The position numbers and the translations under genes were made by a program. This document shows, in pieces, positions 1-64,000 of a DNA stretch of 64,000 nucleotides (within the stretch, counting starts at the first letter, position 1; each line of letters opens with the position of its first letter). Location of the stretch: assembly GCF_000179915.2 (NCBI RefSeq), contig NC_014963.1, positions 3,782,001-3,846,000 of the forward strand. The letters run 5' to 3'. The notes under the pieces are model-generated. The model searched no databases, was not told the origin of the DNA, and saw only the letters and a list, made by a program, of their open reading frames with translations. The DNA comes from Terriglobus saanensis SP1PR4 (GTDB lineage Bacteria; Acidobacteriota; Terriglobia; Terriglobales; Acidobacteriaceae).

Positions 1-70
1 CACGCGAACCGCCACCTTCCTGCCCCAAACGGTATATCTTTAGAGGGACGCACCATCGATCCGGAGGAAC

Positions 71-772
71 ATGCGACACATATCCGCCCGGCCAGCTTTT
101 GCCGGGAATACCCTGCTCCAGCCAGCCCACACCAAACGTACCCGCAGTGCATCCAGGATTCTTCTCGGTTTCGCGCTTCTCGCCTCCTTTTCATTCGCCG
201 CCAAGGCGCAGGATGTGTTCAAACCGGCAGCGCCCGTCACCTATACGGAGAAGTACGAGATCTATGGCGGCGCCAGCTTCCTGAACGGCCAAGCCGGACA
301 GAACATCCCCAAGCGCATCAACATGGGTGGCGGTGAGGTCATGGCGACTTACTTCATCACCCCGCGCATCGGACCTGCGGTCGACTTCCGCTACGAGTGG
401 GGCACAACCCCTGTTTTCCCGAACAGCTTCTCGATTCCGACGCGTCCGGTCGTTTACCAGACCATCGGTTTGGTCGGCCTTCAGTATCACGCCTTCGGTA
501 ATCAGCACTTCGGCATCAACTATCACGCCTTCGGTGGCGTGTCGGCTGGCAAGTTCGACTCCGACCTCAAGGGCATTCCGCCTGCAGAAGTTGGCCTCTA
601 TACCAACCGCGTCAAGCCAATGGCTGCCCTTGGTGGATCGCTGGACATCAACCGCTCCGCCCACCTGGCGGTTCGGCTGTCGCCGGACATCATCATCGAG
701 CACTTCGGAACGGAGACACGCGAGTTTTTCTCGATCTCCGCTGGCGTGATCTATCGCTTCGGACACCGCTAA
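71..772 (+). CDS. outer-membrane beta-barrel protein
   Basis: A 233-aa exported protein. An unusually long basic n-region (about 28 residues) precedes a hydrophobic core and an AKAQ-type signal cleavage site near residue 47. The mature part alternates polar and hydrophobic residues and ends in YRFGHR, as the last strand of a small outer-membrane barrel would. A GGAGG lies three bases before the ATG, rather close. The function is unknown; it may be an OmpA/OmpW-like porin or adhesin. It converges on glgC and shares a strong hairpin with it. Confidence 0.65.
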   Translation: MRHISARPAFAGNTLLQPAHTKRTRSASRILLGFALLASFSFAAKAQDVFKPAAPVTYTEKYEIYGGASFLNGQAGQNIPKRINMGGGEVMATYFITPRIGPAVDFRYEWGTTPVFPNSFSIPTRPVVYQTIGLVGLQYHAFGNQHFGINYHAFGGVSAGKFDSDLKGIPPAEVGLYTNRVKPMAALGGSLDINRSAHLAVRLSPDIIIEHFGTETREFFSISAGVIYRFGHR

Positions 773-783
773 ACGGCTTAAAA

Positions 784-818
784 GAAAACGGCGGAGGCCT
801 AAGGCCTCCGCCGTTTTC
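784..818. terminator. bidirectional terminator
   Basis: A 16-bp perfect stem (784-799 with 803-818) with a TAA loop, flanked by A-rich and T-rich sequence. It lies between the convergent barrel gene and glgC and probably ends both transcripts. Confidence 0.85.
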
Positions 819-830
819 TTTGCCCTGAAA

Positions 831-2096
831 CTAGAACCCGTCGTGCCGGGTTTCGATAAAGTCCGTCGATACAGGGTTTTCGTAGATGGAATAGTCCCGC
901 GTCACCACGGTAAGACCCTCCGGCGTGACAAAGTACTTCTTCCGGTCTTCCTGCGAATCATAGCCAATCACCGTCCCGTCGGGGATCTGTACGTCGCGAT
1001 CGATGATCGCTCGACGGATGCGGCAGTGGCGGCCGATGTTAACGTGCGTGAAGATGATGCTGGAATCCACATCGGAGTACGAGTTCACGCGTACGTCCTG
1101 CGAAAGCACGCTCTCCCGAACGACTGAACCGGAGATGATGCAGCCCGGCGAGACTACCGAGTTGATCGCCATGCCCGTCCGTCCCGGCTCGCCGAAGACG
1201 AACTTCGCCGGCGGATACTGCGTCGGGCGCGTACGCATCGGCCACGACTTGTCGTAGAGGTTGAACGTAGGCGAGATGGAGCACATGTCCATATTTGCCT
1301 CGTAGTAGGCCTCAAGTGTGCCCACATCGCGCCAGTAAAGAGCTTCCTGACGGTTCTCGTCCACGAAGTTATAGGCGTTCATCTTGTGACGACCCAGCAA
1401 CTTGGGCAGGATGTTGTGCCCGAAGTCATGTTTCGAGTCCGGATCTTCCGCGTCTGCGATCAGCTCCTGCAGAAGCACGTCGGTATTGAAGAGATAGATG
1501 CCCATCGAAGCATCCACCTTGTCCGGATTGAAGGGGGAGCGCATGGTGGTCGACTTCGGCTTCTCCTGGAAGCCTGTAATTTCACCATTCTTCGCCACTT
1601 CCACCACACCGAATCGTGAAACCTCGTCGGGATTGATGGGCAGCGTAGCGAGGGTTACGGCGGCGCCGGAGTTGCAATGCGCCTCCATCATCAAGCCGTA
1701 GTTCATCTTGTAGATGTGATCGCCGGAGAGGATCAGACAGTACTTCGGCTCCTCGGAACCGATCGAGTAGATGTTCTGGTAGACCGCGTCCGCAGTCCCC
1801 TCGTACCAGTTCTTATTAACGCGCTGCATCGGCGGCAGAATCTCGCAGAACTCGCCGAGCTCGCTGGCGACAACCGTTCCCCAACCTTCGCGAATATGAC
1901 GGTTGAGGCTGAGCGCCTTGTACTGCGTCATGATGTAAACCTTGCGCAGGCCGCTATTGATGCAGTTCGAGAGCGTGATGTCGATGATGCGATATTGTCC
2001 GGCAAACGGGACTGCCGGTTTGGCGCGGTCTCGTGTCAGTGGAAACAATCTTTCGCCGGCTCCGCCAGCCAGCAAAATTCCTAACGTATCCTTCAT
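831..2096 (-). CDS. glgC: glucose-1-phosphate adenylyltransferase
   Basis: A 421-aa ADP-glucose pyrophosphorylase that makes ADP-glucose from glucose-1-phosphate and ATP for glycogen or trehalose synthesis. The N-terminal nucleotidyltransferase domain carries the GGAGERLFPLT loop with the RDRAKPAVPFAG segment. LILSGDHIY and the IGFQEKPK-like region follow, then a C-terminal left-handed beta-helix (about 300-410). Length is normal for bacterial GlgC. A GAGGGG lies about nine bases before the ATG. No other glg gene is adjacent, so it is transcribed alone. Confidence 0.95.
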   Translation of the reverse strand: MKDTLGILLAGGAGERLFPLTRDRAKPAVPFAGQYRIIDITLSNCINSGLRKVYIMTQYKALSLNRHIREGWGTVVASELGEFCEILPPMQRVNKNWYEGTADAVYQNIYSIGSEEPKYCLILSGDHIYKMNYGLMMEAHCNSGAAVTLATLPINPDEVSRFGVVEVAKNGEITGFQEKPKSTTMRSPFNPDKVDASMGIYLFNTDVLLQELIADAEDPDSKHDFGHNILPKLLGRHKMNAYNFVDENRQEALYWRDVGTLEAYYEANMDMCSISPTFNLYDKSWPMRTRPTQYPPAKFVFGEPGRTGMAINSVVSPGCIISGSVVRESVLSQDVRVNSYSDVDSSIIFTHVNIGRHCRIRRAIIDRDVQIPDGTVIGYDSQEDRKKYFVTPEGLTVVTRDYSIYENPVSTDFIETRHDGF

Positions 2097-2260
2097 CGTC
2101 GTTCACCCCTCGTCATGACTGCGTTCGTCTGGCTCGACAACCTGGCACATTACCTTCTGTGCAAGAGACCACTTTTCTTGGATGCAAGTTAACCGCCATA
2201 AGCACTGTCTCGCGAACTTATAGCCCCCAAGCTACTCTTTCGCTTCAAAATGAAGCAAAT

Positions 2261-2285
2261 AGAAAAGCCGCCCCGAAGGGCGGCT
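2261..2285 (-). terminator. terminator of the 2300-2587 gene
   Basis: An 8-bp GC stem (2266-2273 with 2278-2285) with a four-base loop, followed on the minus strand by a TTTTCT run. It sits just past the stop of the small minus-strand gene and inside the glgC upstream region. Confidence 0.8.
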
Positions 2286-2299
2286 CTTGAGCTATGCCG

Positions 2300-2587
2300 C
2301 TAATCGGTCGGTTCTTTTCCTTCATCGGGCAACGTGATGCGTAACGACTTCAAAAAACTGAGATCGTTTCGCGTAAAAGGAGCGGCACCCTCTTCCGCCT
2401 CGACGTCTGCTTCTTCGTCTTCCTCTTCCACTTCATTCAGACCGATGGTGGCTTCCAACATCAAAAGCACATCAAAACCCTGTTCGCGGATGTCCTTCAC
2501 GACGCCAGCAATCTGGTCACTCTCCGAAACGGACTCGTGGATCGCCTCGCCAAGCTTCTGAATTAGTTCTTTTACCTTTGGACTCAT
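2300..2587 (-). CDS. small acidic conserved hypothetical protein
   Basis: A 95-aa cytoplasmic protein. The start is placed at the ATG preceded by GCGGAGGT rather than at the more distal in-frame start. It has a helical N-terminal half (VKELIQKLGEAIHESV), a central LLMLEATIGL segment and a very acidic linker with runs of Glu and Asp, then a basic tail. No catalytic motif is seen and the function is unknown. It is a single-gene unit with its own terminator. Confidence 0.7.
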   Translation of the reverse strand: MSPKVKELIQKLGEAIHESVSESDQIAGVVKDIREQGFDVLLMLEATIGLNEVEEEDEEADVEAEEGAAPFTRNDLSFLKSLRITLPDEGKEPTD

Positions 2588-2716
2588 TTGCACCTCCGCG
2601 GCGTTTCTGATTGGACGAAGAGAATCGGGCATAGATGCGTGCCCGACGAAACATCTCTTTACCTTACGTCCCGAACCGATCCATCGCAATCCGAGTCCCT
2701 GGAATTATGCCTGTCA

Positions 2717-2860
2717 CTAAACTTTCGTGTGATGATCCGCCCAGGCGTGTTCCAACTGGTGTGCAAGTTCCTGCACCGGCTCAATCCGCTTTTTCCCTAG
2801 AACGATCCAACCTGCAGCTGCTGCGCACAAACCACCCACGGCCCATAAGAAACTTTTCAT
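2717..2860 (-). CDS. small single-pass membrane protein (47 aa)
   Basis: An intact 47-codon frame preceded by AAAGGATGATCTCCA, a good ribosome-binding site. Residues 3-21 form one glycine- and alanine-rich transmembrane helix (FLWAVGGLCAAAAGWIVLG). A basic KKR stop-transfer patch follows, then a charged amphipathic tail ending in QLEHAWADHHTKV. From memory, short proteins with a similar HRLEDAWADHHT-like tail occur in related Acidobacteriota; this was not checked. Function unknown. Confidence 0.65.
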   Translation of the reverse strand: MKSFLWAVGGLCAAAAGWIVLGKKRIEPVQELAHQLEHAWADHHTKV

Positions 2861-2942
2861 TGGAGATCATCCTTTCAATGTAACGTCAGCGAATTGGATG
2901 CACGGTCGGCCAACGGCGTCACTCGGCATTTACACTCTGGGA

Positions 2943-3392
2943 ATGGATAAAGTACGACTAGGCCGCATCCTGGGTGCAGGCGCACGCCACGCCGCCCGCA
3001 CCGCCGTACAGGCCATGGATGCAGCTACGGCTCCCGATCCTAATCCCCAGGCCAAGCGGCCAGAAGTGCTCTCCCCGCAGCAACCCCGCAGATCTCCCGA
3101 GGCAACACTCGCCTCCGTTGCACAGACGGTTCGTGCCGTGGACCAGGCCAAGCGCTCCGCAAAGCAAGCAGCGCTTGCTCCACTGAAAAAGGCGTCGAAA
3201 GCCCTCTGGCTCGAAGTCACAGGAAGCTTCTTTCTCCTCTTTGCCTTGGCCTTCGCCGTCAACGCTGCAAAGGTCCGTGACGGTATCCACATGGCTTCGG
3301 CGAATCACAATCGATTTCTTCTCTATAGTGCGCTCACGCTGCTCTTCGGATACTTCTCGGTTTCCAGCTTCATGAACGCCAACAAGCGCTGA
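2943..3392 (+). CDS. two-helix membrane protein, hypothetical
   Basis: A 149-aa protein if translation starts at the ATG beginning MDKVRLGRIL; an upstream in-frame ATG at 2898 is possible but less likely. The N-terminal 80 residues are Ala/Pro/Gln-rich and basic. The C-terminal third holds two hydrophobic helices (GSFFLLFALAFAVNAA and FLLYSALTLLFGYFSV) joined by a short loop. This gives a membrane-anchored hairpin with a cytoplasmic N-terminal domain. It lies 50 bases before gcvT and may be co-transcribed with it. The function is not recognised. Confidence 0.6.
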   Translation: MDKVRLGRILGAGARHAARTAVQAMDAATAPDPNPQAKRPEVLSPQQPRRSPEATLASVAQTVRAVDQAKRSAKQAALAPLKKASKALWLEVTGSFFLLFALAFAVNAAKVRDGIHMASANHNRFLLYSALTLLFGYFSVSSFMNANKR

Positions 3393-3442
3393 CCGCGCAT
3401 CCCGCTCTCCCCCGCGATACCATGAACCTCGGAGATCTACAG

Positions 3443-4570
3443 ATGTCAGAAACACCCTTGCGTAAAACAGCCCTCAACGCCACCCACCGCGCCCTGAAAG
3501 CCAAGATGGTCGACTTCGGCGGCTGGGACATGCCCGTCGAATACTCCGGCCTGATGGCCGAACACAACGCTGTCCGCAACGGCGTCGGCGTTTTCGATGT
3601 CTCGCACATGGGCGACATTCAGCTGCGCGGACCCGGCTCGCTCGACGCCGTGCAGAAGTTGCTCATGAACGACGCCAGCAAGCTGCAGATCGGGCAGGCA
3701 CACTACTCCGCCATGCTGACACCGGAAGGCACCTTCGTCGACGATGTCGTTCTGCATAAACTGTCTGAGAACGACTACCTCATTGTCATCAACGCCGGAA
3801 CGCGTGAGAAGGATGTCCAGTGGGTGCGCCAGACCATCGGCCAGATGCCCTCCACACACATCAACGACTACTCGGACATGTACACGCAGATCGCCATCCA
3901 GGGACCGCGTTCCATCGATGTCCTGCAGAAGCTCACCGACACAGATCTTTCCACGATCAAGAACTACTGGTTTACGTGGGGCAAGGTCGCCGGTCTCTAT
4001 AACGTGATGATCGCCCGCACGGGCTACACGGGGGAAGACGGCTTCGAGATCTATATCCCTTCGGACGAAGCCACCAGCGCACGCGTATGGCAGGAGATCT
4101 TCGCTGCGGGTGAGGAGTTCGGCATCCTTCCCTGCGGTCTTGGCGCACGCAACACGCTCCGCCTCGAATCGTCCATGGCGCTCTACGGCCATGAGATCTC
4201 GGACACGATCAACGTTTTTGAAGCCAACCTGGGACGCTACTGCAAGCTCGACAAGGAATCCGACTTCGTCGGCAAATCCGCCCTACAGACGATCCAGAAT
4301 GCTGGTGGACCGAAGCGCAAGCTCGTCGGTCTTGAAATCGTCGAACGCGGTATCGCCCGCGATGGCTACCCTGTAACGACGCTTGACGGCACCGTAATCG
4401 GCGAAGTGACCAGCGGCTCGCCTTCCGTCACGTTGAAGAAGAACATCGCCCTGGCCTATGTGCCGGTGAAGTACACCGCTCTGGATACCGAAGTCGCCGT
4501 CACCATTCGCAATCAGCCCGTAAAGGCAAAGGTCGTTCCAACACCCTTCTACAAACGCGCCAAAAAATAG
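3443..4570 (+). CDS. gcvT: glycine cleavage system T protein (aminomethyltransferase)
   Basis: A 375-aa folate-dependent aminomethyltransferase. It takes the aminomethyl group from lipoyl-GcvH to tetrahydrofolate, giving methylene-THF and ammonia. The N-terminal GCV_T fold includes GGWDMPVEYSG and VFDVSHMGDI; RTGYTGEDGFEIY and LGARNTLRLE follow, and a C-terminal barrel domain has GEVTSGSPSVTLKKNIALAYV. The start is set at the second ATG because a GGAG lies eight bases before it. It is the first of a gcvT-gcvH pair. Confidence 0.96.
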   Translation: MSETPLRKTALNATHRALKAKMVDFGGWDMPVEYSGLMAEHNAVRNGVGVFDVSHMGDIQLRGPGSLDAVQKLLMNDASKLQIGQAHYSAMLTPEGTFVDDVVLHKLSENDYLIVINAGTREKDVQWVRQTIGQMPSTHINDYSDMYTQIAIQGPRSIDVLQKLTDTDLSTIKNYWFTWGKVAGLYNVMIARTGYTGEDGFEIYIPSDEATSARVWQEIFAAGEEFGILPCGLGARNTLRLESSMALYGHEISDTINVFEANLGRYCKLDKESDFVGKSALQTIQNAGGPKRKLVGLEIVERGIARDGYPVTTLDGTVIGEVTSGSPSVTLKKNIALAYVPVKYTALDTEVAVTIRNQPVKAKVVPTPFYKRAKK

Positions 4571-4663
4571 ACTTCCCACGCGGCGAATTTCCACCGCGAG
4601 CCAACCTCAAGTGCTTTGGGCCAAACGCCCGAGGCTCTACAATCACCTTCGGAGACGATCACG

Positions 4664-5053
4664 ATGGCTTATCCCGAAACATACAAGTACACCAAAGAGC
4701 ACGAGTGGATTGAAGTCGACGGCACCACTGGCACGATTGGTATTACCGACTACGCGCAGTCCTCGCTTGGCGACATCGTCTTCGTCGAACTGCCCAAGGT
4801 GGGAGACAAGCTCACCGCGCATGAGACCTTCGGCTCCGTCGAAAGCGTCAAGGCCGTCAGCGACCTTTACTCCCCCGTCGCAGGCACAGTCACCGAGGTA
4901 AACTCGGCCCTCAACGACGCGCCGGAGACCATCAACACCGATGCGAACAGCACATGGCTCGTCAAAGTCGCGCTGACGAACGCTGCGGATCTCGACAGCC
5001 TTCTGGACTCCGCCACCTATACCAAGTACGTCGAAGAAGAGACCGGGCACTAG
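4664..5053 (+). CDS. gcvH: glycine cleavage system H protein
   Basis: A 129-aa lipoyl carrier that shuttles the aminomethyl intermediate between P, T and L proteins. The lipoylation motif ESVKAVSDLYSPVAG holds the modifiable lysine near residue 65, and YTKEHEWIE at the N-terminus is typical. The ATG is preceded by GGAG with a nine-base spacer. The 93-base gap after gcvT suggests co-transcription. Confidence 0.96.
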   Translation: MAYPETYKYTKEHEWIEVDGTTGTIGITDYAQSSLGDIVFVELPKVGDKLTAHETFGSVESVKAVSDLYSPVAGTVTEVNSALNDAPETINTDANSTWLVKVALTNAADLDSLLDSATYTKYVEEETGH

Positions 5054-5073
5054 GCTGAAAGCAATAAAGACAA

Positions 5074-5104
5074 ACATCGCCGTCGCCAATCGCGGCGGCG
5101 ATGT
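5074..5104 (-). terminator. hairpin between gcvH and 5113 gene
   Basis: A 9-bp stem (5074-5082 with 5096-5104). On the minus strand it is followed by a T-rich stretch, so it probably ends the carboxypeptidase-regulatory-like gene; it may also act on gcvH transcripts. Confidence 0.6.
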
Positions 5105-5112
5105 CGTTAACC

Positions 5113-6261
5113 TCACTGCGTCAACACAACGTCCGTCACATCCCCACCGTGCACCGCCACCCCAATGCCCGTGGCAGTGCCTACCGTCCCTCCACCCGCC
5201 ACGGTGATCGTGTAATCCCCATCCGGGACCTCTTCCATGCGGAAGCTCCCGTCTGCAGCTACCAGTGCGTTCCGGCTGAAAGCAACATCACCCGTATCGT
5301 GAAGCACCACGCGGCGACGGCCTCCGTCGTCCGTGCTTCCTGAGAGATGTCCACTCACCACATGGAGCCCGCGCAGAGACACTGTAATCTCCACCCCGTT
5401 GTGCTCATCCCCTGACCCCAGCGTGAAGGTCGTCGCCCCCGACCGATGAAGGGTAGCGGGCGCATACACGATCAGGTTGGTTCCCGGATTGAACGTTCTT
5501 CCGCCGCCGGAAGTGGGCGCGGGGGCTGGCGTCGCGGCCGCGGGCAGCACCACGTTCGCGGAGACCATATAGTCTCCCGGCGGCAACCCGGCAATCCGAA
5601 ATACCCCTCGGTCGTCCGTCTGCGTCGATCCGCTACCCCGCACGCCCCCTGTGCCAAGCCCGCCTCGTCCGAACTGGCTGGCGGACGTCACCGTCGTTGC
5701 GTTCGTCGCCGTTGCAACCGGAGGTGTGTAGACGCTCACAAACACATTGGCCGCAGGCGTTCCATCGTCGAACCGTACGACTCCACTGATCGCGGATCCG
5801 CGATCCACGGTCACATCCACACGCACAGACTCCGCGCCGCTCAAGGTCACCATTTGGACCTTCTGCCGCACACGAAGCTGGGCGTCCGCGCTGGAATCGG
5901 TCAGATCCGCAGAGGCCACACTCTGCAAGGGACTCACATATCCCGGCATCTGCACGTTGACGTAATAGCTGCCAGGAGCCACCCCCTGGATCAGAAACGC
6001 TCCATCCATGTCCGCCGTGACCATGCCACCGCCAAACCGCCCGCCGCCCTGCGAACCTACCTGCGGCACAGGAGACAAGGAAACATGCGCCAGGTGAGCA
6101 GGCGCGTGCGTATCTCCGCAATAAACGTGGCCCACTACCGTTCCGCCGCCGGCTTCCGGCTGAGGCCGGGCCTGAAGTGCAATCGTCGGGCCCGGTTGCC
6201 CCGCCTGTTGTGCCTCGACTGTCATCGCACCAAGAAAAAAGACCATGAGCAACCGCCGCAT
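5113..6261 (-). CDS. secreted carboxypeptidase-regulatory-like domain protein
   Basis: A 382-aa exported protein. MRRLLMVFFLGAMTVEAQQ is a clear signal peptide. The mature chain contains repeated beta-sandwich units of the CarboxypepD_reg/Cna-B type: GGGTVVGHVYCGDTHAPA near 37, SAISGVVRFDDGTPAANVFV near 155, and DDRGVFRIAGLPPGDYMVSA near 215. Gly/Thr/Pro-rich linkers join them. Such modules are common in acidobacterial cell-envelope proteins and probably bind surfaces or carbohydrate. It lies antisense between gcvH and gcvPA and so splits the gcv cluster. No enzymatic motif is seen. Confidence 0.75.
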   Translation of the reverse strand: MRRLLMVFFLGAMTVEAQQAGQPGPTIALQARPQPEAGGGTVVGHVYCGDTHAPAHLAHVSLSPVPQVGSQGGGRFGGGMVTADMDGAFLIQGVAPGSYYVNVQMPGYVSPLQSVASADLTDSSADAQLRVRQKVQMVTLSGAESVRVDVTVDRGSAISGVVRFDDGTPAANVFVSVYTPPVATATNATTVTSASQFGRGGLGTGGVRGSGSTQTDDRGVFRIAGLPPGDYMVSANVVLPAAATPAPAPTSGGGRTFNPGTNLIVYAPATLHRSGATTFTLGSGDEHNGVEITVSLRGLHVVSGHLSGSTDDGGRRRVVLHDTGDVAFSRNALVAADGSFRMEEVPDGDYTITVAGGGTVGTATGIGVAVHGGDVTDVVLTQ

Positions 6262-6351
6262 CGAAGCCTCCGCGTCTTATCTCACAACTTAGACCCATAC
6301 TGGCGCTGCGCGGTAAGCGCATATCCGCGCAACACTCTAAAATCGTAATTG

Positions 6352-7683
<1,332 letters not shown>

Positions 7684-7685
7684 CT

Positions 7686-8024
7686 ATGGATCTCGATCTT
7701 CTCAACGGAGCCGAACTGACAGCAGTCGAATTCGTTCTCGACTTCCTGCAGCTTCGCTTCGACGACAGCTTACTGACACTGCTCGCCTGGCCCGTTATCG
7801 CCGACGCCAACGGAGTCTCGATCGGCTTCGGCGACCCCGGCTATCGCGACGCCCTTTGCTTCGTCATCAGCGAAGAGGTCAAGACCGCACTTTATAACGA
7901 AGGCAATGAACTGACGCTCGAATTTGAGAACGGCGTCGTCATCGCCCTCTCTCTTCGCGAAGAAGAACTCAACTCTCCGCAGGCGGGCAGCTTCACCTCT
8001 CCAGAAGGGTTCTTTGAGTTCTAA
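7686..8024 (+). CDS. hypothetical protein in the gcv operon
   Basis: A 112-aa acidic protein starting two bases after the gcvPA stop, so it is very probably co-translated. It reads as a small soluble alpha/beta fold with FVLDFLQLRFDDSLLTLLAWP and an Asp/Glu-rich second half (NELTLEFENGVVIALSL). There are no metal or cofactor motifs. The arrangement between gcvPA and gcvPB suggests a role linked to glycine decarboxylase, but this is inference from position only. Confidence 0.75.
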   Translation: MDLDLLNGAELTAVEFVLDFLQLRFDDSLLTLLAWPVIADANGVSIGFGDPGYRDALCFVISEEVKTALYNEGNELTLEFENGVVIALSLREEELNSPQAGSFTSPEGFFEF

Positions 8025-8048
8025 AGGTTGGCTGCTCGTCGCGTGGGG

Positions 8049-8085
8049 AAAAGCAGATTCCTCCGCTTCGCTGCGGAATGACAAA
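8049..8085 (-). repeat. interspersed short repeat, copy 1
   Basis: Read on the minus strand, this stretch (TTTGTCATTCCGCAGCGAAG onward) matches the + strand sequence at 37021-37060 with a few substitutions. The pattern is GTCATYCCGYAGYGAAGCGRAGGRATCTGC. It lies between two genes and carries a small internal inverted repeat. Recurrence at two unrelated intergenic sites marks it as a dispersed repeat family. Confidence 0.7.
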
Positions 8086-8095
8086 TTTGGTTAAG

Positions 8096-8147
8096 GGCAC
8101 GGCTTCAGCCGTGCCACAGAGCGCGAGAAAATCGGGGCTTTAGCCCC
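8096..8147. repeat. paired REP-like hairpins
   Basis: Two compact palindromes in tandem: a 9-bp stem at 8096-8115 (GGCACGGCT/AGCCGTGCC) and a 6-bp stem at 8134-8147 (GGGGCT/AGCCCC). They directly follow repeat copy 1 in the gap before gcvPB. They may be REP-like elements or a processing signal in the gcv transcript. Confidence 0.6.
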
Positions 8148-8162
8148 TGAGGTCAGAAGATT

Positions 8163-9710
8163 ATGTCAGACGAAAAGTTTATCGGCACACCGCGCAAAGC
8201 GACCACGCACACCTCGCAGAACGAGGGACTCATATTCGAGAAGTCTTCCCCCGGCAAGAAGGCTTACCGCCTCTCCGAACTCGACGTGCCTGCGGTCGAC
8301 GCGTCGACTCTTCTCGGTAAATCCGTGCGTAAAGAGTACGGCGCTCTCCCCGAACTCAGCGAAATCGAGATCGTTCGCCACTTCACGCGTCTCTCCACCT
8401 GGAACTACGCCATCGACCTCGGCATGTTCCCTCTCGGAAGCTGCACGATGAAGTACAACGGCCGCGTGAACGAAGCCGTCGCGCGCTTCGAAGGCATCGC
8501 CGAAGCCCATCCCTACCAGCCCGAGTCGCTTTCGCAGGGCGCACTCGGCATCATGCACGATCTCTCGCAGTACCTCATCGAGATCACCGGCATGGACGCG
8601 ATCACGCTGCAGCCCGCCGCGGGCGCGCATGGTGAATTCACCGGCATCCTGATGATCCGCGCGTATCACGAGAGCAAGGGCAACGCCCGCAAGAAGATCC
8701 TCATTCCCGACTCCGCGCATGGAACCAATCCCGCGACGGCTGCCGTCGTTGGCTACCAGGTGCAGAACCTGAAGTCGAACGCCGAAGGTATGGTCGATCT
8801 CGCTGAGTTGGAAAAGCTCGTCGACGAAGATACCGCAGCGCTCATGCTCACGAACCCGTCCACCATCGGCGTCTTCGAGAGCGAGATCCACAAGATCGCG
8901 GACATCCTCCACGCCAAAGGCGCTTTGCTCTACATGGACGGCGCGAACATGAACGCGCTCGTTGGCAAGACGCGTCCGGGCGACTTCGGCGCAGACGTGA
9001 TGCACCTCAACCTGCACAAGACCTTCTCTACCCCGCATGGCGGTGGCGGCCCAGGCAGCGGCCCGGTGGCGTGCAAGGCCATCCTGGAGCCCTTCCTGCC
9101 CACGCCTATCGTCGTCCGCAAGGCGGACAAGAGCCTCGGCTTCGACTACGACCGTCCGCTCTCCGTCGGTCGCGTCCGCATGTTCTACGGCAACTTCGGC
9201 ATGTTCGTCCGCGCACTGGCTTACACGCTGGCCAACGGACCCGACGGCCTGCGCCTCACCACGGAAGACGCCGTGCTCAACGCGAACTACATCCGCGCCA
9301 AGCTGGAAGGCTACTTCGATCTGCCCTTCAAGACACCATCGATGCACGAGGTCGTCTTCTCCGACAAGCTGCAGGCAAAGAACGGCGTCAAAACCGGCGA
9401 CATGGGCAAGCGCTTGATCGACTATGGCTTCCACGCCTACACGGTCAGCTTCCCGATGATCGTCTCCGGCGCGATGATGATCGAACCGACCGAGAGTGAG
9501 TCGCGCGAAGAGCTCGACCTGCTCATCGATGCGCTCCAGCAGATTGCCCGCGAAGCTGCTGAAAACCCGGAGCTGGTCAAGACTGCTCCGCACACGACGC
9601 GCATCCGCCGCCTGAACGAGACCGCAGCAGCCCGCAATCCCGTCCTCCGCTGGAAGGCGCCGCCGTCTTCCATTTCGCTCACACCGGACTCCGCAGCGAA
9701 GGAGTGGTAG
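8163..9710 (+). CDS. gcvPB: glycine dehydrogenase (decarboxylating) subunit 2
   Basis: A 515-aa C-terminal half of the split P protein carrying the pyridoxal-phosphate lysine in HLNLHKTFSTPHGGGGPGSG. Other family marks are FPLGSCTMKYNGRVNE, LQPAAGAHGEFTGI and DSAHGTNPATAA. It pairs with GcvPA. It is slightly longer than the usual ~485 aa, mainly through N- and C-terminal extensions. It lies 138 bases downstream of the small gcv-operon protein. Confidence 0.96.
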   Translation: MSDEKFIGTPRKATTHTSQNEGLIFEKSSPGKKAYRLSELDVPAVDASTLLGKSVRKEYGALPELSEIEIVRHFTRLSTWNYAIDLGMFPLGSCTMKYNGRVNEAVARFEGIAEAHPYQPESLSQGALGIMHDLSQYLIEITGMDAITLQPAAGAHGEFTGILMIRAYHESKGNARKKILIPDSAHGTNPATAAVVGYQVQNLKSNAEGMVDLAELEKLVDEDTAALMLTNPSTIGVFESEIHKIADILHAKGALLYMDGANMNALVGKTRPGDFGADVMHLNLHKTFSTPHGGGGPGSGPVACKAILEPFLPTPIVVRKADKSLGFDYDRPLSVGRVRMFYGNFGMFVRALAYTLANGPDGLRLTTEDAVLNANYIRAKLEGYFDLPFKTPSMHEVVFSDKLQAKNGVKTGDMGKRLIDYGFHAYTVSFPMIVSGAMMIEPTESESREELDLLIDALQQIAREAAENPELVKTAPHTTRIRRLNETAAARNPVLRWKAPPSSISLTPDSAAKEW

Positions 9711-9712
9711 CC

Positions 9713-10000
9713 ATGGCAGAATCCATCTTCTGGGACCGCAAGGAAGAACTCGAAAAGTACGAGTTCATGATGGGCACGGAACGGGGCCGTCTGGCGGTCA
9801 CCATGGACGTCCTGACGGACTCGCTCGCGCTGATCGGCCAACACGGTGTCTACTGCACCTCCAACCGCAACCCGGCCGTACCCGCGCTTGACCTGCAGGC
9901 CGTCCTGGCAGGCATCAACGGTGCAAAGGAACTCATCTCCTCCGTGATGGAAGAGATGCGCAAAAAACGTGATGCCGAACTGCAGCAGCCCCCGGTGTAA
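9713..10000 (+). CDS. small helical hypothetical protein after gcvPB
   Basis: A 95-aa protein whose ATG lies two bases past the gcvPB stop. The GGAG in the end of gcvPB serves as its ribosome-binding site. It is almost entirely helical, with Met/Glu/Lys-rich segments ([34 protein letters not shown]). No known motif is recognised. It is likely co-expressed with glycine decarboxylase; function unknown. Confidence 0.7.
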
Positions 10001-10011
10001 ACTGAACACGC

Positions 10012-10088
10012 GCACCCGTAGCTCAGCTGGATAGAGCGGCAGCCTCCGAAGCTGTAGGTCAGAGGTTCGAATCCTCTCGGGTGCACCA
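10012..10088 (+). tRNA. tRNA-Arg (anticodon CCG)
   Basis: A full cloverleaf. The acceptor stem is GCACCCG/CGGGTGC, the D arm GCTC/GAGC, the anticodon loop CTCCGAA with anticodon CCG, and the T arm AGAGG TTCGAAT CCTCT; CCA is encoded. The 3' part from 10033 is also the left attachment repeat of the integrated element, so the present 3' half came from the element and still restores a complete tRNA. Confidence 0.97.
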
Positions 10089-10089
10089 T
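10033..10089 (+). repeat. attL, 57-bp tRNA-Arg 3' end
   Basis: This stretch is identical to 28362-28418. It runs from the D arm through the anticodon loop and T arm to CCA plus one T. The flanks diverge immediately on the left side, so these are the crossover-region boundaries. Confidence 0.95.
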
Positions 10090-10126
10090 CTTTCGACACT
10101 TTGTAGATCCGAAAGGACTTACAAAG

Positions 10127-10363
10127 ATGCTCAAGAGAGAAAAAGCTTTAGAACGGCAGCCGATCGGTCGGCTGCCGCATGTTCCTCGACTCAACCCCCT
10201 CAAAAAAGCCCTTAGCTTCATCAGCGCATTCTTCTGCAACTGTGAGCATCGTGATGCCTCGCACCCTTACCTCGGCATGCAGTTCTGCTGGGCCTGCGGC
10301 CGTGTGCGCAAGTATCGACATGGCGTGTTCTTCAATGGCTTCTGGCACCGGGAGGCGCGCTGA
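10127..10363 (+). CDS. small Cys-rich element protein
   Basis: A 78-aa frame with an AAAGGA nine bases before the ATG. Its first third is translated from the duplicated tRNA terminator hairpin. The C-terminal part has CNCEH and [10 protein letters not shown], possibly a zinc-binding knuckle. The stop overlaps the next start (TGATG), indicating translational coupling with the winged-helix gene. Function unknown. Confidence 0.5.
10154..10177 (+). terminator. element copy of the tRNA terminator hairpin
   Basis: A 10-bp perfect stem (CGGCAGCCGA/TCGGCTGCCG) with a TCGG loop, matching the hairpin at 28479-28506. It lacks a following T run and is read through by the 10127 frame, so termination may be weak. 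Confidence 0.5.
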
Positions 10364-10695
10364 TGGTCGCCCGCCACGTCCACTCCCAAGACCCGTCGAA
10401 GAACAAGCATCGCGGCAGAGCGGCAAGCAACGCCGCCTTCCTCGCAGCCAAACAACAGACCGAAGCCGTTCGCGAGCAGATCCTCGCTGAGCTTCGCCGG
10501 AAGCCTTTTGGTCTGACCTGCAAAGAATTGGCAGAGAGGGTCGGTCGTCCGATGCACTCCATCTCCGGTCGTATTGCGGAGTTGAAGCTGGCGGACCGAG
10601 TCCAGGCCACGGACGAGCGCCGCGACGGTGGAACCGTCATCGTCGCCCTCAATCCCCAGCGCGGCCTTCTCTCCGGAATGGAGGCACAACAGTGA
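10363..10695 (+). CDS. winged-helix DNA-binding protein
   Basis: A 110-aa protein with a basic N-terminus and a helix-turn-helix/winged-helix segment. REQILAELRRKPFGLTCKEL leads into AERVGRPMHSISGRIAELK, followed by a wing-like GGTVIVAL. It resembles small phage regulators and recombination-linked MarR/wHTH domains. Start and stop both overlap neighbouring genes, so it belongs to the early operon. It is a possible regulator of the element. Confidence 0.7.
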   Translation: MVARHVHSQDPSKNKHRGRAASNAAFLAAKQQTEAVREQILAELRRKPFGLTCKELAERVGRPMHSISGRIAELKLADRVQATDERRDGGTVIVALNPQRGLLSGMEAQQ

Positions 10696-10859
10696 CCCTT
10701 CCTAATCTCGAAGCCTTCGACTTTGGGGAGTTCTTGGTCGAGGACTGCCGCCCGTTCAACCTTGCCAGCATCATCAGCTCCTTCAGCATGGCCATGGCCG
10801 CACTCGTCACTGGCGCCTTGATCGCAGGCCGTATCGGCTTTCTATGCGGGTGGTGGTAG
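10692..10859 (+). CDS. small membrane protein, GTG start (55 aa)
   Basis: A 55-codon frame starting with GTG that overlaps the preceding TGA (GTGA) and ends two bases before the next ATG. That fits the tightly packed operon. The C-terminal half is one hydrophobic glycine/alanine helix (MAMAALVTGALIAGRIGF) ending in CGWW. It has no recognised family; it could be a holin-like or inhibitory membrane peptide, which is inference only. Confidence 0.5.
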   Translation: MTLPNLEAFDFGEFLVEDCRPFNLASIISSFSMAMAALVTGALIAGRIGFLCGWW

Positions 10860-10861
10860 CT

Positions 10862-11029
10862 ATGGCAACCTGTCCAGCCTGCACGCACCCGCGTCCGACC
10901 CAAGCGCACTTCCAGATGCACCTACGGAAGAAGGAGCTGGTCACAACGAAGATGTTCATCCTTGGCCGCTGGGAGTTGGTCTATGTCCTTCCCTCGCCAC
11001 AATCGTTGAACGATGGAGGGACGAAATGA
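10862..11029 (+). CDS. small CPAC-motif protein
   Basis: A 55-aa protein beginning MATCPACTHPRP, with one Cys-x-x-Cys and nearby histidines that could form a half zinc ribbon, then a short beta-rich C-terminus. Its stop overlaps the rusA start (ATGA). Length and position are typical of small phage early proteins. Function unknown. Confidence 0.5.
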   Translation: MATCPACTHPRPTQAHFQMHLRKKELVTTKMFILGRWELVYVLPSPQSLNDGGTK

Positions 11030-11439
11030 CCGCTATTTCGCTTAGAGTTCCGTTGGTTCCACCCTCGGTCAACCATTACAAACTACCGATCGAGCGCAGG
11101 AGCCGTTTAGGTCGCACGTGCCTCGGATTTCGCGTAACACCGGAGGGCAAGGCGTTCAAGGCTGCAATTGCGATTGCAGCAAAGGGACAGTCGATTGCGC
11201 CAGCAACGCAACGTGAACGCGACAAGATCCGCTACTACCTCGCCGTAACTATCGTTCTTGGCCCTGGACAGCGAGGCGACGGCGACAACTTCTGGAAGTG
11301 CATCGCGGATGGCTTGGTCGAAGCAGGCGTAATCCATTCCGACGCACGTGTAAAGGTCTGGCACCTCGAACTTGACGACGAAGACCGCACCAATCCGAGG
11401 ACGGAGATCTTCGCCTCGGTCATGAATGGAGAGAAGTGA
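11026..11439 (+). CDS. rusA: RusA-family Holliday junction resolvase
   Basis: A 137-aa protein with the RusA signature: PLVPPSVNHYK at the N-terminus and the acidic core RGDGDNFWKCIADGLVEAG with VIHSDARV. The aspartates bind the catalytic metal. RusA-type enzymes cut Holliday junctions and branched DNA during phage replication and packaging. It is coupled by overlap to genes on both sides, ending where the sliding-clamp gene begins. Confidence 0.9.
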   Translation: MTAISLRVPLVPPSVNHYKLPIERRSRLGRTCLGFRVTPEGKAFKAAIAIAAKGQSIAPATQRERDKIRYYLAVTIVLGPGQRGDGDNFWKCIADGLVEAGVIHSDARVKVWHLELDDEDRTNPRTEIFASVMNGEK

Positions 11440-12551
11440 TGGCAGACGTAAAGATGAAGACCAAGATGCTGCGGTCGGCAGTGGAGATTGTTCGCCCCGC
11501 GATTGCAAAGGCGTCCGTGGGCATCCCAGCCCTTCGGACAATCAAGATGGAGAAGATGCCCGAGGGCATGGGCATTTCGGCAAACAACCTCAACGTCGGA
11601 ATTCGCGTGAACCTGCTGACAGAGTTTCCTGACGATAGGCCGGTCGCAATCTCTGCGGAGCGCCTCCTTAATTATGTGAAGTTGCTCGATACCGAAGAGG
11701 TGTCGATCACCTTCAAGAGCGACAAAGCCCGCTTCAGCTCCGGAGCCTGCCGCGCCCAGGTGCCGACGGTCGAAGGTGCTCCTGAGTTTCCGATGCCCAC
11801 AGAGGGGCAGACGATCGCTATGGCTCAGGACGTCCTTTTGCGCGCCCTTCGACACGTTGCATTCGCGATGACAGAATCGGAAAACCGGTTCGTTGTCGAC
11901 GGTGCCCTTCTCACCGCGAAAGATGGCTACCTGGAAGTCGCCGCCCTCGATGGGTATCGGATCTCGGTCTATCGAATCGAGATGAAGGGCCTTCCCGAGT
12001 GCGAGATCCTTCTCCCCGGTGATTTATGTGACGCGCTGCTGGCCACGCTACGCGATTGTGATGCGACCGTCTCGATACAACTTGGCGAAAGCGCAATCGG
12101 AGTTCGGATGGAAGGCATCGAAGCGCAGATCATCGAGATCCGTGCAGGCCGCCTCGCGAAGAAGTTCGCGCCCTACAACAAGATCCTCCCGGAAAACCGT
12201 CGCCTAGCGATAGTGCTTCCTGCACCGCGTCTACTGCTCGCCGCACAGCGCTGTATCGCGATGGCGGACATTAAAACGCAGTGCATCCGCATGTACTTCG
12301 AGCGTGAGTCGATCACCTTGAACGGCGCGACGCCTGACTCGGGCGACGCCGACGAGGCCGTTTCGATTGAAGGTGGACCTCAAACGAAGCTGGCCATGGC
12401 ATTCAAAGGTGAGTACCTGGTCGACGCTTTGAAGAAGCTGCGCGGCGATGTGACGGTCGACATCGGCGAGAAAGACCAGGTCATGATGCTCTACGCAGAA
12501 CCGTTCGAGGGAGAAACCTTGCGCTACGGCGTGATGCCCATGCGCGTGTGA
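11439..12551 (+). CDS. dnaN: phage-type DNA polymerase III beta subunit (sliding clamp)
   Basis: A 370-aa protein of normal beta-clamp length. The N-terminal domain has IPALRTIKMEK and ISANNLNVGIRVNL, the middle has DGYRISVYRIEM, and the C-terminus has FKGEYLVDALKKL, ending in YGVMPMRV. These match bacterial DnaN across all three domains. Its place between rusA and small phage genes shows it is the element's own clamp, not the host copy, which normally lies beside dnaA. It probably recruits host polymerase to the element. Confidence 0.85.
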   Translation: MADVKMKTKMLRSAVEIVRPAIAKASVGIPALRTIKMEKMPEGMGISANNLNVGIRVNLLTEFPDDRPVAISAERLLNYVKLLDTEEVSITFKSDKARFSSGACRAQVPTVEGAPEFPMPTEGQTIAMAQDVLLRALRHVAFAMTESENRFVVDGALLTAKDGYLEVAALDGYRISVYRIEMKGLPECEILLPGDLCDALLATLRDCDATVSIQLGESAIGVRMEGIEAQIIEIRAGRLAKKFAPYNKILPENRRLAIVLPAPRLLLAAQRCIAMADIKTQCIRMYFERESITLNGATPDSGDADEAVSIEGGPQTKLAMAFKGEYLVDALKKLRGDVTVDIGEKDQVMMLYAEPFEGETLRYGVMPMRV

Positions 12552-12675
12552 GGTAGCCGCCTCCCAACGGATCAAATTTATTCGATCGAAACAGTTGTCG
12601 AACTGGTGGCGAAGGCCACCCGAAGGACGGAGCACGTTTTGAAGAAAGCAACTACGAAACAAGAGAGGAAAAGTG

Positions 12676-12915
12676 ATGTACTCAACGCTCAACGGCCTGG
12701 AACAGTTGTCAGTGTTCTTGCTGATAGTAATGGTGACCATGGTGCTCGTCTGGCTGGTGATTCTCGTGTGCCTTTCCAGAGAGCACGAACGGGAAGAGCA
12801 CACGCGGGCGAGATCGGTCAGAAGCAAACTCCCTCCACACTTCGGAAACAAGCCGGGCCCGCCCGCGAACTTGGTGATGCCATCCCCGGCTCCGTACAAA
12901 GCCGCAAAGAGATAG
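12676..12915 (+). CDS. small membrane protein with basic cytoplasmic tail
   Basis: A 79-aa protein with GAGAGGA upstream of the ATG. Residues 11-34 form one strongly hydrophobic helix (LSVFLLIVMVTMVLVWLVIL). A charged HEREEHTRARS linker and a Pro-rich basic tail follow. It overlaps the 5' part of a longer frame that ends in the sigma region-4-like gene; only one is likely translated here, and hydrophobicity plus the ribosome-binding site favour this one. Function unknown. Confidence 0.55.
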   Translation: MYSTLNGLEQLSVFLLIVMVTMVLVWLVILVCLSREHEREEHTRARSVRSKLPPHFGNKPGPPANLVMPSPAPYKAAKR

Positions 12916-12956
12916 CAGGCCCAAGAGTGAAGGGAGGCTACGCGCAGGACCGGTGC

Positions 12957-13145
12957 ATGACCCTTGAAGAGATCGCCAAAATTGAAGGCGTTACACGCGA
13001 ACGGATACGTCAGATCGAAGCGATTGCATTGAAGAAGCTGCGGGAGAGCGGCATCACGCTCGGCATCCTGAAAGAGCTCGACGCCACTCCTTCGGCACGC
13101 CAGTATGCACGCCCAACTGGAGCTGCACGTATAGGAGGCCAATGA
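12957..13145 (+). CDS. lone sigma-70 region 4-like HTH protein
   Basis: A 62-aa protein. MTLEEIAKIEGVTRERIRQI followed by EAIALKKLRE is a close match to the region 4.2 helix-turn-helix that reads the -35 element in primary sigma factors, with nothing else attached. AGGA lies seven bases before this ATG; a longer in-frame extension upstream is possible. It may redirect host RNA polymerase or act as a small transcription factor for the element. Confidence 0.65.
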   Translation: MTLEEIAKIEGVTRERIRQIEAIALKKLRESGITLGILKELDATPSARQYARPTGAARIGGQ

Positions 13146-13146
13146 G

Positions 13147-14190
13147 ATGGCCGAATTTACAGTCGGTTCGCTCTTTGCTGGTATCGGCGGCATTGACCTC
13201 GGTTTCGAGCGGGCGGGGTTCCGCACCGTTTGGCAGGTCGAGATCAACCCTTACTGCCAGCGTGTGTTGGCCAAGAACTTTCCCCATGCGGAGCGGTATG
13301 CAGACATCAGAGAGTGCGGAGCCCACAACCTCAAGCCAGTCGACGTCATTGTCGGAGGTTTCCCCTGCCAGGACATCAGCAATGCAGGAAAGCGGGCAGG
13401 AATCACCGGAGAACGGTCTGGACTTTGGGGAGAGTACGCACGCATCGTTCGCGAGCTACGACCCCGCTTCGTCTTCGTGGAGAACGTCGCAGCTTTGCTT
13501 GGACGGGGAATGGGAACAGTACTCGGAGACCTGGCCGAAATCGGGTATGACGCGGAGTGGGAAATCGTATCTGCTGCCGACGTCGGCGCTCCGCATCTCC
13601 GCGAAAGGATCTGGATTGTGGCCTACCCCAACTGTGGGCGGCGGTGGCCAAACGCTGCCAGATGGAACTACTCCTCAAGGGAAAACACCGGAAGGGCGGA
13701 AGCAGACGGTGTGCTTGGAGCGATACGTAAAGCAAGTGGAGCGCGGCATGTGGCCGACTCCTCGTGCGAACGATGCGGAGAAGCGCGGCAACTTCGATGT
13801 GATGAACCCCCGGAACGGTCTACCTGCGGCAGTGAAGATGCTGCCAACACCGAAATCCTCGATGGCGGACAAGGGAGGCAGGGGAGATCTACTTGCCATA
13901 GTGAGAACGGGCAAAGTAAGTGGCCGAAAGCATTGGCCGACGCCCAGCACGATGGATCACATCGAGCGCAAGGGAATGAGGCCGAGTCGGGCAGCGACAG
14001 GGCGGACGACAGGTTACCTGAGCGAATCAGTCAGTGGGCAGTTGAACCCAACGTGGGTCGAGTGGCTCATGGGATACCCGCTCGGGTGGACCGACTTAGA
14101 GGACTCGGTAATGCCGTAGTGCCGCAGATACCGGAAATGTTCGCACGACAGATCCGCACAGCACTGGAGGAGCAGGTGAACAATGCCTAG
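13147..14190 (+). CDS. C5 DNA cytosine methyltransferase
   Basis: A 347-aa Dcm-type enzyme that transfers methyl from S-adenosylmethionine to cytosine C5. Motif I is SLFAGIGGIDLGFERAG, motif IV GGFPCQDIS with the catalytic Cys, motif VI VFVENV, motif VIII GAPHLRERIWIVAYP, and motifs IX/X RVDRLRGLGNAVVPQ. AGGAGG lies eight bases before the ATG. The target-recognition region (about 165-300) is low-complexity and hydrophilic. A second frame stays open over nearly the whole gene (see findings). No cognate restriction enzyme is adjacent, so it is probably an orphan anti-restriction enzyme. Confidence 0.9.
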   Translation: MAEFTVGSLFAGIGGIDLGFERAGFRTVWQVEINPYCQRVLAKNFPHAERYADIRECGAHNLKPVDVIVGGFPCQDISNAGKRAGITGERSGLWGEYARIVRELRPRFVFVENVAALLGRGMGTVLGDLAEIGYDAEWEIVSAADVGAPHLRERIWIVAYPNCGRRWPNAARWNYSSRENTGRAEADGVLGAIRKASGARHVADSSCERCGEARQLRCDEPPERSTCGSEDAANTEILDGGQGRQGRSTCHSENGQSKWPKALADAQHDGSHRAQGNEAESGSDRADDRLPERISQWAVEPNVGRVAHGIPARVDRLRGLGNAVVPQIPEMFARQIRTALEEQVNNA

Positions 14191-14404
14191 CGAAACGCCC
14201 ACTCTGAATCGCAAGAAGATCCCGACCCAGAAGTCGCTTGGCGAACAAGCCGACTGCTTCACCAAAGACGGTCGCTATGTGTGTGGCGGAACCGTAGTCG
14301 GCTACAAGAACTCTCCCATGGTCTGCCTAGAAGATCCATTCGGAAACCAGACCTGGGCACGGGCAGACATGTGTCAGGTCCGCGATGACGCGGACGCAGC
14401 GTAG
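14183..14404 (+). CDS. small hypothetical element protein
   Basis: A 73-aa protein overlapping the methyltransferase end by eight bases. The basic N-terminus is followed by a compact beta-rich core with three cysteines (DCFTKDGRYVCGG, SPMVCLED) and an acidic tail. No family is recognised. The overlap implies translational coupling within the early operon. Confidence 0.6.
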   Translation: MPSETPTLNRKKIPTQKSLGEQADCFTKDGRYVCGGTVVGYKNSPMVCLEDPFGNQTWARADMCQVRDDADAA

Positions 14405-14423
14405 GAAGGAAAGGAAGTAGACC

Positions 14424-15380
14424 GTGCCGGAACCGTGGCAGAGCTGGGTAAAGATCGACATCGATGCGTGGCAAGGAAGCGCCACCGTCCAGGAGATGAC
14501 GGACGCGGAGTATCGCGCTTACGACAACCTTTTGAAGGCACAGTTTCAGCAGCCTGACGGCATGCTGCCGAACGACGAGAAGGAGCTTGCAAAGCTGAGC
14601 CGCAAGCGTGCTGACTGGCCGCAGATCCGCGAGCATGTGCTTGAGCAGTTCAAGCAAGGCCCGGAAGGTCGCATCTTCAACGCGCGCATGTATAACGAAT
14701 GGCTCAAAGCTCAGGAACTTCACCTCAAAAGGAAGAACGGCGGCAAGGCAACATCCGAGAGGCGATGGGGAAGCACTCCGGAAGACGAAGGTTCTAGCAC
14801 TCCACAAGCTGAGCAACAGACAAACAATAGCTCACCTATAGCTCAGCTACCTGATTCCGAAGCTGAGCAACCGGTAAGAACGGTACGGAACGAGACGGAA
14901 CGGAACGCCACGGAACAAGAACGGCAAAAGCCTTCCGCGACCCGCGTGGTGGAACTTGCCGAGGAGTATGAATCCATCGCAGCGCAGATCGTCTGCGCCC
15001 ACCCTAGCGCGACTTCGCGCAGCATAGGGCCGATGGACGTGACACATGCGCAAGTGACTGCTGTTCTCGAAGCCGTCACCGCTGAGTGCTTGTCCACCGG
15101 TTGTTCACGCGCTATGGCCGAAGAAATCATCCTGCAGCTTACGCAGGACATCGCGAAAGCCGTCGCGCAGTGGCCACCGGGTGACAAGGGATTCTTGAGC
15201 CGCATAGAGCGCTTCTTCCGTGAGCGCGAGTACCGCAAACCAATCGAAGAGTGGCAACGAGGAGAGAAACATGCAGGCCGAAGCAATCGAGCGCAGGAGC
15301 GCACAAATCGCAATGTCGCCGCCTTCCAGCGCGCTAGCGGACTTCCGAACGACCCTGGCGCAACTCATCAAACCGGATGA
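14424..15380 (+). CDS. DUF1376-domain phage replication-type protein
   Basis: A 318-aa protein with a GTG start and AAGGA upstream. The first 90 residues (PEPWQSWVKIDIDAW, MTDAEYRAYDNLLKAQFQQ) are a DUF1376/YdaU-like domain. Such domains occur in phage proteins next to replication genes. The middle is a Ser/Gln/Glu-rich linker. The C-terminal part has helices around LAEEYESIAAQIVCAHP and GFLSRIERFFREREYR, plausibly a replisome-organiser module. It overlaps the next gene by 110 bases. Confidence 0.7.
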   Translation: MPEPWQSWVKIDIDAWQGSATVQEMTDAEYRAYDNLLKAQFQQPDGMLPNDEKELAKLSRKRADWPQIREHVLEQFKQGPEGRIFNARMYNEWLKAQELHLKRKNGGKATSERRWGSTPEDEGSSTPQAEQQTNNSSPIAQLPDSEAEQPVRTVRNETERNATEQERQKPSATRVVELAEEYESIAAQIVCAHPSATSRSIGPMDVTHAQVTAVLEAVTAECLSTGCSRAMAEEIILQLTQDIAKAVAQWPPGDKGFLSRIERFFREREYRKPIEEWQRGEKHAGRSNRAQERTNRNVAAFQRASGLPNDPGATHQTG

Positions 15381-15978
15381 CTACCAGCGATCCATCAACC
15401 GTCTTCTGCTCACGATGGCGGAGGCACGGCAAGCGTCCCTCAGCGCAGAGACGTACCTGATCTACGGCAAGGCGCTGTCACCTTTCGATATGCAGGACGT
15501 CCGTGGTGCGATCGCGGAGCTTGCGATGGAGATCCGCGGCGAAGGACAGACGGCAATGCCGGAACTTGGTCGCGTGTTGGCAGTAGCAAAGCGGCTGCGT
15601 GGCCAGCGTCTCGAAGCTGAGCGACAGGAGAAGGAGCGTCGTGAGCATGAAGAGTGGGTCGAGTATCTCCGAAACAATCCGGAGGAGAGGCGGGAAAATG
15701 CCCGCATCTTTACTGACGCCGTGAGTCGCATGACGGATGATCGTCACCAGGCTGCGCCGATGGATCAGGACGAAAAGCTCCGCAGGCTTCGCGAATCCAT
15801 GGCGGCGCGCACGTACGAGTGCGCTGCATGCGAGATGCGGAAGTCTTTTACACCGGCAGACTTTCGCGCTGAAGCGGACAGACGCGAGCAAGAGAGTGCG
15901 GAGAAAGAGAACGCCGCCCGATTCGCCACGGAGATGGAAGCGATCGCGCAAGGAGGTAGCGATGGAACAGCAGAATGA
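15271..15978 (+). CDS. hypothetical element protein, coiled-coil with Cys pair
   Basis: A 235-aa protein with GGAGAG before the ATG at 15271, inside the end of the DUF1376 gene. It is strongly helical, with a long Glu/Arg-rich coiled coil (RLEAERQEKERREHEEW). TYECAACEMRKSFTPADF holds a CxxC pair and may be a zinc-binding tail. This layout resembles phage proteins that accompany replication or helicase-loading functions, but no firm family is recognised. Confidence 0.65.
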   Translation: MQAEAIERRSAQIAMSPPSSALADFRTTLAQLIKPDDYQRSINRLLLTMAEARQASLSAETYLIYGKALSPFDMQDVRGAIAELAMEIRGEGQTAMPELGRVLAVAKRLRGQRLEAERQEKERREHEEWVEYLRNNPEERRENARIFTDAVSRMTDDRHQAAPMDQDEKLRRLRESMAARTYECAACEMRKSFTPADFRAEADRREQESAEKENAARFATEMEAIAQGGSDGTAE

Positions 15979-16438
15979 GAATGGAGTCCCTGACGGTGTG
16001 CCGACAGGCGAAAAGATCGTGCAAGAGCGCAGGACGTGGCTCGGAGGTTTGCTGCCACGCTTCAAACAACCGGAAGCGCTTTACTACTTCCGCATGATTG
16101 AGGTTGCGCTGGAAGAAGCGCAGGATGGGAAGAAGGGCGCACCTACAGACGAGGCTCTGCTCGCGCGCGATTGGATCGCCCGTCCAACGCCCAAGATCAG
16201 TGACCGCCTGGCGTATCTGACGAGCTTTAGTCACGCGTGCTTCGTTCTGGAGTTAGCTGAAGATGTCATCCGCTGCAGCTTGTTAGGTGTGATCGATAGA
16301 AAACAGCGCTTCGATACGCGCGAATGCGCTGAACGATTGGCTGAGCTTCAATCTCATCCTCTCGAAGGTGACGAGGTAGAACTCTTCGATGCGCCCAGAG
16401 TGGTGCCCGTTCGCGATCAGGGGGTACTTTTCGCGTGA
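15962..16438 (+). CDS. hypothetical element protein
   Basis: A 158-aa protein with a strong AAGGAGG upstream of the ATG at 15962, overlapping the previous gene by 17 bases. It is helical and soluble, with the core PEALYYFRMIEVALEEAQ and HACFVLELAEDVIRCSLLG. No motif is recognised. The stop lies one base before the HNH gene start. Confidence 0.6.
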   Translation: MEQQNENGVPDGVPTGEKIVQERRTWLGGLLPRFKQPEALYYFRMIEVALEEAQDGKKGAPTDEALLARDWIARPTPKISDRLAYLTSFSHACFVLELAEDVIRCSLLGVIDRKQRFDTRECAERLAELQSHPLEGDEVELFDAPRVVPVRDQGVLFA

Positions 16439-16439
16439 G

Positions 16440-16793
16440 ATGCTCCGTCGGACTCCCCTCAACAAAGTACGCGAACGCCCACGGCGTAAAGGCAAAGCGA
16501 TGCCTAAGCCTGCGGTGCGTATCATGCGCGACGGCCGCGAGATCTGCACCGAAACCGCCCACGGTCGCGCGGAGTATCGACGGCGCCGTGATGCGATGTG
16601 GAGCCGGGATCACGGTATTTGTTGCATTTGCGGAACGCACGTTGATAGTGAAGACGCGACCTTTGAGCATTGGGAAGGGCGTGGGATGAACGGCGGACAT
16701 CGAGACGACCGCATCGAACGAGACGGCAAACCCTACAACGGCATAGCGCACGAGCTCTGCAACAGCTTGAAGGGATCGCGGCGACAGTCATGA
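16440..16793 (+). CDS. HNH-like endonuclease domain protein
   Basis: A 117-aa protein with a basic N-terminus and a treble-clef HNH-like core. It has CCICG, then FEHWEGRGMNGGHRDDR, then GIAHELCNSLKGSR, giving two Cys-containing knuckles around His and Asn residues. HNH proteins beside phage terminase genes assist packaging cleavage. Here the terminase genes are 7.6 kb away, separated by the RHS cargo, which suggests the cargo was inserted into a once-contiguous module. Confidence 0.75.
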   Translation: MLRRTPLNKVRERPRRKGKAMPKPAVRIMRDGREICTETAHGRAEYRRRRDAMWSRDHGICCICGTHVDSEDATFEHWEGRGMNGGHRDDRIERDGKPYNGIAHELCNSLKGSRRQS

Positions 16794-17094
16794 GACGGGC
16801 GATTCTTCGTCTCGTCCACCCGTTCGATCAGTCGTGCATCTCCGGCTCCGGGATCGCTTGCCCCTTAGCCGCACGGAAGTGGAGATTGAGAAGTAGCGAC
16901 CGCAGAGCCAGGACTGCGCCCAGCGCAACCTCCCCAGAGTCCGGCCCGGACTCGGCCGACGCCTACAGCAACGCTTCCCGAACCCACTCCGTCAGGCGCA
17001 TCTCGGCATCACGCGCACGTTCCTCCAGCAAGGCAGGTCACTCCGCCTCCGAGATCTTCCCGCCGACAGCCTTCGTGTATAAGGGCGGCTTCAT
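16775..17094 (-). pseudogene. decayed ribbon-helix-helix (MobC/CopG-like) gene
   Basis: Read on the minus strand from the ATG at 17094, the frame gives MKPPLYTKAVGGKISEAE, a TGA, PALLEERARDAEMRLTEW with VREALL, a TAG, and a segment containing LALRSLLLNLHF with AAKGQAIPEPEMH. A one-base slip near 16830 then gives LIERVDETKNRPS. From memory, the pieces in this order match a small RHH-family layout (EERA..., LTEWVRE, then LRxxxLNLxF with a LIERxD tail). Two internal stops (17038-17040, 16963-16965) plus a frameshift indicate inactivation. The 3' limit is approximate. Confidence 0.6.
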
Positions 17095-17254
17095 AGAGCA
17101 CCGCTTGGTCTGGATTTTGATGGGAGTTTGGATCGTGGCCGCACACTGCCTGCGCGTCGATGACAAGACAGCAAGGGGGCCGGAGGTGGGCTAAGGATCT
17201 GCAACTTCTAGAGTTCCCCTACAGCAACGTGCGCACGACTCCAGACTAACGCTT

Positions 17255-17566
17255 TTGCTGGCGTTTCTATTATCCGCCCTGTTTTCATGGGTTCCTGTAC
17301 AGCAACCTAAGGTTGTTGTACAGGAACCATTCTGGGGTGTTGTGTCATCCCCAACCCCATGCGAAGCATGGCATTATCGCTTCTCGTATACCAGCCGCGT
17401 TTTTACGGTGAGGGCTCCCGGCTTCCACGTCTCCTCCGTAATGCTCTGGCCGTCCGTCATTCACAACAACGCCATTGAGCTTCTCGACCGTAAGAAGTCG
17501 TCGAGAGGTTTCCGATTTTATGGACAGCGTGGCTCGGGTGCCACTGTATGTTCCATGGATTACTGA
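17255..17566 (+). CDS. uncertain small exported protein
   Basis: A 103-codon frame starting with TTG. The first 17 residues (MLAFLLSALFSWVPVQQ) look like a signal peptide and the rest is beta-rich with two cysteines. There is no clear ribosome-binding site, and the 39-base palindrome at 17290-17328 lies within it. It may be non-coding; no family is recognised. Confidence 0.25.
   Translation: MLAFLLSALFSWVPVQQPKVVVQEPFWGVVSSPTPCEAWHYRFSYTSRVFTVRAPGFHVSSVMLWPSVIHNNAIELLDRKKSSRGFRFYGQRGSGATVCSMDY
17290..17328. repeat. 39-bp near-perfect palindrome
   Basis: The arms at 17290-17308 and 17310-17328 (GGTTCCTGTACAGCAACCT and its complement) differ at one position, around a single central A. A related half-site occurs at 17213-17230 with 15 of 18 bases matching, and GTACAGGAAC recurs at 24194-24203. 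It stands at the edge of the minus-strand cargo. It could be a recombination site, operator or terminator. Confidence 0.7.
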
Positions 17567-17636
17567 TTCAGCCCATCCAGCCTTGCGTCGGCGTATTGCC
17601 TCTCCATCGGGAAGCTTAGATGGAAGATCATTCCGT

Positions 17637-17795
17637 TCACCGCCGTAACCAGTCTTTGCGGTCGTCGATCAAGAGCTTCCATACCAAGACCGGTGCACTC
17701 TTGGGCACGATGACAAACGCGTAGATGCCTAACGCATGAACCAGTAGTCCTAACAATCCGAATTGTGCCAAATCCTTGCTTGGAGCTTTGCTCAT
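17637..17795 (-). CDS. small membrane protein of the RHS cassette (52 aa)
   Basis: A 52-codon frame with AGAGGTG seven bases before the ATG. One hydrophobic helix spans residues 12-30 (FGLLGLLVHALGIYAFVIV), followed by PKSAPVLVWKLL and a charged DDRKDWLRR tail. It lies downstream of the putative immunity gene in the same orientation and may be a second immunity or accessory factor. No family is recognised. Confidence 0.55.
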   Translation of the reverse strand: MSKAPSKDLAQFGLLGLLVHALGIYAFVIVPKSAPVLVWKLLIDDRKDWLRR

Positions 17796-18011
17796 GAGTT
17801 CACCTCTGTGAGAGGAACAGCCGCAGCACCCTGCAACTTCCTGAACAAATCGTTCTGGCTTGAGCAGTTGATTTTGAGGCAGCCTTCCGAGCTAGGTCGG
17901 AGATGACCGCCGTGTGACAAAAATCCACTCCGCCCATATCCAGGAGCTGCACATACTCGGTAAACTACGCCGCGATTGCTCGCCAGCGAAGCATCGAACT
18001 TCGCGTCTCTT
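17796..18011. other. gap inside the RHS cassette
   Basis: This stretch holds the tail of a minus-strand frame that begins inside the immunity gene and whose TGA overlaps the next ATG. Its composition does not look protein-like. No RNA, repeat or promoter is evident. Confidence 0.4.
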
Positions 18012-18515
18012 TTATTGAATCGCGATCGCAGATAAATAGGGATACATTGACACTGCTCGATCAACCCAGTCACTAGGCATCCAAAGATGGCCTCCGTCAC
18101 TAAGCGCAGACCGTACGGCATGTACAAACCATCGCTTCGACGGTGGGACAATCACGCACTCCGTGCAGTTCGTTCCCAATGCATCTGCCGGACTTTCCTC
18201 TGGCCCATCGTTGAGCCACTTGATGTAATCCCTTGCTGTAGCTCCTCTTCCAACTTCGATGGCTGGAAAGGCATTGAATAGCCTATGAAAGTAGTAGATT
18301 GGGTCCGGTTTTAACACAACATACGAAAAATAAGGATCTCCTGACCATTTCAGTAGCTCCTGGAGCATATTCGCAAACTCAATGGTGCAAATCTGCGCAT
18401 CATCAAAGGTCAGCCTTTTGAAGGCGGTTGGTAGACGACCACTGTCGGTATCAACACATGACTTCGCCTCGAGGTAGAGATGATCGAAACGATCCTTATC
18501 CAAAATCCAATTCAT
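18012..18515 (-). CDS. putative immunity protein for the RHS tip
   Basis: A 167-aa soluble protein starting eight bases after the RHS stop, the usual place for the immunity gene of a polymorphic toxin. It is rich in aromatic residues (DPYFSYVVLKPDPIYYFHRL, RRWFVHAVRS-like region) and acidic near the N-terminus. It matches no immunity family I can name. The role is inferred from position. Confidence 0.6.
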   Translation of the reverse strand: MNWILDKDRFDHLYLEAKSCVDTDSGRLPTAFKRLTFDDAQICTIEFANMLQELLKWSGDPYFSYVVLKPDPIYYFHRLFNAFPAIEVGRGATARDYIKWLNDGPEESPADALGTNCTECVIVPPSKRWFVHAVRSALSDGGHLWMPSDWVDRAVSMYPYLSAIAIQ

Positions 18516-18523
18516 ATACGCAC

Positions 18524-21500
18524 CTATTTGAGCCTGACTTTCCCCACCACGCTGCCATTATCTTTGACCTGAGCTGATGGGCCGTCTGTCGATCTAGCTT
18601 GTGAATATACCGTATATTGTCTATCTCCTTTGACATACACGGGAGTTCCATCGCTCGCCGCCGATTTTGTGAATCCACCATCTTGGAGCTTCGCTCCAAT
18701 TTGGTCAGGTGTGAGCTTGATACCCTTGTTATCGATGGATCCCGGTTTGGTGAGATCCTCAATCTCATCGCTTGCGAGGCCTAGATCGCTCTCTAAGATT
18801 TCCGCCAGCAACACAGCCCATTGCGCGCTTTCAACAGATCGAGGATTTAGCTTCTTGCTCAGCCATTTATTAACTGCCAGATTGTTACGCCAATTCATAA
18901 AGTTGTCATGGGTCTGGCGAATAATTTGACCTCTCGTTAGAGGATCAGGTAGATCAACGCAGCTACCCGACGTCAGGGTATTCGTTTGTGAATTCCATAG
19001 ATCAGGACCACATAAAGTAGCGTGACCATCCTCATCCCGCCTCGTCATGGGGTTATTGTTTACATAGCTATATAGGTTGAGGCTTTGCGGGTTAGCGAGA
19101 AGAACCCAGGGAACGGGGCTCGGACTATCCGCCCAGTCTGGTGACATAAATCTGCCCAGGCTGCTCGCGTAATACCTCGCCCCGAAGTTATCTAGGCCGC
19201 TTTCGGCGTCTCGTTCTTTGCCGGTAAATTTGTAACGGTTCGTAGTGGCGGCGGGATTTGGCTCTTGGCCGAAGGGCAGGAATTCCCCTTTCCACAGAAG
19301 GGTACCTGAGGCATCTAACTCCAACTGAGACGTCCCTACCTGATCCGCGATCATCCAGCGATAGACATTGTTTGGGTCGACACGAGCTATTTTCTTCCCG
19401 TTAGCGAAGATGTAGTCGGTCCACCAACCGTTCTGGTCTTTCTCGCTTAACAACTCACCGCCGAAGGAGCTGTATTCCCGGAAGGATATGCTGTGGCCTG
19501 AGCTATCCAACTGATCGGCCCGAACCCGTGCGCCCATCGCGTCGTAGCTATAGAGCGCCTTCAGATTTAGCGTACTATTCTGTGCCGCATAGAGACGGGA
19601 CATGCGGCTTTCCGCATCCCACGTGTACGCCTGTGCATTACTGTTCGGCGTACCCCAGCACAATAGGTTTCCCGCTGCATCGTAGCCCGTGGTCTCTCCG
19701 TTTGCGCCGACACAACTGAACCGCGCTTCAAGTGCGGAGCCGCCGCGGAGGTACCGATTGTTCGCATCGTAGTCGACGCTGGGGGCAAGCGCTTGCGTCC
19801 CCGGGACCTGCGTCATGTTTCCGAAGGAGTCATAGCCATACGCCATCTGTTGCATACCGACGAAGTTCGGTCCAGTCCATGAGATGAGCCGATTGAGGCT
19901 GTCGTAACTCATGGATTGGCTGTAGAGTGCGCCCGCGGTCCCATCCGCAATACTCCAGATGTTGCCGTTATTGCTAGATTCGCTGCCGCAAGCACCTGTT
20001 GCATTCGGCTGAAAATGATAGGTCTTGTTTAGGTAAGTGTTCGACCCTTGAGTGACCACATCGGTGCATGTTTGTAGCCGATTGTTCTGTCCAAATTTTT
20101 CTACAACACCATTGCCGTAGCTCAGGCTCTGAACGGCACCGTTGGGGAAATAGCTCATCGCCGAAACCATCACTTTGTTCAGGCTTTCATCCGTCACTGC
20201 CGTTAAACGGCCCGCCGCGTCATAGTCCTTCCGAAGTGTACGTCCATCAGGATAGGAGATCCGCAGCGGATTGCCGGTCAGATCGTATGTAGTATTGATG
20301 CTGTGCGACGTGGATCCCCATTCAGAGGGCGGCGCTCCAGTCCAGTGATTGAGCCGGCCAACGTTGTCATAACCAAAGTATTGGTCGTCACAGTTCTTAC
20401 GACTATTGATGTCGCAGGTATTGCCAGCTAGGTCTGGGTTAAACGATCGGATAAAGCTTAGATGCCCGACCAAATTGCCGCCAAGCAACGAAGTAGCTCC
20501 CCAGGTTCCCACTAACCCGTCATAGAAGTAAAGATCCGTCGACGCGCCCAAGCGTGATTTCGATGTCAGGCGATTCAACGCATCATAACCGTAGGTCGCT
20601 GTTGCCCCGCGAGCATCAGTTTTCGCCATAAGGTTCCCATTTGCGTCGTAACCATTTGAGCAAATTCCACTAGTCCAAGTTCCGTAGCAGATTGTTCCCG
20701 TCTCCGGATTGGTCGCTGTGATAAGCCGCGAAAGCGAGTCATACGTGAAGCTGCGAGAACGCCGAGCATCGCCCGCAACTCCAGTCTGGGTCGCAGTCGT
20801 AAGATTCCCGAGAGAGTCGTAAACATAGCCGGTGGAAGCACCGGTTGGCTCGATCACATTGCCGAGGCGGCCTAGCGCATCGTAGTTTCGTGACCAGGTG
20901 TGTCCGGTCTCATCGGTAAAGACGGTCTGGCTACCGTTATAAGACCACTGTTGGGTAGAGCCATCCGGCTGCGTCTGGAGTGTCTTGCGGCCTAGTGAGT
21001 CGTAGGTGTAACTGGTCGTTGCAAATGAAGAATCAGTAAGGCGATAGGGATTGCCCGCCGTGCTGATTCGGCCAAGATTGTCGTAGCCGTAATCCGCCGT
21101 GTAAATTTGGCTACTACCGCTTTCCGTAGTCGTCGCCGTCAAAACGCGCCCCAAGCCATCAAAGGACTTTGCTTTGTTTATCGTCTGCCCAGCAGTGTTC
21201 TCGGCGATCTGGACATTCTCAAAAGCGGGGGCGGAGTCGGAGCGGGAGAACTGCTGCCATCCACCATCCGGAAAGCTGATCCGATTCACTCTCGCGAAGT
21301 TGTCATAGGACGTCGTCGTCCAATTGTTGTTTAGATCGGACGCCTCCAGCCGGGTTCCAGTGCAGAAGTTGTACCGGAAATTAGAAGTATGCTGAAGCGC
21401 ATCCTGAACCTGGGTGAGATATGCAAATTCATTGCTGGATGACGGAGCGCATCCCAGCGAAGACCACGCGTCTTGATAGTGGAAATTCGTGACGTGACCG

Positions 21501-23407
21501 AGCGGATCTGTAGTGGCGACCACATTGCCTGTGTCATCGTAAGACTGAAGACTATCGATCGGTCCGGTACCATTCAGGGTGTAGCGTCTGACACGAGTGA
21601 GATTCCCTCGATAATTTCCTACTTGGATATGGGTTGAGCTGTCCGCTCCCGTTACAGCCAGACCATTGCTATAGACATCGTATTCGTTGTCTGTTTTCGC
21701 CATGCCACCGCCCGTGCCCGTGACCGTTTGCGAAGAGATGAGGCTCCAGTTGTATTGCAAACCTTGCTCATAACCGGTTGGTGTGGTCTCTGTATCCCGG
21801 ATAAGCGCCCCGTCGAAGCCGAAGATTTTCTCGCTCGTGACAATCGGGCTTTCACCAGGCGCAGGAGTCTCGTTACAGTTGGTCTGGGAATAGGGATACT
21901 GCGGGCAAATAAAATTCTTGGTGAAGTATCCATAGGTTGCCTTGGTCGCTACCTGGGGCTGTCCCCCCGAATAAAGCGTTGTTGTGACTTGACTCTTTTG
22001 TTCGGCCGTATCGTATTGCGTACTGATGGCTTGTAGCGGTGTACTCTCTCCCTGATAGATCACGCGATTCGATTCGAGGGCCTGGTGCTGGATCATCGGG
22101 ATGAAATCCACATGCGTCCGTCCGTCGCTATTGCGGACATCGATTCCACTATTCTCACCTAGCCCAAGCGTGTGAATCGTCGGAGTATAGGTGGTTCTCA
22201 CTTCTGGGGAACACCGCCCTGAAGAATTGGAACAAAAATACTTCGCGCTCACTTCACGATGCGACATGTTCGAGCAAGTGATGCCAACATAAGCTCCGTT
22301 GACCTGCTCTGATCCAGGAAAGTCGGTGTACTCATAACGAACATATCCTCCCGTGGGATAGTTCACGCGTGTGAGTTCCTCCATTCCGTTCAACGTCAGT
22401 GTATAGGTCCGTGAGGGTGAACCCGAAAACGTGACGGTGTAGATGCTTCCTAACGGAGAGAGTGTCGAGGTCGTATTCTGCGACTCGCCGACCGAATCTG
22501 TGCAGGTTGCCTGTAGTGTAATGGGGTCGCTCGTGAGCACGCGATGGATGCTGATCGTGCGGTCTTGTCCATCCTCCCCTTTATAGGTGACAACCCAATC
22601 GGTCGTTGAACCAGGGCTCAACTGTCCTTTGGAGTCCGTGATTGGATTACTACTCGTCGTGATGGTTACGGTTCGACCGACAGTATCTTTGATACTGTAA
22701 TTCCCTGTGAAGCCATCGAAGGCATACGTAATGACGTTGCCGTTTTTATCGGTATCCTGGTTTCCCCGAAGTTGCGACCCGTCCGGGCGAAAAAGGCCGC
22801 CATTGTTGAAGTCCAAGCGATAGAGCGAACCATCGTAGGCATCCGACACATGCTTTTCCAGCTCTGGATGAGCAATGTCCCCCATGCAGTTGGTGATATT
22901 GCCAAAGGAGTGAGGTGCCCCAGTTTCATCGAGATACACATATCCAGCCGAGCAAATGATATTGACGTAGCCGGAGGGCTGTCCAAAAGCATCGTGCAGA
23001 ACATCTTGTCCTACGACGGGATTGGATGAAGCCACAATTTGCGGGATATGAATCGGACTGTCAGTAAACCAGTTTGGCAATTGCCAGCCTCCAAAGACTC
23101 CGTAGGCCGAGGTCTCATTGACTGGATCGAAAGGCCTCTCGTTCAGCGTTGGAGAGAGCGCCTTGCTGTTGAAAACGAGATTGAGATGCAGATCATGCCC
23201 GGCTCTGCCGGGAAGCGAAACGAGTGGCAGCGTAAACTGCACGTTCCCATTCGTGAGATTAATATTCTCGTCGTTTGGGGAATAAACGCCGTCCGCAGGG
23301 AGCCCCGTTTCATTCGCGGGCGTGATGGGCGACTGCGCCCAGAGAGAAACGACGGACTGGAGCAAAATGAAGGCGAGGGCAGGCAGAATCTTGCGCATAG
23401 TAGGCAT
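18524..23407 (-). CDS. secreted RHS-repeat protein with toxin-like C-terminus
   Basis: A 1627-aa protein with a Sec signal (MRKILPALAFILLQSVVSLWAQ after a short lead). An N-terminal region of about 450 residues is followed by many YD/RHS repeats (YDSLGRLTA-like units, about 600-1380). The core signature RFMSPDWADSP with NLYSYVNNNPM and DEDGH ends near residue 1463. After it comes a 164-residue non-repetitive tip ending VKDNGSVVGKVRLK. RHS proteins form a shell that encloses a toxin tip. No VgrG or PAAR domain is seen, so a Sec-dependent, envelope-exposed route is more likely than T6SS. The tip activity is not recognised. Confidence 0.85.
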   Translation of the reverse strand: MPTMRKILPALAFILLQSVVSLWAQSPITPANETGLPADGVYSPNDENINLTNGNVQFTLPLVSLPGRAGHDLHLNLVFNSKALSPTLNERPFDPVNETSAYGVFGGWQLPNWFTDSPIHIPQIVASSNPVVGQDVLHDAFGQPSGYVNIICSAGYVYLDETGAPHSFGNITNCMGDIAHPELEKHVSDAYDGSLYRLDFNNGGLFRPDGSQLRGNQDTDKNGNVITYAFDGFTGNYSIKDTVGRTVTITTSSNPITDSKGQLSPGSTTDWVVTYKGEDGQDRTISIHRVLTSDPITLQATCTDSVGESQNTTSTLSPLGSIYTVTFSGSPSRTYTLTLNGMEELTRVNYPTGGYVRYEYTDFPGSEQVNGAYVGITCSNMSHREVSAKYFCSNSSGRCSPEVRTTYTPTIHTLGLGENSGIDVRNSDGRTHVDFIPMIQHQALESNRVIYQGESTPLQAISTQYDTAEQKSQVTTTLYSGGQPQVATKATYGYFTKNFICPQYPYSQTNCNETPAPGESPIVTSEKIFGFDGALIRDTETTPTGYEQGLQYNWSLISSQTVTGTGGGMAKTDNEYDVYSNGLAVTGADSSTHIQVGNYRGNLTRVRRYTLNGTGPIDSLQSYDDTGNVVATTDPLGHVTNFHYQDAWSSLGCAPSSSNEFAYLTQVQDALQHTSNFRYNFCTGTRLEASDLNNNWTTTSYDNFARVNRISFPDGGWQQFSRSDSAPAFENVQIAENTAGQTINKAKSFDGLGRVLTATTTESGSSQIYTADYGYDNLGRISTAGNPYRLTDSSFATTSYTYDSLGRKTLQTQPDGSTQQWSYNGSQTVFTDETGHTWSRNYDALGRLGNVIEPTGASTGYVYDSLGNLTTATQTGVAGDARRSRSFTYDSLSRLITATNPETGTICYGTWTSGICSNGYDANGNLMAKTDARGATATYGYDALNRLTSKSRLGASTDLYFYDGLVGTWGATSLLGGNLVGHLSFIRSFNPDLAGNTCDINSRKNCDDQYFGYDNVGRLNHWTGAPPSEWGSTSHSINTTYDLTGNPLRISYPDGRTLRKDYDAAGRLTAVTDESLNKVMVSAMSYFPNGAVQSLSYGNGVVEKFGQNNRLQTCTDVVTQGSNTYLNKTYHFQPNATGACGSESSNNGNIWSIADGTAGALYSQSMSYDSLNRLISWTGPNFVGMQQMAYGYDSFGNMTQVPGTQALAPSVDYDANNRYLRGGSALEARFSCVGANGETTGYDAAGNLLCWGTPNSNAQAYTWDAESRMSRLYAAQNSTLNLKALYSYDAMGARVRADQLDSSGHSISFREYSSFGGELLSEKDQNGWWTDYIFANGKKIARVDPNNVYRWMIADQVGTSQLELDASGTLLWKGEFLPFGQEPNPAATTNRYKFTGKERDAESGLDNFGARYYASSLGRFMSPDWADSPSPVPWVLLANPQSLNLYSYVNNNPMTRRDEDGHATLCGPDLWNSQTNTLTSGSCVDLPDPLTRGQIIRQTHDNFMNWRNNLAVNKWLSKKLNPRSVESAQWAVLLAEILESDLGLASDEIEDLTKPGSIDNKGIKLTPDQIGAKLQDGGFTKSAASDGTPVYVKGDRQYTVYSQARSTDGPSAQVKDNGSVVGKVRLK

Positions 23408-23422
23408 CGGAGTCTTCCGGAA

Positions 23423-24139
23423 TTACTGCAAGGGCTGAAGAGCAAGTGTGATGGGCGCGACGTTCCCGTGTTGCAGTGTGATCTTCGAAGGAAGAGCAAC
23501 TCCAGAGACATTCATGTAATTGGAATATTCGAGAGTCGTCAACGTGAAAGAGTCGGGGGAACTTGGAGGATGGCCGCAAATTCTTATTATTTTTACAAGA
23601 CCACTTTGTGGATCCAATTCAACTTCGGCTGCGGCGGAAGTCGCTGGCGCAACGGGCTCTCTCTGAATGAGAAAAAGCGTGTCGCTCTTCCTTGAAACCT
23701 TCACCTTGCCGCTGCTGACCAGATCTTGAGGCAGCAGATCCTGGGGAAATATGAAACGGTGCGTCAAGTTATCTCGTAAGGGCTTACCCCCTGCAAGCAA
23801 ACGCGTCCGATCCTTATTCAAATCGATTTTGAGGTTGGACACGACCGACGTTTGAACAGCTGCGGAGAGGCTCAGTTGGCCTGCGAGCTCGATGTGACCT
23901 GAACCGATGGGAGTGATGGCCTTCTCTAGCGCTGCCATAGCGGCGTCATCGGATTGGAGCGACTCGAAGGCAGGAGGACGACATAAGGCAGGATGTTCCT
24001 CTGCGACATAACGGTGGAGCACAAGGGTCTGAGAGTGAAGAGAGCCCGCCTGTAGAAGCAGGATGGACGCCATAATGCAAAACACGATTTTTGCGCGTTT
24101 CAAGGAGACCCTTTCGTGAGTCTTTGATCGAATATCCAC
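23423..24139 (-). CDS. secreted protein upstream of the RHS gene
   Basis: Up to 238 aa. The true start may be a TTG at 24103 preceded by GAAAGGG, giving LKRAKIVFCIMASILLLQAG as signal peptide. The mature part has beta-rich segments (GHIELAGQLSLSAAVQTSVV, FTLTTLEYSNYMNVSGVALP). Its stop lies 15 bases before the RHS start, so the two are co-transcribed. It may help export or assemble the RHS shell, by position only; no family is recognised. Confidence 0.65.
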   Translation of the reverse strand: MDIRSKTHERVSLKRAKIVFCIMASILLLQAGSLHSQTLVLHRYVAEEHPALCRPPAFESLQSDDAAMAALEKAITPIGSGHIELAGQLSLSAAVQTSVVSNLKIDLNKDRTRLLAGGKPLRDNLTHRFIFPQDLLPQDLVSSGKVKVSRKSDTLFLIQREPVAPATSAAAEVELDPQSGLVKIIRICGHPPSSPDSFTLTTLEYSNYMNVSGVALPSKITLQHGNVAPITLALQPLQ

Positions 24140-24444
24140 TTCGCAGGATTTCGGTTAGGTGATGTGCTTTGGGAAGCCTAGACGAAACAGATAGTACAGG
24201 AACGATGAAGTGAGGGCCGAAAAATTTGTATAAATTCTCGCTTTCGACTGCAACGAAAACAGATCTTTCTAGCCCCGCCGATGGATGCGCTTCTCCGGGC
24301 TCCTAACCGAGGAGTGACGCCGGTCCCTGATTCCGAAAGGTACTTCCCGGATCTTCGCTTTTGCGGGTGACGCGCCACCGCACGGTCGACCTAGCGACAG
24401 GGTTTTTGCCAGTTCATTTCCATTTCCATGATTCTCCGGGTTAG
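24140..24444. promoter_or_regulatory. divergent region between the cargo cassette and terS
   Basis: This 305-base stretch contains no gene. It must hold the start of the minus-strand cassette transcript and a + strand start for the terminase genes. It has an AT-rich run near 24225-24240, and GTACAGGAAC at 24194-24203, which matches an arm of the palindrome at the other side of the cargo. No convincing -35/-10 pair was found. Confidence 0.4.
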
Positions 24445-25014
24445 ATGCCCGCAGATTTGCCCAATGAGATGGAGTGCCTCGACATAGAGGACGTAGCTTC
24501 CATGCTTGGCAAGTCTGAGCGGATGATCCGTAACTACATCAAAGACAATGGGTTGCCATTCGTTGGCGATGGACGAGAGCGGCGCTTTATCTGGGCAAAG
24601 GTGCTGGAGTGGTACGTCGCTTATCGGATCAATCTTGATGGAAATCGCGGAAATGGACTCGGCGCTTCGTCCCTCGCTCCGCAAATTCCGACTTCCGAAA
24701 CTTTCGACGAGGCCGCCCTCCGAAAGTTGAGAGCTGAAGCTGACCTGGTCGAACTCAAGCTCGCCAGTGCGCGCGGCGAAGTCGCGGCCATCGCCGACGT
24801 CGAGCGCGTACTGGCGGCGTCGAGCATTTCAATCCAGACTCAGCTTCTCGCCGTGCCGTCCCGCCTTGCGACGCAGATGCTTGGCCTGGAAGACCACGGG
24901 CGCGCCATTGCGATTCTCGAAGCGGAGATGCGTCAGGTCCTTACCAACCTCTCCACAATTGATGCCGTGCGCGAAGCTACCGGCCTGGCCGACCGCGAGG
25001 CGGATCTCAGTTGA
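24445..25014 (+). CDS. phage terminase small subunit (Nu1-like)
   Basis: A 189-aa protein with an N-terminal helix-turn-helix/MerR-like segment (LDIEDVASMLGKSERMIRNY). A wing (GDGRERRFIWAKV), a linker and a helical C-terminus (LRKLRAEADLVELKLASARG) follow. This is the layout of lambda Nu1-type small subunits, which bind the packaging site and the large subunit. Its TGA overlaps the TTG start of the large subunit. Confidence 0.85.
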   Translation: MPADLPNEMECLDIEDVASMLGKSERMIRNYIKDNGLPFVGDGRERRFIWAKVLEWYVAYRINLDGNRGNGLGASSLAPQIPTSETFDEAALRKLRAEADLVELKLASARGEVAAIADVERVLAASSISIQTQLLAVPSRLATQMLGLEDHGRAIAILEAEMRQVLTNLSTIDAVREATGLADREADLS

Positions 25015-26993
25015 GCCCGTACGCGACATCTCTTGAGGGTATAGAGCGCCTTCGGGTCGCGTTCACCAAGGGGCATGCCCTTCTCGCTCCTCCTCCGCCG
25101 CTGACGCTCTCGCAGTGGGCTGACCTGTACGCGTATGTTCCGCCCGAGGCTGGCGCGTTTCCGGGTAAGTTCTATACCGGCAGCGCGGAGTATCAACGTG
25201 GCATCCAGGACGCGATCACTGACCCGACCATCGAGACCATCGTTATGCAGATGTGCTCTCAGAGCGGGAAGACGCAGATCCAGATGAATACCCTTGGCTT
25301 CTTCTCTCACTATCAGCCATCGCCGATCTTGTTTGTACAGGCGACGGAGGGTGAGGCGGAGAAATTTTCCAAGAATCGCATTGCGAAGATGATTCGCTCT
25401 ACTCCCGTGCTTAGGAAGCTCTTCCCGTCCCCTCGCGCGCGTGATTCGGGAAATACGCTGCTCAATAAGGAATTCCCAGGCGGTGTTCTTATCCTCGCGG
25501 GTGCTAACGCCCCGGCTGGACTCGCCTCCATGCCCATTCGCATCCTGGAGATGGATGAGGTCGATCGTTATCCGGAGAGTGCGGGCACTGAAGGCGACCC
25601 GGTCGATCTAGCCCGCAGGCGCACGTCGACGTTTTGGAACAAGAAAGAAATCCTAGCCTCGACGCCTGGCATTAAGAACCTCTCCAGAATCGAGAAAGCA
25701 GAGGAGGAATCTGATCGCCGCCGGTACTTCGTACCGTGTCCGCACTGCGGAACGTTTCAGGATCTCCGGTGGAGGCGGCTTCAATACACCATCGACGGCG
25801 GCACTGGCCGGATCATCGATGTCTTCTATGCGTGCGAATTCGGCTGCGAGATCCGCGAACGGTCGAAGCACGAGATGATCCGGAAAGGAGAATGGCGAGC
25901 GACGGCCGAGAGCCGCGATGGAAAGACCGCGGGCTTCCACCTAAATGCTTTGTATCCTCCGTGGCTGAAGTGGACTGATCTGGTGAGCGAATGGCTCACG
26001 GCGAAGACATCCCTCGAACGTAAGAAGACCTTCATCAACACACGCCTAGCTGAGACGTGGGAAATCCGCGGCAAGGGTGCCGACCTTCACGAACTGGAGA
26101 AACGGAAGTCTGAACTGGAATTCGCCGAAGAATTACCGGCTGGAGTGTTGTTTATCACTGCTGGCGTTGATGTGCAGGATGACCGCCTGGAGTGCACCCG
26201 CTTCGGTTGGGGAATGGATGAAGAGCGCTGGGTGATCGATCATGAGATCTTCCGTGGTGATCCCTCTTTGCCAGAAACCATTACAGGTGAAGACGGGAAA
26301 AAGATCCGAAATGTAGATAGTCCGTGGGCTCACCTCGAAGCGCATCTCCGCACGTCACTGTCCCATACGCTCGGCGTCACAATGACCGTCGCATGCGCGC
26401 TGATCGACTCCGGTGGTCACCATACGGCGCGGGTCTACGAGTTCACGAAGAAGAACGCCGCGCGGCGCTGGCACGCCATCGTTGGCCGCGCCGGTATCGG
26501 GAAACCGCTGGTCAGCAGGGGGAGTGAGCAGGGACCGTCGCATGCCATGCTCTACACGGTCGGCACGGACACAGCGAAAGAAGACATCTTTACAAGCTTC
26601 CAAGTGAAGGAAGAGGGTGTCGCCTACTGTCATTTTTCCAAGGGTTTAGCTCCGGAGTACTTTCGTCAGGTAACCAGCGAGCAGTTGGTGAAGGTGACAA
26701 GAGATTACGTAACGAAGCTGGAGTGGAAGAAAAAAGGAGAACGGAACGAGGCGCTCGATTGCTTTGTGTACGGCCGCGCTGCAGTTGCCGTACTTCAGCC
26801 AAAGTACAAGTCCATCCAGCAACGATTGACGGAGCGCGTCGAGAAGTTGAAGGAAAAAAGAATGAAGGAAGTCGCGCTCCCGGAAGAGAAGCTGCCAGAT
26901 CCTCCTCCAGAGCCGGAAGTTCAAAAGGTGAGTACCGCGCGAGTTCCGAAGCGGAGAAAGCGAGGATACGTCAACGCGCACAAGCACTGGTGA
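25011..26993 (+). CDS. phage terminase large subunit (GpA family)
   Basis: A 660-aa packaging motor and nuclease with a TTG start overlapping the small-subunit stop. The ATPase domain has the Walker A-like MCSQSGKTQ and Walker B RILEMDEVDRYP. A zinc-ribbon-like CPHCGTF with CEFGCE follows, then a nuclease domain with GVDVQDDRLE. Length is normal for lambda gpA-type enzymes. The C-terminal tail is Pro/Lys-rich. No portal gene follows, unlike in complete phages. Confidence 0.92.
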   Translation: MSPYATSLEGIERLRVAFTKGHALLAPPPPLTLSQWADLYAYVPPEAGAFPGKFYTGSAEYQRGIQDAITDPTIETIVMQMCSQSGKTQIQMNTLGFFSHYQPSPILFVQATEGEAEKFSKNRIAKMIRSTPVLRKLFPSPRARDSGNTLLNKEFPGGVLILAGANAPAGLASMPIRILEMDEVDRYPESAGTEGDPVDLARRRTSTFWNKKEILASTPGIKNLSRIEKAEEESDRRRYFVPCPHCGTFQDLRWRRLQYTIDGGTGRIIDVFYACEFGCEIRERSKHEMIRKGEWRATAESRDGKTAGFHLNALYPPWLKWTDLVSEWLTAKTSLERKKTFINTRLAETWEIRGKGADLHELEKRKSELEFAEELPAGVLFITAGVDVQDDRLECTRFGWGMDEERWVIDHEIFRGDPSLPETITGEDGKKIRNVDSPWAHLEAHLRTSLSHTLGVTMTVACALIDSGGHHTARVYEFTKKNAARRWHAIVGRAGIGKPLVSRGSEQGPSHAMLYTVGTDTAKEDIFTSFQVKEEGVAYCHFSKGLAPEYFRQVTSEQLVKVTRDYVTKLEWKKKGERNEALDCFVYGRAAVAVLQPKYKSIQQRLTERVEKLKEKRMKEVALPEEKLPDPPPEPEVQKVSTARVPKRRKRGYVNAHKHW

Positions 26994-27257
26994 GTCGGTT
27001 TCGATGGTGAGAGATATTCGGCTATTGATGGTGTCGCTCCTGAGCGCATACGAGCGCTACATGATGCATAACAATAGGAATCTAATGTTATACATTCGTG
27101 TTTGTCGACCAGCAGGAGGCGACGAACCAAGATGGGACACGGAATGGATTCGTCCGAAATTGCATAAGCGAATAAAAGGCGAACGCAATATGATCTCTCT
27201 CAGCACTCAATAGGACATATAGCCTGCCCGGCATGCCGGCTGGCGAACGAGAAGATC
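26994..27257. other. AT-richer gap between terL and integrase
   Basis: The gap holds only a doubtful 69-codon frame (27004-27213) without family features. A GC-rich inverted repeat around 27229-27245 (GCCCGGCATGCCGGC) lies 13 bases before the integrase start. This is where portal and capsid genes would start in a full prophage, so it may be the joint of a deletion. Confidence 0.4.
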
Positions 27258-28232
27258 ATGAGCATTGACACTGGACTACCTGGACTTTACTTCCCTGTTG
27301 CTGCGGACCGATGGATGGAATGGCGCCAGCCCTACCTGAAAAATGGAACTGCAGGAACTTACCTAACCTACATCGCAGGTCTTGACCGCTTCTTTCGAGC
27401 TCTTCGACTGGAAGAGATAACCCCTGGCCACATGCGTGAATACCAGATACATCGCTCCCGAAATGAGGGCGGATTCTGGGCTAAAGCCGCAGGTCCCAGC
27501 GTCGTCAATCACGAACTCAATACGCTCTCTCAGATCCTCGATCACGCTGGCCTGTGGGAGCCGATGAAGAAGTTCTACACCCCTCTAAAACTCCCCCGGT
27601 GGACCCCGCCCCGAACTATGACGCAAGCGGAAGAGGATCAGCTATTCGCTATTGCGGCAAGCAATCCGGATTGGGAGCTTGCTTATCTTGTCGCGTCGAT
27701 CACGAACAATACGACTGCGAGCGGAGTCGAACTTCGCTATCTGAAGATCTCCGACGTCATGCTCCACACGAACCCGCCTCAAATTCACATCGCCAGCGAT
27801 GCTGTGAAGAACGAGTTTCGTGGAAGACGTATACCTCTCAATGAAACCGCTCTAAAGCAGTTCGAGCGAGCGTTGATGAGGGCACACAGGCTGGGATCTA
27901 CGCAGCAAACTCATTACCTCTTTCCTCTTCGAGTCCACCGTGGCGCATATGACCCAACGCGTCCTGCAAGTTCGTCATGGCTGCGTAAGCCATTCGACGA
28001 GCTACGTAAAGCTGCGGGCCTGCCTTGGCTTCGTCCACATGATCTTCGCCACCAGGCAATCACCCGCATGCTTGAGTGTGGTGCACCCGAAACGAGCGTC
28101 ATGGCAATCGCGGGTCACGTTTCACGTCAGATGATGGAGCACTATTCACACACACGCATGGACGCAAAAATGGAAGTGCTTCGCGCGATCGAGCCGCAGC
28201 GGTTTTCCCCAGCTCTTCGCAGAAGAGCCTAG
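27258..28232 (+). CDS. int: tyrosine recombinase (integrase)
   Basis: A 324-aa site-specific recombinase next to attR. The N-terminal SAM-like core-binding domain (about 15-110) is followed by a catalytic domain. That domain has the beta-hairpin lysine in DAVKNEFRGRRIPL, box II PHDLRHQAITR, GHVSRQMMEHY and the nucleophile Tyr in EHYSHTRM. At box I the sequence reads NTTASGVELRYLKISDV, where alignment places Ser where the first catalytic Arg is expected. It probably integrates the element into tRNA-Arg. Confidence 0.88.
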   Translation: MSIDTGLPGLYFPVAADRWMEWRQPYLKNGTAGTYLTYIAGLDRFFRALRLEEITPGHMREYQIHRSRNEGGFWAKAAGPSVVNHELNTLSQILDHAGLWEPMKKFYTPLKLPRWTPPRTMTQAEEDQLFAIAASNPDWELAYLVASITNNTTASGVELRYLKISDVMLHTNPPQIHIASDAVKNEFRGRRIPLNETALKQFERALMRAHRLGSTQQTHYLFPLRVHRGAYDPTRPASSSWLRKPFDELRKAAGLPWLRPHDLRHQAITRMLECGAPETSVMAIAGHVSRQMMEHYSHTRMDAKMEVLRAIEPQRFSPALRRRA

Positions 28233-28234
28233 AT

Positions 28235-28248
28235 ACAAGCTTTAGCTT
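28235..28248 (+). terminator. small hairpin after integrase
   Basis: A short CAAGC/GCTTG stem followed by CATAAAAATAG, just after the int stop. A second hairpin, ACAAGGT/ACCTTGT, lies at 28308-28327. Either could end the int transcript. Confidence 0.4.
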
Positions 28249-28361
28249 GCATAAAAATAGCTGTTGACGAAGAGCGAATGTTTCTCTAGATTCAGTTTCA
28301 TACACACAAGGTTTCAATACCTTGTTTCACCCGGAAGCTTAGAGCGGCAGCCTAAGAAGTA

Positions 28362-28418
28362 AGAGCGGCAGCCTCCGAAGCTGTAGGTCAGAGGTTCGAA
28401 TCCTCTCGGGTGCACCAT
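28362..28418 (+). repeat. attR, 57-bp tRNA-Arg 3' end
   Basis: Identical to 10033-10089; this is the displaced original tRNA 3' half. Just before it, AGAGCGGCAGCCT occurs once more at 28341-28353, eight bases upstream, suggesting an additional partial core. Confidence 0.95.
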
Positions 28419-28478
28419 ATCGAGAGGCCTCGTACATCCGAAAGGGTTACGAAGATGCCCAGAGCATTACACACTTAG

Positions 28479-28506
28479 AGCGGCAGCCGATTGGTCGGCT
28501 GCCGCT
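28479..28506 (+). terminator. original tRNA-Arg terminator
   Basis: A 12-bp perfect stem (28479-28490 with 28495-28506), a TTGG loop and the T-rich tail TATTCTTTATTT. It probably ended the tRNA transcript before integration. A similar hairpin lies inside the left end of the element. Confidence 0.75.
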
Positions 28507-28605
28507 TATTCTTTATTTCCATCCCTTCCCTCACCTCGGACTTGTGCTCAACTGCGTTCCGCGCATCTTTGCCAACGCGAGCCTCGTCCATTTAGGCAGA
28601 CGACT

Positions 28606-30195
28606 ATGACCCTTACCACCTCGCTTCGCTTTCTAATAGCCGGATGCTTGTTTGGCCCTGTGATCTCTCCTGTGTCAGGGCAGCAGCGGACCCAGTCCGC
28701 AACACAATACAGGGCCGAGCAGTTCGCCGGGGTCGACCTTGGGGCAAAGATCGTGGCCGCCGACGCGGCCATGAAAGCAGCTGGGGTGGCTGAAGGTACG
28801 ATCAGCGTGAATGCCTCGGGAAGCGTCCCCAGTCCCATCTCCCTGAGTCAGGGGCACTCCCTGCGTCTCAATGCCCCGGTGACACTCAATGCGGTCATCA
28901 CGCTCACCGGCAATAATAAGGTGAGCTGTGCTTCTGGCGTTTTGATCACCGTGCACGCGGGTTTTGGTTTTAAATCGACCGGCGACAACCCAAGCTTGCA
29001 GGACTGCAAGTTCGCTGGTGACGGCTCGGCCGATGCGACCGCCCTGTCTACCTCCAATTCTTCTCACATAAAAATGAGCAACGTCCAGGGTAAGAACATC
29101 GGCATCGTCCACACCATGGGAGGTGCGGATCTGCAGGTCTCTCATGTTTCGGTGACGGGAGCGGTCTACGGCGTGGTGTTCCAGGGGACCAACAACGTGA
29201 CTGCCGAGGATGTCGCCTGCGACGGTACCGCGAACTGCGTGCAGTGGTTCAATCGCGACTCCAACTTCAACGCCGGTGGCCCGAACTCAAGGGCGATGGT
29301 GCAGTCCATGGGTGCGGGTCATTACCGTCTTAACAACATCCGATGTCATAATGTGACCGCCTGCGCCTGGGGCTCCGTGGGATACGACGCCGTGGTCTCT
29401 AACAGCGTAGCGGTCAACTGTGCGGACGTGTGTTTCGATGCGGAAGGTTCCATGGACATCAACTTTCTGAATGACACAGCAAGCGGCGGCAAAAACGGCG
29501 ATGGTTCGGTCTTTTTCTTCAGCAACAATGTAAGTTTTACGAACCCCCACTTCACTGCCGCCGGATTTCTCATCAAGGTCTACAACTCGTCGCTCAACCC
29601 GAACCTGAGCTCGGGCCTTCACGTGACCGGAGGTCTACTGGATTGCGGCAAGAGCATCTGCACGGGCTTTGGCGGAGACGCATGGACGGACCTGACGATC
29701 GAGGGCGTCGAATTTCGCAACGCGACCATCACAGCGGCCACGCAGGGCGGCGGATCGCATCTGCGCAATAACCATCTGCTCTTCAACGTGGAAGCTGGCG
29801 CTCCTTTCAGCGCCGTTGGACTTCCAACCCGTATCTTCGGTTCGCTCACCGAGATCGAAAGCAACCGCATCGAAGGGGTAACGCAACCCGCAAAATCTTC
29901 CGGAATTACGGTGGAATCGAGTTACTTCAACGCAACCCAGACCTTCCAGATTCGCAACAATACCATTACCGGCTTCCCCATCGACATCTACACGGCAAAT
30001 GACGGGGCTAACGTCGGCGTCGGCACCGATGTGGTTCTCGACGGGAACCGAACGGGATCGAATACCGTGATCCACGTTCATCCCGGAGCCAACCACGACA
30101 CTTATTCCGAAACCAGCCGCTTCACTCTGAGCGGGGGGAAATGGATCAAGGCGGACCTATCGCAGCCGGGACCTGCGAAAGCTTCTCCCCGGTAA
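28606..30195 (+). CDS. secreted right-handed beta-helix protein
   Basis: A 529-aa exported protein with signal peptide LRFLIAGCLFGPVISPVSGQ. The body is built of many short beta strands with Asn ladders typical of parallel beta-helices (VSHVSVTGAVYGVVFQGTNN, LRNNHLLFNVEAG, FQIRNNTITGFPIDIYTAND). Such folds occur in pectate lyases, polysaccharide lyases and epimerases. No lyase active-site motif is obvious, so the substrate is unknown. It is the first chromosomal gene beyond the element. Confidence 0.75.
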   Translation: MTLTTSLRFLIAGCLFGPVISPVSGQQRTQSATQYRAEQFAGVDLGAKIVAADAAMKAAGVAEGTISVNASGSVPSPISLSQGHSLRLNAPVTLNAVITLTGNNKVSCASGVLITVHAGFGFKSTGDNPSLQDCKFAGDGSADATALSTSNSSHIKMSNVQGKNIGIVHTMGGADLQVSHVSVTGAVYGVVFQGTNNVTAEDVACDGTANCVQWFNRDSNFNAGGPNSRAMVQSMGAGHYRLNNIRCHNVTACAWGSVGYDAVVSNSVAVNCADVCFDAEGSMDINFLNDTASGGKNGDGSVFFFSNNVSFTNPHFTAAGFLIKVYNSSLNPNLSSGLHVTGGLLDCGKSICTGFGGDAWTDLTIEGVEFRNATITAATQGGGSHLRNNHLLFNVEAGAPFSAVGLPTRIFGSLTEIESNRIEGVTQPAKSSGITVESSYFNATQTFQIRNNTITGFPIDIYTANDGANVGVGTDVVLDGNRTGSNTVIHVHPGANHDTYSETSRFTLSGGKWIKADLSQPGPAKASPR

Positions 30196-30224
30196 AGAAA
30201 GTCCAACGCCGCATCCTGCGCTAC

Positions 30225-30461
30225 CTATTCTTTCTTCTCGCAAAAAATCGCACTGGATAGCAGATGGGCAGCTTGATCGATTTCTGCTGCGTAACCCCGT
30301 ACATGGACGGTGGACGACCCGTCACGTTCGATCAGGTAGGCCAGACTTCGAATGCGCTCGAGTTCCGATGAAGTTAACTGCGCAATATTTTCGGATATAT
30401 CAGGTGTGCGACAAGCTCTTACTGCGGATTTCTTTTCGGCTGTTATATACCTTTCGTTCAT
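30225..30461 (-). CDS. small helical hypothetical protein
   Basis: A 78-aa protein starting at MNERYITAEKK, preceded by AAAGGG; a longer start at 30503 is less likely. The core LTSSELERIRSLAYLIERDG looks like an amphipathic helix pair and the C-terminus (DQAAHLLSSAIFCEKKE) is helical. Function unknown. Confidence 0.45.
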   Translation of the reverse strand: MNERYITAEKKSAVRACRTPDISENIAQLTSSELERIRSLAYLIERDGSSTVHVRGYAAEIDQAAHLLSSAIFCEKKE

Positions 30462-30628
30462 GGCATCACCCTTTACCCACAGCATTTTTTGAGATGCTTT
30501 CAAATCAGTCAGTCAACGGACTAGATCGTTACTGCGGATTTAGGGAGTCGTTTTCTGACATATTGTGGCGAGATGTGGCATCGCTTATGCCTGTTAGTGG
30601 TCTAAGTTATGTAAGACTCGAACTCTTC
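30462..30628. other. intergenic stretch without visible gene
   Basis: The sequence between the small minus-strand gene and the receptor terminator holds no supported gene, RNA or repeat. Confidence 0.4.
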
Positions 30629-30690
30629 AAAGCAGAAGCAACGCAGAAAAGCCCCGACGGCTGCCAGGGCTTTTCTGATGCTTCTGCTTT
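30629..30690 (-). terminator. terminator of the TonB-dependent receptor gene
   Basis: A long stem in two parts: AAAGCAGAAG 30629-30638 with 30681-30690, and AGAAAAGCCC 30645-30654 with 30667-30676. It lies directly beyond the receptor stop on the minus strand. Confidence 0.75.
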
Positions 30691-30694
30691 CGGG

Positions 30695-33600
30695 TTAGAA
30701 GAATAGCTTTGCGGTGAACTGCATCTGACGCGGCCCAAACAGGACGCCGGAGGTGGAGCTCGGTGTTCCAAACGCTGGGGTACCAGTGTAAGGAACGATA
30801 TCCGTCGTGTTGCTGTATTGGAATGCCGTCGTGTTGTACGACAGAATCTGCTTCCGGTTGGCTACGTTGAATGCTTCGACAAAGAGCTGCATTTTGACGT
30901 TTTCGTGGATGGGGAAGTCACGCGAAACGCGGGCATCCACATTGCGAACGCCGTTGCTTGGAAACGCATTACGCTTGAACTGGGGTGCACGTCCAGTGGA
31001 GGGCGATGGGCTGTTACCCACCGAACCTCCTGTCACACCACCTTCAAAGCCGCCGGAAGCATTACCACTCATACCAGCAGTGAGAGGAGTTCCAGTCTGC
31101 TCTGTTGCGATGACTCCCAGACCCCAGCCGTTCACGGCGTAGCTTGCAAAGTGATTCGACAGAGCAAGTTTCGGCGACCACACAAGGCTGCCGACAAAAC
31201 GACCGCGCATATCCAGATCGGAACGGCTGTATTCACTCAGCGTACCGGGGTTCTTCAGATTGAACGGATCCAGAATCGTGTCGGTACCGTTGAAGGTACC
31301 GAACTGTCCGGGAACCTGTCCGCCGTCGATTGCCTTGGCCCAGGTGTAGTTAACCAGCAGCTCGATCTGATGGCTGAAGGGCTTGCGAATGGTAAAGGCA
31401 GCGGAGTGATACCAGGAGTTCACACCCGAGTAGCCTACAAGGATTCCGCCATCGTTCGGAGAAGGACGGCCCAGAGAGCTGGCGTAGAAAGGAACGGTTA
31501 CCTGGCTCGTTACCGGGCCAGTTGCAGAAGTACGAATGGAGTAAGTCCGCGTCTGCGTTGTGTGGGGTTGGTTTGCGTCGATGAAGTAAGGCAGACGCAT
31601 ACCGCGCGTTCCAACATACGCAACCGTCAAGCTGACGTTTCCAGGAAGCTGCTGTTCGACCGCAAGATCCATGGAGTGGGTGTAGGGATTGGTGAAGTTT
31701 GGATCCTGACCTCGGAAGGAAAGCTTCTGCAAGCCTGCCGAACCATTGACAGTGGGAGTCACTGCACCAGCGAATGGAGCAGCCAAGGGCAGGCCCGGCG
31801 GCGTGAACAGAACACCGATGTTGCTCGGCGAACCTGCGGGGAAGGTATACGTTACGGGAGTGATGTTGGCATTTGCAGGGGTGGACTGCGCAACGCTCAG
31901 CGAATACGCCTGCTGATAGACACCGTTCTCCACCCGCGTGGCATAGAAGGTTGAGTTGGAGGTGAGGCCATAGAAGATGCCATAGCCTCCGCGGACTACA
32001 GTGCCCGTATAGGGGGACCACGCAAAGCCGATACGCGGCTGGATCATCTTGTAGTTTGTCTTGATCGTTTTGGTAAAGAAGTTACCGAGCGGAGAAGCTA
32101 CACCGTTAAAGCTTGTGGTGTACGGATTTGGAGGTTGAGGCACAAGTTGCGTGTCGTAGCGTACCCCGATGTTCATCGTAAAGTTCCCCGAAGGCTTCCA
32201 GGTATCCTCGATGAACCCCGCGAGATCCTTATTCCAGAAGTCGTCCGCACCGATATGAGTGATGGGATCGTTCACCTGCGCGAAGCTGGAGTAATGGCGT
32301 CCACCGTTTACACCAAAGACGTCCTGCACCCAGTTATTGAAAGCTGCCTGCGTTCCACTGACCACGTTATTCGCCGTAGCGCTGCAAGGAGTGATGCCTT
32401 GAACTGTAGGATCCGCGCACTGGTTATTGAGTGCGGCATAGGAATATACGCCGCCGCCCTGGAAAAGATTTGCGAGATACTCGTGGATCAGGTTCACATC
32501 AACGCCTGCCTTGAAGATGTGGCGTCCCCATACCTTGGAAATCGTGTCAGCAGCTTGCCAGCGATGCTCGTCAGGAAATGCGAGACGAGGAAGGGCATTC
32601 GGCATGCCGTAAGCCTGTACGCCCGAGATCGTAACCGAAGGTCCAGGAGCATTCGCCGAGGTAACTTCGAGATCGCGGCCCCATTGGAAGCGAAGCGCAT
32701 TCGTCATGGTGGAACTTAGAACCGATTCCCAGTTCGCGATGAAGAACCGCTCATGGAAATCGGCGCGACCGTTTGCCGAAGCAGAATTTGCCGTAGCCGT
32801 TGTTGCCGTGTTGTAACCATTGGGCAACTTGTAGTTTTCGAAGTTGAATTCAGCGCTGATATGGTTATTGCCATTGAGCTGATAGTCAAGACGCGGGAAG
32901 AAAATGTCCTGCTTCAAAACTCGGGGAGCGGGGCCCGCAAGGCTGAGGAGGTAATTCTTCGCCAAGGTGCAGTTGGCTGCGTTCACACCGTTGGGGCAGG
33001 TAAAAGTGGAAATCGGCGCGGAAGAGCTATAGAGAAGCGGGCTCGAACGGCGGAATCCATCATAAGTAAAAAAGTAGAAGAGCTTATCCCGAATAATTGG
33101 ACCACCCACCGAGCCGCCAAACTGCTGCTGCTGGTGAATTGCCGGCTGAAGCAGTGCAGCATTCGCGCCGGGCTGACGTCCGTTGAACTTCGTAAGCGGA
33201 TCCAGCGCATTCAAGGTCGGGTAACGGAGGTAGTAAAACAGATCACCGTGAATGGTGTTCGTTCCATTCTTCGAAACGGCATTAATCTGTCCGCCCGCAG
33301 CCTGACCGAACTCCGCAGAGTAACCAGAAACAGAAGACTGGAATTCCTTAATCGAGTCCTGCGAGAACACGTACGGTGCACCGCTGGTACGGCCGCGGCC
33401 TTCTGAAAAGAACGCCTGCTGATTGTTCGCGCCGTCGATCAGGTTCGTGTTGTAGAGACCCGAAATACCGCGATAAGAGATAAGACCGCTGCTGCCATCG
33501 GGAACTACGTTCGTGCCAAGCAGTACAAAGTTGTCATAACGACGACCCGCTACCGGCAAACCACTGACCAACGTCTGATCGATGGTTTGCGAGACGTTCG

Positions 33601-34015
33601 TCTTGTCTTCCTCGATGAGGGGTGGAGCATCAGTCACGGTCACTTCCGCATTGACGGAGGCCGCGGGAAGACTCGCATCCACGGTCAAAACCGCACCTAC
33701 GGTTAGAATCAGGTTTTTGTGGTCTACCTTGCCAAACGAACCGCCGCCAACAATCACTTCGTAGCGACCAGACTGCAGAAAGGTCGAGTTGAAGCTACCG
33801 TTTCCATTCGTTGTCAGGGAACGCGTCGCGCCCGTGTCGGTGTTGATGATTTGCACCGGGGCATTGGGAATCGCGGCACCCGAGCCGTCCGTCACATTAC
33901 CTGAGATTGTGCCGTTACCGGCGGTCTGTGCATAGCCCGTCGTTGCCGTCAGCGTACAGGCAGCCATAACCCCAGCCGCAAGGACACTACTGAATACCAG
34001 ATTCTTAAATTTCAT
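30695..34015 (-). CDS. Oar-like TonB-dependent receptor
   Basis: A 1106-aa outer-membrane protein with a signal peptide (about 1-30). An N-terminal carboxypeptidase-regulatory domain (NGTISGNVTDGSGAAIPNAP) precedes a plug domain around 120-240 (TLVSGLPVAGRRYDNFVLLG, FSQDSIKEFQSSVSGYSAEF). A 22-strand barrel ends in MQFTAKLFF with a terminal Phe. Acidobacteriota carry many paralogues thought to import large substrates such as glycans or peptides. TGAGGAG precedes the ATG. It is a single-gene unit. Confidence 0.9.
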   Translation of the reverse strand: MKFKNLVFSSVLAAGVMAACTLTATTGYAQTAGNGTISGNVTDGSGAAIPNAPVQIINTDTGATRSLTTNGNGSFNSTFLQSGRYEVIVGGGSFGKVDHKNLILTVGAVLTVDASLPAASVNAEVTVTDAPPLIEEDKTNVSQTIDQTLVSGLPVAGRRYDNFVLLGTNVVPDGSSGLISYRGISGLYNTNLIDGANNQQAFFSEGRGRTSGAPYVFSQDSIKEFQSSVSGYSAEFGQAAGGQINAVSKNGTNTIHGDLFYYLRYPTLNALDPLTKFNGRQPGANAALLQPAIHQQQQFGGSVGGPIIRDKLFYFFTYDGFRRSSPLLYSSSAPISTFTCPNGVNAANCTLAKNYLLSLAGPAPRVLKQDIFFPRLDYQLNGNNHISAEFNFENYKLPNGYNTATTATANSASANGRADFHERFFIANWESVLSSTMTNALRFQWGRDLEVTSANAPGPSVTISGVQAYGMPNALPRLAFPDEHRWQAADTISKVWGRHIFKAGVDVNLIHEYLANLFQGGGVYSYAALNNQCADPTVQGITPCSATANNVVSGTQAAFNNWVQDVFGVNGGRHYSSFAQVNDPITHIGADDFWNKDLAGFIEDTWKPSGNFTMNIGVRYDTQLVPQPPNPYTTSFNGVASPLGNFFTKTIKTNYKMIQPRIGFAWSPYTGTVVRGGYGIFYGLTSNSTFYATRVENGVYQQAYSLSVAQSTPANANITPVTYTFPAGSPSNIGVLFTPPGLPLAAPFAGAVTPTVNGSAGLQKLSFRGQDPNFTNPYTHSMDLAVEQQLPGNVSLTVAYVGTRGMRLPYFIDANQPHTTQTRTYSIRTSATGPVTSQVTVPFYASSLGRPSPNDGGILVGYSGVNSWYHSAAFTIRKPFSHQIELLVNYTWAKAIDGGQVPGQFGTFNGTDTILDPFNLKNPGTLSEYSRSDLDMRGRFVGSLVWSPKLALSNHFASYAVNGWGLGVIATEQTGTPLTAGMSGNASGGFEGGVTGGSVGNSPSPSTGRAPQFKRNAFPSNGVRNVDARVSRDFPIHENVKMQLFVEAFNVANRKQILSYNTTAFQYSNTTDIVPYTGTPAFGTPSSTSGVLFGPRQMQFTAKLFF

Positions 34016-34224
34016 AAATTGCGTCGCTCCTCAGAATTGTTGCGTCCCGCCCCCGCGAATTGCGGCGATGCGGGCTTAGAGAAATACGTTCGGCTGCTCG
34101 CTCGAACTCTCGAAAACACACCAGAGTTCCCCGTTCAGTGAACACATGAATCAGGATTTTGGTGATATTTCTAGCCTCAGGGACACCCCTCCCCCATGTC
34201 AAGGACATTCCCCGACGAAAAGAC
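34016..34224. promoter_or_regulatory. upstream region of the receptor gene
   Basis: About 210 bases between the receptor start and the ABC-F terminator, with no gene. It should hold the receptor promoter, transcribed leftward. No clear -10/-35 pair or operator was recognised. Confidence 0.4.
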
Positions 34225-34251
34225 AAAAGGCAGCCCTTGGGGCTGCCTTTT
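34225..34251 (-). terminator. terminator of the ABC-F gene
   Basis: A 12-bp stem (AAAAGGCAGCCC with GGGCTGCCTTTT) and a three-base loop, ending in T residues on the minus strand just past the 34272 stop. Confidence 0.85.
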
Positions 34252-34271
34252 CCACAGTATGGATAAGAAAT

Positions 34272-35882
34272 TTACTTGGCTGTCATCGCAAGCTGCTGCT
34301 GGTACTCCTCGAACGGGCCCTTGTGGTCCACGATCTTGTTGTGCTCGAAGTGCCAGACGCGCGTTCCAACTTCTTCGATCAGATCCTGATCGTGCGTCAC
34401 CAGCAGTACCGTACCTTCATATTTCTGGATCGCCTGGTTAAGGGCATTAATGCTCTCCAGATCAAGATGGTTCGTCGGTTCGTCCAGGATCAGGATGTTC
34501 GGCTTCTGCAACATCAGCTTGCAGAAGAGGAGCCGGGCAGATTCGCCACCGGAGAGGGCCTCGGTCTTCTTGGTTCCCTCTTCGCCGCGGAAGAGCATCT
34601 GTCCCAGAATCCCGCGGATCTCTTCGACGGTCTTCTTCGGGTCATAGCCGTGGAGCCACTCGGAGACCGTGGTTCCCTTGCGGATCGCCGCCGTATGGTC
34701 CTGCGCGAAGTAGCCAATCTGCGCCTCGTGACCCCACTTGACCACACCGGAGGTGCGCTCGAAGTCGTTGTCCTGCACATCGTCCACACCGCTCAAAAGC
34801 GACTTTACCAGCGTCGTTTTGCCTGTGCCGTTACGTCCGATGAGAACGACCTTGTCGCCTCGTGTCAGAGAACTCGAAAACGGCGCGAAGACTTCCTTGC
34901 CGTCGTAGTTCTTCGTCACGGCTTCAATCTCGAGCACATGTTTGCCCGAAGGACGCATCTGGTCGAAACGGATGAAGGGGCGCTGAATGTTGGAGCGAGC
35001 AAGCTCGGTCGTGGCCAGACGCTCCACCTCCTTCTTACGGCTGTTCACCTGACTGGAACGGGTACCGGCGCTGAAGCGGGCGATAAAGTCGTTGAGCTGG
35101 GCGATCTTCTTCTCGCGCTCTTCGTTCTGTCCTTCGATACGCGTACGAACGCTGGTCTTCTGCAGCACCATGTCGTCGTAACCACCGTTGTAGGTGATGA
35201 TCGTCTGATAGTCGATGTCCGCAATATGCGTGCAGACATTGTTCAGGAAATGCCGGTCATGCGAGATCGTGATCAGCGTTCCGTTGTAGCGCTGGAGAAA
35301 GTCCTGCAGCCAGTGGATCGAGTCAAGATCGAGAGAGTTTGTCGGTTCGTCAAGCAGCAGGGCCTGCGGATCGCCGAAGAGGGCCTGCGCCAGAAGCACA
35401 CGCACCTTCTGTCCGCCCTGCAGCTCGCTCATCTTGCGCTCGTGGACTTCATCGGGAATGTCGAGCCCCTGCAGCAGGATGGCCGCGTCGCTCTCGGCTT
35501 CGTAGCCGTTTTCTTCGCCGACAATGCCTTCGAGTTCGCCGAGGCGAATGCCGTCGTTGTCCGTGAGGTCGGGCTTGTTATAGAGAGCCTCGCGCTCTTC
35601 CATCGCCGCCCAGAGCGGCTTGTTGCCCATAATGACGGTGTCGATCACGCGGTAGGCGTCGAACGCGTACTGGTCCTGGCTGAGTACGCCGAGCTTCTTC
35701 GGGCGTACGACATTGCCCTTCTGCGGCTCGTGCTCGCCGGTGAGGACCTTCATAAAGGTAGATTTCCCGGCGCCATTCGGCCCGGTCAGGCCATAGCGAC
35801 GGCCTGCGATAAAGGTTGTGCTGACGTCCTCGAAAAGGATCTTCGAACCGTAGCGCATAGAGACATTCGAAACTGAAATCAT
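34272..35882 (-). CDS. ybiT: ABC-F family ATPase, YbiT type
   Basis: A 536-aa soluble tandem ATPase. Walker A motifs are GPNGAGKST and GRNGTGKTT, the signatures ELQGGQKVR and LSGGESARL, and Walker B motifs ALLLDEPTNSLD and ILILDEPTNHLD. Between the domains lies a charged linker (EGQNEEREKKIAQLNDFI). There is no membrane domain. Colinearity and length match E. coli YbiT, an ABC-F protein that acts on ribosomes. The start is at MISVSNVSMRYGSK, ten codons inside the longest frame. Confidence 0.88.
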   Translation of the reverse strand: MISVSNVSMRYGSKILFEDVSTTFIAGRRYGLTGPNGAGKSTFMKVLTGEHEPQKGNVVRPKKLGVLSQDQYAFDAYRVIDTVIMGNKPLWAAMEEREALYNKPDLTDNDGIRLGELEGIVGEENGYEAESDAAILLQGLDIPDEVHERKMSELQGGQKVRVLLAQALFGDPQALLLDEPTNSLDLDSIHWLQDFLQRYNGTLITISHDRHFLNNVCTHIADIDYQTIITYNGGYDDMVLQKTSVRTRIEGQNEEREKKIAQLNDFIARFSAGTRSSQVNSRKKEVERLATTELARSNIQRPFIRFDQMRPSGKHVLEIEAVTKNYDGKEVFAPFSSSLTRGDKVVLIGRNGTGKTTLVKSLLSGVDDVQDNDFERTSGVVKWGHEAQIGYFAQDHTAAIRKGTTVSEWLHGYDPKKTVEEIRGILGQMLFRGEEGTKKTEALSGGESARLLFCKLMLQKPNILILDEPTNHLDLESINALNQAIQKYEGTVLLVTHDQDLIEEVGTRVWHFEHNKIVDHKGPFEEYQQQLAMTAK

Positions 35883-36002
35883 GGCGTTACTTCTATTGTA
35901 CCCCTCGGGCAAAAGCCCCGTTTCCAGTGCAATCTCGCCTCCATCCCATGAAATCGGCTACCATCGGAAAGCGCCTCAGAAACCTCAGGAGAGACACCAG
36001 AC

Positions 36003-37010
36003 ATGAAGCCCACCCCCGGAAAACTCGCCGGTCTGAAAGCCGTCTCAGACGCCCGCGGCGTCATCGCCGCCGCCGCCATGGACCAACGCGGATCACTCAA
36101 GAAATCCCTCGGTGCAGCCCGCGGCGCGGACGCCAACGATCACGATCTGGAGGTCTTCAAGACCCTCGTGACCCGCGTGCTCACGCGCTATTCCTCCGCG
36201 ATCCTCCTCGATCCGGAATTCGGCCTTCCTGCCGCCAAGGAGCGCAACAGCGCTGGCCTTCTGCTCGCCTACGAAAAAACCGGCTACGATTCCGCCACGA
36301 AGGGCCGCCTTCCTGACCTCCTCGACGTCTGGAGCGTCCGCCGCCTGAAGGAAGCTGGCGCAGATTGCATCAAGATCCTGCTCTACTACTCGCCCTTTGA
36401 AACCACTGAAATCAATGACCTGAAGCACGCCTGGGTCGAACGCATCGGCGACGAATGCAACTATCACGACATTCCCTTCTTCCTCGAAACCGTCGGGTAC
36501 GATGTCGATGGCAAGGGCGAAAAGACTCTCGATTACGCGAAGAAAAAGCCCGAAGTCGTCTCCGGCTCCATGGCGGAGTTCGGCAAGGCACGCTACTCGG
36601 TCGACGTTCTGAAGGTGGAAGTTCCCATCGAGATGAGCTTCGTCGAAGGCACGCGCGCGTACAAGGGAGAATCCGCCTACACCCGCGCGGAGGCCCTGCA
36701 GCACTTCCGCGATGCAGAATCGATGACGCACAAGCCCTTCATCTACCTCTCCGCTGGCGTCTCCAACCCGGTCTTCATTGAAACGTTGGAACTCGCCGCC
36801 GAAAGCGGAACGAAGTTCAACGGCGTCCTCTGCGGCCGCGCCACATGGAAAGACGGTATCGACGTCTACGGCAAGAAAGGCGCGGATGCCTTTGAAGCGT
36901 GGCTCGAAGACGAAGGCGTAAAGAACATCGAAAACGTCAACGCAGCTCTCAAGGCCGCCACCCCCTGGTACACGAAGTTCGGCGCGAAATCGCTGGCAGA
37001 GCTCGGCTAG
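36003..37010 (+). CDS. lacD: tagatose-bisphosphate aldolase (LacD family)
   Basis: A 335-aa class I aldolase that splits tagatose-1,6-bisphosphate (and often related ketose bisphosphates) into DHAP and glyceraldehyde-3-phosphate. MDQRGSLKKSL, LLDPEFGLPAA and DVLKVEVPIEM with the Schiff-base lysine are typical of LacD; YLSAGVSNPVFIETL and GVLCGRATWKDGI complete the barrel. AGGAGAG precedes the ATG. No other tagatose pathway gene is nearby, so the physiological substrate is uncertain. Confidence 0.85.
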   Translation: MKPTPGKLAGLKAVSDARGVIAAAAMDQRGSLKKSLGAARGADANDHDLEVFKTLVTRVLTRYSSAILLDPEFGLPAAKERNSAGLLLAYEKTGYDSATKGRLPDLLDVWSVRRLKEAGADCIKILLYYSPFETTEINDLKHAWVERIGDECNYHDIPFFLETVGYDVDGKGEKTLDYAKKKPEVVSGSMAEFGKARYSVDVLKVEVPIEMSFVEGTRAYKGESAYTRAEALQHFRDAESMTHKPFIYLSAGVSNPVFIETLELAAESGTKFNGVLCGRATWKDGIDVYGKKGADAFEAWLEDEGVKNIENVNAALKAATPWYTKFGAKSLAELG

Positions 37011-37020
37011 CCCCTTACCC

Positions 37021-37060
37021 GTTTGTCATCCCGTAGTGAAGCGAAGGGATCTGCTTTTAC
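37021..37060 (+). repeat. interspersed short repeat, copy 2
   Basis: The stretch beginning GTTTGTCATCCCGTAGTGAA and ending CTGCTTTTAC is the partner of the minus-strand copy at 8049-8085. It lies just past the lacD-like stop and before the slipin terminator. Confidence 0.7.
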
Positions 37061-37079
37061 AGTTATCCATGCCGCAAAA

Positions 37080-37107
37080 AAGGCCCGAAGCGACTGCTTC
37101 GGGCCTT
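37080..37107 (-). terminator. terminator of the gntR-slipin operon
   Basis: A 12-bp perfect stem (AAGGCCCGAAGC) with a GACT loop, followed on the minus strand by six T residues. Confidence 0.9.
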
Positions 37108-37123
37108 CCTCTTTCGAATCGCC

Positions 37124-37984
37124 TCAGTGCGTTTTATGCAGCGCCGTCGTAGCCAGCATCCCACCCAGCCCCATCGTCTCCACCGCAGAAGACGGAACGA
37201 TCACCATCGATCCACGTTCCTTGATGGCTTCATAAAGCATATTCATCGCTCGCAGATGGAGCGCAGTGGGATTGTTGGCGTAGACCTCAGCCGCCTCCGC
37301 GAACTTCGCTGCAACCTGTAGCTCTGCGTCACCAAGGATGATCCGGGCCTGCCGCTCGCGTTCGGCCTGCGCCTGTTGCGACATCGCATCTTCCAGGGCC
37401 TGCGGAATGCGGACATCCCGAATCTCCACGGACTGCACCGTAATCCCCCACGGGTTCGTCTTGCTGTCGAGATTCCGTTGCAGCTCCTGTCCAAGCGTTT
37501 CGCGGCTTGTGATCATCTCGGCCAGATCATGCCGCCCAATCGATTCACGCAACGCTGTCTGTGCGCTGCGGCTGATGGCGTCTTCAAAGTTAGCCACTTC
37601 CAGAATGGACTTCTCCACGTTCCACACCAGCCAGAAGATGATCGCATCCACATTGACTGGAACCGTATCCTGCGTCAGCGCGGACTCCGCCGTCACCGTG
37701 CTGATACGCACGCGTTGATCGACGAAAGCACTGAGCGTGTCCACGATGGGGATCATCAGGAATAACCCCGGCCCCTGGAGTCTGCGGTAGTGTCCGAAGC
37801 GAAGCACAGCTACCTTCTCCCACTGCCGCACCACCTTCACGGAAAACAGGAAGAAGGAGCCAATGAGTGCGGCCACGACGATCGGAATCGGATTGGCCGC
37901 CCATGCTGCTCCGGTACCACCCACCGCCACGCAAACCACCAGGATGGCTACTCCCGGTGTGCTGATCTCCATAGGAATACGCAT
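37124..37984 (-). CDS. SPFH-domain protein (slipin/stomatin)
   Basis: A 286-aa membrane protein with two N-terminal hydrophobic segments (VAILVVCVAVGGTGAAWA, PIVVAALIGSFFLFSV). An SPFH domain (VLRFGHYRRLQGPGLFLMIP, VNVDAIIFWLVWNVEK) and a charged coiled coil (AQAERERQARIILGDAELQV) follow. Slipins organise lipid microdomains and scaffold membrane proteases. It starts three bases after the GntR stop, so the regulator probably controls it. Confidence 0.88.
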   Translation of the reverse strand: MRIPMEISTPGVAILVVCVAVGGTGAAWAANPIPIVVAALIGSFFLFSVKVVRQWEKVAVLRFGHYRRLQGPGLFLMIPIVDTLSAFVDQRVRISTVTAESALTQDTVPVNVDAIIFWLVWNVEKSILEVANFEDAISRSAQTALRESIGRHDLAEMITSRETLGQELQRNLDSKTNPWGITVQSVEIRDVRIPQALEDAMSQQAQAERERQARIILGDAELQVAAKFAEAAEVYANNPTALHLRAMNMLYEAIKERGSMVIVPSSAVETMGLGGMLATTALHKTH

Positions 37985-37987
37985 TGC

Positions 37988-38410
37988 TTATCTCCTCCGT
38001 GTAGCTTCCTTGGTCGCGTACTTTTTCAGGGCTTCTTCCAGCTCGTTCAACGTAAACCCACTGGCTCCAGCGCGGGCGACGAACTCATTTACAAGTTGTT
38101 CCATCTGTCTCTTACGAACGCCGCTGTCCCGCTCCGTCTGCTGTTCCGCGATAAAAGTTCCGGTCCCCTGCTGGGTCTCCAGCAGGCCGCGAATCTCCAT
38201 CTCGCGATAAGCGCGCGTCACCGTATTCGGATTGATCGCAAGATCGACTGCGAGCTGTCGCACAGTAGGCAGCTGCTCACCAGACTTCAGTCCGCCCGAT
38301 GCCAGGGCGCCATGCACCTGGTCGATCAGCTGTCGATAGACAGGCACACCGGTCTCCGGATTCAGATGGAAGCGGAATGAAAGTCGCGCGCTGGAGTTCT
38401 TGCTTTTCAT
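37988..38410 (-). CDS. GntR-family regulator, YtrA type
   Basis: A 140-aa repressor. The N-terminal winged helix (VPVYRQLIDQVHGALASGGL, LPTVRQLAVDLAINPNTVTR) is followed by a short C-terminal helical region (about 85-140) instead of a ligand-binding domain, as in YtrA regulators. The ATG lies six bases from a 36-base perfect palindrome, a likely autoregulatory operator. It is followed by the slipin gene. Confidence 0.9.
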   Translation of the reverse strand: MKSKNSSARLSFRFHLNPETGVPVYRQLIDQVHGALASGGLKSGEQLPTVRQLAVDLAINPNTVTRAYREMEIRGLLETQQGTGTFIAEQQTERDSGVRKRQMEQLVNEFVARAGASGFTLNELEEALKKYATKEATRRR

Positions 38411-38415
38411 TTCTA

Positions 38416-38451
38416 TTGACTAGTGTACTAATTGTTTAGTACACTAGTCAA
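38416..38451. promoter_or_regulatory. GntR operator palindrome
   Basis: Perfect 16-base arms (TTGACTAGTGTACTAA and its complement) separated by TTGT. The centre GTACTA/TAGTAC fits YtrA-type operators. Each arm begins with TTGACT, which may double as a -35 element in both directions. It lies between gntR and the divergent hydrolase gene and can control both. Confidence 0.85.
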
Positions 38452-38468
38452 GCGCAGGAGATTAGAAA

Positions 38469-39287
38469 ATGATCTGCTTCCGGCGAAACATCCTTTGTCT
38501 GTTTGTCCTCATGGCAACATCGACCTTTACTGCAGAGAGTCAGATGTACCCCGCCAAAAAGCATCAGCTCTATCTCAACTGCATTGGCGAACGACGCGGT
38601 CCGGTCGTGGTCTTCGAATCCGGCCTGGACAACACAAGTTCTGATTGGAGCAAGGTACAGACGGAGGTCGCGAAGTTTACCGAAGCCTGCAGTTACGATA
38701 GGGCAGGCCTCGGCAAAAGTACGACCGATGCCACACCCGGCTATGGTCCGGCAGCCGACACTCTGGAGGAGAAGGTTGAGGACCTTCGTCAGTTACTTTT
38801 GTCCGCTCATATTCCGCCGCCCTACCTGAGCGTGGGCCACTCGGCAGGCGGCATCCTCGTCCGCAGGTTTGCCTCAAAGTATCCCGATACGGTGCAGGGA
38901 ATGGTGCTGGTCGATTCCGCTCACGAAGAACAGGTGTGGCGCTTTATCGATATCGATCCGAAGGTCATTCAGGGCGTTTCGTTGAAACCAGACGACCTAC
39001 GCAAAGGAGGCATGCTGCCTGCGCGCGAACGTTTCGCGTGGAACACTCAGATACCGCTCATTGTGATTGAGCATGGTCGTTCCATCACAAGAGACGGCCT
39101 GACGAAAGCCCATGAAGCAGAGTTTGAAGCCGCCATGCACTGGATGCAAAAAGACCTCGCCAGTCGATCTCCCCAGGGCGAGCTGCGCACAGCCAAACAC
39201 AGCGGTCACGACATCGAGCTAGAAGAACCCGCTGTCGTGACCAGGGCCATTCAAGATATCTGGGACAAGCTGGAAACGGGAAAGTAA
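38469..39287 (+). CDS. secreted alpha/beta hydrolase
   Basis: A 272-aa protein with an N-terminal hydrophobic signal segment (ILCLFVLMATSTFTAES). The alpha/beta-hydrolase elements are VVVFESGLDN, the nucleophile elbow VGHSAGGILV, the acid in MVLVDSAHEEQ and the histidine in AKHSGHDIEL. The substrate is unknown; esterase or lipase activity is likely. It is divergent from gntR and shares its operator region. Confidence 0.8.
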   Translation: MICFRRNILCLFVLMATSTFTAESQMYPAKKHQLYLNCIGERRGPVVVFESGLDNTSSDWSKVQTEVAKFTEACSYDRAGLGKSTTDATPGYGPAADTLEEKVEDLRQLLLSAHIPPPYLSVGHSAGGILVRRFASKYPDTVQGMVLVDSAHEEQVWRFIDIDPKVIQGVSLKPDDLRKGGMLPARERFAWNTQIPLIVIEHGRSITRDGLTKAHEAEFEAAMHWMQKDLASRSPQGELRTAKHSGHDIELEEPAVVTRAIQDIWDKLETGK

Positions 39288-39296
39288 GCGTCCAGC

Positions 39297-40865
39297 CTAC
39301 TCCCACTCAATCGTTCCGGGTGGCTTGGATGTAATGTCATAGACCACGCGATTGATTCCGCGGATCTCGTTCACAATGCGCGAAGAGATCGTTTTCAACA
39401 CCTCGTACGGCAACGGAGCCCAGTCCGCCGTCATACCGTCTTCCGACTCCACGGCGCGGATGGCGCAGGTGTACGCGTACGTGCGCTGATCGCCCATCAC
39501 ACCCACGCTCTTCACCGGCAACAGCACGGCGAAGCTCTGCCATAGCTTGCCGTAGAGACCAGCCCTCTTGATCTCCGTGACAACGATCTCGTCGGCTTCC
39601 TGCAACAGTGCTACGCGGTCCGGCGTAATTTCGCCGACGATACGTACGGCAAGCCCTGGGCCGGGGAACGGTTGACGATCCAAGATCTCGTCCGGCATTT
39701 TGAGATCGCGGCCGATGCGTCGCACCTCGTCTTTGAAGAGATCGCGCAGAGGCTCGATGAGCTTCAGCTTCATGTTCTCCGGCAGGCCACCCACATTGTG
39801 ATGGCTCTTGATCGTCTGCGAAGGTCCTTTGACGCTGGAGGATTCGATCACGTCGGGATAGAGCGTTCCCTGCACCAGCCACGCCACTTCGCTGTCTGAA
39901 GCTTCTGCCGCAAGGATCTTTGCCGCCTCATCATCGAAGACGGTGATGAACTCGCGACCTATGATCTTGCGCTTCGTTTCGGGATCCGTGATGCCGCCAA
40001 GCTGCGAGAGGAAGCGCTTGGACGCATCCACGGCAACGACCTTCAGGCCGAGCTTCTCGCGCATCGTCGCTTGCACCTTGGTGAACTCGTCCTTGCGCAG
40101 AACGCCGTTGTTCACGAAGATGCACGTCAGACGATCACCGATCGCGCGTTGCACCAGCACAGCGGCAACGGAGGAATCCACGCCGCCGGAGAGACCACAG
40201 ATGGCATGTCCCGAACCGACCTGCTGTTTAATCTTCTCCACCGTCGTCTGGATGAAGTGTTCAGGAGTCCAGTCGGCCTTCGCTCCGCAGATGTCGAAGA
40301 CGAAGTTATGCAGCAGCTCCGTTCCCTGCGGCGTGTGATGCACCTCGGGATGAAACTGCACAGCCCAAATCTTGCGCTTCTCGTCCGCAATACCAGCAGG
40401 CGCATGCTCCGTCTTCGCCGTAAGCTTGAATCCCGGCGGCATATCTACTACGGAATCGCCGTGCGACATCCACACATCCAGCTGCTCAGGCAAACCACCA
40501 AAGATCTTGGTCTGCGCGACGATGTCAATCATCGCGTTGCCATACTCCCTCTTGGCTGCGGGTTCAACCTTGCCGCCGAGATGATGGGCGATAAACTGCA
40601 TGCCGTAGCAGATCCCAAGGATCGGCATGCCCAGGGCCAGCACCGCAGGGTCGGCCTTTGGCGCGTCGTCGTCATAGACCGAGCTGGGACCGCCGGAGAG
40701 AATCACGCCTGCTGGCTTGTACGAAAGCACTTCATTCAACGACGCCGTGCATGGAATCACAACGGAAAATACATTGAACTCGCGGATGCGGCGCGCGATG
40801 AGCTGCGTGTACTGTGCGCCGAAATCAAGAATGACAATGGTGGAGTTCGAATTAGGAGTAGGCAC
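39297..40865 (-). CDS. guaA: GMP synthase (glutamine-hydrolysing)
   Basis: A 522-aa enzyme converting XMP to GMP. The glutamine amidotransferase domain has [18 protein letters not shown] and the catalytic Cys in [13 protein letters not shown], with HGDSV and FHPEVHHTP. The ATP-pyrophosphatase domain has [12 protein letters not shown], and the C-terminal dimerisation domain ends with [11 protein letters not shown]. The start is placed at GTG ([13 protein letters not shown] follows), because sequence further upstream is unlike GuaA and lies across a neighbouring terminator. Confidence 0.96.
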
Positions 40866-40906
40866 AGCTTCATTGTAAATCTGGCCGCTCCCCCTCAAGT
40901 AAAAAA

Positions 40907-40932
40907 GCGCACACAGATCGCTCTGTGTGCGC
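40907..40932 (-). terminator. terminator before guaA
   Basis: A 10-bp stem (GCGCACACAG with CTGTGTGCGC) followed on the minus strand by TTTTTT. It ends the small membrane-protein gene just upstream of guaA. Confidence 0.85.
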
Positions 40933-40956
40933 CCAATACGGATCGGATACAACCGC

Positions 40957-41127
40957 CTACGATGGGTCTTTCTGCCGGGTGCTCGTGACGCCTGTAAGAA
41001 TGGCGGCTCCGACCAGCACAAGGTCCACCACCACAATCCAATGCTGCGGAATGTGAGCCAGGTGCATGCCATACGTGACACCACCGATCAAGATCAAATA
41101 CCCAACCAGATAGATACCAAGGGACAT
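40957..41127 (-). CDS. small two-helix membrane protein (56 aa)
   Basis: The ATG at 41127 has a perfect AGGAGAG upstream, so the longer frame is not used. Two hydrophobic helices ([18 protein letters not shown] and [19 protein letters not shown]) are joined by a His-containing turn, and the protein ends in RQKDPS. It is a single-gene unit with a strong terminator. The function is not known; similar small proteins are widespread. Confidence 0.7.
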
Positions 41128-41201
41128 GTCGTTCACTCTCCTGAAGTTTTGCTCTACGGGAAAGTGTGATGCCGTCCTTCGGCAAAGTGTCTCTTGTAAA
41201 C

Positions 41202-42139
41202 CTAAGATTTCACTGATTCGGTCGCGGCCCAGAGGTGGAGATACCCCGCCAGCCGCGCCACGTGGAAGAAGTCCGAACCGATGCAATAGACCACCCCGAC
41301 ACCGAAGGTCCACCAGAAAAGAAAATCATCCGTGATCACTGTTTGAAAAGGAAGCGGCGTCGCGGAGAAGACGAGCGCCAGTACCAGCAAGGCGATCTTC
41401 ACGATGCCCATGACCAGATTAATCTCGACCAATCCCCCCCTCAGACCTCCGAGGCGCATCGCGGCACGCAGACTCGCAACCGGCCCCAGACCATCGCGCA
41501 TCGCCAGAAGTGGAGCCGCGGTAAAGATCCACCCAATCGCGGCCCAAAAGAGAAACAGCCCCAGAGACAGTGCAATCGCTGCGGCGATGTAGACCATCAC
41601 CTGCGGCTCCTCGCCCGCCTCAGAGGGTTGCAAAATCGTCTTCTGCGCCACTGCCGAAAGCGCGAACCACCACAGGGCCGCTCCACCACAGAGAGGAATC
41701 AGACGGACCACATTCAGAACGAGAAGCGTGAAAGGTCGCGCGTGAAGGTTCTCGTCCATCCGTCGGAGGACAAGAGTCCGTCCCAATGCAGAGACAATCG
41801 CCCACGCAAGAATCAGCAACGGCGCGAGCCACTTCGCCACAACAAGTGCAGGAGGCGCCACCATCATCAGCGCCTGCGCTACTGTGGCTGAACCCCGCAT
41901 TGGATCAGTCAAGAGTTGATTGATCGAAAGCTGCGCGATGCCCGTAGAGCGCCATGGAACACTCGCCAGGATCTGGCTGCCGTAGTGCATGAGAGCGAGC
42001 AGGGTGGGAATCCCGAAAATCCAACGCCACGCAATCTCCAGCAACGTCAGCGAAGGCCGGTTCCGGCACCAAGTAATCGTCGCAACAAAGTTCTGCGTAG
42101 GACGCAGCTGCGCATCGATCTTCTGCTGAGGCGTTGGCA

Positions 42140-42140
<1 letters not shown>
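41202..42140 (-). CDS. multi-pass membrane protein coupled to leuS
   Basis: A 312-aa integral membrane protein with about six hydrophobic segments (WIFGIPTLLALMHYG, WLAPLLILAWAIVSALG, YIAAAIALSLGLFLFWAAIG, IVKIALLVLALVFSA). Its ATG overlaps the leuS stop (TGATG), so it is translationally coupled. No transport or enzyme motif is recognised; it is a general YIP1/DUF-like membrane protein at best. Confidence 0.7.
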
Positions 42141-44680
<2,540 letters not shown>

Positions 44681-44729
44681 GTCAAATCGATTGTATCGCC
44701 GCGCCGTTTCTAGGTAGCGACTCTCCCAT

Positions 44730-45500
44730 TCACCGTTGCTCTTGCTGCTCGATGTCACTGAGAATTTTGTAGCCTTTCGGGGGATAAAACGATGTGGCAT
44801 CTGGTTCTTTCTGCACGATCTCCGTGAGTTCAGCCCTATACACTTCAGGGTCACCAACTTTTAGGACCAAAATCTCCTGAAGTTCGGGCGAATACCAACC
44901 TTCTGCAACCGTCGCCGTTGCAGTACGTGTTACCCGTTTGCCAAGTACACGAACTCCATCGAGCAATTTGGCACCAAGCGGCTCAATGTGCGATAGACCA
45001 CCTCCCGGTTCCTTCTCGTCTCGCACCATATCGCCCTCCTTTACTGGCGGGCTTGCAGGTTGCCGATGAAGAATTCGGCTCTCACAACGGACTCTAGCCG
45101 TAGGCTGACCGGCCCTAGTCCGTGGCTCACTCCATGTAAGGTGACAGTGCGCTACGGGGTCATCAACCGTTATCTCGCGGATGTCCAGAATCTTGCCGTC
45201 AGGTCCAGGCCACTTTATCAGCGTTTCGGAGTACAAACGCCCGGCGCTGTCGCGCATCTGCGTAGCTTTTTGTGAAAACGTCCCCACCTCCCCGTTTGGC
45301 ATAGGGGAGTGAGTCGTTGTCACCATCACACCCACATATGGTCGTCCGACCACGGGCATTAACGTGCTCGTAACCTCGCTATCCGGCGGATACCACGACG
45401 CCGGAAAACGCGCCGAAGGCGGAGCTACATCGCGCTCCACCTTCACCTGAGCCTTCACGCTCACACAAAGCAATGCCAGCAACAAAATTTCTCTTCGCAT
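44730..45500 (-). CDS. secreted hypothetical protein
   Basis: A 256-aa exported protein with signal peptide MRREILLLALLCVSVKAQ. The mature part contains GRLYSETLIKWPG, ITVDDPVAHCHLTWSEP, a modification-like GYLVLGKRVT-type region and GWYSPELQEILVLKVGDPE. This resembles acidobacterial secreted proteins whose fold recalls anti-sigma/DUF4412-like sensors. Function unknown. It follows nfo by ten bases, so they may be co-transcribed. Confidence 0.65.
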   Translation of the reverse strand: MRREILLLALLCVSVKAQVKVERDVAPPSARFPASWYPPDSEVTSTLMPVVGRPYVGVMVTTTHSPMPNGEVGTFSQKATQMRDSAGRLYSETLIKWPGPDGKILDIREITVDDPVAHCHLTWSEPRTRAGQPTARVRCESRILHRQPASPPVKEGDMVRDEKEPGGGLSHIEPLGAKLLDGVRVLGKRVTRTATATVAEGWYSPELQEILVLKVGDPEVYRAELTEIVQKEPDATSFYPPKGYKILSDIEQQEQR

Positions 45501-45510
45501 CGCGAGGATT

Positions 45511-46386
45511 TTATCCCGCAGCCAGAGCCCGCAGCGTACTCATATTCCGCAAAATATCTCCCGGCTCGTCCACCGGCGTCTCCGCGATGAAGGCCGCATG
45601 CGCAAACCGAGGATCCCGCAGCAAGCGCCGAAACGCCGCCGCTCCAATCGTTCCATCCCCAATGTGCTCGTGCCGGTCGAGCTTCGAGCCGCAGGCGGCC
45701 TTGGCGTCGTTGCAGTGCCAAAGCAGCACATGCTCCAGACCGATCGTCTCGGAGATCTGCTTCACCGTATCCTCGTAGCCTGCCTCGCTCACAATGTCGT
45801 ACCCGGCAACATGGACGTGGCAGGTATCCAGGCAGACAGCCACCGGGGCGCACTTTTGCAGATGCTTGTGCAGCTCACCGACCTGCTCCAGCTTGCCGCC
45901 CAGCGAAAATTCCGCGCCTGCGGTGTTCTCCAACAGAATCTTGAAGCTCGCGTCCTGCCAGGCAAGGCCGTCAATCGCCCGTTCGATACCCTCGGCGGCG
46001 TACGCCAGTCCCTGGTCGCGCGTCAGCCCCTTGTACGACCCTGGATGCAGCACCAGGTACTCCGCACCTAGCGCGAGAGCCCGTTCCACCTCTCCGCGAA
46101 ACGCCGCCGTCGCGTTCTGCCGGACCGACTCCGTCTGGGAGCACAAGTTGATCAAATAGCTGGCGTGGATCGAAACGGGACTGATCCCGTGCTCCGCACG
46201 AAGCGCCTTCATCTTCGCCGCGTCTTCCGGCTTCACCGCAGCCGCCTTCCACTGCCTTGGGGACGAGGAAAAAATCTGAAAACAGTTCGCTCCGCACTCC
46301 ACCGCCCGCTCCACCGCGGTAAAGGTTCCCCCCGTGGTGGAAAGGTGCATGCCGATGCGCTTCGTCGCTTTGGTTGTCTCTGCCAT
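45511..46386 (-). CDS. nfo: deoxyribonuclease IV (endonuclease IV)
   Basis: A 291-aa AP endonuclease of the xylose-isomerase-like barrel fold, with three zinc-binding sites. IGMHLSTTGG, IFSSSPRQWK, SIHASYLINLCS, YLVLHPGSYKG, LLENTAGA, VCLDTCHVHVAGYD and DRHEHIGDGTIG match EndoIV strands in order. It incises DNA at abasic sites. Start and length are normal. Confidence 0.95.
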   Translation of the reverse strand: MAETTKATKRIGMHLSTTGGTFTAVERAVECGANCFQIFSSSPRQWKAAAVKPEDAAKMKALRAEHGISPVSIHASYLINLCSQTESVRQNATAAFRGEVERALALGAEYLVLHPGSYKGLTRDQGLAYAAEGIERAIDGLAWQDASFKILLENTAGAEFSLGGKLEQVGELHKHLQKCAPVAVCLDTCHVHVAGYDIVSEAGYEDTVKQISETIGLEHVLLWHCNDAKAACGSKLDRHEHIGDGTIGAAAFRRLLRDPRFAHAAFIAETPVDEPGDILRNMSTLRALAAG

Positions 46387-46454
46387 CCCTCAAGAATACT
46401 GCGACACCCCGACGCCGGCTGTGTATCCTTGGCGCATACCCCGGAGATTGATTT

Positions 46455-46877
46455 ATGCCTCAGAGCTTCAAGAGCCACGCCAAGTGGGATCCCATGACGC
46501 ATTTCGTCCTCATGCCCCTCGCCCTCATCCTCGTCATCGGGTTTGCCCGCGCCTTGTATGTGCGCCCAAACCCGAATCACTTCGGTTTATTGCTCATGGC
46601 GATCACGATTCTGCTGCTCGTGGAAAAGACCCGCCTCTACGCGCTCAAGAATCAGGACCGCATCATCCGCCTGGAAGAGCAGATCCGGCTCTCCCGCCTC
46701 ATGCCCACGGAGCCTGCGATCGTCGAAGCCCTCTGCGTCGACCAGCTGGTCGGCCTGCGCTTTGCCTCGGATGCGGAAGCTCTGGAGCTGGCTCGCCGCG
46801 CCGTGCGTGAAAACCTCGGACGGAAGCAGATCAAGGAAGCGATCACCGCCTGGCGGCCGGACGAATGTCGCGCTTAG
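46455..46877 (+). CDS. DUF6526-like membrane protein
   Basis: A 140-aa protein with two hydrophobic helices (FVLMPLALILVIGFARALY and LLLMAITILLLVEKTRLY). A soluble helical C-terminal domain has DRIIRLEEQIRLSRLMPTEP and RENLGRKQIKEAI. The layout matches a family I recall as DUF6526, found widely in Acidobacteriota and Bacteroidota; function unknown. It is divergent from nfo. Confidence 0.7.
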   Translation: MPQSFKSHAKWDPMTHFVLMPLALILVIGFARALYVRPNPNHFGLLLMAITILLLVEKTRLYALKNQDRIIRLEEQIRLSRLMPTEPAIVEALCVDQLVGLRFASDAEALELARRAVRENLGRKQIKEAITAWRPDECRA

Positions 46878-46886
46878 TACCTGAAC

Positions 46887-46923
46887 GCAGAAGAGCCCGG
46901 GCACATGGCCCGGGCTCTTCTGC
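46887..46923. terminator. bidirectional terminator
   Basis: A 16-bp perfect stem (GCAGAAGAGCCCGGGC) with an ACATG loop between the convergent 46455 and 46934 genes. Confidence 0.9.
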
Positions 46924-46933
46924 ATAAATCCAG

Positions 46934-47218
46934 TTACTTCGTGATTTCAACACCGCGCCAGAAGGCGATGTGATGCTTTACCTGGCGGGCCGCCGGTTTG
47001 GGATCGGGGTAATACCAGGCGGCGTCGGGATTCTCCTGGCCGTCTACCAGAAGCGTAAAGTAGCGGGCCTGCCCCTTCCACGGGCAGCTTGAGCTCGTCG
47101 AGCTGGAGCGCAGGAACTCGCGCTTTACTGTCTCTTCGGGGAAGTAGATATTGCCTTCGATCATCTCGGTCGTTTCGCTCTCGGCCACAGTCTGGCCGTT
47201 CCACATTGCCTTTGCCAT
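46934..47218 (-). CDS. DUF427 domain protein
   Basis: A 94-aa protein whose core CPWKGQARYFTL and AWYYPDPKPAA are the DUF427 signature; DUF427 proteins are small beta folds of unknown function. The start at MAKAMWNGQTVAES is preferred over an upstream TTG. Confidence 0.85.
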   Translation of the reverse strand: MAKAMWNGQTVAESETTEMIEGNIYFPEETVKREFLRSSSTSSSCPWKGQARYFTLLVDGQENPDAAWYYPDPKPAARQVKHHIAFWRGVEITK

Positions 47219-47340
47219 TTCGCTCAACTCTCAATCTATCAATGATTTCGCGCAATAGAACCGCGCGTTTTGGAGCTTGACGCATAGGTCCGGCCAGCTA
47301 GGCCATTTGTCTCATTATAACCGATTATCGCAACACAGAA

Positions 47341-47377
47341 AAGGGCTGGTGCCGACACGGGGTCGACACCAGCCCTT
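47341..47377 (-). terminator. topA terminator
   Basis: A 16-base stem with one mismatch (47341-47356 with 47362-47377), followed on the minus strand by TTTTCT, located just after the topA stop. Confidence 0.8.
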
Positions 47378-47392
47378 CGGAGGAGTAAAGGC

Positions 47393-50248
47393 CTAAGCGA
47401 CAGCTTCGACCAGGGGACGCGTTTTCTCCGGATCGGGTCGTGCCAGAGGAGTCGCCTCTTTCGCAGGAGCTGTCTCCACGGCGACGCCCGTGTCCTTCTC
47501 AAACGTGCATTCGACCACCGGAGTTGTGACTTCCTCTGCACCCTTTTTCTTGCGGCGCTTGGGAAGTGCTTCCGTATTGTTCGGGCAGACAAGGTGGATG
47601 GTTCCCTCTTTCGCCACCTCAAGCAGGTAGCTCGAGTTGCACTTCGGGCATGGGCCGGATACCAGCTTCTGGTTCGAGGTGAAGTCGCACTTCGGGTAAT
47701 TGGTGCAACCGTAGAAGTAGTTGCCCGTGCGCGCCTTACGCTCGGCAATCGCACCACCGTCCTTGGGGCAGGGCACGTCGAGAAGCACCTGCTTCACGTA
47801 TTTGCACTTCGGATAGCCGGAGCAGGAGACGAACTCGCCATAGGCGCCGGTGCGTTTCACCAGCTCCATGCCGCAGAGCGGGCAAGGTTCGCCAGTAGGC
47901 TCTGGCGGTTTCTGCTGCACCTTCTGGTTCAGGCGACGAACCGTCTTGCACGGCGGATCCGCGTTGTAGTCCTGGCAGGCCATGAAGGGTCCCCATGGAC
48001 CGTTCTTGAGGACCATCTGCTTGCCGCAGTTGTCGCAGTACTCTTCTTCCTCTTCCGTGCCCTGGGCATCGCCCGCGGCGAGGTCCGGCTTGTCCGCATA
48101 GTTCTCTTTCGTGAAGTCGCAGGAGACGGGATCGGCAACGATCTTCTTGCCGCGTTCCGCCGCCAATTTCAGAGCGGCAGTCAGCTCCTTGGCATCGTGA
48201 ACTTCTTCAGAGAAAGCCTCCGCGTCATCCACCATTCCCTTGATGGCGAAGGGGAACTTGAACTTGGCCGTGATCTTCGTTGCGACAGCCTTCGCGTCCT
48301 TTTTGTAACCGGAAACGGCAATCGTCATCGGCTTAATCTTGGAGTAGTTCGAGCAGGCATAGAAGCTGCCGAACTTGCCCCAGCGCAGGATCAGGGGCGA
48401 GCCGCACTTTTCGCACTTCTCGTCCGTGGGTTTCTCCCAGCGCTTGATCTCCTCCATCTCCTCCGAGGCGATTTTGATCTCGTCCGTCAGATGGGTGTAG
48501 AAGCCGTCCAGCAGGCTGGTCCACTTCTCTTCCCCGCTTTCGACGAGATCGAGCTCGTCTTCGAGCTTGGCCGTGTACGCCATGTCGAAGATGTAGGGGA
48601 AGTTCTTCACCAGAAGGCTCGTGACCACCATGCCGATCTCCGTCGGGATGAACTTCTTGGAGATCTTCTTCACATAGTCGCGTTCCTGGATCGTATTAAT
48701 GATGGAGGCATAAGTCGATGGACGGCCGATGCCGCGCTCTTCCAGCTCCTTCACCAGCGAGGCTTCGTTGAAGCGTGGCGGCGGCTCGGTAAACTTCTGC
48801 TCCGTCACAATGTCGACCAAGTCCAGAGCCTGTCCCGCCTTGAGCGCGGGGAGAGACTTGTCCTCGTCCTCCTCACCTTCGCCGGGGTTCTCCGTCTTCA
48901 TCGCGTCGGCGGTCTTCTGCACCATGGCGTCGGACTTCGCCGGTTCGGCGACCTTCAAAAATCCGTCGAACTTCAGAACAGATCCGGTCACGCGCAGGTT
49001 GTAGGTACGGTCGGCCTTGGCTTCGATCTCGACCGCAGTCTGGTCGTAGACGGCAGCCGTCATCTGGCTGGCGACGAAGCGCTGCCAGATTAGGCGATAG
49101 AGCCGGTACTGCTCGTCCGAGAGGAACTTCTTGATCTTCTCCGGAGTCATCGCCACATGCGTCGGGCGAATGGCTTCGTGGGCGTCTTGCGCATCTTTTT
49201 TGCCCTTGAAGCTGTTGGGCTTCTCTGGCAGATACTTCTCGCCCAGGCTTTTGATGTACGTCCGTGCTTCGCTGATCGCCTCGGGCGAAACACGCGTCGA
49301 ATCGGTACGCATGTAGGTGATCAAACCCACCGTGCCTTCCGGCCCGAGCTCGATGCCTTCATACAAGCGCTGTGCCACACCCATCGTCCGGCGCACGTTG
49401 AAACCAAGCCGGTTGGCCGCGTCCTGCTGCAGGCGCGAGGTGCTGTAGGGAGCCGGGGCGTTCCTGCGGCGTTCTTTCGCTTCCACGCTGGCGACAGTCC
49501 ACTTCGCTTTTTCCAGTTGAGCAACGGCGTTCTTAGTGGTCGATTCGTCGGCAAAAGCGGGAGCGCCGACGGTCTCTACCGAGATCCGCTGTCCATCCAC
49601 GGCGTAGAGCCGAGCCGTGAAGTTCTGCTTGTTTCCCGAAGGGCGCAGGTTCGCGTCCACGGGCCAGTACTCCACGGGGTTGAAGGCCTTGATCTCGTTT
49701 TCGCGGTCCACGATCAAACGCAAGGCCACCGTCTGCACACGTCCGGCGGAGAGACCACGGCGGACCTTGTCCCAGAGCAGCGGAGAGATCTCGTAGCCCA
49801 CCAGGCGGTCCAGAACGCGGCGTGTTTGCTGCGCGTCCACCAGGTTGGCATCGACCTTGCGGGCGTGGGTGAAGGCTTCGATAACGGCCTTCTTGGTGAT
49901 CTCATTAAAGGTGACGCGCTGGATCGTGGACTTGCCCTTCAGCGAGCCCGTCAGCTGCATCTCCAGATGCGCGGCAATGGCTTCGCCTTCGCGATCGGGA
50001 TCGGGCGCCAGAAAGACAGCGTCAGCCTTGGCGGCCAGCTTCTTGAGCTTCTCGACGAGCTTTTCCTTACCCGGAGAAATGATGAGTTGCGGTTCAAACG
50101 TACGCTTCTTCAGCTCGACGCCGATGCCGTTCTTTGGCAGATCCATGATGTGGCCCAGAGAGGCTTCCACAATATAGTCACTGCCGAGATATTTATTGAT
50201 CGTCTTGGCCTTTGCAGGCGACTCCACGATCACAAGATTTTTTGCCAT
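47393..50248 (-). CDS. topA: DNA topoisomerase I
   Basis: A 951-aa type IA topoisomerase that relaxes negative supercoils. The N-terminal TOPRIM domain has IVESPAKAKTINKYLG and APDPDREGEAIAAH, and the active-site Tyr lies in GLITYMRTDSTR. At least four C-terminal zinc ribbons follow: CEKCGSPLILRWGKFGSFYAC, CDNCGKQMV, CPLCGMELV and CPKDGG, then CPKCNSSY. A Lys/Ala-rich tail follows. It lies in the order dprA-topA, as in many bacteria. Confidence 0.96.
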   Translation of the reverse strand: MAKNLVIVESPAKAKTINKYLGSDYIVEASLGHIMDLPKNGIGVELKKRTFEPQLIISPGKEKLVEKLKKLAAKADAVFLAPDPDREGEAIAAHLEMQLTGSLKGKSTIQRVTFNEITKKAVIEAFTHARKVDANLVDAQQTRRVLDRLVGYEISPLLWDKVRRGLSAGRVQTVALRLIVDRENEIKAFNPVEYWPVDANLRPSGNKQNFTARLYAVDGQRISVETVGAPAFADESTTKNAVAQLEKAKWTVASVEAKERRRNAPAPYSTSRLQQDAANRLGFNVRRTMGVAQRLYEGIELGPEGTVGLITYMRTDSTRVSPEAISEARTYIKSLGEKYLPEKPNSFKGKKDAQDAHEAIRPTHVAMTPEKIKKFLSDEQYRLYRLIWQRFVASQMTAAVYDQTAVEIEAKADRTYNLRVTGSVLKFDGFLKVAEPAKSDAMVQKTADAMKTENPGEGEEDEDKSLPALKAGQALDLVDIVTEQKFTEPPPRFNEASLVKELEERGIGRPSTYASIINTIQERDYVKKISKKFIPTEIGMVVTSLLVKNFPYIFDMAYTAKLEDELDLVESGEEKWTSLLDGFYTHLTDEIKIASEEMEEIKRWEKPTDEKCEKCGSPLILRWGKFGSFYACSNYSKIKPMTIAVSGYKKDAKAVATKITAKFKFPFAIKGMVDDAEAFSEEVHDAKELTAALKLAAERGKKIVADPVSCDFTKENYADKPDLAAGDAQGTEEEEEYCDNCGKQMVLKNGPWGPFMACQDYNADPPCKTVRRLNQKVQQKPPEPTGEPCPLCGMELVKRTGAYGEFVSCSGYPKCKYVKQVLLDVPCPKDGGAIAERKARTGNYFYGCTNYPKCDFTSNQKLVSGPCPKCNSSYLLEVAKEGTIHLVCPNNTEALPKRRKKKGAEEVTTPVVECTFEKDTGVAVETAPAKEATPLARPDPEKTRPLVEAVA

Positions 50249-50425
50249 TTTGCCACTTCTTTCTAACTACTCCCGCCATCGGGCGGACAACCGCATTCTG
50301 AGCCATTGTCTCCGTGAACCTAACACGGTTTCCTGTTGGCCGTCATTTCTGTCCTGCAAGTCACAGTTGCAGTATTCGACCCCATAAACAACAAAAGGTT
50401 TCTTAATGCCTTCCTCGGAAGGTCT

Positions 50426-51658
50426 CTAAAAGGTCCGCAGATAATTTTTCCCGGGGATCTGCCGCACCTTGCCAGCAAGCTCCAACTCGAACAAAGCATT
50501 GAAGATTTCCGCCGAAGGGAGAATCCCCTCCAGGCTCTCGATCAGCAGATCGAGCTGGATGCTCTCATCCATCCGCAGCAGATCGTAGACCTTCTGTTCT
50601 GCTGTGGACAGGGCCAAACCATTGCCCTGCTCCGGAAATAGAGATGCGGTACCCCCGGCTTTCGATTCAGACCCGCCCCCTACCCTGCCTTCCAGCTCCA
50701 CACGGACCTGGCTCGGAAGCTCCTCCCAGACATCTTCCCACGTCGCTGTGAGCTTAGCTCCCTGTTTGATGAGGGTGTTCGGTCCCCAGGCGTTTTTGTT
50801 GGTCACGTTTCCAGGTACGGCGTAGACGTCGCGGTTCTGCTCCAACGCGCAACGTGCGGTGATCCGCGTGCCGGAGTGTTCGGCGGCCTCCACGACGAGA
50901 ACTCCCACGGACATTCCCGAAAGGATCCGGTTGCGGATGGGGAAGTTCTGCGGCGCGGGAAAGGTCCCGAGGGGATATTCGCTCACAATGGCGCCGCCGC
51001 CCTGCAGAATCTCCTCTGCCAGACGCTTGTTCTCCTTGGGGTAGATGACGTCGATGCCCGTTCCCCAGACGGCAACGGTCTTCCCATTAGCTTCTAACGC
51101 TCCCTTGTGGGCATAGGTGTCCACGCCGCGCGCCATGCCGCTGAAGATCGCCATGCCACGGTTGGCGAGGTCACGCGAGAGCATCTGCGCCATCCCGGCA
51201 CCGTAGGGCGAAGGTTGCCTTGTGCCCACAACGGCGATCCCGGCGTAGGCAAGCAGACGGATATCTCCCCGATGCCAAAGCACTGCCGGAGGATCGTAGA
51301 TCTCGCGCAGCCGCTCCGGATACGCGATGTCGTCGTACGTGATGAAGTCTGCTCCCGCCTGGGAGATGCGTTCGATCTCTTCTTCGGCTACGGTCTTCGC
51401 TTTGCCGTCCGCGATGTAACCCGCCGAACTTCCGGGCATGCCCAAACCTTCAAGCTGGGTGAGGTCTGCACGCAAGAGATCGCTCGGCTGGCGCAGACGA
51501 GACATCGCGCGCAACGCACGGGCCTGTCCGATGCCAGGGGTCAGGATGAGCGCCATCCAGGCCAGTCGATCTTCGGATTTTTGGGGGCCCTGCCTGTTTC
51601 GTACTGCTTTACTTTCCGTAACGGTGTTGCTCTCTGCCACACTGGAACTCTGCTGCAT
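50426..51658 (-). CDS. dprA: DNA processing protein DprA
   Basis: A 410-aa protein that loads RecA onto incoming single-stranded DNA during transformation. An N-terminal SAM-like region (WMALILTPGIGQARALRAM) precedes a Rossmann DNA-binding domain with VVGTRQPSPYGAGMA, IFSGMARGVDTYAHKGAL, FPIRNRILSGMS, VVEAAEHSGTRITA and AVPGNVTN. A C-terminal winged helix follows (about 330-410). The start is at the ATG with AGAGGAA upstream. Length is slightly over the usual 360-390. Confidence 0.94.
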   Translation of the reverse strand: MQQSSSVAESNTVTESKAVRNRQGPQKSEDRLAWMALILTPGIGQARALRAMSRLRQPSDLLRADLTQLEGLGMPGSSAGYIADGKAKTVAEEEIERISQAGADFITYDDIAYPERLREIYDPPAVLWHRGDIRLLAYAGIAVVGTRQPSPYGAGMAQMLSRDLANRGMAIFSGMARGVDTYAHKGALEANGKTVAVWGTGIDVIYPKENKRLAEEILQGGGAIVSEYPLGTFPAPQNFPIRNRILSGMSVGVLVVEAAEHSGTRITARCALEQNRDVYAVPGNVTNKNAWGPNTLIKQGAKLTATWEDVWEELPSQVRVELEGRVGGGSESKAGGTASLFPEQGNGLALSTAEQKVYDLLRMDESIQLDLLIESLEGILPSAEIFNALFELELAGKVRQIPGKNYLRTF

Positions 51659-51778
51659 CGTGCGTTTCCTCTCGCTGGATGGGTGGGCGAATGAAGACGT
51701 TATACAACAGAAGTAAGACAATTCCGGACACATCCGAGTCAACCTTTCCTCCCAACGCGTCTGTAACCAAGAGTTCCC

Positions 51779-52462
51779 ATGCAAAATCTCCTCTCCAGCC
51801 ACGCCGCTCTTGCTGTCTTCGCCTTCGCGGGACGCAGCACGTTCATGGCGGATTTCTTCAAGCTGGGGGCGATCGGTCTCTTTCTTTTATCCGTTGTAGA
51901 CGCCTCTTTTGTTCCACTTCCTCTGCCCGGTGCAAGCGATCTGCTCATCGCTCTTTTGGCGGCACGCCAGCATGCGTGGCTCATCCTCACGCTGGCGGCT
52001 ACGGCCGGTTCCGTTTTGGGAGGGGCCGCGTGTTACTACGTAGGCTCTCTCGGCGGCGTCCACATGCTGGAGAAGCGCGTTCCAGCCCGGTACTTCGGGC
52101 GCATCACGCATTGGGTGGAGAAGAATGCCTTCCTGGCGGTGGCTGTTCCGGCGATTCTGCCCCCGCCCTTTCCCCTGATTCCGTTTGTGCTGGCGGCTGG
52201 AGCGCTCAAGATGCCGAAGCGCAAGTTCTTCATGGCCTTTACAATTTCGCGCGCTCTGCGGCACGGCCTCTTCGCGTGGCTGGGCCTGCATTATGCGAAC
52301 AAGTTGAAGTTTGTCTGGACGCTCTTTGAGAGCCGATGGGCCGCAGTGGTCCTGATCGTTTTCTGGATCGCCATCATCGCGGCAGTCGTCTACGGGATTT
52401 GGAGCCTGGTTCGCACCACCCGTGCGAACCGCTCCAATACCCGGCAGCCTGAGCCCGCCTAA
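51779..52462 (+). CDS. DedA/SNARE-associated family membrane protein
   Basis: A 227-aa protein with four to five hydrophobic segments. LSVVDASFVPLPLPGASDLL, ATAGSVLGGAACYYVGSLGG and VPAILPPPFPLIPFVLAAGAL are typical of the DedA/YqjA fold that flips lipids such as undecaprenyl phosphate or phosphatidylethanolamine. A second in-frame ATG at 51845 is possible. It is divergent from dprA. Confidence 0.8.
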   Translation: MQNLLSSHAALAVFAFAGRSTFMADFFKLGAIGLFLLSVVDASFVPLPLPGASDLLIALLAARQHAWLILTLAATAGSVLGGAACYYVGSLGGVHMLEKRVPARYFGRITHWVEKNAFLAVAVPAILPPPFPLIPFVLAAGALKMPKRKFFMAFTISRALRHGLFAWLGLHYANKLKFVWTLFESRWAAVVLIVFWIAIIAAVVYGIWSLVRTTRANRSNTRQPEPA

Positions 52463-52465
52463 GCT

Positions 52466-53482
52466 CTAGAACTCCCACTGCAAAAGCGTCGCGCCGACGG
52501 TGAAGCCCGCGCCGACACTGGCCAGAAGCACAAGTCCACCCTTCTTCAGGCGACCTTCCTCCAACGCCGTTCCAATCGCAAGCGGGATCGTTGCAGCCGT
52601 AGTGTTTCCGTAGCGATCGATGTTGATAATGACCGAATCCACCGGCATTCCCAACCGTTCCGCAGTCGACAGGATGATGCGTTTGTTCGCCTGATGCGGG
52701 ATGAAACAGGCGAGTTCCGATCCCTCGATGCCGTTGCGTTCAAGGATCTTCTCCGCGGCCTCTGCCATCTTGCGGACGGCAAACTTGTATACCGCCTGTC
52801 CATCCTGATGGATGTAGTGCATGCGCTTATCCAGCGTCTCCTGACTGGTGGGATGCAAACTGCCGCCGCCGAGCATGTTGAGGCTGGCTCCGCCGGAACC
52901 GTCTACCTCGTGCCAGAAATCCACGAGACCGACTTCATCGCCTTCACACGGCTCCAGCAGCACGCAACCTGCACCATCGCCGAACAAAATGCAGGTGGAT
53001 CGGTCGGTGTAATCGATGATCGAACTCATGACGTCGGCGCCGATTACCAGTACCTTCTTATGTGCTCCACTCTCCACGAACTTAGCACCCACCTGAAGCG
53101 CGTAGACAAATCCGGAACAGGCTGCGGAGAGATCGAACCCCCAGGCATGCGGCGCACCGAGTTTGTTCTGTACAAGGCAGGCGGTAGCTGGAAAGGTCAT
53201 ATCCGGCGTTACCGTCGCGACGAGGATCGCGTCGATCTCACTCGCATCGATGCCGCGCATCGCCAGGCATCGCTTGGCCGCCTCTACCGCGAGATCGCTG
53301 GTCGCCACGCCCGGATCCACGATATGACGCTCGCGGATACCGGTCCTCTCCTGGATCCACTGGTCGTTTGTGTCCACCATCTTTTCCAGATCGGCGTTGG
53401 TCAGCAACTTAGGCGGAACATACGTTCCCACGGCGGAGATCTTTGCGCGCACCGGAACGCGCACCTTCAAGGTCAAGCTCAC
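52466..53482 (-). CDS. fabH: beta-ketoacyl-ACP synthase III
   Basis: A 338-aa initiating condensing enzyme of fatty-acid synthesis. The catalytic triad is Cys in [12 protein letters not shown], His in [10 protein letters not shown] and Asn in [27 protein letters not shown] and [10 protein letters not shown] are typical. GGAGG lies eight bases before a GTG at 53482, so that start is preferred over the in-frame ATG at 53497. The SRP RNA gene lies just upstream on the same strand. Confidence 0.93.
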
Positions 53483-53589
53483 TCTTTGGTCCTCCATGGC
53501 TTTGTTGGCCACAAGGACAAGAATACCGGAGTCGCGAACCAGCGCGGACTTGCATGCCGTGGAAAGAGTTTTGAGTGGGGAGAAAGTAA

Positions 53590-53693
53590 AAGCACCGGGC
53601 GACCTACTGCGCACGCACTAGCCCGTTACCGTTGCTTCCTTCCGGACCTGGCGGGGTTGGCGGGATTACGTCGCGTAGGGCCCGGCACTGCTT
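53590..53693 (-). ncRNA. ffs: signal recognition particle RNA (4.5S-type)
   Basis: On the minus strand the core CAGGTCCGGAAGGAAGCA is the conserved SRP RNA apical loop that binds Ffh. Flanking stems close the hairpin: the 5' end GTGCCGGGC pairs with the 3' end GCCCGGTGC. A T-rich tail (TTTTACTTT) follows. Ends are approximate. It is the small bacterial form without an Alu domain. Confidence 0.93.
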
Positions 53694-53839
53694 TATCGTA
53701 CCATCGCTCGCCGGAACCCAAAACCTACTCCGTCTCGGTCCAAAATATAACGTCCAGCAAAATATCGTTTTATATATATTCCTGTTTTATGAAATAAGTT
53801 GGCATCCTCTCGTGTTTTTTGTCACCAGAGGAGTTCTTT

Positions 53840-55099
53840 ATGACCACCTTTGCTCGTATTTCCATCCCCGCCCCCTTCCACAAATCAACCCGAACGAAGC
53901 TCTTTCCCTTGGCTCTTGTCGTCGGAGTAATGCTTGGCGCCATCGCCTTCCCTTGCCAGGCGGCAACGCCGAACCAGGTGCTGGTCATCATCAACAATTC
54001 AAGCCCAACTTCGAGGGCGATCGGCATGCAGTATGCCCAGAAACGAGGCGTGACTGATGTACTGCGTGTTCAGTGCATTGACTCTTCTCGGAGCCAGGAC
54101 AACGAAACGATCGGTTTCGCCGAATATCAGCAACAGATTGAAACTCCCATTCGTGCCTACCTGCAGACGCATACCCAGATCAACTTCATCGTGACAACCA
54201 GAGGTGTCCCGATCCGCGTCTCTGGCGGGCAGACAGGCGAGGCATTTAGTGGAACGACGGAAACTTCGCTGGACAGCACACTTGCCGCGCTGGACTACGA
54301 TAAGCTGGCTGGCGCCGAACTCATTACTTTCAACGATCCAGCTGGTTTCGCCGTCGGAACCGCCTGGAAAAATCGTTATTGGAATGCAAATGAGCCTTTC
54401 ACGCATGCGAAATTTGGCGGCTACCTTGTCACCCGTCTGGATGGCTACACTCTTCCAGATGCGGAGGCATTGACCACTCATTCGTTGGCAGCGGAAAAAG
54501 GACTCAAGCCGGGTAAGTTCCTGTTGGACGTTCAGCCGGACTTCGTGATCAACGACCCGAACGAACAACCCAGACCTCTTCCAAGCCCAATCATCACGGA
54601 AGAAAGTGCTTTTGCCGACTTTAATGCAGATATGGTGAAGGCTGGTCAGAACCTTATGACGAGGGGCTTTTCAGTGGACCTTGATCTGAATGAGGCCTTC
54701 GTAGGAAACCAAACCAATTTACTTAGTTATTGGTCCTGGGGCAGTAACGACCCCTTTTTCAATCAGGCGGCCTATAACTCTCTGAAATTTACTCCGGGGG
54801 CCATAGGAGATACTGCAGTTTCGACGAGTGCCCGTAGTTTCTTTCCGCAGAGCTTTGGTCAATCCATGATTGCCGACCTTATCCACCAGGGAATCACTGG
54901 AGTGAAGGGTTATACGGATGAGCCATTGCTCCAGGCCATCTCCTCTCCTTCCATCGCCCTGGACCGATACACGAGGGGTTTTACCCTTGCCGAAAGCTTC
55001 TATGCCGCCTCTAATTTTGTGGGGTGGACAGATGTTGTTGTCGGAGATGCGCTCAGCCATCCCTATCCATCACAGCCTGCAACAACGTCCCACAAGTAA
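53840..55099 (+). CDS. TIGR03790-family secreted protein
   Basis: A 419-aa exported protein. The start is at the ATG after GAGGAG; the signal peptide is LFPLALVVGVMLGAIAFPCQA. QVLVIINNSSPTSRAIGMQY, INFIVTTRGVPIRVSG, GYLVTRLDGYTLPDAEAL and SYWSWGSNDP match the TIGR03790 family of predicted envelope proteins of unknown function, common in Acidobacteriota and Planctomycetes. It lies upstream of rimO. Confidence 0.85.
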   Translation: MTTFARISIPAPFHKSTRTKLFPLALVVGVMLGAIAFPCQAATPNQVLVIINNSSPTSRAIGMQYAQKRGVTDVLRVQCIDSSRSQDNETIGFAEYQQQIETPIRAYLQTHTQINFIVTTRGVPIRVSGGQTGEAFSGTTETSLDSTLAALDYDKLAGAELITFNDPAGFAVGTAWKNRYWNANEPFTHAKFGGYLVTRLDGYTLPDAEALTTHSLAAEKGLKPGKFLLDVQPDFVINDPNEQPRPLPSPIITEESAFADFNADMVKAGQNLMTRGFSVDLDLNEAFVGNQTNLLSYWSWGSNDPFFNQAAYNSLKFTPGAIGDTAVSTSARSFFPQSFGQSMIADLIHQGITGVKGYTDEPLLQAISSPSIALDRYTRGFTLAESFYAASNFVGWTDVVVGDALSHPYPSQPATTSHK

Positions 55100-55231
55100 T
55101 AGATCGCCGCTCCACCTCCGATGCTTGCCATCGGAGGTGGAACGATTCTTCCCTATTTTGCTTTTACAGGGACGAGCACGAAGAAATGGCCAAATCAGGG
55201 ATTTCCCACAATTCCCTGTAAACTGGTAGGA

Positions 55232-56803
55232 GTGTCCATTGATCCCAATTCGACCAACGCAGCCGTGCTCGAAGCCCCGTTCAGCGACAAACTCCGCGTA
55301 GGCTTCGTCTCGCTTGGCTGCCCGAAGAACCTCGTCGACTCCGAAGTCATGATGGGCATGCTTCACCACGCGGGCGCGGAGTTGACTCCCGCCGCCTCGG
55401 ACGCCGATGTCATCGTCATCAACACCTGCTCCTTCATTGATTCGGCCAAACAGGAGAGCGTCAATACGATCCTGGAGATGGTGCAGCACAAGGTCGCCAA
55501 CGGCGGACGCGCGCAGAAGATTATCGTGGCCGGATGTCTCGTCGAACGGTATCGCGACGAGATCATGAAGAACATCCCTGAAGTCGACGCGGTCGTCGGC
55601 ACAGGCGAGCTTGACGGCATCCTGGCCGCTGCAGGCATTCATCAGCCGAAGAACGATTCCCCTTTCAATATTCTGAGTGAATCCTCCCTCATCGACCGTG
55701 CACCTTCGGCGGTCCACAAGCACTCTCAAACGGAAGTGAACGAGCAGGCCTCGCGCGCGGAAGGCAACCTCCGCGAACAGCAGGGCCGCTTCTCGCGCAT
55801 GGACTGGGACGGCGCGACTGCTGCGCTTCCCTCCTACCTCTACGACGACGAGACGCCGCGCATCCTCACGACGCCGCGCGCCTCCGCGTACATCAAGATC
55901 GCCGAGGGCTGCGATCATCCCTGCGGTTTCTGCATCATCCCGCAGTTGCGCGGCAAGTTTCGCTCGCGCCGCATCGGTTCCGTTCTTGCGGAAGCAGCAT
56001 CACTTCTGAAGCAGGGCGTTCGCGAGATCACGCTGATCGGCCAGGACACGACCTGCTACGGCGAAGATCTGGGCATGAAGGACGGCCTGGCCACGCTGCT
56101 CGAAGCACTCGCAACCATGAACGTGGAAGGCATCGGCCCCATCAAGTGGCTCCGCTTCCTCTATGCCTATCCGAACAAGGTCACGACGAAGCTGCTCGAA
56201 ACCATCGCGGCGCACGACAATATTTCGAAGTACCTTGATGTTCCCCTGCAGCATGCCGCTGCCGGAACACTCAAGCGGATGAAGCGCGGCGGTTCGGGCG
56301 CGATCTTCCTCAAGATGATCGAGAAGGCTCGCAATATCGTTCCCGGTATCGTGATCCGCACCAGCTTTATCGTCGGCTTCCCCGGTGAGACGGCTGCGGA
56401 GTTCGAGGAACTAGAAAGCTTCATTCAACAGGCCCGCATCGACTGGCTCGGCGTTTTTACTTACTCCGATGAAGAAGGCGCAGCGGCCTTCGATCTGGGT
56501 GAAAAAGTCCCGAAACGGACCATCGAAGCGCGCCGCCGCCGCATCATGCGCACGCAGCAGAAGATCTCTGCCAAGGCGCGCGAGCAGTGGATCGGCAAAC
56601 AGATGGAAGTGCTCGTCGAGGGTGTCTCGGAAGAGACCGACCTTCTCTGGGAGGGCCGCACCATGCTCCACGCCCCCGAAATCGACGGCAAGGTGCTCAT
56701 CAACGACTTCGGCGACCACGAAACTCTGGTTCCCGGCAGCTTTTATCGTTGCGAGATTACCGAAGCTCACGACTACGACGTGGTCGCCCGCATTCTCGAC
56801 TAG
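55232..56803 (+). CDS. rimO: ribosomal protein S12 methylthiotransferase
   Basis: A 523-aa radical-SAM enzyme that methylthiolates Asp of ribosomal protein S12. The MTTase N-terminal domain has VGFVSLGCPKNLVDSEVMMG and NTCSFIDSAKQES. The radical-SAM cluster motif is EGCDHPCGFC, followed by PQLRGKFRSRR, YLDVPLQHA and a C-terminal TRAM domain. About 70 extra residues sit between the two domains, longer than the usual ~440-aa RimO. The start is taken at GTG, as no better codon lies downstream. Confidence 0.92.
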   Translation: MSIDPNSTNAAVLEAPFSDKLRVGFVSLGCPKNLVDSEVMMGMLHHAGAELTPAASDADVIVINTCSFIDSAKQESVNTILEMVQHKVANGGRAQKIIVAGCLVERYRDEIMKNIPEVDAVVGTGELDGILAAAGIHQPKNDSPFNILSESSLIDRAPSAVHKHSQTEVNEQASRAEGNLREQQGRFSRMDWDGATAALPSYLYDDETPRILTTPRASAYIKIAEGCDHPCGFCIIPQLRGKFRSRRIGSVLAEAASLLKQGVREITLIGQDTTCYGEDLGMKDGLATLLEALATMNVEGIGPIKWLRFLYAYPNKVTTKLLETIAAHDNISKYLDVPLQHAAAGTLKRMKRGGSGAIFLKMIEKARNIVPGIVIRTSFIVGFPGETAAEFEELESFIQQARIDWLGVFTYSDEEGAAAFDLGEKVPKRTIEARRRRIMRTQQKISAKAREQWIGKQMEVLVEGVSEETDLLWEGRTMLHAPEIDGKVLINDFGDHETLVPGSFYRCEITEAHDYDVVARILD

Positions 56804-56809
56804 ATAAGA

Positions 56810-56835
56810 AAAAGGCTCCCGGGCGGGAGCCTTTT
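56810..56835 (+). terminator. rimO terminator
   Basis: An 11-bp stem (AAAAGGCTCCC with GGGAGCCTTTT) around GGGC, just past the rimO stop. Confidence 0.85.
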
Positions 56836-56854
56836 CTCTATCTGAAGCAGGAGA

Positions 56855-57172
56855 CTAAGATCCCTGCTTGGCTTGCTCATAACCCTTCTGGAAGTTCGCG
56901 CGATACGCGTCACGTGCTTCTTTCTTCACAGGTGGGTGGACATACAGGTGCGATGCGGTGGCGTCGATCTTGCGCTTTGCCGCCGTATCCATCTTGAGGG
57001 CTTCCTGGCCGTCGTGGAACGCCTGCTCCTGCTCGGGGTTCATCGACATGTTGGCAGCAGGTGCGCTGTTTTGTGCTGTTTGTGCCGAAGCCACCATCGA
57101 GGTGCCGGCGAACATCGCTACTGCGATCAGGGGTGTTACGAATCGAATTGTTTTGTTTGCTGCATGGGTCAT
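56855..57172 (-). CDS. small secreted helical protein
   Basis: A 105-aa protein starting at the ATG after AAAGG. The signal peptide ends in MVASAQ. The mature part is helical and charged (MSMNPEQEQAFHDGQEALKM, VKKEARDAYRANFQKGYEQA), as in small periplasmic or envelope proteins. Function unknown. Confidence 0.65.
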   Translation of the reverse strand: MTHAANKTIRFVTPLIAVAMFAGTSMVASAQTAQNSAPAANMSMNPEQEQAFHDGQEALKMDTAAKRKIDATASHLYVHPPVKKEARDAYRANFQKGYEQAKQGS

Positions 57173-57290
57173 GGTGAAGCCTTTCTGCATGGTGCCGCCA
57201 AAGATAGTACGCCTTCTTGATCGCCAGAAGCAATTCAACCCGCACTCCTATGGAGAGTCGCAGAACACGGATTTATCATCAAAGATTGAA

Positions 57291-57515
57291 ATGGCAACCC
57301 AAAAGACCCTCCACTGCCCGATCTGCCGCAAAGACGTCGCCCTTGACGACCCCAATGTTCCCTTTTGCAGTGACCGATGCCGCGTCATCGACCTGGGGAA
57401 ATGGGCCTCCGGCGAGTACAAGATCACCTCGCCCATCCTCGATCCCGACGTGCTCGCTGATCTGGACAACGCCCAGCTTCGTAAATTGAACGAAGATACG
57501 GACGACGATGATTGA
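57291..57515 (+). CDS. yacG: DNA gyrase inhibitor YacG-like zinc protein
   Basis: A 74-aa protein with a four-cysteine zinc finger: CPICRKDV and CSDRCRVIDLGKW. It matches YacG, a small protein that inhibits gyrase. The acidic tail NEDTDDDD is typical. The stop overlaps the pgpA start by eight bases. Confidence 0.88.
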   Translation: MATQKTLHCPICRKDVALDDPNVPFCSDRCRVIDLGKWASGEYKITSPILDPDVLADLDNAQLRKLNEDTDDDD

Positions 57516-58035
57516 TCCGGCCATCGAAGAGATGACGCACTCGACCGTGGGCCTTGGCGGAGTCCACCGGACGCGCTGGGCCTGGCTTGTCGGCACCTTC
57601 TTTGGCGCGGGCCTGCTCAAGCCAGGACCCGGCACCTACGGCTCCATTGCCGCGACATTGATTTGGTATGCCGTCGCGCGCAGCGTGCATCCGCTGCATC
57701 TGGTCGCGATCACATTAGTCATGGCGCTTGCTGCAACGCTGATCGGCATTCCTGCGGCAACACGCGTTGCCGTGGAGAGTGGACGCAAGGACCCCCAGAT
57801 CGTCGTGATCGACGAGGTTGCGGGTCAGTGGCTTGCGCTGGCGTTGATGCCCCCCCGATGGGAGTACGCCTTACTCGGCCTTCTTCTCTTCCGGCTCTTC
57901 GATATCACCAAACCCCCACCCGTTCGTCAGCTTGAACGCCTTCCGCAGGGAACAGGCATCGTTGTGGATGACCTTGCCGCAGGAGCTTATGCACTGATCG
58001 TCGCGACGATAGTTTTGCATTTCACAGGACGATAA
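57508..58035 (+). CDS. pgpA: phosphatidylglycerophosphatase A
   Basis: A 175-aa membrane phosphatase converting phosphatidylglycerophosphate to phosphatidylglycerol. It has GPGTYGSIAA, DEVAGQWLAL, FRLFDITKPPPVRQLE and GTGIVVDDLAAG, with four hydrophobic helices. It overlaps yacG, so they are probably co-transcribed. Confidence 0.92.
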   Translation: MIDPAIEEMTHSTVGLGGVHRTRWAWLVGTFFGAGLLKPGPGTYGSIAATLIWYAVARSVHPLHLVAITLVMALAATLIGIPAATRVAVESGRKDPQIVVIDEVAGQWLALALMPPRWEYALLGLLLFRLFDITKPPPVRQLERLPQGTGIVVDDLAAGAYALIVATIVLHFTGR

Positions 58036-58037
58036 AA

Positions 58038-58096
58038 ATCTTCGGCCAAACGTTCTCTGGCGAGCCGGTGTGCTCCGATATTTATTGGCCGAAGAT
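58038..58096. repeat. 12-bp inverted repeat with long loop
   Basis: ATCTTCGGCCAA at 58038-58049 is perfectly complementary to 58085-58096, around a 35-base loop, just past pgpA. It may be a terminator without a T run or a regulatory structure for the next gene. Confidence 0.55.
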
Positions 58097-58197
58097 CGAT
58101 CTCCGGAGACGTCTCCACTCACAGCGAATATATGCACTGAGCTTAGCGCTCGAATTCATAAGTTTATGTATCAAATACTGTTAAAATTGCCCCATGC

Positions 58198-60003
58198 TTG
58201 CTGGTGGTTGGATTCCGGCCCCTCCACTCCTTCGACAAACAATTTACATTGCCTAACGGCTCGGTAGCCGCATTGCGGGAGGAGTCAAGCATTACCCAAC
58301 CACGGCACGTTCAAGACAACCACTCTCCGTCTCAGCCTGCAGACTCCAGCAGACTACTTTTTATCCTTTGTTGCGGAGTTCTCACGCTCGGTGTCTTTTC
58401 TTTCCTGCTTGCATGTTTTCTTCCGATTTACACTGATGAAATCACGTGGAAGGCTATCCTGGGGCGGCTCAACTATAGCCACATGCGAAGCATCACGTTA
58501 ACTCTCCAGCCGTCCTGCGTCGCAAATTATACGTTCAAGACCCCTCGCATTCTTCTGCCGGCACGAATGATCGATACCTGGAGTTTTGAAGGTCTCTCGA
58601 CCCCCTTGCGCATGCGTCTCTGGGGCGTCGGATTGGCTTTGGGATGGCTCCTTCTTACCTGGCGAGAACTCTGCGTCTACCTCGAAGGTCGCATTCGCAA
58701 GTGGGAAGTTGCCGGGCTGCTAGTAGCGTGGTCCACGCTCGGGGTTATGCCCTTCCTTTTGGTATTGGGCCGACCAGAGCAGGTACTTCTTCTAGGATCT
58801 ACTCTGCTCCTGCTTCGCGCGCTTCGAGTCAGGCCGCAAGAGCGTTCCGCCTGGACTCAGGCATGTGTTGCAGCCGGGATACTGGCTCTTACCTGGTATC
58901 TTCTGTGCTCGCACCCCAGAGGCACATTTCTTATACCTCTCGCGTGCATGTGCTTGTACAGAAGGGTTAGCCTCCCCTGGGTTCGTAATTTGGCAATAGG
59001 CCTTGCAAGCATTCTTGGCTTTTCAACGCAGGCAGCTTGGCATACTCTCTGGACCTGCGACCAGGATCCGCAGTTCGCCCGGATTCTTTCCTCCTCAAAC
59101 TTGGGCACGGCTTACAGCCTGGGCCTTACGCGTCAATTCCTGCTTGAGCTTGCTCGATCTCTCGCCACCCCTGAGGCATGGTTCTTGAAGGCTTTCGTGC
59201 CAAAAGCCAATTACACCGCGAGCATGATTTCCCCTTTTGCTTTCCGCGGAGCTTTTCCTCTCCGCGTAGCCATCCTGGCTGGATCCAGTCTGGTTGTCGC
59301 CCTCGGTCTAGTGGCCGCCATTGTTTGCGCCTACCAAGCCCTGAGACGACGCACGGATAAATCTCTCGCGTTGACACTTCTGTCAGGCTGGTTGATCTAT
59401 CTGGCAAGCGTAGGAGTTCGTCTTCAAAAAAACGATTATGAGGCGGCCCTCCTTCAGCCTCTTATCGGGCTTCTCGCGATCACTTCAATCCTAGCCCTAC
59501 CGGCAACCGAACCAGATCACTTTCCCGACAGGCTCATGGAGTTCTTCCGGCGCATTTGGCCATCCGCTCGCTGTCTTCTTCTTTTTATTTCAATTTTGAG
59601 CCAGTGTGCCTTCTTGTACGCCTATCGAGATCAGGCACTCCATCAATGGAGTCAGCCCGGTCAGACTCCTGGGCAACCGCTTTCCGTGGATCTCGCCGGT
59701 TACGGCGCTGCTGCAGCGCGAATTCGGCATTCCGCGGCGAAGTGTGGCATCTTTCCGGGAGCACCAGCCCAGCACTTGGTTCTGGACGAGCCAAGCTACT
59801 TCGTCTTTCGAAGCAGCAGAGAGCCTTTCTTTGCGCTTATTTTTGACGATCACATTTGGGGGGGCTATCGACCGGATCCGACGGATCTCTTTCGTGCACA
59901 GGGCTCACAAGGGTTTGTAGCAGCTTGCAATCGATTTCCTAGTTCGATGAGAGGTGAAGCGATACGGGACGGCGATCTATGTTGCCTTCCCGCATTCCAT
60001 TAG
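58198..60003 (+). CDS. large multi-pass membrane protein, GT-C-like
   Basis: A protein of up to 601 aa; the start is uncertain (TTG at 58198 is the most distal). It has about ten hydrophobic segments. The first predicted external loop holds PIYTDEITWKAILGR, recalling the Asp-Glu motif of GT-C glycosyltransferases that use lipid-linked sugars. A C-terminal soluble region (about 500-600) follows. A role in envelope glycosylation is possible but not established. Confidence 0.55.
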   Translation: MLVVGFRPLHSFDKQFTLPNGSVAALREESSITQPRHVQDNHSPSQPADSSRLLFILCCGVLTLGVFSFLLACFLPIYTDEITWKAILGRLNYSHMRSITLTLQPSCVANYTFKTPRILLPARMIDTWSFEGLSTPLRMRLWGVGLALGWLLLTWRELCVYLEGRIRKWEVAGLLVAWSTLGVMPFLLVLGRPEQVLLLGSTLLLLRALRVRPQERSAWTQACVAAGILALTWYLLCSHPRGTFLIPLACMCLYRRVSLPWVRNLAIGLASILGFSTQAAWHTLWTCDQDPQFARILSSSNLGTAYSLGLTRQFLLELARSLATPEAWFLKAFVPKANYTASMISPFAFRGAFPLRVAILAGSSLVVALGLVAAIVCAYQALRRRTDKSLALTLLSGWLIYLASVGVRLQKNDYEAALLQPLIGLLAITSILALPATEPDHFPDRLMEFFRRIWPSARCLLLFISILSQCAFLYAYRDQALHQWSQPGQTPGQPLSVDLAGYGAAAARIRHSAAKCGIFPGAPAQHLVLDEPSYFVFRSSREPFFALIFDDHIWGGYRPDPTDLFRAQGSQGFVAACNRFPSSMRGEAIRDGDLCCLPAFH

Positions 60004-60175
60004 AGTGAGCAGCAGCACATGCATGGCTTCTGCCGGAGCGGATCTAAGCGTGCCAAGAAGGGTTGCCAGCGCTGGCCCGTAAATCAGCCCGATACAATAT
60101 ATTCCGCAGAAAAATGGCCTACGGGATATAGCTAAATACTTAGGCAGTTGGGCTAACGCCTGCTAGGAGGCAAAA
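60004..60175. promoter_or_regulatory. upstream region of the XRE-cupin regulator
   Basis: No gene is seen. TACAAT near 60092 is a reasonable -10 element without a clear -35. Short inverted repeats (AGGC/GCCT) precede the leader frame at 60176. Confidence 0.35.
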
Positions 60176-60208
60176 ATGTGCAGGCAACAAGCCTACTCTT
60201 TTGCCTAG
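60176..60208 (+). CDS. possible 10-aa leader peptide
   Basis: An ATG with an excellent AGGAGG upstream encodes MCRQQAYSFA and stops 15 bases before the regulator gene. The bases AGGCAAAA at its ribosome-binding site pair with TTTTGCCT at its end, so translation could be gated by a hairpin. This fits an attenuator or leader peptide, inferred from sequence only. Confidence 0.4.
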   Translation: MCRQQAYSFA

Positions 60209-60223
60209 AATGTAGGATGAGCC

Positions 60224-60868
60224 ATGGAACATCCCGAAACTCCTGATCTTCCGCCAAACACAGTGAATGCAGCCAACGTCGATGAGGTCATTGAGGCCAA
60301 ATCGATTGGTTCGCGCATCCGCAGCCTCAGGCTCCGCCGTTCTATGGGGCTGGTGGATCTCGGCAGTGCCGCAGGACTCTCAGCTAGTTTTCTTTCGCAA
60401 CTGGAGACCGGCCGGGTCGTTCCTACTCTGAGAAATCTGGCACGCATCGCCTCCGTCTTCGACAAAGACCTCTCCTACTTTTTCCGCGACGAGAAGAAGA
60501 GCTTTTTCCGGATCTCGCGCGCGGAGAACCGCATTCGCCTGCCCGCTGGCGAGAAGAGCAATCCTGTTCTGCTCGCCGAAAGCATGAGCGTCCTGATTCC
60601 GGATCGCAGCACGATTCCCTGCATCGCGGACTTCCTTCCTGGAAGAACCGGTGACGCATTCCATCCGCGATCCTCCGCCGGTTTGGAGTTTATTTACATC
60701 ATCGAGGGATCTCTCACCGTCCGCACGGATCAGGAGACGGAGGTACTTGAAGAAACGGACTCCGCCTGGCTGGATGGCGCCGCCAGGCGTGAGTATGAGT
60801 GCACCTCCAAAGGTCCGGCAAAGGCCCTGATCATTACCTTTCCGAAAGACGCTGCCGTCGCAAACTGA
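60224..60868 (+). CDS. XRE-family regulator with cupin domain
   Basis: A 214-aa transcription factor. Helix-turn-helix: IGSRIRSLRLRRSMGLVDLG then AGLSASFLSQLETGRVVPTL. A cupin sensor domain follows (about 125-205), with HPRSSAGLEFIYIIEGSLTV. This architecture is shared by regulators of sulfur, polyamine or amino-acid use such as SutR and PuuR; the ligand is unknown. It is preceded by a short leader frame. Confidence 0.88.
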   Translation: MEHPETPDLPPNTVNAANVDEVIEAKSIGSRIRSLRLRRSMGLVDLGSAAGLSASFLSQLETGRVVPTLRNLARIASVFDKDLSYFFRDEKKSFFRISRAENRIRLPAGEKSNPVLLAESMSVLIPDRSTIPCIADFLPGRTGDAFHPRSSAGLEFIYIIEGSLTVRTDQETEVLEETDSAWLDGAARREYECTSKGPAKALIITFPKDAAVAN

Positions 60869-60923
60869 TGAGGCAACCACAGAAGCCATTGCGTCACCAC
60901 AACAGCAGGCATACCCTTAACCT

Positions 60924-61973
60924 ATGACTTTGCTTGGTTCTCTGCTTCACCCAGCGCATCCCCCGGCACCACATCTGGACCAGTTGATTCCCTCCGCCGC
61001 CATGCCCGGAGGAGAAGTAGAGATCCGGGGTACGCATCTTGCCGCGCAAAACGGGATACTGCCGACCGCCACGATTGGAGATGTGGCCGCCCGCCTCACC
61101 ATGACAGGCAGCGTGCGCGCCATGCTTCGCGTCAACGATGGAACAATCTCCGGTGACATCGCGCTTCTGAAGCAAAATACAAAATCGAACTTGCTGCCCC
61201 TCAGTGTTGCAGTGCCTCTAGCGGACAATCTGAACCCCGTCGCCAACCCTGCAATGGATGTCGACGGGAACCTTTACTGCACGCTCTCCGGACCGCGCGG
61301 GCAACAGACACCGGTCTCCATCTTCCGCATCGACCGCGACTTTCAAATGCGTCCCTTCGCTCGCGAAATCCTCAACGCCACAGGCCTTGCCTTTGACCGC
61401 GACGGCTATCTCTACTGTTCTTCACGTGCCGAAGGAACCGTCTACCGCATCTCTCCTGCAGGTGCTGTCACTACCTATGCTGAAGGCATGGGGATTGCGA
61501 CCGGGCTTGCCTTCGATGAATACGGCAACCTCTTCGTCGGTGACCGCAGTGGGTCGATCTTCAAGATCGCTCCCGGCGGAGAGATCTTCGTGCATGCCAC
61601 TCTCGAATCGTCGATGGCCGCGTATCACCTCGCCATGCTCGATGACGGAACCCTCCTCGTCTCCGCACCCACCACTGCGAGCCACGATGTGATTCACGCC
61701 GTCTCCCCGGATGGAGAAGTCGGCGTCTACTTTCGCGGCCTCGGTCGGCCGCAGGGTATGGCCGTAGACACCAAAGGAAACGTCTTCATCGCGGCATCGC
61801 TCGCGGGCCGTCGCGGTATTGTCCGCATTACGCCACAGAAGCAGGCGAGCCTCGCCGTATCCGGGCCTAACCTCATCGGTCTTTGCTTTACGGAAGATGG
61901 GACGGCCGCACTCGCCACGCGGGATGCTCTCTTCCATATCGATCTACAGACAGAGGGAAGGCCGCTCTTTTGA
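60924..61973 (+). CDS. NHL/SMP-30-type beta-propeller protein with IPT-like domain
   Basis: A 349-aa protein. Residues 15-100 resemble an IPT/TIG immunoglobulin-like fold (QLIPSAAMPGGEVEIRGTHL). The rest is a six-bladed propeller with repeated DxDGNLY/DEYGNLFV units (AMDVDGNLYCTLSG, AFDRDGYLYCSSR, AFDEYGNLFVGDR, AVDTKGNVFIAAS). There is no signal peptide. It could be a lactonase-like enzyme or a binding protein. Confidence 0.75.
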   Translation: MTLLGSLLHPAHPPAPHLDQLIPSAAMPGGEVEIRGTHLAAQNGILPTATIGDVAARLTMTGSVRAMLRVNDGTISGDIALLKQNTKSNLLPLSVAVPLADNLNPVANPAMDVDGNLYCTLSGPRGQQTPVSIFRIDRDFQMRPFAREILNATGLAFDRDGYLYCSSRAEGTVYRISPAGAVTTYAEGMGIATGLAFDEYGNLFVGDRSGSIFKIAPGGEIFVHATLESSMAAYHLAMLDDGTLLVSAPTTASHDVIHAVSPDGEVGVYFRGLGRPQGMAVDTKGNVFIAASLAGRRGIVRITPQKQASLAVSGPNLIGLCFTEDGTAALATRDALFHIDLQTEGRPLF

Positions 61974-62037
61974 TCTCAGCTATGCAATTGACCCAGATAT
62001 CTTTTCATGGTTCCGTTGCCCTCGTGGAGGCCCGCCC

Positions 62038-63300
62038 ATGATCGCTGAAATCATCGCAGTGGGCTCGGAGATGCTGACGCCCTTCCGGCAGGACACGAAC
62101 TCTCTCGCGCTCACGGCAGAACTCAACCTCCTTGGCGTTCAGGTGGCCTTCAAGACGGTCGTTGGCGATTCTCTGGAACACCTCACAGACGTTGCCAGGA
62201 TCGCGCTTTCACGCGCGGACATCATCGTCTTCTCCGGCGGTCTGGGGCCAACGGAAGATGACCTGACCCGCGAAGCCGCAGCCTCTGCACTCGGCCTGAA
62301 ACTTGTTCGCGTTGAAGCCATCATCGCGGGCCTGCACGAGCGATTCGCGGCACGCAAGATTCCGATTACGCCGAACAATCTTCGCCAAGCCGACGTACTC
62401 GAAGGCGCGGAGAGTCTGCCAAACGCCAATGGTTCCGCGCCCGCACAATGGCTCGACACCGCCTTCCGCGCACCGAATACAGAGACGGCGCATCGCAAGA
62501 TCGTCATCCTGCTTCCGGGGCCACCGAAAGAACAGCAGCCCATCTTTCACGACCAGTGCGTCCCACGCCTGCGCCTCCTGCTTCCGCAGCGGGCGATCGC
62601 AAAGAGGATGCTTCGCATCGCCCTTGCACCGGAGTCGCAGATCGACGCGCGCGTCTCTCCGATCTACAAGACCTATCCCGATGTGGAGACCACGATTCTC
62701 TTCACCCTCGGAGAAATTCAACTTCACTTCCTCTGCGCCAAAGCGACGTTGGAAGAGGCCCAGCAGCGCGTTGATGAGCTGACGGAAAAATGTGAGCGCG
62801 AACTGGACGACCTGGTCTTCTCCGCAACCGGGGAGTCGCTCGAAACCGTCGTCCTGCTTCTGCTTGGCATGCGCCACCTCACCCTGGCCACGGCAGAGAG
62901 CTGTACGGGAGGTCTCGTAGCGGAACGGCTTACCCGCGTACCGGGTTCCTCGCGTACCTTTCTTGGCGGCGCGGTGGTCTACGCCGACGAGATGAAGACG
63001 AAGTTCGCGGACGTTCCCGCCGAGTTGATCCGCCAGCACGGCGCTGTGAGCGAAGAAGTCGCCCGCGCCCTCGCGGAAGGCATCCGCCGTCGCACTGGCG
63101 CGTCCCTGGGCATCGGCATCACCGGCATTGCAGGGCCCGGCGGAGCTACCCTGAACAAGCCCGTAGGCCGCGTCTATCTCGGTCTTGCCGACGGAATTTC
63201 CGTCGAGGTCAAACAACTCGATCTCACCGGAGACCGCGAACGTGTACGCTGGTTTGCCGCACAACACGCGCTGAATATGTTGCGTCACAAGTTGATGTAA
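62038..63300 (+). CDS. cinA: competence/damage-inducible protein CinA
   Basis: A 420-aa protein with an N-terminal molybdopterin-binding-like domain (IIAVGSEMLTPFRQDTNS, FSGGLGPTEDDLTREAAA) and a C-terminal nicotinamide-nucleotide amidase domain (ATAESCTGGLVAERLT, GITGIAGPGGATLNKPVG). CinA-type proteins recycle NMN and ADP-ribose. GGAGG lies seven bases before the ATG at 62038, well inside a longer open frame. Confidence 0.93.
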   Translation: MIAEIIAVGSEMLTPFRQDTNSLALTAELNLLGVQVAFKTVVGDSLEHLTDVARIALSRADIIVFSGGLGPTEDDLTREAAASALGLKLVRVEAIIAGLHERFAARKIPITPNNLRQADVLEGAESLPNANGSAPAQWLDTAFRAPNTETAHRKIVILLPGPPKEQQPIFHDQCVPRLRLLLPQRAIAKRMLRIALAPESQIDARVSPIYKTYPDVETTILFTLGEIQLHFLCAKATLEEAQQRVDELTEKCERELDDLVFSATGESLETVVLLLLGMRHLTLATAESCTGGLVAERLTRVPGSSRTFLGGAVVYADEMKTKFADVPAELIRQHGAVSEEVARALAEGIRRRTGASLGIGITGIAGPGGATLNKPVGRVYLGLADGISVEVKQLDLTGDRERVRWFAAQHALNMLRHKLM

Positions 63301-63324
63301 ACTCACTCGGTCGCAAGGGAAATC

Positions 63325-63942
63325 ATGCACATCTGGATCATTGCTCTCGTCATCGCCTATCTGCTCGGTTCCATCCCCTTTGGATACCTGCTTGTCCTCG
63401 TCTTTCGCAAGGAAGACATCCGCGCCACAGGTTCCGGCAACATTGGAGCGACCAACGTAGCGCGGTCCGGAGCCAAAGGTCTGGGCGCGCTCACGCTGTT
63501 TCTTGACGCCCTCAAGGGCTTTCTCGCCGTCGTCATCGCGCGGCATCTCGCCCAACAACTCACCTCACCGCAGGACTATAAGCTCGTCGCCCTGGCAGGC
63601 GTCGTCGTCGTGATCGGGCATATCTTTCCGGTCTGGCTCGGCTTCCGTGGAGGCAAAGGCGTGGCCGCCGCGCTTGGCGTCTTTCTCGCATGGGCTCCGC
63701 TCAGCGCCCTGATAGCCGTCGCGGTCTTCCTCGCCATCGTTTTCCTCACGAAATACGTCTCTGTGGCGTCTCTGCTGGCGGGGTATGTCTTCGTGGTCAT
63801 CGCCATCGCGACGGACAACAAGCATCTCCTCTTCGTCGATCTCTGCTACGTCGCTATTCCCGTCATCGTTACCCTCAAACATCACGGCAACATTCGCCGC
63901 CTAATGGCAGGCACAGAAAATCGGTTCGGAAGCAAAGCATGA
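63325..63942 (+). CDS. plsY: glycerol-3-phosphate acyltransferase PlsY
   Basis: A 205-aa membrane acyltransferase that uses acyl-phosphate to make lysophosphatidic acid. GSIPFGYLL, GSGNIGATNVAR, FLDALKGFLAV, GHIFPVWLGFRGGKGVAAALG and LKHHGNIRRLMAGTE are the conserved loops. The stop overlaps the gpsA start (ATGA). Confidence 0.95.
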   Translation: MHIWIIALVIAYLLGSIPFGYLLVLVFRKEDIRATGSGNIGATNVARSGAKGLGALTLFLDALKGFLAVVIARHLAQQLTSPQDYKLVALAGVVVVIGHIFPVWLGFRGGKGVAAALGVFLAWAPLSALIAVAVFLAIVFLTKYVSVASLLAGYVFVVIAIATDNKHLLFVDLCYVAIPVIVTLKHHGNIRRLMAGTENRFGSKA

Positions 63943-64000
63943 GCAAAATCGCAGTCCTCGGTGCCGGTGCCTGGGGCACCGCCATCGCTATCTCCCTCGT
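63939..64000 (+). CDS. gpsA: glycerol-3-phosphate dehydrogenase, N-terminal fragment
   Basis: The first 20 codons are visible, reading KIAVLGAGAWGTAIAISL, the dinucleotide-binding GAGAWGTA start of GpsA. The gene is cut by the window edge. It is translationally coupled to plsY, placing both steps of lysophosphatidate synthesis together. Confidence 0.9.
   Translation, partial: MSKIAVLGAGAWGTAIAISL

Follow-up and report, generated by a model that had tools for sequence, protein, structure and literature searches.

The methyltransferase locus of Terriglobus saanensis SP1PR4 very probably encodes a putative C5-cytosine methyltransferase that is made as two polypeptides in overlapping reading frames, like M.EcoHK31I, with the target-recognition domain (TRD) and motif IX on the chain (beta) read at +1 relative to the Dcm frame (frame 0, alpha). 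The computations show that protein-level selection shifts to the +1 frame when motif VIII is reached and returns to frame 0 beyond motif IX. The first-pass annotation had suggested that both frames may be under selection, and this is borne out by stop-codon depletion, by a switch in codon-position constraint and by an enrichment of internal Shine-Dalgarno (SD) plus start sites; what it had not seen is that selection is divided along the gene, the Dcm frame being dominant up to motif VIII and after motif IX and the +1 frame between them. The coordinates are collected in Table 1.

Table 1. Features of the methyltransferase locus, numbered from the first letter of the window, that is, the whole stretch of 64,000 nucleotides that was analysed.
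Feature	Position	Strand	Basis
alpha, C5-cytosine methyltransferase large subunit (motifs I-VIII and X), 347 aa	13147..14190	+	Pfam, PHROG_363, M.HhaI similarity and fold
beta open reading frame, +1 relative to alpha, ATG 13142 to TAG 14117-14119, 325 aa	13142..14119	+	PHROG_1008
beta from likely internal start ATG 13298 (alternative ATG 13142, overlapping the alpha start)	13298..14119	+	
Shine-Dalgarno AGGAGG; spacing 8 nt to alpha ATG 13147, 3 nt to ATG 13142	13133..13138	+	read from sequence
GGAG upstream of beta ATG 13298	13290-13293	+	read from sequence
alpha catalytic domain, motifs I-VIII	13147..13632	+	Pfam, TIGR00675, AlphaFold
alpha region of predicted disorder, in which the beta recognition region is read through without stops	13675..14109	+	pLDDT, stop counts
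beta WPTP unit 1, overlapping the end of alpha motif VIII	13619..13630	+	
beta WPTP unit 2	13751..13762	+	
beta LPTP unit	13841..13852	+	
beta WPTP unit 3	13934..13945	+	
beta motif IX-like LNPTWVEWLMGYPLGWT	14042..14092	+	P251, E255, M258 and G259 invariant in 75 aligned rows
alpha EPNVGRVAHGIPARVDRLRGLGNAVVP, which overlaps beta motif IX and includes motif X (from 14104) with the residues leading into it	14044..14124	+	conserved alignment columns

The window is part of a 5.1 Mb bacterial chromosome, and the neighbours of the methyltransferase gene within it are of phage type: a RusA-like resolvase, a DNA polymerase processivity factor, a sigma-factor-like end and a primosomal-like protein. 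The processivity factor (11436-12551; phrog_947, E 1.9e-47) lies just upstream of the methyltransferase. The ORF at 12606-13145 has a sigma-factor-like match over residues 118-159 only and its real start may be near 12957, while an 80-residue membrane-like ORF at 12673-12915 may be a separate gene.

Alpha matches PHROG_363 (E 2.3e-84) and Pfam DNA_methylase (E 1.9e-49), the latter over residues 4-162 only; TIGR00675 is aligned over residues 8-162 only, and the same residues match M.HhaI (E 7.6e-23), entries of which are also the best structural matches to the AlphaFold model. This model is mostly confident to about residue 160 (the blocks at residues 71-90 score 70 and 66) and again in a C-terminal helix from about residue 321, while pLDDT falls below 50 at residues 177-220 and 222-321, some 144 residues. 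Motifs I-VIII and X are present on alpha, the last assigned by eye from its consensus. The earlier statement that the Dcm frame carries all catalytic motifs therefore holds for I-VIII and X, but the Pfam and TIGR00675 alignments stop at residue 162.

The +1 frame is open from 13142 to 14119, just as first described, with YDPASSSWRTSQ, SETWPKSGMTRSG, three WPTP units and one LPTP unit, and QLNPTWVEWLMGYPLGWTDL. Shuffling the synonymous codons of the window Dcm introduced a mean of 5.98 stops into this frame; none of 5000 shuffles left it open from codon 1, and 0.06% did so from codon 51. The same holds for the relatives. In 133 non-redundant genes, codon shuffles under a fixed Dcm protein predict 236 +1 stops between motifs VIII and IX, where none is observed, and 406 from Dcm codon 61 to motif VIII, where there are 24. 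Codons 1-60 exhibit no depletion (289 observed, 269 expected), from which it follows that the first 50 or so codons of the ORF beginning at 13142 are not general to the family; a +1 frame open from the start is found in the window and some relatives (L091, L092, L011, L012). The +2 control frame of the 133 genes contains 993 stops between VIII and IX against 995 expected, and a low-GC subset (32 genes, GC < 0.45) has no +1 stop in this region where 86.2 are expected.

These counts derive from 169 sequences, which yielded 166 alpha/+1 pairs; a recognisable motif IX was found in 154, 141 were non-redundant and 133 entered the stop test. The window gene occurs twice among the 166 (W and L167), as do some contigs found by both scans, and no pair was obtained from L083, which starts at a contig edge inside beta, from L168, or from L166, the host's own ordinary Dcm. 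Using the +1 peptide as query biases the viral loci so obtained in favour of open +1 frames; a second set was found with the whole Dcm protein. In that set 60 of 60 genes lack a +1 stop from motif VIII to 20 codons before motif X, where 86.0 are expected; the set was cut at motif X rather than by beta, and one further gene with no recognisable motif X was dropped. The first-pass annotation had held that a +1 frame broken in close homologues with an intact Dcm would exclude dual coding, and these 60 stop-free genes display the opposite. Ordinary Dcms served as a further control (29 of 30 loci counted, on both strands, one having been dropped for masked bases): they contain 123 +1 stops before the end of motif VIII (120.1 expected) and 128 after it (127.0 expected), and although two of the 29 lack a stop from codon 61 to VIII and three beyond VIII, none does in both.

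Codon-position differences reveal which frame carries the conserved protein. The comparison covered 59 independent pairs with a mean identity of 0.74 and no fewer than 100 alignable positions between VIII and IX. Differences at Dcm codon positions 1, 2 and 3 were.175,.134 and.467 in codons 1-60;.198,.120 and.365 from codon 61 to motif VIII;.365,.235 and.215 between VIII and IX; and.158,.049 and.394 after IX. Between VIII and IX the first position is thus more variable than the third, as it is in 51 of the 59 pairs individually. Over the same four regions, differences at fourfold-degenerate sites of the Dcm frame run.532,.361,.072 and.431, and those of the +1 frame.135,.177,.427 and.104. Taken together these switches indicate that the conserved protein between VIII and IX is the +1 product. 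The Dcm frame is weakly constrained there, yet it stays open: given the +1 protein, 528 frame-0 stops are expected in 134 genes and none is observed, which indicates that alpha is read through to motif X. In 67 pairs, fourfold constraint on the Dcm frame first appears some 110-100 codons ahead of the point where motif VIII ends, and it peaks 30-20 codons ahead of that point.

This onset agrees in position with a cluster of internal start sites. Between Dcm codons 30 and 75, 49 of 132 genes (the test covered 132 of the 141 non-redundant loci) possess a +1 SD plus start site against 14.8 expected, and 45 of the 49 lie at codons 40-60; the +2 control gave 30 against 32.1. A strong internal site is therefore a property of a minority of the genes, and overlapping alpha and beta starts occur in other relatives (L002, L005, L035). 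In the window, beta probably starts at ATG 13298, since stop depletion begins past codon 60, the SD plus start sites cluster at codons 40-60, and the GGAG precedes this codon; ATG 13142 is a possible alternative.

Beta is a member of PHROG_1008 (E 1.5e-36, residues 60-319), and it has no match in Pfam or NCBIfam, nor any sequence relative in the PDB at E <= 10. Four beta chains carrying motif X likewise have no Pfam match. The AlphaFold model of beta is poor (pLDDT 57, pTM 0.26), and a Foldseek search of the PDB with it gave no match. When compared by hhalign with canonical motif IX from 18 ordinary Dcms, the LMGYP of beta falls in register, though not significantly so (5.3% probability, P = 0.0074); the longer profile gave 1.3% probability and P = 0.039. 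The first-pass annotation had paired the +1 motifs position by position with Dcm motifs VI-X. For the N-terminal half this pairing is partly an echo of Dcm conservation, as is seen from gp40 of Streptococcus phage P0091, a chance +1 ORF in an ordinary Dcm that matches positions 3-107 of the +1 profile at E = 1.6e-14 (12-sequence file). The N-terminal motifs of beta were accordingly rejected as evidence that stands by itself.

Relatives are numerous. A tblastn search with the +1 product returned 90 phage records, a scan of viral contigs found a relative encoded in at least 597 of 600 candidate stretches, and a scan of bacterial and archaeal genomes found one in 352 of 374; the 80 loci kept from the latter span many bacterial phyla and include one archaeal MAG. 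Beta lies at +1 of alpha in all 80. In 74 of these alpha runs past IX and carries motif X, and in two it runs past IX without a recognised X; in three it ends just after VIII and X is on beta, and in one it ends after VIII and no X was seen. In the window's own phylum, 22 of 396 genomes match at E <= 0.001, eight of them at E < 1e-20, the source genome included; in all eight, motif X is on alpha and beta is open at +1, and motif IX is recognised by pattern in six. Many of the weaker matches cover only the N-terminal half of the profile, and several fall within longer Dcm ORFs, in some cases with stops. Two loci are exceptions to the common layouts: in L062 the frames switch inside the gene, and in L190 alpha stops after VIII and no X was seen in beta. 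In the prophage of E. coli PCP07014 (L314) alpha contains an internal stop and is labelled a pseudogene, and an interruption of beta lies close by.

Motif X is carried by beta in Phanphagia, Peaches, L199, L204 and L220. In the mycobacteriophage proteins Babsiella gp54 and prophiT49-1 gp22, the catalytic domain, LPTP units, a motif IX-like MMGWP/MQGWP stretch and motif X all lie in one frame, and the LPTP-IX region of both is matched by the beta profile (E 5.2e-20 and 1.8e-17; 12-sequence file). The position of this stretch ahead of X fits the assignment of motif IX to beta. Babsiella and Phanphagia share flanks that are 95.4% and 96.1% identical at the DNA level, around a middle of about 1030 versus 210 nt; the Phanphagia LPTP-IX-X part is read at +1, split from the catalytic domain. 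An exchanged middle between conserved ends is also found in Pseudomonas L201 and two E. coli prophages. The TRD of C5 methyltransferases sits between motifs VIII and X, and it is this region that is exchanged as a cassette, which would place the recognition part on beta. A short +1 ORF beside Babsiella gp54 (gp55; L308:2339-2647) contains further LPTP units, so that LPTP occurs in both frames of one gene.

Annotation of the overlap is uneven. In the record of Paenibacillus phage Diva the nested ORF is labelled "g49 internal gene"; a Paenibacillus phage paper reports, in the passages available, that overlaps were penalised, and those passages do not discuss the nested gene (PMC6070908). For E. 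coli PT62, RefSeq lists alpha alone, whereas in Mycobacterium phage XFactor (L307:1943-2671) beta is annotated (gp67) and the surrounding alpha gene is not; gene finders can thus drop either half. No title or abstract opening in the literature searched describes this phage-wide overlap, most subscription papers lying outside its coverage, and the available part of PMC5009743 contained no match to the terms sought. The 139-residue +1 ORF of P0091 (L311:1937-2356), which lies in a single-chain Dcm and is annotated as "DNA methyltransferase," is probably a true annotation artefact.

That ORF speaks for regarding the whole +1 frame as an artefact, open only through base composition and Dcm conservation. 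It shows that chance +1 ORFs in ordinary Dcms (here at a locus GC of 0.39) do get annotated and can match the N-terminal half of the beta profile; a few ordinary Dcms are also open at +1 in one of the two regions counted, though in no case in both. The codon shuffles, the +2 frame, the ordinary-Dcm controls, the low-GC genes and the codon-position switch all contradict this explanation, which is almost certainly wrong. For the family it is refuted by the absence of any of the 236 stops expected between VIII and IX and by a Dcm-frame fourfold difference of 7% there versus 53% in codons 1-60. The first-pass annotation's other proposal, a long-standing annotation artefact, is rejected for the family on the strength of stop depletion, the codon-position switch and the enriched SD plus start sites.

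Two further explanations accept the +1 protein and differ in what they make of it. Programmed ribosomal frameshifting from alpha into +1 near motif VIII would yield a fusion of the N-terminal domain, TRD and IX, with no separate beta. It would suit Phanphagia, where alpha ends about 35 residues past motif VIII and both IX and X are in +1, and fused homologues do exist; furthermore, the genes flagged by PRFect whose frameshifts are reported in the literature include methyltransferases, the kind of methyltransferase not being specified in the part of the paper available (PMC10885494). It is nevertheless very unlikely, given that the +1 frame is kept open for about 100 codons upstream of VIII (24 versus 406 stops), which a late shift does not need, that start sites are enriched at codons 40-60, that the shifted product of window-type genes would lack motif X, and that translation in frame 0 still has to cross VIII-IX (0 versus 528 stops). 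The remaining possibility, that beta is a separate protein with another role (a regulator or an anti-restriction protein, for example) nested by chance, draws on its want of a recognised fold and on PHROG_1008 being a sequence family of its own. Against it, single-chain enzymes have the LPTP-IX region placed between their catalytic domain and motif X, and alpha accompanies beta in 80 of 80 genome loci; we regard it as very unlikely. More plausibly, the +1 product supplies the enzyme with the TRD and motif IX that alpha lacks, a point absent from the first-pass annotation.

In the two-polypeptide enzyme that we favour, alpha would provide the domain for SAM binding and catalysis (I-VIII) as well as the helix of motif X, and beta the variable target-recognition region of W/LPTP-headed units together with motif IX. 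Beta would be translated by its own initiation, bind alpha and set the sequence specificity, each chain crossing the other's functional region as a stop-free passenger; the assembled, active enzyme may protect prophage or phage DNA by methylation. It is likely, moreover, that the locus represents a very large family of phage and bacterial C5 methyltransferases in which the recognition half exists only in +1, as a cassette that is exchanged and moves between fused, X-on-alpha and X-on-beta forms, while the apparent "TRD" of the Dcm protein is carried along in a disordered state. In that case, any specificity predicted from such a Dcm protein has been read in the wrong frame, and the placing of the TRD in M.EcoHK31I may have to be reconsidered. 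Phage "Dcm" annotations of the split type would be without half of the enzyme, and specificity would have to be read from +1. What had been a suspected artefact becomes a strongly supported long same-strand overlap of prokaryotic genes, typically of 200-300 codons, seen in 166 viral-scan pairs (141 non-redundant loci, among the matches listed) and at all 80 genome loci in many bacterial phyla. The fused, X-on-alpha and X-on-beta forms constitute a natural set for studying how reading frames change hands.

M.EcoHK31I, which recognises YGGCCR, has its beta in an alternate frame inside the alpha gene, a feature which the nested beta of the window shares. When L201 was used as query, alpha/beta relatives were found in 4 of 5426 E. 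coli genomes, none of which was identified as EcoHK31I. The available part of PMC3404938 describes M.EcoHK31I (reportedly first characterised by Lee, Kam and Shaw in 1995) as a two-polypeptide C5 methyltransferase whose large subunit, like the window's alpha, bears motifs I-VIII and X, with motif IX on the small one, and counts the variable region and motif IX together as the small domain of C5 methyltransferases. The predicted TRD of M.EcoHK31I is, however, placed there on the large subunit; in the window family the corresponding stretch of alpha is weakly constrained and predicted to be disordered, while the variable region on beta is constrained and exchanged, so that this feature of M.EcoHK31I is not found. 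M.AquI, according to the same source, carries motifs I-VIII on one chain and IX on the other, and differs in that its small subunit bears X and its variable region is split across the two chains, whereas X is on alpha in the window; the relatives with X on beta resemble M.AquI in this respect.

Among single-chain enzymes, the catalytic domain of alpha is like that of M.HhaI in sequence and in model, but M.HhaI and M.HaeIII possess the TRD and motif IX in the same chain, and these are absent from the alpha of the window. PHROG_1008, of which the +1 product is a member, bears only the name "DNA methyltransferase" in its library entry, which is silent on the overlap. Babsiella gp54 and prophiT49-1 gp22 share with the window's locus a catalytic domain, LPTP units, a motif IX-like stretch and motif X, but have them all in one chain and one frame.
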